Assembly (NCBI GenBank): GCA_903851455.1
Contig: CAINOM010000417.1
Location: 1 to 6,119, forward strand
Direction of reading: 5' to 3'
Source of the DNA: an uncultured Bacteroidota bacterium
GTDB taxonomy: Bacteria; Bacteroidota; Bacteroidia; Chitinophagales; Chitinophagaceae
DNA: 6,119 bases
Positions 1 to 6,119 of this stretch are shown piece after piece; positions within the stretch are counted from its first letter, which is position 1; each line of letters begins with the position of its first letter. The position numbers were made by a program, and so were the translations under genes. Below the pieces are notes generated by a model that had not been told where the DNA came from, did no database searches, and saw only the letters and a list, made by a program, of their open reading frames with translations.

Positions 1-203
1 GTGCCATAGACAACAGATGTATTCACCCCACCTTTTTCAAAAACATTTCCACCAGCAATAACCCTTGTCTTGCCACCGCCACCTTCCGGCCGCTCCCATA
101 TCTCTTCTTTGAATAACGCCTTCCCGTCCTCGCGCTCCAGCGCAGCACAAATGGTATCCTGCAGGCCGTGTATATACTTTATGAACTGATCTTTAACTAA
201 CAT
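1..203 (-). CDS. hemF: Oxygen-dependent coproporphyrinogen III oxidase, N-terminal part (cut by window edge)
   Basis: The first 67 codons are visible and the gene continues past the left edge. HemF is a cytoplasmic enzyme that uses O2 to oxidatively decarboxylate two propionates of coproporphyrinogen III, giving protoporphyrinogen IX. The N-terminus starts [19 protein letters not shown], then has [13 protein letters not shown] (about residues 37-49) and [15 protein letters not shown] (about 53-67). The glycine run after W-x-R and the FEKxGVN block are hallmarks of the HemF family; E. coli HemF has the equivalent LQDTIC, REAGGGG and FEQAGVNFS. The start is the ATG at 203, preceded by AGGTGAG, whose AGGTG could pair with the 16S tail. 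It lies 44 nt after hemE in the same direction and is probably the fifth gene of that operon. No break is seen in the visible part. Identity is very secure; the C-terminus and full length cannot be judged. Confidence 0.95.
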
Positions 204-247
204 CTCACCTATTGAATTTGGATTTTGCAGTTTTGAATTTTGAATTT
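204..247 (-). repeat. A-rich intergenic repeat between hemE and hemF
   Basis: The gap read on the coding (minus) strand is almost wholly made of AAATTC and AAATCC words: two copies of AAAATTCA-like sequence, then AAATCCAAATTC (214-225 on the plus strand), then the hemF ribosome-binding region. The 12-mer AAATCCAAATTC recurs exactly at 5518-5529 just before hemJ, also in the sense orientation. It may be an intergenic repeat family or an A-rich translation leader. No terminator hairpin is visible, so hemE and hemF are probably cotranscribed. Confidence 0.55.
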
Positions 248-1282
248 TTACTTTGAAGCGTATTCCTTCACCGCATCCACAAATGCCCTTGCATGATCTA
301 CCGGCACATTGGGCAATATACCATGGCCCAGGTTAGCAATATACCTTTGGGTTCCAAATCCGTCTATCATCTGCGTTACTTCTTTCTTTATCTGGCTGAT
401 GGGAGCAAGCAGTTTTGATGGATCAAAATTCCCCTGTAGTGTGGTGCTGTTGTTCGTCATCTGTCGCGCCAGTTCCGGTGTCACACTCCAGTCAAGCCCC
501 AACCCGGATGCACTTGTCCTGCTCAGATCACCAAGCGCATACCAACTGCCTTTAGGGAACAATATCACCGGCGCATGCGGGCTCACCGCATCAGCTATCT
601 GCACTAGGTAGGGCTGGGCAAACAATTTAAAATCAGCGGGACTCAGCATGCCGCTCCAGCTGTCAAACACCTGCACCAGGTCTGCACCGGCATTCACCTG
701 CGCCTTCAGGTAACCGATCGTCATATCAGTTATCTTCTGCAGCAGCCGGTGAGCAAGCTCCGGTTGTGTAAAGCAGAATTGTTTTGCCTTATCAAAGGTT
801 TTGCTACCCTTCCCTTCTACCATGTAGCACAGCAGCGTCCATGGCGCACCCGCAAACCCGATCAGCGGCACCCGGCCATTGAGTTCCTTCTTTGTGAGCG
901 ACAGCGCCTTCATTACATAACCCAGCCTTTCTTCCACACCTGTCGTTATCAGCGCATCTATATCTGCGCTGGTCTTTACTACTTTGGGTAATGACGGCCC
1001 CTTGCCCTCTTCCATCAATACCTCGAGGCCCATAGCCTGCGGTATCACGAGTATATCTGAGAAGATAATTGCAGCATCCACACCTACCTGGTCCACAGGT
1101 TGCAGCGTTATCTCGCAGGCAAGTTCCGGCGTTTCCACACGCGTAAAGAAGTCGTACTTCTCACGCAGCTTTATATAATCCGGCAGATACCTGCCCGCCT
1201 GCCGCATCATCCATACCGGCGGACGCGATACCTGTTCACCCTTTAATGCCCTTAATAACAGATCATTCTTCAATTCGCTCAT
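248..1282 (-). CDS. hemE: Uroporphyrinogen III decarboxylase
   Basis: HemE removes the four acetate carboxyls of uroporphyrinogen III to give coproporphyrinogen III, without a cofactor, in the cytoplasm. At 344 aa it has the normal family length and reads as one complete TIM-barrel domain. Family signatures are all present: [16 protein letters not shown] (21-36) with the two substrate arginines R27 and R31, FSDIL (74-78) with the key aspartate D76, [16 protein letters not shown] (142-157) with Y153, FDSWSG (206-211) with S208, LQGNFDP (282-288) and NLGHGILP (317-324) with H320. These correspond to Arg37, Arg41, Asp86, Tyr164, Ser219 and His339 of the human enzyme. The ATG at 1282 follows an A/T-rich leader ending in AACAATATAA with no clear Shine-Dalgarno, as is usual in Bacteroidota. 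It sits 40 nt after hemD and 44 nt before hemF in the leftward operon. Nothing unusual was seen. Confidence 0.98.
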
Positions 1283-1322
1283 TTATATTGTTTTATTTTC
1301 CGGCAGCGTTATAGCCGTCCGA

Positions 1323-2021
1323 TTATTTTTTGAAATAATTCAGTGCATATTCCACCACGCTTTCTTTTCCCGCAGTCTCACTGAATATCACCTTATTGCT
1401 GGTATGCTTCTTTATTGCATTAGCGGTAGTATTACCTATAGCAAACAGGATAACGTCAGGGCCTATCTTATTGGAATAGAAAAAGCTAATCACAGCACTG
1501 GGACTGAAAAACAGGATGCCGTCATATAGTTTGCTCATGGTCCTTGGCGTCTCCTGTGTATGATACACCACCACCTCGTAAACCTCTATCTCATTTTCAC
1601 GTAGTGTATCCGGCAAAGTGTCCATTCGCTTATCACCACAAAAGAAAACTACTTCTTCCTCACCATCTTCAATAATGAGGCTAGCAAGTTCCGCCGCATT
1701 CTCAGCAGCTCCTATAATTTCCGCCGACTTAAATTGACTTCCGACGGCATCTTTTGTTGCATTACCAATACAGTAAATATCCCACTTCGGGTCTGCCGAC
1801 AGTATGATATCAGAAACCGCTTTTACTGCGTTGACACTGGTAAATACAACCGTTGCTTCAACATAGCAAAGGTCCACTACCCGCTCTTCCAACGCATCGC
1901 TTTTTATGGCGCTTACCTTTATGAACGGTACCACATCAAGCTGCACGCCCTGCGCCACTGCTTTCTGCAGCAACAGTTCGTCCAGCGATGCCGTACTTAA
2001 TATTTGAATATTATTGGCCAT
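1323..2021 (-). CDS. hemD: Uroporphyrinogen III synthase
   Basis: HemD closes hydroxymethylbilane into a macrocycle with inversion of ring D, giving uroporphyrinogen III. The protein is 232 aa, slightly short but within the usual range of this poorly conserved family. Visible family-like blocks are VVFTSVNAVKAV (58-69), IYCIGNATKDAV (82-93), VVFFCGDKRMDTLP (124-137), YEVVVYHTQETP (148-159), GILFFSPSAVISFF (168-181) and FAIGNTTANAIK (193-204). These match the two-lobed HEM4 fold: FTS near the middle of the first part, then the Y-x(V)YxT and SPSAV(x)SF elements of the second. Sequence alone would be only moderately convincing; position directly after hemC, with an 11-nt overlap, makes the call firm. 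The ATG at 2021 lies inside the last codons of hemC, so translation is probably coupled. AAGGA is found 7 nt upstream, one of the few good Shine-Dalgarno matches in this window. Confidence 0.94.
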   Translation of the reverse strand: MANNIQILSTASLDELLLQKAVAQGVQLDVVPFIKVSAIKSDALEERVVDLCYVEATVVFTSVNAVKAVSDIILSADPKWDIYCIGNATKDAVGSQFKSAEIIGAAENAAELASLIIEDGEEEVVFFCGDKRMDTLPDTLRENEIEVYEVVVYHTQETPRTMSKLYDGILFFSPSAVISFFYSNKIGPDVILFAIGNTTANAIKKHTSNKVIFSETAGKESVVEYALNYFKK

Positions 2022-2928
2022 TTGTTATTCCTTCCAATATGGCTTGTCCGCCATTTTGCAAAAGCTCACGCGCCGCGTCCTGCCCCACATTACCCGCTTC
2101 ATTTACTGCGGCACTCTTGCGTATCTCCTTCTTTTGTTTGCCATCCCGGCTAAGTATATTCCCCTCAAAAACCAACTCCCCGTTTTCGATCTTCGCCAGC
2201 GCACTTATAGGTGTTGAACAACCGCCCAGTAACGCCCGGAGAAAATCACGCTCTACTGCCGTGCACAAAGCCGTCCCCACATCATGAAAATTCGCACATG
2301 CGGCCAATGCTTCTTTATCTTCTTCCCTGCAAACAACAATGATCGCACCCTGTGCAGGCGCCGGCAGCATCCAGTCCAGTTCTACAGCGTTTTCAGGCCG
2401 CAGCCCTATACGCTCCAGCCCCGCAGCTGCGAAGATAGCTCCGTTCCAGTCACTCTCGGCTACTTTCCGTAGCCTGGTGTTCACATTTCCCCTCAGGTTT
2501 TCTATCCGGTCATTCGGATATCGGTTCAGCCACTGCGCCTGTCGCCTTATGCTGCTTGTTGCTATCGTTGCGGGAGTAGCACCTTCTGAAAATACAGCCC
2601 CGGGCTTTGGCACCAGTATGTCTATATACGATGCTCTAGGCAATACCGCTGCCTGCACGATCCCCCTGGCCATCTGCGTAGGCACATCCTTCATAGAGTG
2701 TACCGCAATATCTATATCTCCGTTCAGCAGAGCTATATCCAGGGCTCTTGTAAATATTCCCTGCACACCTATTTCATAAAGCGGCGTCTTCAGGTCGGTA
2801 TCTCCTTCACTTTTTATGTACACCAGTTCAGCCGTATAACCGTGTTTTGCAAGAAGGTCTTTCACAAGATCAGCCTGCCACACAGCCAACTGGCTTTCAC
2901 GTGTTCCGATACGGATCATTTTATCCAT
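2011..2928 (-). CDS. hemC: Porphobilinogen deaminase (hydroxymethylbilane synthase)
   Basis: HemC joins four porphobilinogen units into the linear tetrapyrrole hydroxymethylbilane, using a covalently bound dipyrromethane cofactor. At 305 aa it is full length (E. coli 313). Signatures in order: IRIGTRESQLAVWQA (5-19), SEGD (40-43), DIAVHSMKDVPT (73-84) with catalytic Asp81, ATSSIRRQAQ (123-132) with R128 and R129, NLRGNVNTRLRK (144-155), LPAPAQGAI (188-196) and ERDFLRALLGGCSTPI (226-241) with Cys237, the cofactor attachment site. Compared with E. coli, the active-site lysines Lys55 and Lys59 are replaced by E52 and Q56; from memory this GIFTRALD-type wording is usual in Bacteroidota. The ATG at 2928 is 1 nt after the hemA stop; Met4 (MIRIGTR) is an alternative start that would fit other family members equally well. 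The 3' end overlaps hemD by 11 nt. Confidence 0.98.
   Translation of the reverse strand: MDKMIRIGTRESQLAVWQADLVKDLLAKHGYTAELVYIKSEGDTDLKTPLYEIGVQGIFTRALDIALLNGDIDIAVHSMKDVPTQMARGIVQAAVLPRASYIDILVPKPGAVFSEGATPATIATSSIRRQAQWLNRYPNDRIENLRGNVNTRLRKVAESDWNGAIFAAAGLERIGLRPENAVELDWMLPAPAQGAIIVVCREEDKEALAACANFHDVGTALCTAVERDFLRALLGGCSTPISALAKIENGELVFEGNILSRDGKQKKEIRKSAAVNEAGNVGQDAARELLQNGGQAILEGITNGQ
2029..2033 (-). promoter_or_regulatory. Ribosome binding site of hemD, inside the end of hemC
   Basis: On the minus strand AAGGA is followed by a 7-nt spacer (ATAACAA) and the hemD ATG. It lies within the coding sequence of hemC. It supports the ATG at 2021 as start and suggests that hemD can recruit ribosomes itself as well as by coupling to hemC termination. 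The other genes in the window, apart from hemF, lack a comparable motif. Confidence 0.55.
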
Positions 2929-2929
2929 A

Positions 2930-4246
2930 TTAACCGATAAATTCGTTTATGGCTTCGATGTAATGGCATCCGGGAGCATTGTCGCGGCGCATCTTTGTTG
3001 CAAGAGTATTGATCACCTTCTGTATCTTCTCGTCCTTAGTACCGGAACAGGATGTGCCACCGGTGTCAGTGTGGCCCAGCAATGCAGGATCAATGTATAT
3101 CTGTTTCAGCTTGTTTTTCACTTCCTTCAGCACGGGCACATGCTTGCGCATAGCATACCACTCTTTGAATTCCGCTATGTGCTCTTCTATTATGGCCAGT
3201 GCTTTGGGAACTTCAGCAGTCCGCTTCTGCAATGTCTCATCCTTTATTTTAGACAGCATATCCACATCCACATAAGTGATGCCCGGCAATTTACGTGCTT
3301 CAATATCCACATTACACGGCACCGACAGATCTATCACCAGTTTGCTGCCCCTGCTCACAAGGTGCCGCTTAAACACCACCGGCTCAGGCGAGCTCGTAGA
3401 TACGATCACCACACCAGCATCAGCCAGCTCACGGTCCATAGCCTCCATTGGTGCGCATTTCAGACGCAGCTCCCGGGCTATTTCCTTAGCGGTCTCTTCG
3501 GTCCTGTTGATCAGGGTAATATTAGTAGTATCCAGATAATCCACCAGGTTGCGACATGTTGTCCTGCCTATCTTACCAGCGCCCAGTACTACGATCTTCT
3601 TCTCTTCAATATCTTTCACACTGCCGGCAAGAAAGGTGTTGTCACCAGTCATAATATGCTGCACCGAAGGGCATTTCATTTCTGGTGTTACCGATGGCCC
3701 TTCAAAATACTCCCTGATATATTGGATCGCTGCAAATGAGGTTGATACTGTTCCGCCACTCAGGGCGGTATGTGTTTTTATTGCTTTAGACGCCTGCAAA
3801 ACCGAATTAATAAGACGCTCGGTAAAAGGCCCCACAAAACCATTGGCCTTGGCCAGTTTCACAGCATTCTTTATCTGCCCTAGTATCTCATAATCGCCAA
3901 GTATCTGCGAGTCAAGGCCGGAGGCTACATGAAAAAGGTGCTCAATAGCTGCTGTTCCATTCTTTTTGTAAGAGATCGTTTCAAATTCCCCGACGTCGCC
4001 GGTGCATACACTGCACAGCATTTCTGCAAGCCGGGTGCCCGACGCCGCAAAACCATATACCTCGGTTCTGTTGCAGGTAGAAACAACGAAAAGATCATCA
4101 ACCCCGAATTCAGTTGCTTTCGATAACAACTGGAGATATTGGTCTTCGTTCACAGCAAACTGCCCCCTTACAAGGGCATCAGTTTTCTTGTAGTTGATAC
4201 CAACCACCCTGAAATCGTCAATGTTTAGCTTGTCTTTTTTGTACAT
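2930..4246 (-). CDS. hemA: Glutamyl-tRNA reductase
   Basis: HemA reduces glutamyl-tRNA(Glu) with NADPH to glutamate-1-semialdehyde, the first committed step of the C5 route to tetrapyrroles. The catalytic domain shows STCNRTEVY (56-64) with nucleophile Cys58 and GLDSQILGDYEILGQIK (110-126). The NADPH-binding domain shows VVLGAGKIGRTTCRNL (219-234), INRTEETA (246-253), VIVSTSSPEPV (280-290) and VIDLSVPCNVD (304-314). The C-terminal part (about 325-438) matches the helical dimerisation region. Length is 438 aa against 418 in E. coli. Most of the excess is a segment at about 182-211, rich in Pro, Ser and Thr, between the catalytic domain and the start of the Rossmann fold; it has no counterpart in E. 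coli HemA. The ATG at 4246 is the first gene of the leftward operon, with a good promoter about 25 nt upstream. The stop lies 1 nt before the hemC ATG. Confidence 0.97.
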   Translation of the reverse strand: MYKKDKLNIDDFRVVGINYKKTDALVRGQFAVNEDQYLQLLSKATEFGVDDLFVVSTCNRTEVYGFAASGTRLAEMLCSVCTGDVGEFETISYKKNGTAAIEHLFHVASGLDSQILGDYEILGQIKNAVKLAKANGFVGPFTERLINSVLQASKAIKTHTALSGGTVSTSFAAIQYIREYFEGPSVTPEMKCPSVQHIMTGDNTFLAGSVKDIEEKKIVVLGAGKIGRTTCRNLVDYLDTTNITLINRTEETAKEIARELRLKCAPMEAMDRELADAGVVIVSTSSPEPVVFKRHLVSRGSKLVIDLSVPCNVDIEARKLPGITYVDVDMLSKIKDETLQKRTAEVPKALAIIEEHIAEFKEWYAMRKHVPVLKEVKNKLKQIYIDPALLGHTDTGGTSCSGTKDEKIQKVINTLATKMRRDNAPGCHYIEAINEFIG

Positions 4247-4270
4247 TAGTGTTCGTAATAACTACAGGCA

Positions 4271-4302
4271 CAAAGGTAATTCGCTACATCCCCGCATTGA
4301 AA
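4271..4302 (-). promoter_or_regulatory. Bacteroidota-type promoter of hemA operon
   Basis: Read on the minus strand, TTTC (4299-4302) is followed by a 20-nt spacer and TACCTTTG (4271-4278). The Bacteroidota housekeeping promoter is TTTG, 19-21 nt, TAnnTTTG; the -7 box is a perfect match and the -33 box has 3 of 4. Transcription would begin near 4263-4266, about 17-20 nt before the hemA ATG. This is the best promoter in the window and should drive hemA to hemF. Confidence 0.75.
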
Positions 4303-4307
4303 TTTCT

Positions 4308-4364
4308 CTGTCATACCTTGGTCATATTAGCGAATGATCCTCGTCAGGTTTTGGTCAGGTAATG
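4308..4364 (+). repeat. Five phased 11-bp repeats carrying GTCA, candidate regulator binding array
   Basis: Consecutive 11-bp units start at 4310, 4321, 4332, 4343 and 4354. Four of the five begin with GTCA (GTCATACCTTG, GTCATATTAGC, GTCAGGTTTTG, GTCAGGTAATG); the third (GAATGATCCTC) is degenerate. The first two, read with two flanking bases, are CTGTCAT-ACCT-TGGTCAT, close to the E. coli Pho-box pattern of 7-bp direct repeats with 4-bp spacers. The last two are TCGTCAG-GTTT-TGGTCAG. An 11-bp period puts all half-sites on one DNA face, as in sites for OmpR/PhoB-family response regulators. The array begins 5 bp upstream of the hemA -33 box and covers the -33 region of hemH. The identity of the regulator is unknown. 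Confidence 0.6.
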
Positions 4365-4383
4365 TGTTTAGTTGTTTTCTTTG
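4350..4383 (+). promoter_or_regulatory. Probable promoter of hemH-hemJ
   Basis: TTTG (4350-4353), a 22-nt spacer and TTTCTTTG (4376-4383) approximate the Bacteroidota TTTG / TAnnTTTG promoter; the -7 box has one mismatch (T for A) and the spacer is one base longer than ideal. Transcription would begin near 4390, about 12 nt before the hemH ATG. The -33 element lies inside the fourth GTCA repeat, so a weak promoter dependent on an activator, or blocked by a repressor there, is possible. Confidence 0.5.
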
Positions 4384-4401
4384 CATCCCAATTAATTAAT
4401 A

Positions 4402-5433
4402 ATGCCAGCACAGACAAAACGCGCAGTAATACTGATGAACCTCGGCTCCCCGGAGTCAGTGGCCGTGAAAGATGTAAAAAAGTACCTTGACGAATTTCTT
4501 ATGGATGAGCGGGTTATAGATTCACCCTACCTCGTCCGTTCGGTACTCGTAAAGGGTATCATCACACCCTTCCGCGCCGCAAAATCTGCCGAGGCATACG
4601 AGTCCATATGGACCAAAGAAGGCTCTCCGCTGGTGTCTATAACCAAACAACTGAAATCAGTACTTGAAAAAGAGATAGATGAGCCGGTTGAAGTAGCTAT
4701 GCGGTACGGAAACCCTACCATGAAATCAGCCTACGATGCACTGAGATCAAATTACCCCGCGCTGGAAGAAGTAGTACTGCTACCCTTATACCCGCACTAT
4801 GCTATGTCCAGCTACGAAACAGCGGTGACACACGCCCGTACTGTGCACAAAGAAGGCAACTATCCCTTTAAAATAACCTTTGTAAAGCCTTTTTACAACC
4901 ATCCCGACTATATAAAGGCACTGGCGGAAAGCATGAAACCTTATCTGCTAAATTATCAGGGGCATTTGCTATTCAGCTACCACAGCATACCGGAGCGCCA
5001 CATCATGAAAAGTGATATGACCGGTATGCACTGCCTGCAGTCGGCCAACTGCTGTGAAACGCCCTCGCCGGCACATAGATATTGCTACCGCCACCAATGC
5101 TTTATGACCACCAAGCTGGTTACGGAGTATTTAGGTATTCCAAAAGATAAGTACAGCGTATCTTTCCAGTCGAAGCTCGGCAGGTCCGAATGGCTGAAAC
5201 CCTCCACAACGCTACGTATGCAGCAGATGCCGGCCGAAGGAATTAAAGACCTCACCGTAGTATGCCCATCGTTTGTCAGCGATTGCCTCGAAACCCTGGA
5301 AGAGATAGCCATACGTGAAAAAGAAAACTTCCTGGCCGCCGGCGGCGAAACATTTGCCTACATACCCTGTATGAATACGCAACCCGGTTGGATAAAAGCT
5401 GTCGCTGCGCTCATTGGAATTAGTTATCAGTAA
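4402..5433 (+). CDS. hemH: Ferrochelatase with internal cysteine cluster, probably [2Fe-2S]
   Basis: HemH inserts ferrous iron into protoporphyrin IX to make protohaem, the last step of the pathway; bacterial forms are cytoplasmic or membrane-associated. At 343 aa it is complete. Signatures: AVILMNLGSPES (8-19), LPLYPHYAMSSYET (127-140), LLFSYHSIPERH (189-200) with catalytic His194, VSFQSKLGRSEWLKP (253-267), and CPSFVSDCLETLEEI (288-302) with the conserved Glu297. Between His194 and the FQS motif is a cysteine-rich segment, C211-x5-C217-C218-x9-C228-x4-C233, not present as such in E. coli HemH. A class of ferrochelatases, described for Myxococcus xanthus, holds a [2Fe-2S] cluster by four cysteines in a single internal segment of about 20 residues; this protein fits that class by inference. 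The ATG at 4402 follows AATTAATTAATA, with no Shine-Dalgarno. hemJ follows after 108 bp. Confidence 0.97.
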   Translation: MPAQTKRAVILMNLGSPESVAVKDVKKYLDEFLMDERVIDSPYLVRSVLVKGIITPFRAAKSAEAYESIWTKEGSPLVSITKQLKSVLEKEIDEPVEVAMRYGNPTMKSAYDALRSNYPALEEVVLLPLYPHYAMSSYETAVTHARTVHKEGNYPFKITFVKPFYNHPDYIKALAESMKPYLLNYQGHLLFSYHSIPERHIMKSDMTGMHCLQSANCCETPSPAHRYCYRHQCFMTTKLVTEYLGIPKDKYSVSFQSKLGRSEWLKPSTTLRMQQMPAEGIKDLTVVCPSFVSDCLETLEEIAIREKENFLAAGGETFAYIPCMNTQPGWIKAVAALIGISYQ

Positions 5434-5522
5434 TTTGTAATTCGGATCCAATTTTTTATTTTCAAGAATTCCATACTAAATTCCGGAATATGGGCACAAG
5501 CACCAATCCAAATTACTAAATC
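5431..5522. repeat. Imperfect inverted repeat flanking the hemH-hemJ gap
   Basis: The complement of 5431-5447 (ATCCGAATTACAAATTA) agrees with 5506-5522 (ATCCAAATTACTAAATC) at 13 of 17 positions. The left arm starts on the hemH stop codon. The enclosed DNA holds a short palindrome, ATTCCGGAAT (5480-5489). The layout could be a degenerate miniature element, a long-loop RNA hairpin behind hemH, or chance in A/T-rich DNA. No target-site duplication was seen. Confidence 0.35.
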
Positions 5523-5541
5523 CAAATTCCCAATTCCCAAA
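5505..5541 (+). repeat. A-rich AATCCAAATT repeats leading into hemJ
   Basis: AATCCAAATT occurs at 5505-5514 and again at 5519-5528 (period 14 bp), followed by CCCAATTCCCAAA right up to the hemJ ATG. It contains the 12-mer AAATCCAAATTC that also precedes hemF. There is no Shine-Dalgarno; an A-rich leader may itself help initiation in this phylum. Together with 5434-5504 this fills the 108-bp gap, in which no gene and no convincing promoter or terminator is visible. Confidence 0.5.
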
Positions 5542-6036
5542 ATGTACCACTACGTCCTGGCATTACATATCATCTTCATCGTTACCTGGTTTAGCGGTAT
5601 ATTCTACATCGTGCGCCTGTATATCTACAATACAGAAGCCAATGATAAGGCCGAGCCGGAAAAAAGCATCCTTCAAAAGCAATTCAATATCATGATCCGT
5701 AGGCTGTGGTTTGGCATTACCTGGCCATCTGCTGTGCTCACACTCATCTTTGGCCCGTGGATGTGGTACCTCTGGGGGCACCTTGACAACTGGCTGGCTA
5801 TCAAATTGTGCTTTGTTGTTGGGCTGTACGCCTATTTCTTCACCTTGCATGCCATCTACAAACAGCAATCGAAGGGCGTCTTCAAATACACATCCGGGCA
5901 GCTGCGCATATGGAATGAGGTGGCCACGATCTTCCTCATAGCCATCGTTATGCTGGCAGTAGTGAAGCAGGGCATGAGCTTTGTCTGGGGCATCTCAGGA
6001 CTGCTGCTGTTCGTCGTTTTTTTATTAGAATTTTAG
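5542..6036 (+). CDS. hemJ: HemJ-type protoporphyrinogen IX oxidase, membrane protein
   Basis: A 164-aa integral membrane protein of the HemJ (formerly UPF0093) family, the likely oxidase of protoporphyrinogen IX to protoporphyrin IX. Signatures: LALHIIFIVTWFSGIFYIVR (6-25) with the conserved His9 in the first helix, RLYIYN (25-30), a second helix at about 57-77, AIKLCFVVGLYAYFFTLHAI (86-105) with Lys88, and LRIWNEVATIFLIAIVMLAV (121-140) with the family's R-x2-NE motif (R122, N125, E126). Predicted membrane segments are near 4-26, 57-77, 86-105, 127-143 and 147-163. The position after hemH supports the role, since HemJ would make the substrate of HemH; with hemF upstream the terminal three steps are all present. 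In cyanobacteria HemJ binds haem b through the helix-1 histidine. The tail ends hydrophobic (FLLEF), lacking the basic end I would expect; a T7 run lies just before the stop. Assignment by motif, not by alignment. Confidence 0.9.
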   Translation: MYHYVLALHIIFIVTWFSGIFYIVRLYIYNTEANDKAEPEKSILQKQFNIMIRRLWFGITWPSAVLTLIFGPWMWYLWGHLDNWLAIKLCFVVGLYAYFFTLHAIYKQQSKGVFKYTSGQLRIWNEVATIFLIAIVMLAVVKQGMSFVWGISGLLLFVVFLLEF

Positions 6037-6119
6037 GTAAAACGATTGCCTATAACTTACAAATTCATATTTATATTAATTATGACAAATTCACTACTCA
6101 TTTATTCGCTATTCTAATA
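6037..6119. other. A/T-rich intergenic DNA after hemJ
   Basis: No gene is recognisable up to the window end. It contains the 9-bp direct repeat ACAAATTCA at 6059-6067 and 6085-6093, similar in wording to the A-rich repeats elsewhere in the window. An ATG at 6082 opens only 11 codons. No hairpin followed by a T run was seen, so where the hemH-hemJ transcript ends is unresolved. Confidence 0.5.

Follow-up and report, generated by a model that had tools for sequence, protein, structure and literature searches.

A putative composite operator between hemA and hemH in a genus of the Chitinophagaceae

The intergenic region between hemA and hemH, the genes for an early step and the final one in haem synthesis, in an uncultured Bacteroidota bacterium of the Chitinophagaceae contains a conserved 39-bp element spanning positions 4309-4347 of the window, by which we mean the whole 6,119-nucleotide stretch of DNA that was analyzed. 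The element comprises two modules, a direct repeat on the left and a CRP/FNR-type palindrome on the right, and is very probably a real conserved operator. Judging from sequence, it may well be a composite one, with a predicted OmpR/PhoB-type regulator acting on the left module and a response regulator of the REC-CRP type, linked to cbb3 oxidase genes, acting on the right; we give this fuller reading about an even chance of being correct.

The haem gene cluster and its phased GTCA words

The element lies within a cluster of haem synthesis genes running in both directions. Leftward, on the minus strand, hemA (2930-4246) encodes glutamyl-tRNA reductase (TIGR01035, 242.7 bits against a cut-off of 209.55; Pfam GlutR_N). 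Behind it follow hemC (2011-2928; TIGR00212, 284.9 bits, cut-off 164), a likely hemD for uroporphyrinogen-III synthase (1323-2021; E = 2.4e-13, under the family cut-off), hemE (248-1282; TIGR01464, 431.3 bits, cut-off 302.95), and the start of hemF, which is truncated at the window end (3-203; Pfam Coprogen_oxidas, E = 5.2e-18). Rightward, on the plus strand, hemH (4402-5433) encodes ferrochelatase (TIGR00109, 261.5 bits, cut-off 124.6) and is followed by a HemJ-like UPF0093 gene (5542-6036; PF03653 over its cut-off, TIGR00701 below). The start codons of hemA and hemH are separated by 155 bp (4247-4401).

Within this intergenic region, the word GTCA occurs at exactly four positions, 4310, 4321, 4343, and 4354, all of which fall in a single 11-bp phase. 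The original prediction had proposed shuffled intergenic sequence as a check on the density of these phased words, and the shuffles failed to match it. In 20,000 shuffles of the 155-bp region that preserved dinucleotides, four phased GTCA words were never reached and three were reached in 3 shuffles, while no 4-mer at a period of 10 or 11 attained four phased copies in 5,000 shuffles. As a separate observation, the hemE coding sequence contains another GTCA-N7-GTCA pair at window positions 480-494, probably by chance.

A conserved element upstream of hemA

To the alignment of hemA promoters we admitted 30 loci of the same genus in a single orientation, with the window included and L001 omitted as a duplicate of L002; the HemA proteins of the other loci are 55-80% identical to that of the window. 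The element, with the approximate consensus AATTTnn TGTCAY-N5-nGTCATTTnAG-N4-TGATTnTnRTCA, is present in all 30 promoters. Mean information per column amounts to 1.43 bits in the direct repeat and 1.33 bits in the palindrome, falling to 0.27 bits in the 24 columns past the element; these statistics rest on a repeat pattern that all 30 loci satisfy, so that the invariance of the repeat columns is partly by construction.

The left module (4309-4330, plus strand) is the direct repeat TGTCAT-N5-GGTCATATTAG, whose GTCA words at 4310 and 4321, 11 bp apart, are kept in 30/30 promoters. The right module (4335-4346) is the palindrome TGATCCTCGTCA, of the form TGAY-N4-RTCA, in which TGAT at 4335-4338 pairs with 4343-4346. 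It is intact at +25, counted from the first GTCA, in 26 of the 30 promoters, and the word at +33 (4343) reads RTCA in 28 and exactly GTCA in 16. Beside the left module, in the hemA -33 region, lies a conserved block of AATTT (4301-4305) with a mean of 1.53 bits per column across the 30 loci.

The array as first described is redrawn by this alignment. Aligning the promoters of relatives had been suggested as a check, and the words at 4310, 4321, and 4343 indeed appear constrained, being kept while the flanks drift. The fourth GTCA (4354-4357, plus strand), at +44, is not conserved and is nearly private to the window, with 2 of the 30 loci carrying it. We therefore retain three of the four phased words and reject the arrangement of five 11-bp units laid end to end: GTCA occurs at +22 in none of the 30 loci, the third unit (4332-4342) instead holds the conserved TGAT of the palindrome, and the fifth unit is not conserved. 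The pair at 4343 and 4354, which had been taken for a variant Pho box, is likewise abandoned, because 4354 is unconserved and what is conserved on the right is a palindrome of the CRP/FNR type, which is also found at another operon (see below). The nearly private fourth word is what speaks for a chance pattern devoid of function. Against such a pattern stand the conservation of the element, its spacing, its orientation, and its company with hemH, together with the shuffle result, and we consider it extremely improbable.

The position of the element relative to both core promoters agrees with the earlier suggestion of an element immediately before the core promoter of hemA, placed to serve both genes. 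The hemA -7 box TACCTTTG (4271-4278, minus strand) is 39 bp from the first GTCA in 28/30 loci and 40 bp in 2/30, and the hemH -7-like box TTTCTTTG (4376-4383, plus strand) lies 66 bp from the same word.

A profile built from sequence only (R1), applied to the 150 best first-look candidates of each genome, found its best match at the hemA promoter in 31 of the 35 genus genomes (E = 1.3e-7 or better), G018 being the 31st genome with the element at hemA. In the remaining genomes, the best match of G025 was at hemH, and G023, G010, and G032 gave weak matches; G023 and G025 yielded no hemA start. Plasmid records searched with the region returned no match. The strict pattern TGTCAYN6GTCATWW has 60 matches in 34 of the 35 genomes (27 at hemA, 16 at hemH, and 17 elsewhere), compared with 48 for the reversed pattern in the same 35 genomes. 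Across 13 further genomes, the perfect form TGTCATN6GTCATTT is found at hemA in 9 and has 4 matches elsewhere, 2 of them in genomes where hemA is matched too; when one mismatch is tolerated, the same 13 genomes show no excess (93 matches versus 165 for the reversed pattern). The specificity of the repeat for haem genes holds for the strict form only, and degenerate boxes would be missed.

The element at hemH, its losses, and its depth beyond the genus

hemH was found in 31 of the 35 genus genomes, and 30 upstream regions were examined, the hemH of G022 being without its 5' end. It is divergent from hemA in 8 of the 30, in seven of which the repeat lies 65-66 bp before the -7-like box. In the eighth (G033), the hemA-proximal repeat is 142 bp from the hemH box, and a second, decayed copy is located nearer hemH. 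The remaining 22 hemH copies are split from hemA. In 17 of them the repeat is present and oriented as it is in the window, at a distance of 64-67 bp in 12 and of 52-55 bp in 4, and far upstream in 1 (L204). The 64-67 and 52-55 bp classes are roughly one helical turn apart. The repeat was not found at five of the 22 split copies (L200, L205, L206, L211, and L221), two of which, L205 and L211, have a half-site that was seen by eye. At split hemH copies the palindrome is often missing, and the AATTT block was not seen there by eye.

Two genomes of the genus, G010 (92% complete) and G032 (97% complete), gave no match for hemA or hemH, and no full-length element was found in either by the profile scan of the best 150 candidates per genome. 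Both have probably lost haem synthesis, and the losses of hemA and hemH in the two may represent one event.

Beyond the genus, we collected 80 hemA loci from named records, one of which (L103) is without upstream DNA. All 23 Chitinophagaceae-like loci of other genera with upstream DNA have a GTCA-N7-GTCA pair before hemA, compared with 0/56 of the others, which are mostly Flavobacteriales. Loci were classed as Chitinophagaceae-like by HemA identity and by the titles of their records, and some of these titles give other groups. Among the 23 loci, the palindrome is found at +25 in 5, and hemH is the divergent neighbor in 17. The repeat is also present in both of two same-family genera and, at the level of the order, in 4 of the 10 genomes having hemA (23 searched), with the hemA start extrapolated in some. 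Three loci of other genera (L090, L092, and L094) have three GTCA words in perfect 11-bp phase upstream of hemA, a longer version of the repeat.

Like the window, the Flavobacteriales have conserved sequence upstream of the -7 box of hemA, but it is an unrelated block containing AACGC (counted with a crude pattern in at least 42 of the 56 other loci), and the neighbor in place of hemH is an AraC-like gene (50/56 by sequence pattern, with Pfam checked on one, L111). Positions 4247-4401 of the window contain no AACGC block, and the divergent gene is hemH. By eye, a palindrome TTTAGA-N5-TCTAAAT was seen before many of the araC starts (L105-L160 and L162, but not L108 or L161). The AraC-like neighbors lend some weight to the idea that a protein from a different family binds the repeat, such as an AraC-type regulator, with two helix-turn-helix units on successive turns of the DNA. 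However, the flavobacterial AraC regulator, which was considered and rejected as a candidate, has no clear orthologue in the genus (best E about 1e-13 to 1e-19, in the C-terminal part), and the conserved block at the AraC-neighbored hemA loci is a different one. We regard binding by such a family as rather unlikely.

Candidate regulators of the two modules

The first GTCA pair had been described as similar to an E. coli Pho box, a likeness that is borne out by matrix scores. On a PhoB matrix derived from 32 E. coli sites given in PMC10294691, the left modules of the 30 hemA promoters score 11.6-19.7 with a median of 15.3 (16.0 for the window), close to the range of 11.4-24.7 and median of 16.9 obtained for the E. 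coli sites themselves, which are selected sites scored on their own matrix. For 1,160 background stretches of 230 bp the median of the best scores is 3.8, and for the 56 other hemA upstream regions it is 6.7; the median of the hemA modules is attained by 46 of the background stretches, some of them overlapping real sites. As in the E. coli Pho box, the left module consists of TGTCA-type direct repeats 11 bp apart (30/30). Here, by contrast, the repeat lies at haem genes, is attached to a CRP-type palindrome, and has no recurrent phosphate target by the strict pattern.

The tandem half-sites and their invariant 11-bp spacing are consistent with the OmpR/PhoB-type regulator that was initially proposed, although a search for the corresponding gene did not identify a candidate. 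Genes with PF00486 (Trans_reg_C) number seven in G002 and five each in G010 and G032, and in this comparison none of the OmpR-family genes was convincingly lost together with the haem genes. One candidate for such a co-loss, L255, was dropped because matches of 65% identity or more occur in only 5 of the 35 genomes, its own included. A hemA-like repeat precedes OmpR-family genes at 0 of 15 loci, where the hemA repeat matrix gives 3.1 at best. Upstream of PhoB-type genes, the best PhoB-matrix scores are 14.6 in G032, 9.1 in G010, and 8.0 in G002.

Alternatively, the left module could be a genuine Pho box to which the organism's own PhoB binds, and haem synthesis would then belong to the phosphate regulon. 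This would account for scores like those of E. coli PhoB sites, and PhoB is the nearest NCBIfam family of a response regulator in G002 (L246). Nevertheless, L246 falls under both cut-offs for the PhoB equivalog (210.7 versus 296.2 and 204.7 versus 270, in a scan of four of the seven genes of G002), and G010 and G032 keep PhoB-type genes (L247 and L244) without a hemA-like element. Furthermore, at 13 of the 17 other places matched by the strict pattern, which degenerate boxes would escape, the neighboring genes seemed by eye mutually unrelated, and no phosphate gene was recognized. We consider membership in the phosphate regulon improbable.

For the right module, a candidate regulator is suggested by the operon at which the palindrome recurs. 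In the five genus genomes examined, a group of genes including those for a FixG-type and a FixP-type protein (Pfam on G002) precedes a gene for a PAS histidine kinase, which is followed by a response regulator with REC, cNMP_binding, and HTH_Crp_2 domains; in the window's own genome, where the contig is short, just the end of this arrangement is visible. Around the PAS-kinase gene start, 28/30 loci have the palindrome TGAY-N4-RTCA, in a scan that included 60 bases within the gene and omitted the split kinase gene of G033, and a pair 22 bp apart occurs at 16/30, as counted with the looser TGA-N6-TCA. PF13545 has five matches in the window's genome (G000), two of them over the cut-off, one being the REC-CRP protein. 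Because G010 and G032 retain this operon without hemA and hemH, it is not dedicated to haem.

FNR/FixK-type boxes have the consensus TTGAT-N4-ATCAA. The right module is similar to them in its TGAT-N4-RTCA palindrome and in its link to cbb3 oxidase genes, but the candidate regulator is no Fe-S FNR: it is a receiver-CRP fusion whose gene follows that of a PAS kinase. In addition, the palindrome is combined with a direct repeat. In Pseudomonas aeruginosa, Anr and Dnr control hemF and hemN, according to a title cited in PMC8510549. In the window's own genome, hemN adjoins the REC-CRP regulator (L299, contig C668, 101-1495; TIGR00538, 443.8 bits, cut-off 324.95), and a TGAC-N4-ATCA palindrome (L299, about 77-88) lies 12 bp before its predicted start; this neighborhood was not seen in G002, G006, G010, or G032. 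Sites of the form RTCA-N10-TGAY-N4-RTCA were also noted upstream of other genes (L069, L071, L073, L074, L075, L080, and L082), some near proteins with the CxxCH haem-binding motif, and are possible wider targets of the CRP-type regulator.

The recurrence of the palindrome raises the question of whether one CRP-type regulator reads all of the GTCA half-sites, with the second GTCA as the right half of a decayed palindrome 22 bp upstream. The 14 bp from this word to TGAT reproduce the geometry of the PAS-kinase tandem palindromes, which are 22 bp apart. The alignment, however, has no TGAY at +3 with which the second GTCA could pair, and the invariant first GTCA would be left unexplained. In addition, other genera and many split hemH copies have the repeat without the palindrome. 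A single regulator for the whole element seems unlikely to us.

We thus favor the composite operator, in which a predicted OmpR/PhoB-type regulator would bind the 11-bp direct repeat and the predicted cbb3-linked REC-CRP response regulator would bind the palindrome, activating both the hemA and hemH promoters. Counting against this reading are the 4 of 30 hemA promoters without an intact palindrome, the presence of the palindrome at +25 in only 5 of the 23 loci of other genera, its frequent absence from split hemH copies, the 5 of 22 split copies that lack the repeat, and the search for an OmpR-family gene, which singled out none. We infer activation from the place of the repeat, immediately upstream of the -33 region in a promoter whose -7 box is standard, and from the shift of roughly one turn of the helix in the hemH spacing. 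On this reading, a need for cytochromes in low-oxygen respiration would raise hemH and the hemACDEF cluster in concert, provided that a second signal permits it. Both Pho boxes and boxes of the FNR type are already known, and the element would work like the one joined to the other, which does not assign it to the Pho regulon. Our searches of the open-access literature found no described operator of hemA or hemH in Bacteroidota, and likewise no such composite operator.

For the Chitinophagales more widely, we put forward, tentatively and as less probable than not, an ancestral composite operator at both ends of the haem pathway. A dedicated Pho-box-like repeat, bound by a new, haem-specific OmpR-family regulator, would be joined, in the window's genus and some relatives, by a palindrome for the cbb3-linked REC-CRP fusion to form a two-input gate, the phase of which to both promoters would have been kept through the break-up of hemA and hemH. 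If the composite reading is true, the element offers an exact 39-bp target for the study of haem control, with shared and split hemH promoters as a built-in comparison and with G010 and G032 as natural losses. One of its halves would also come with a named candidate regulator, and the supply of haem would be linked to the cbb3 oxidase. If the two-input gate is true as well, haem supply would be matched to low-oxygen respiration.
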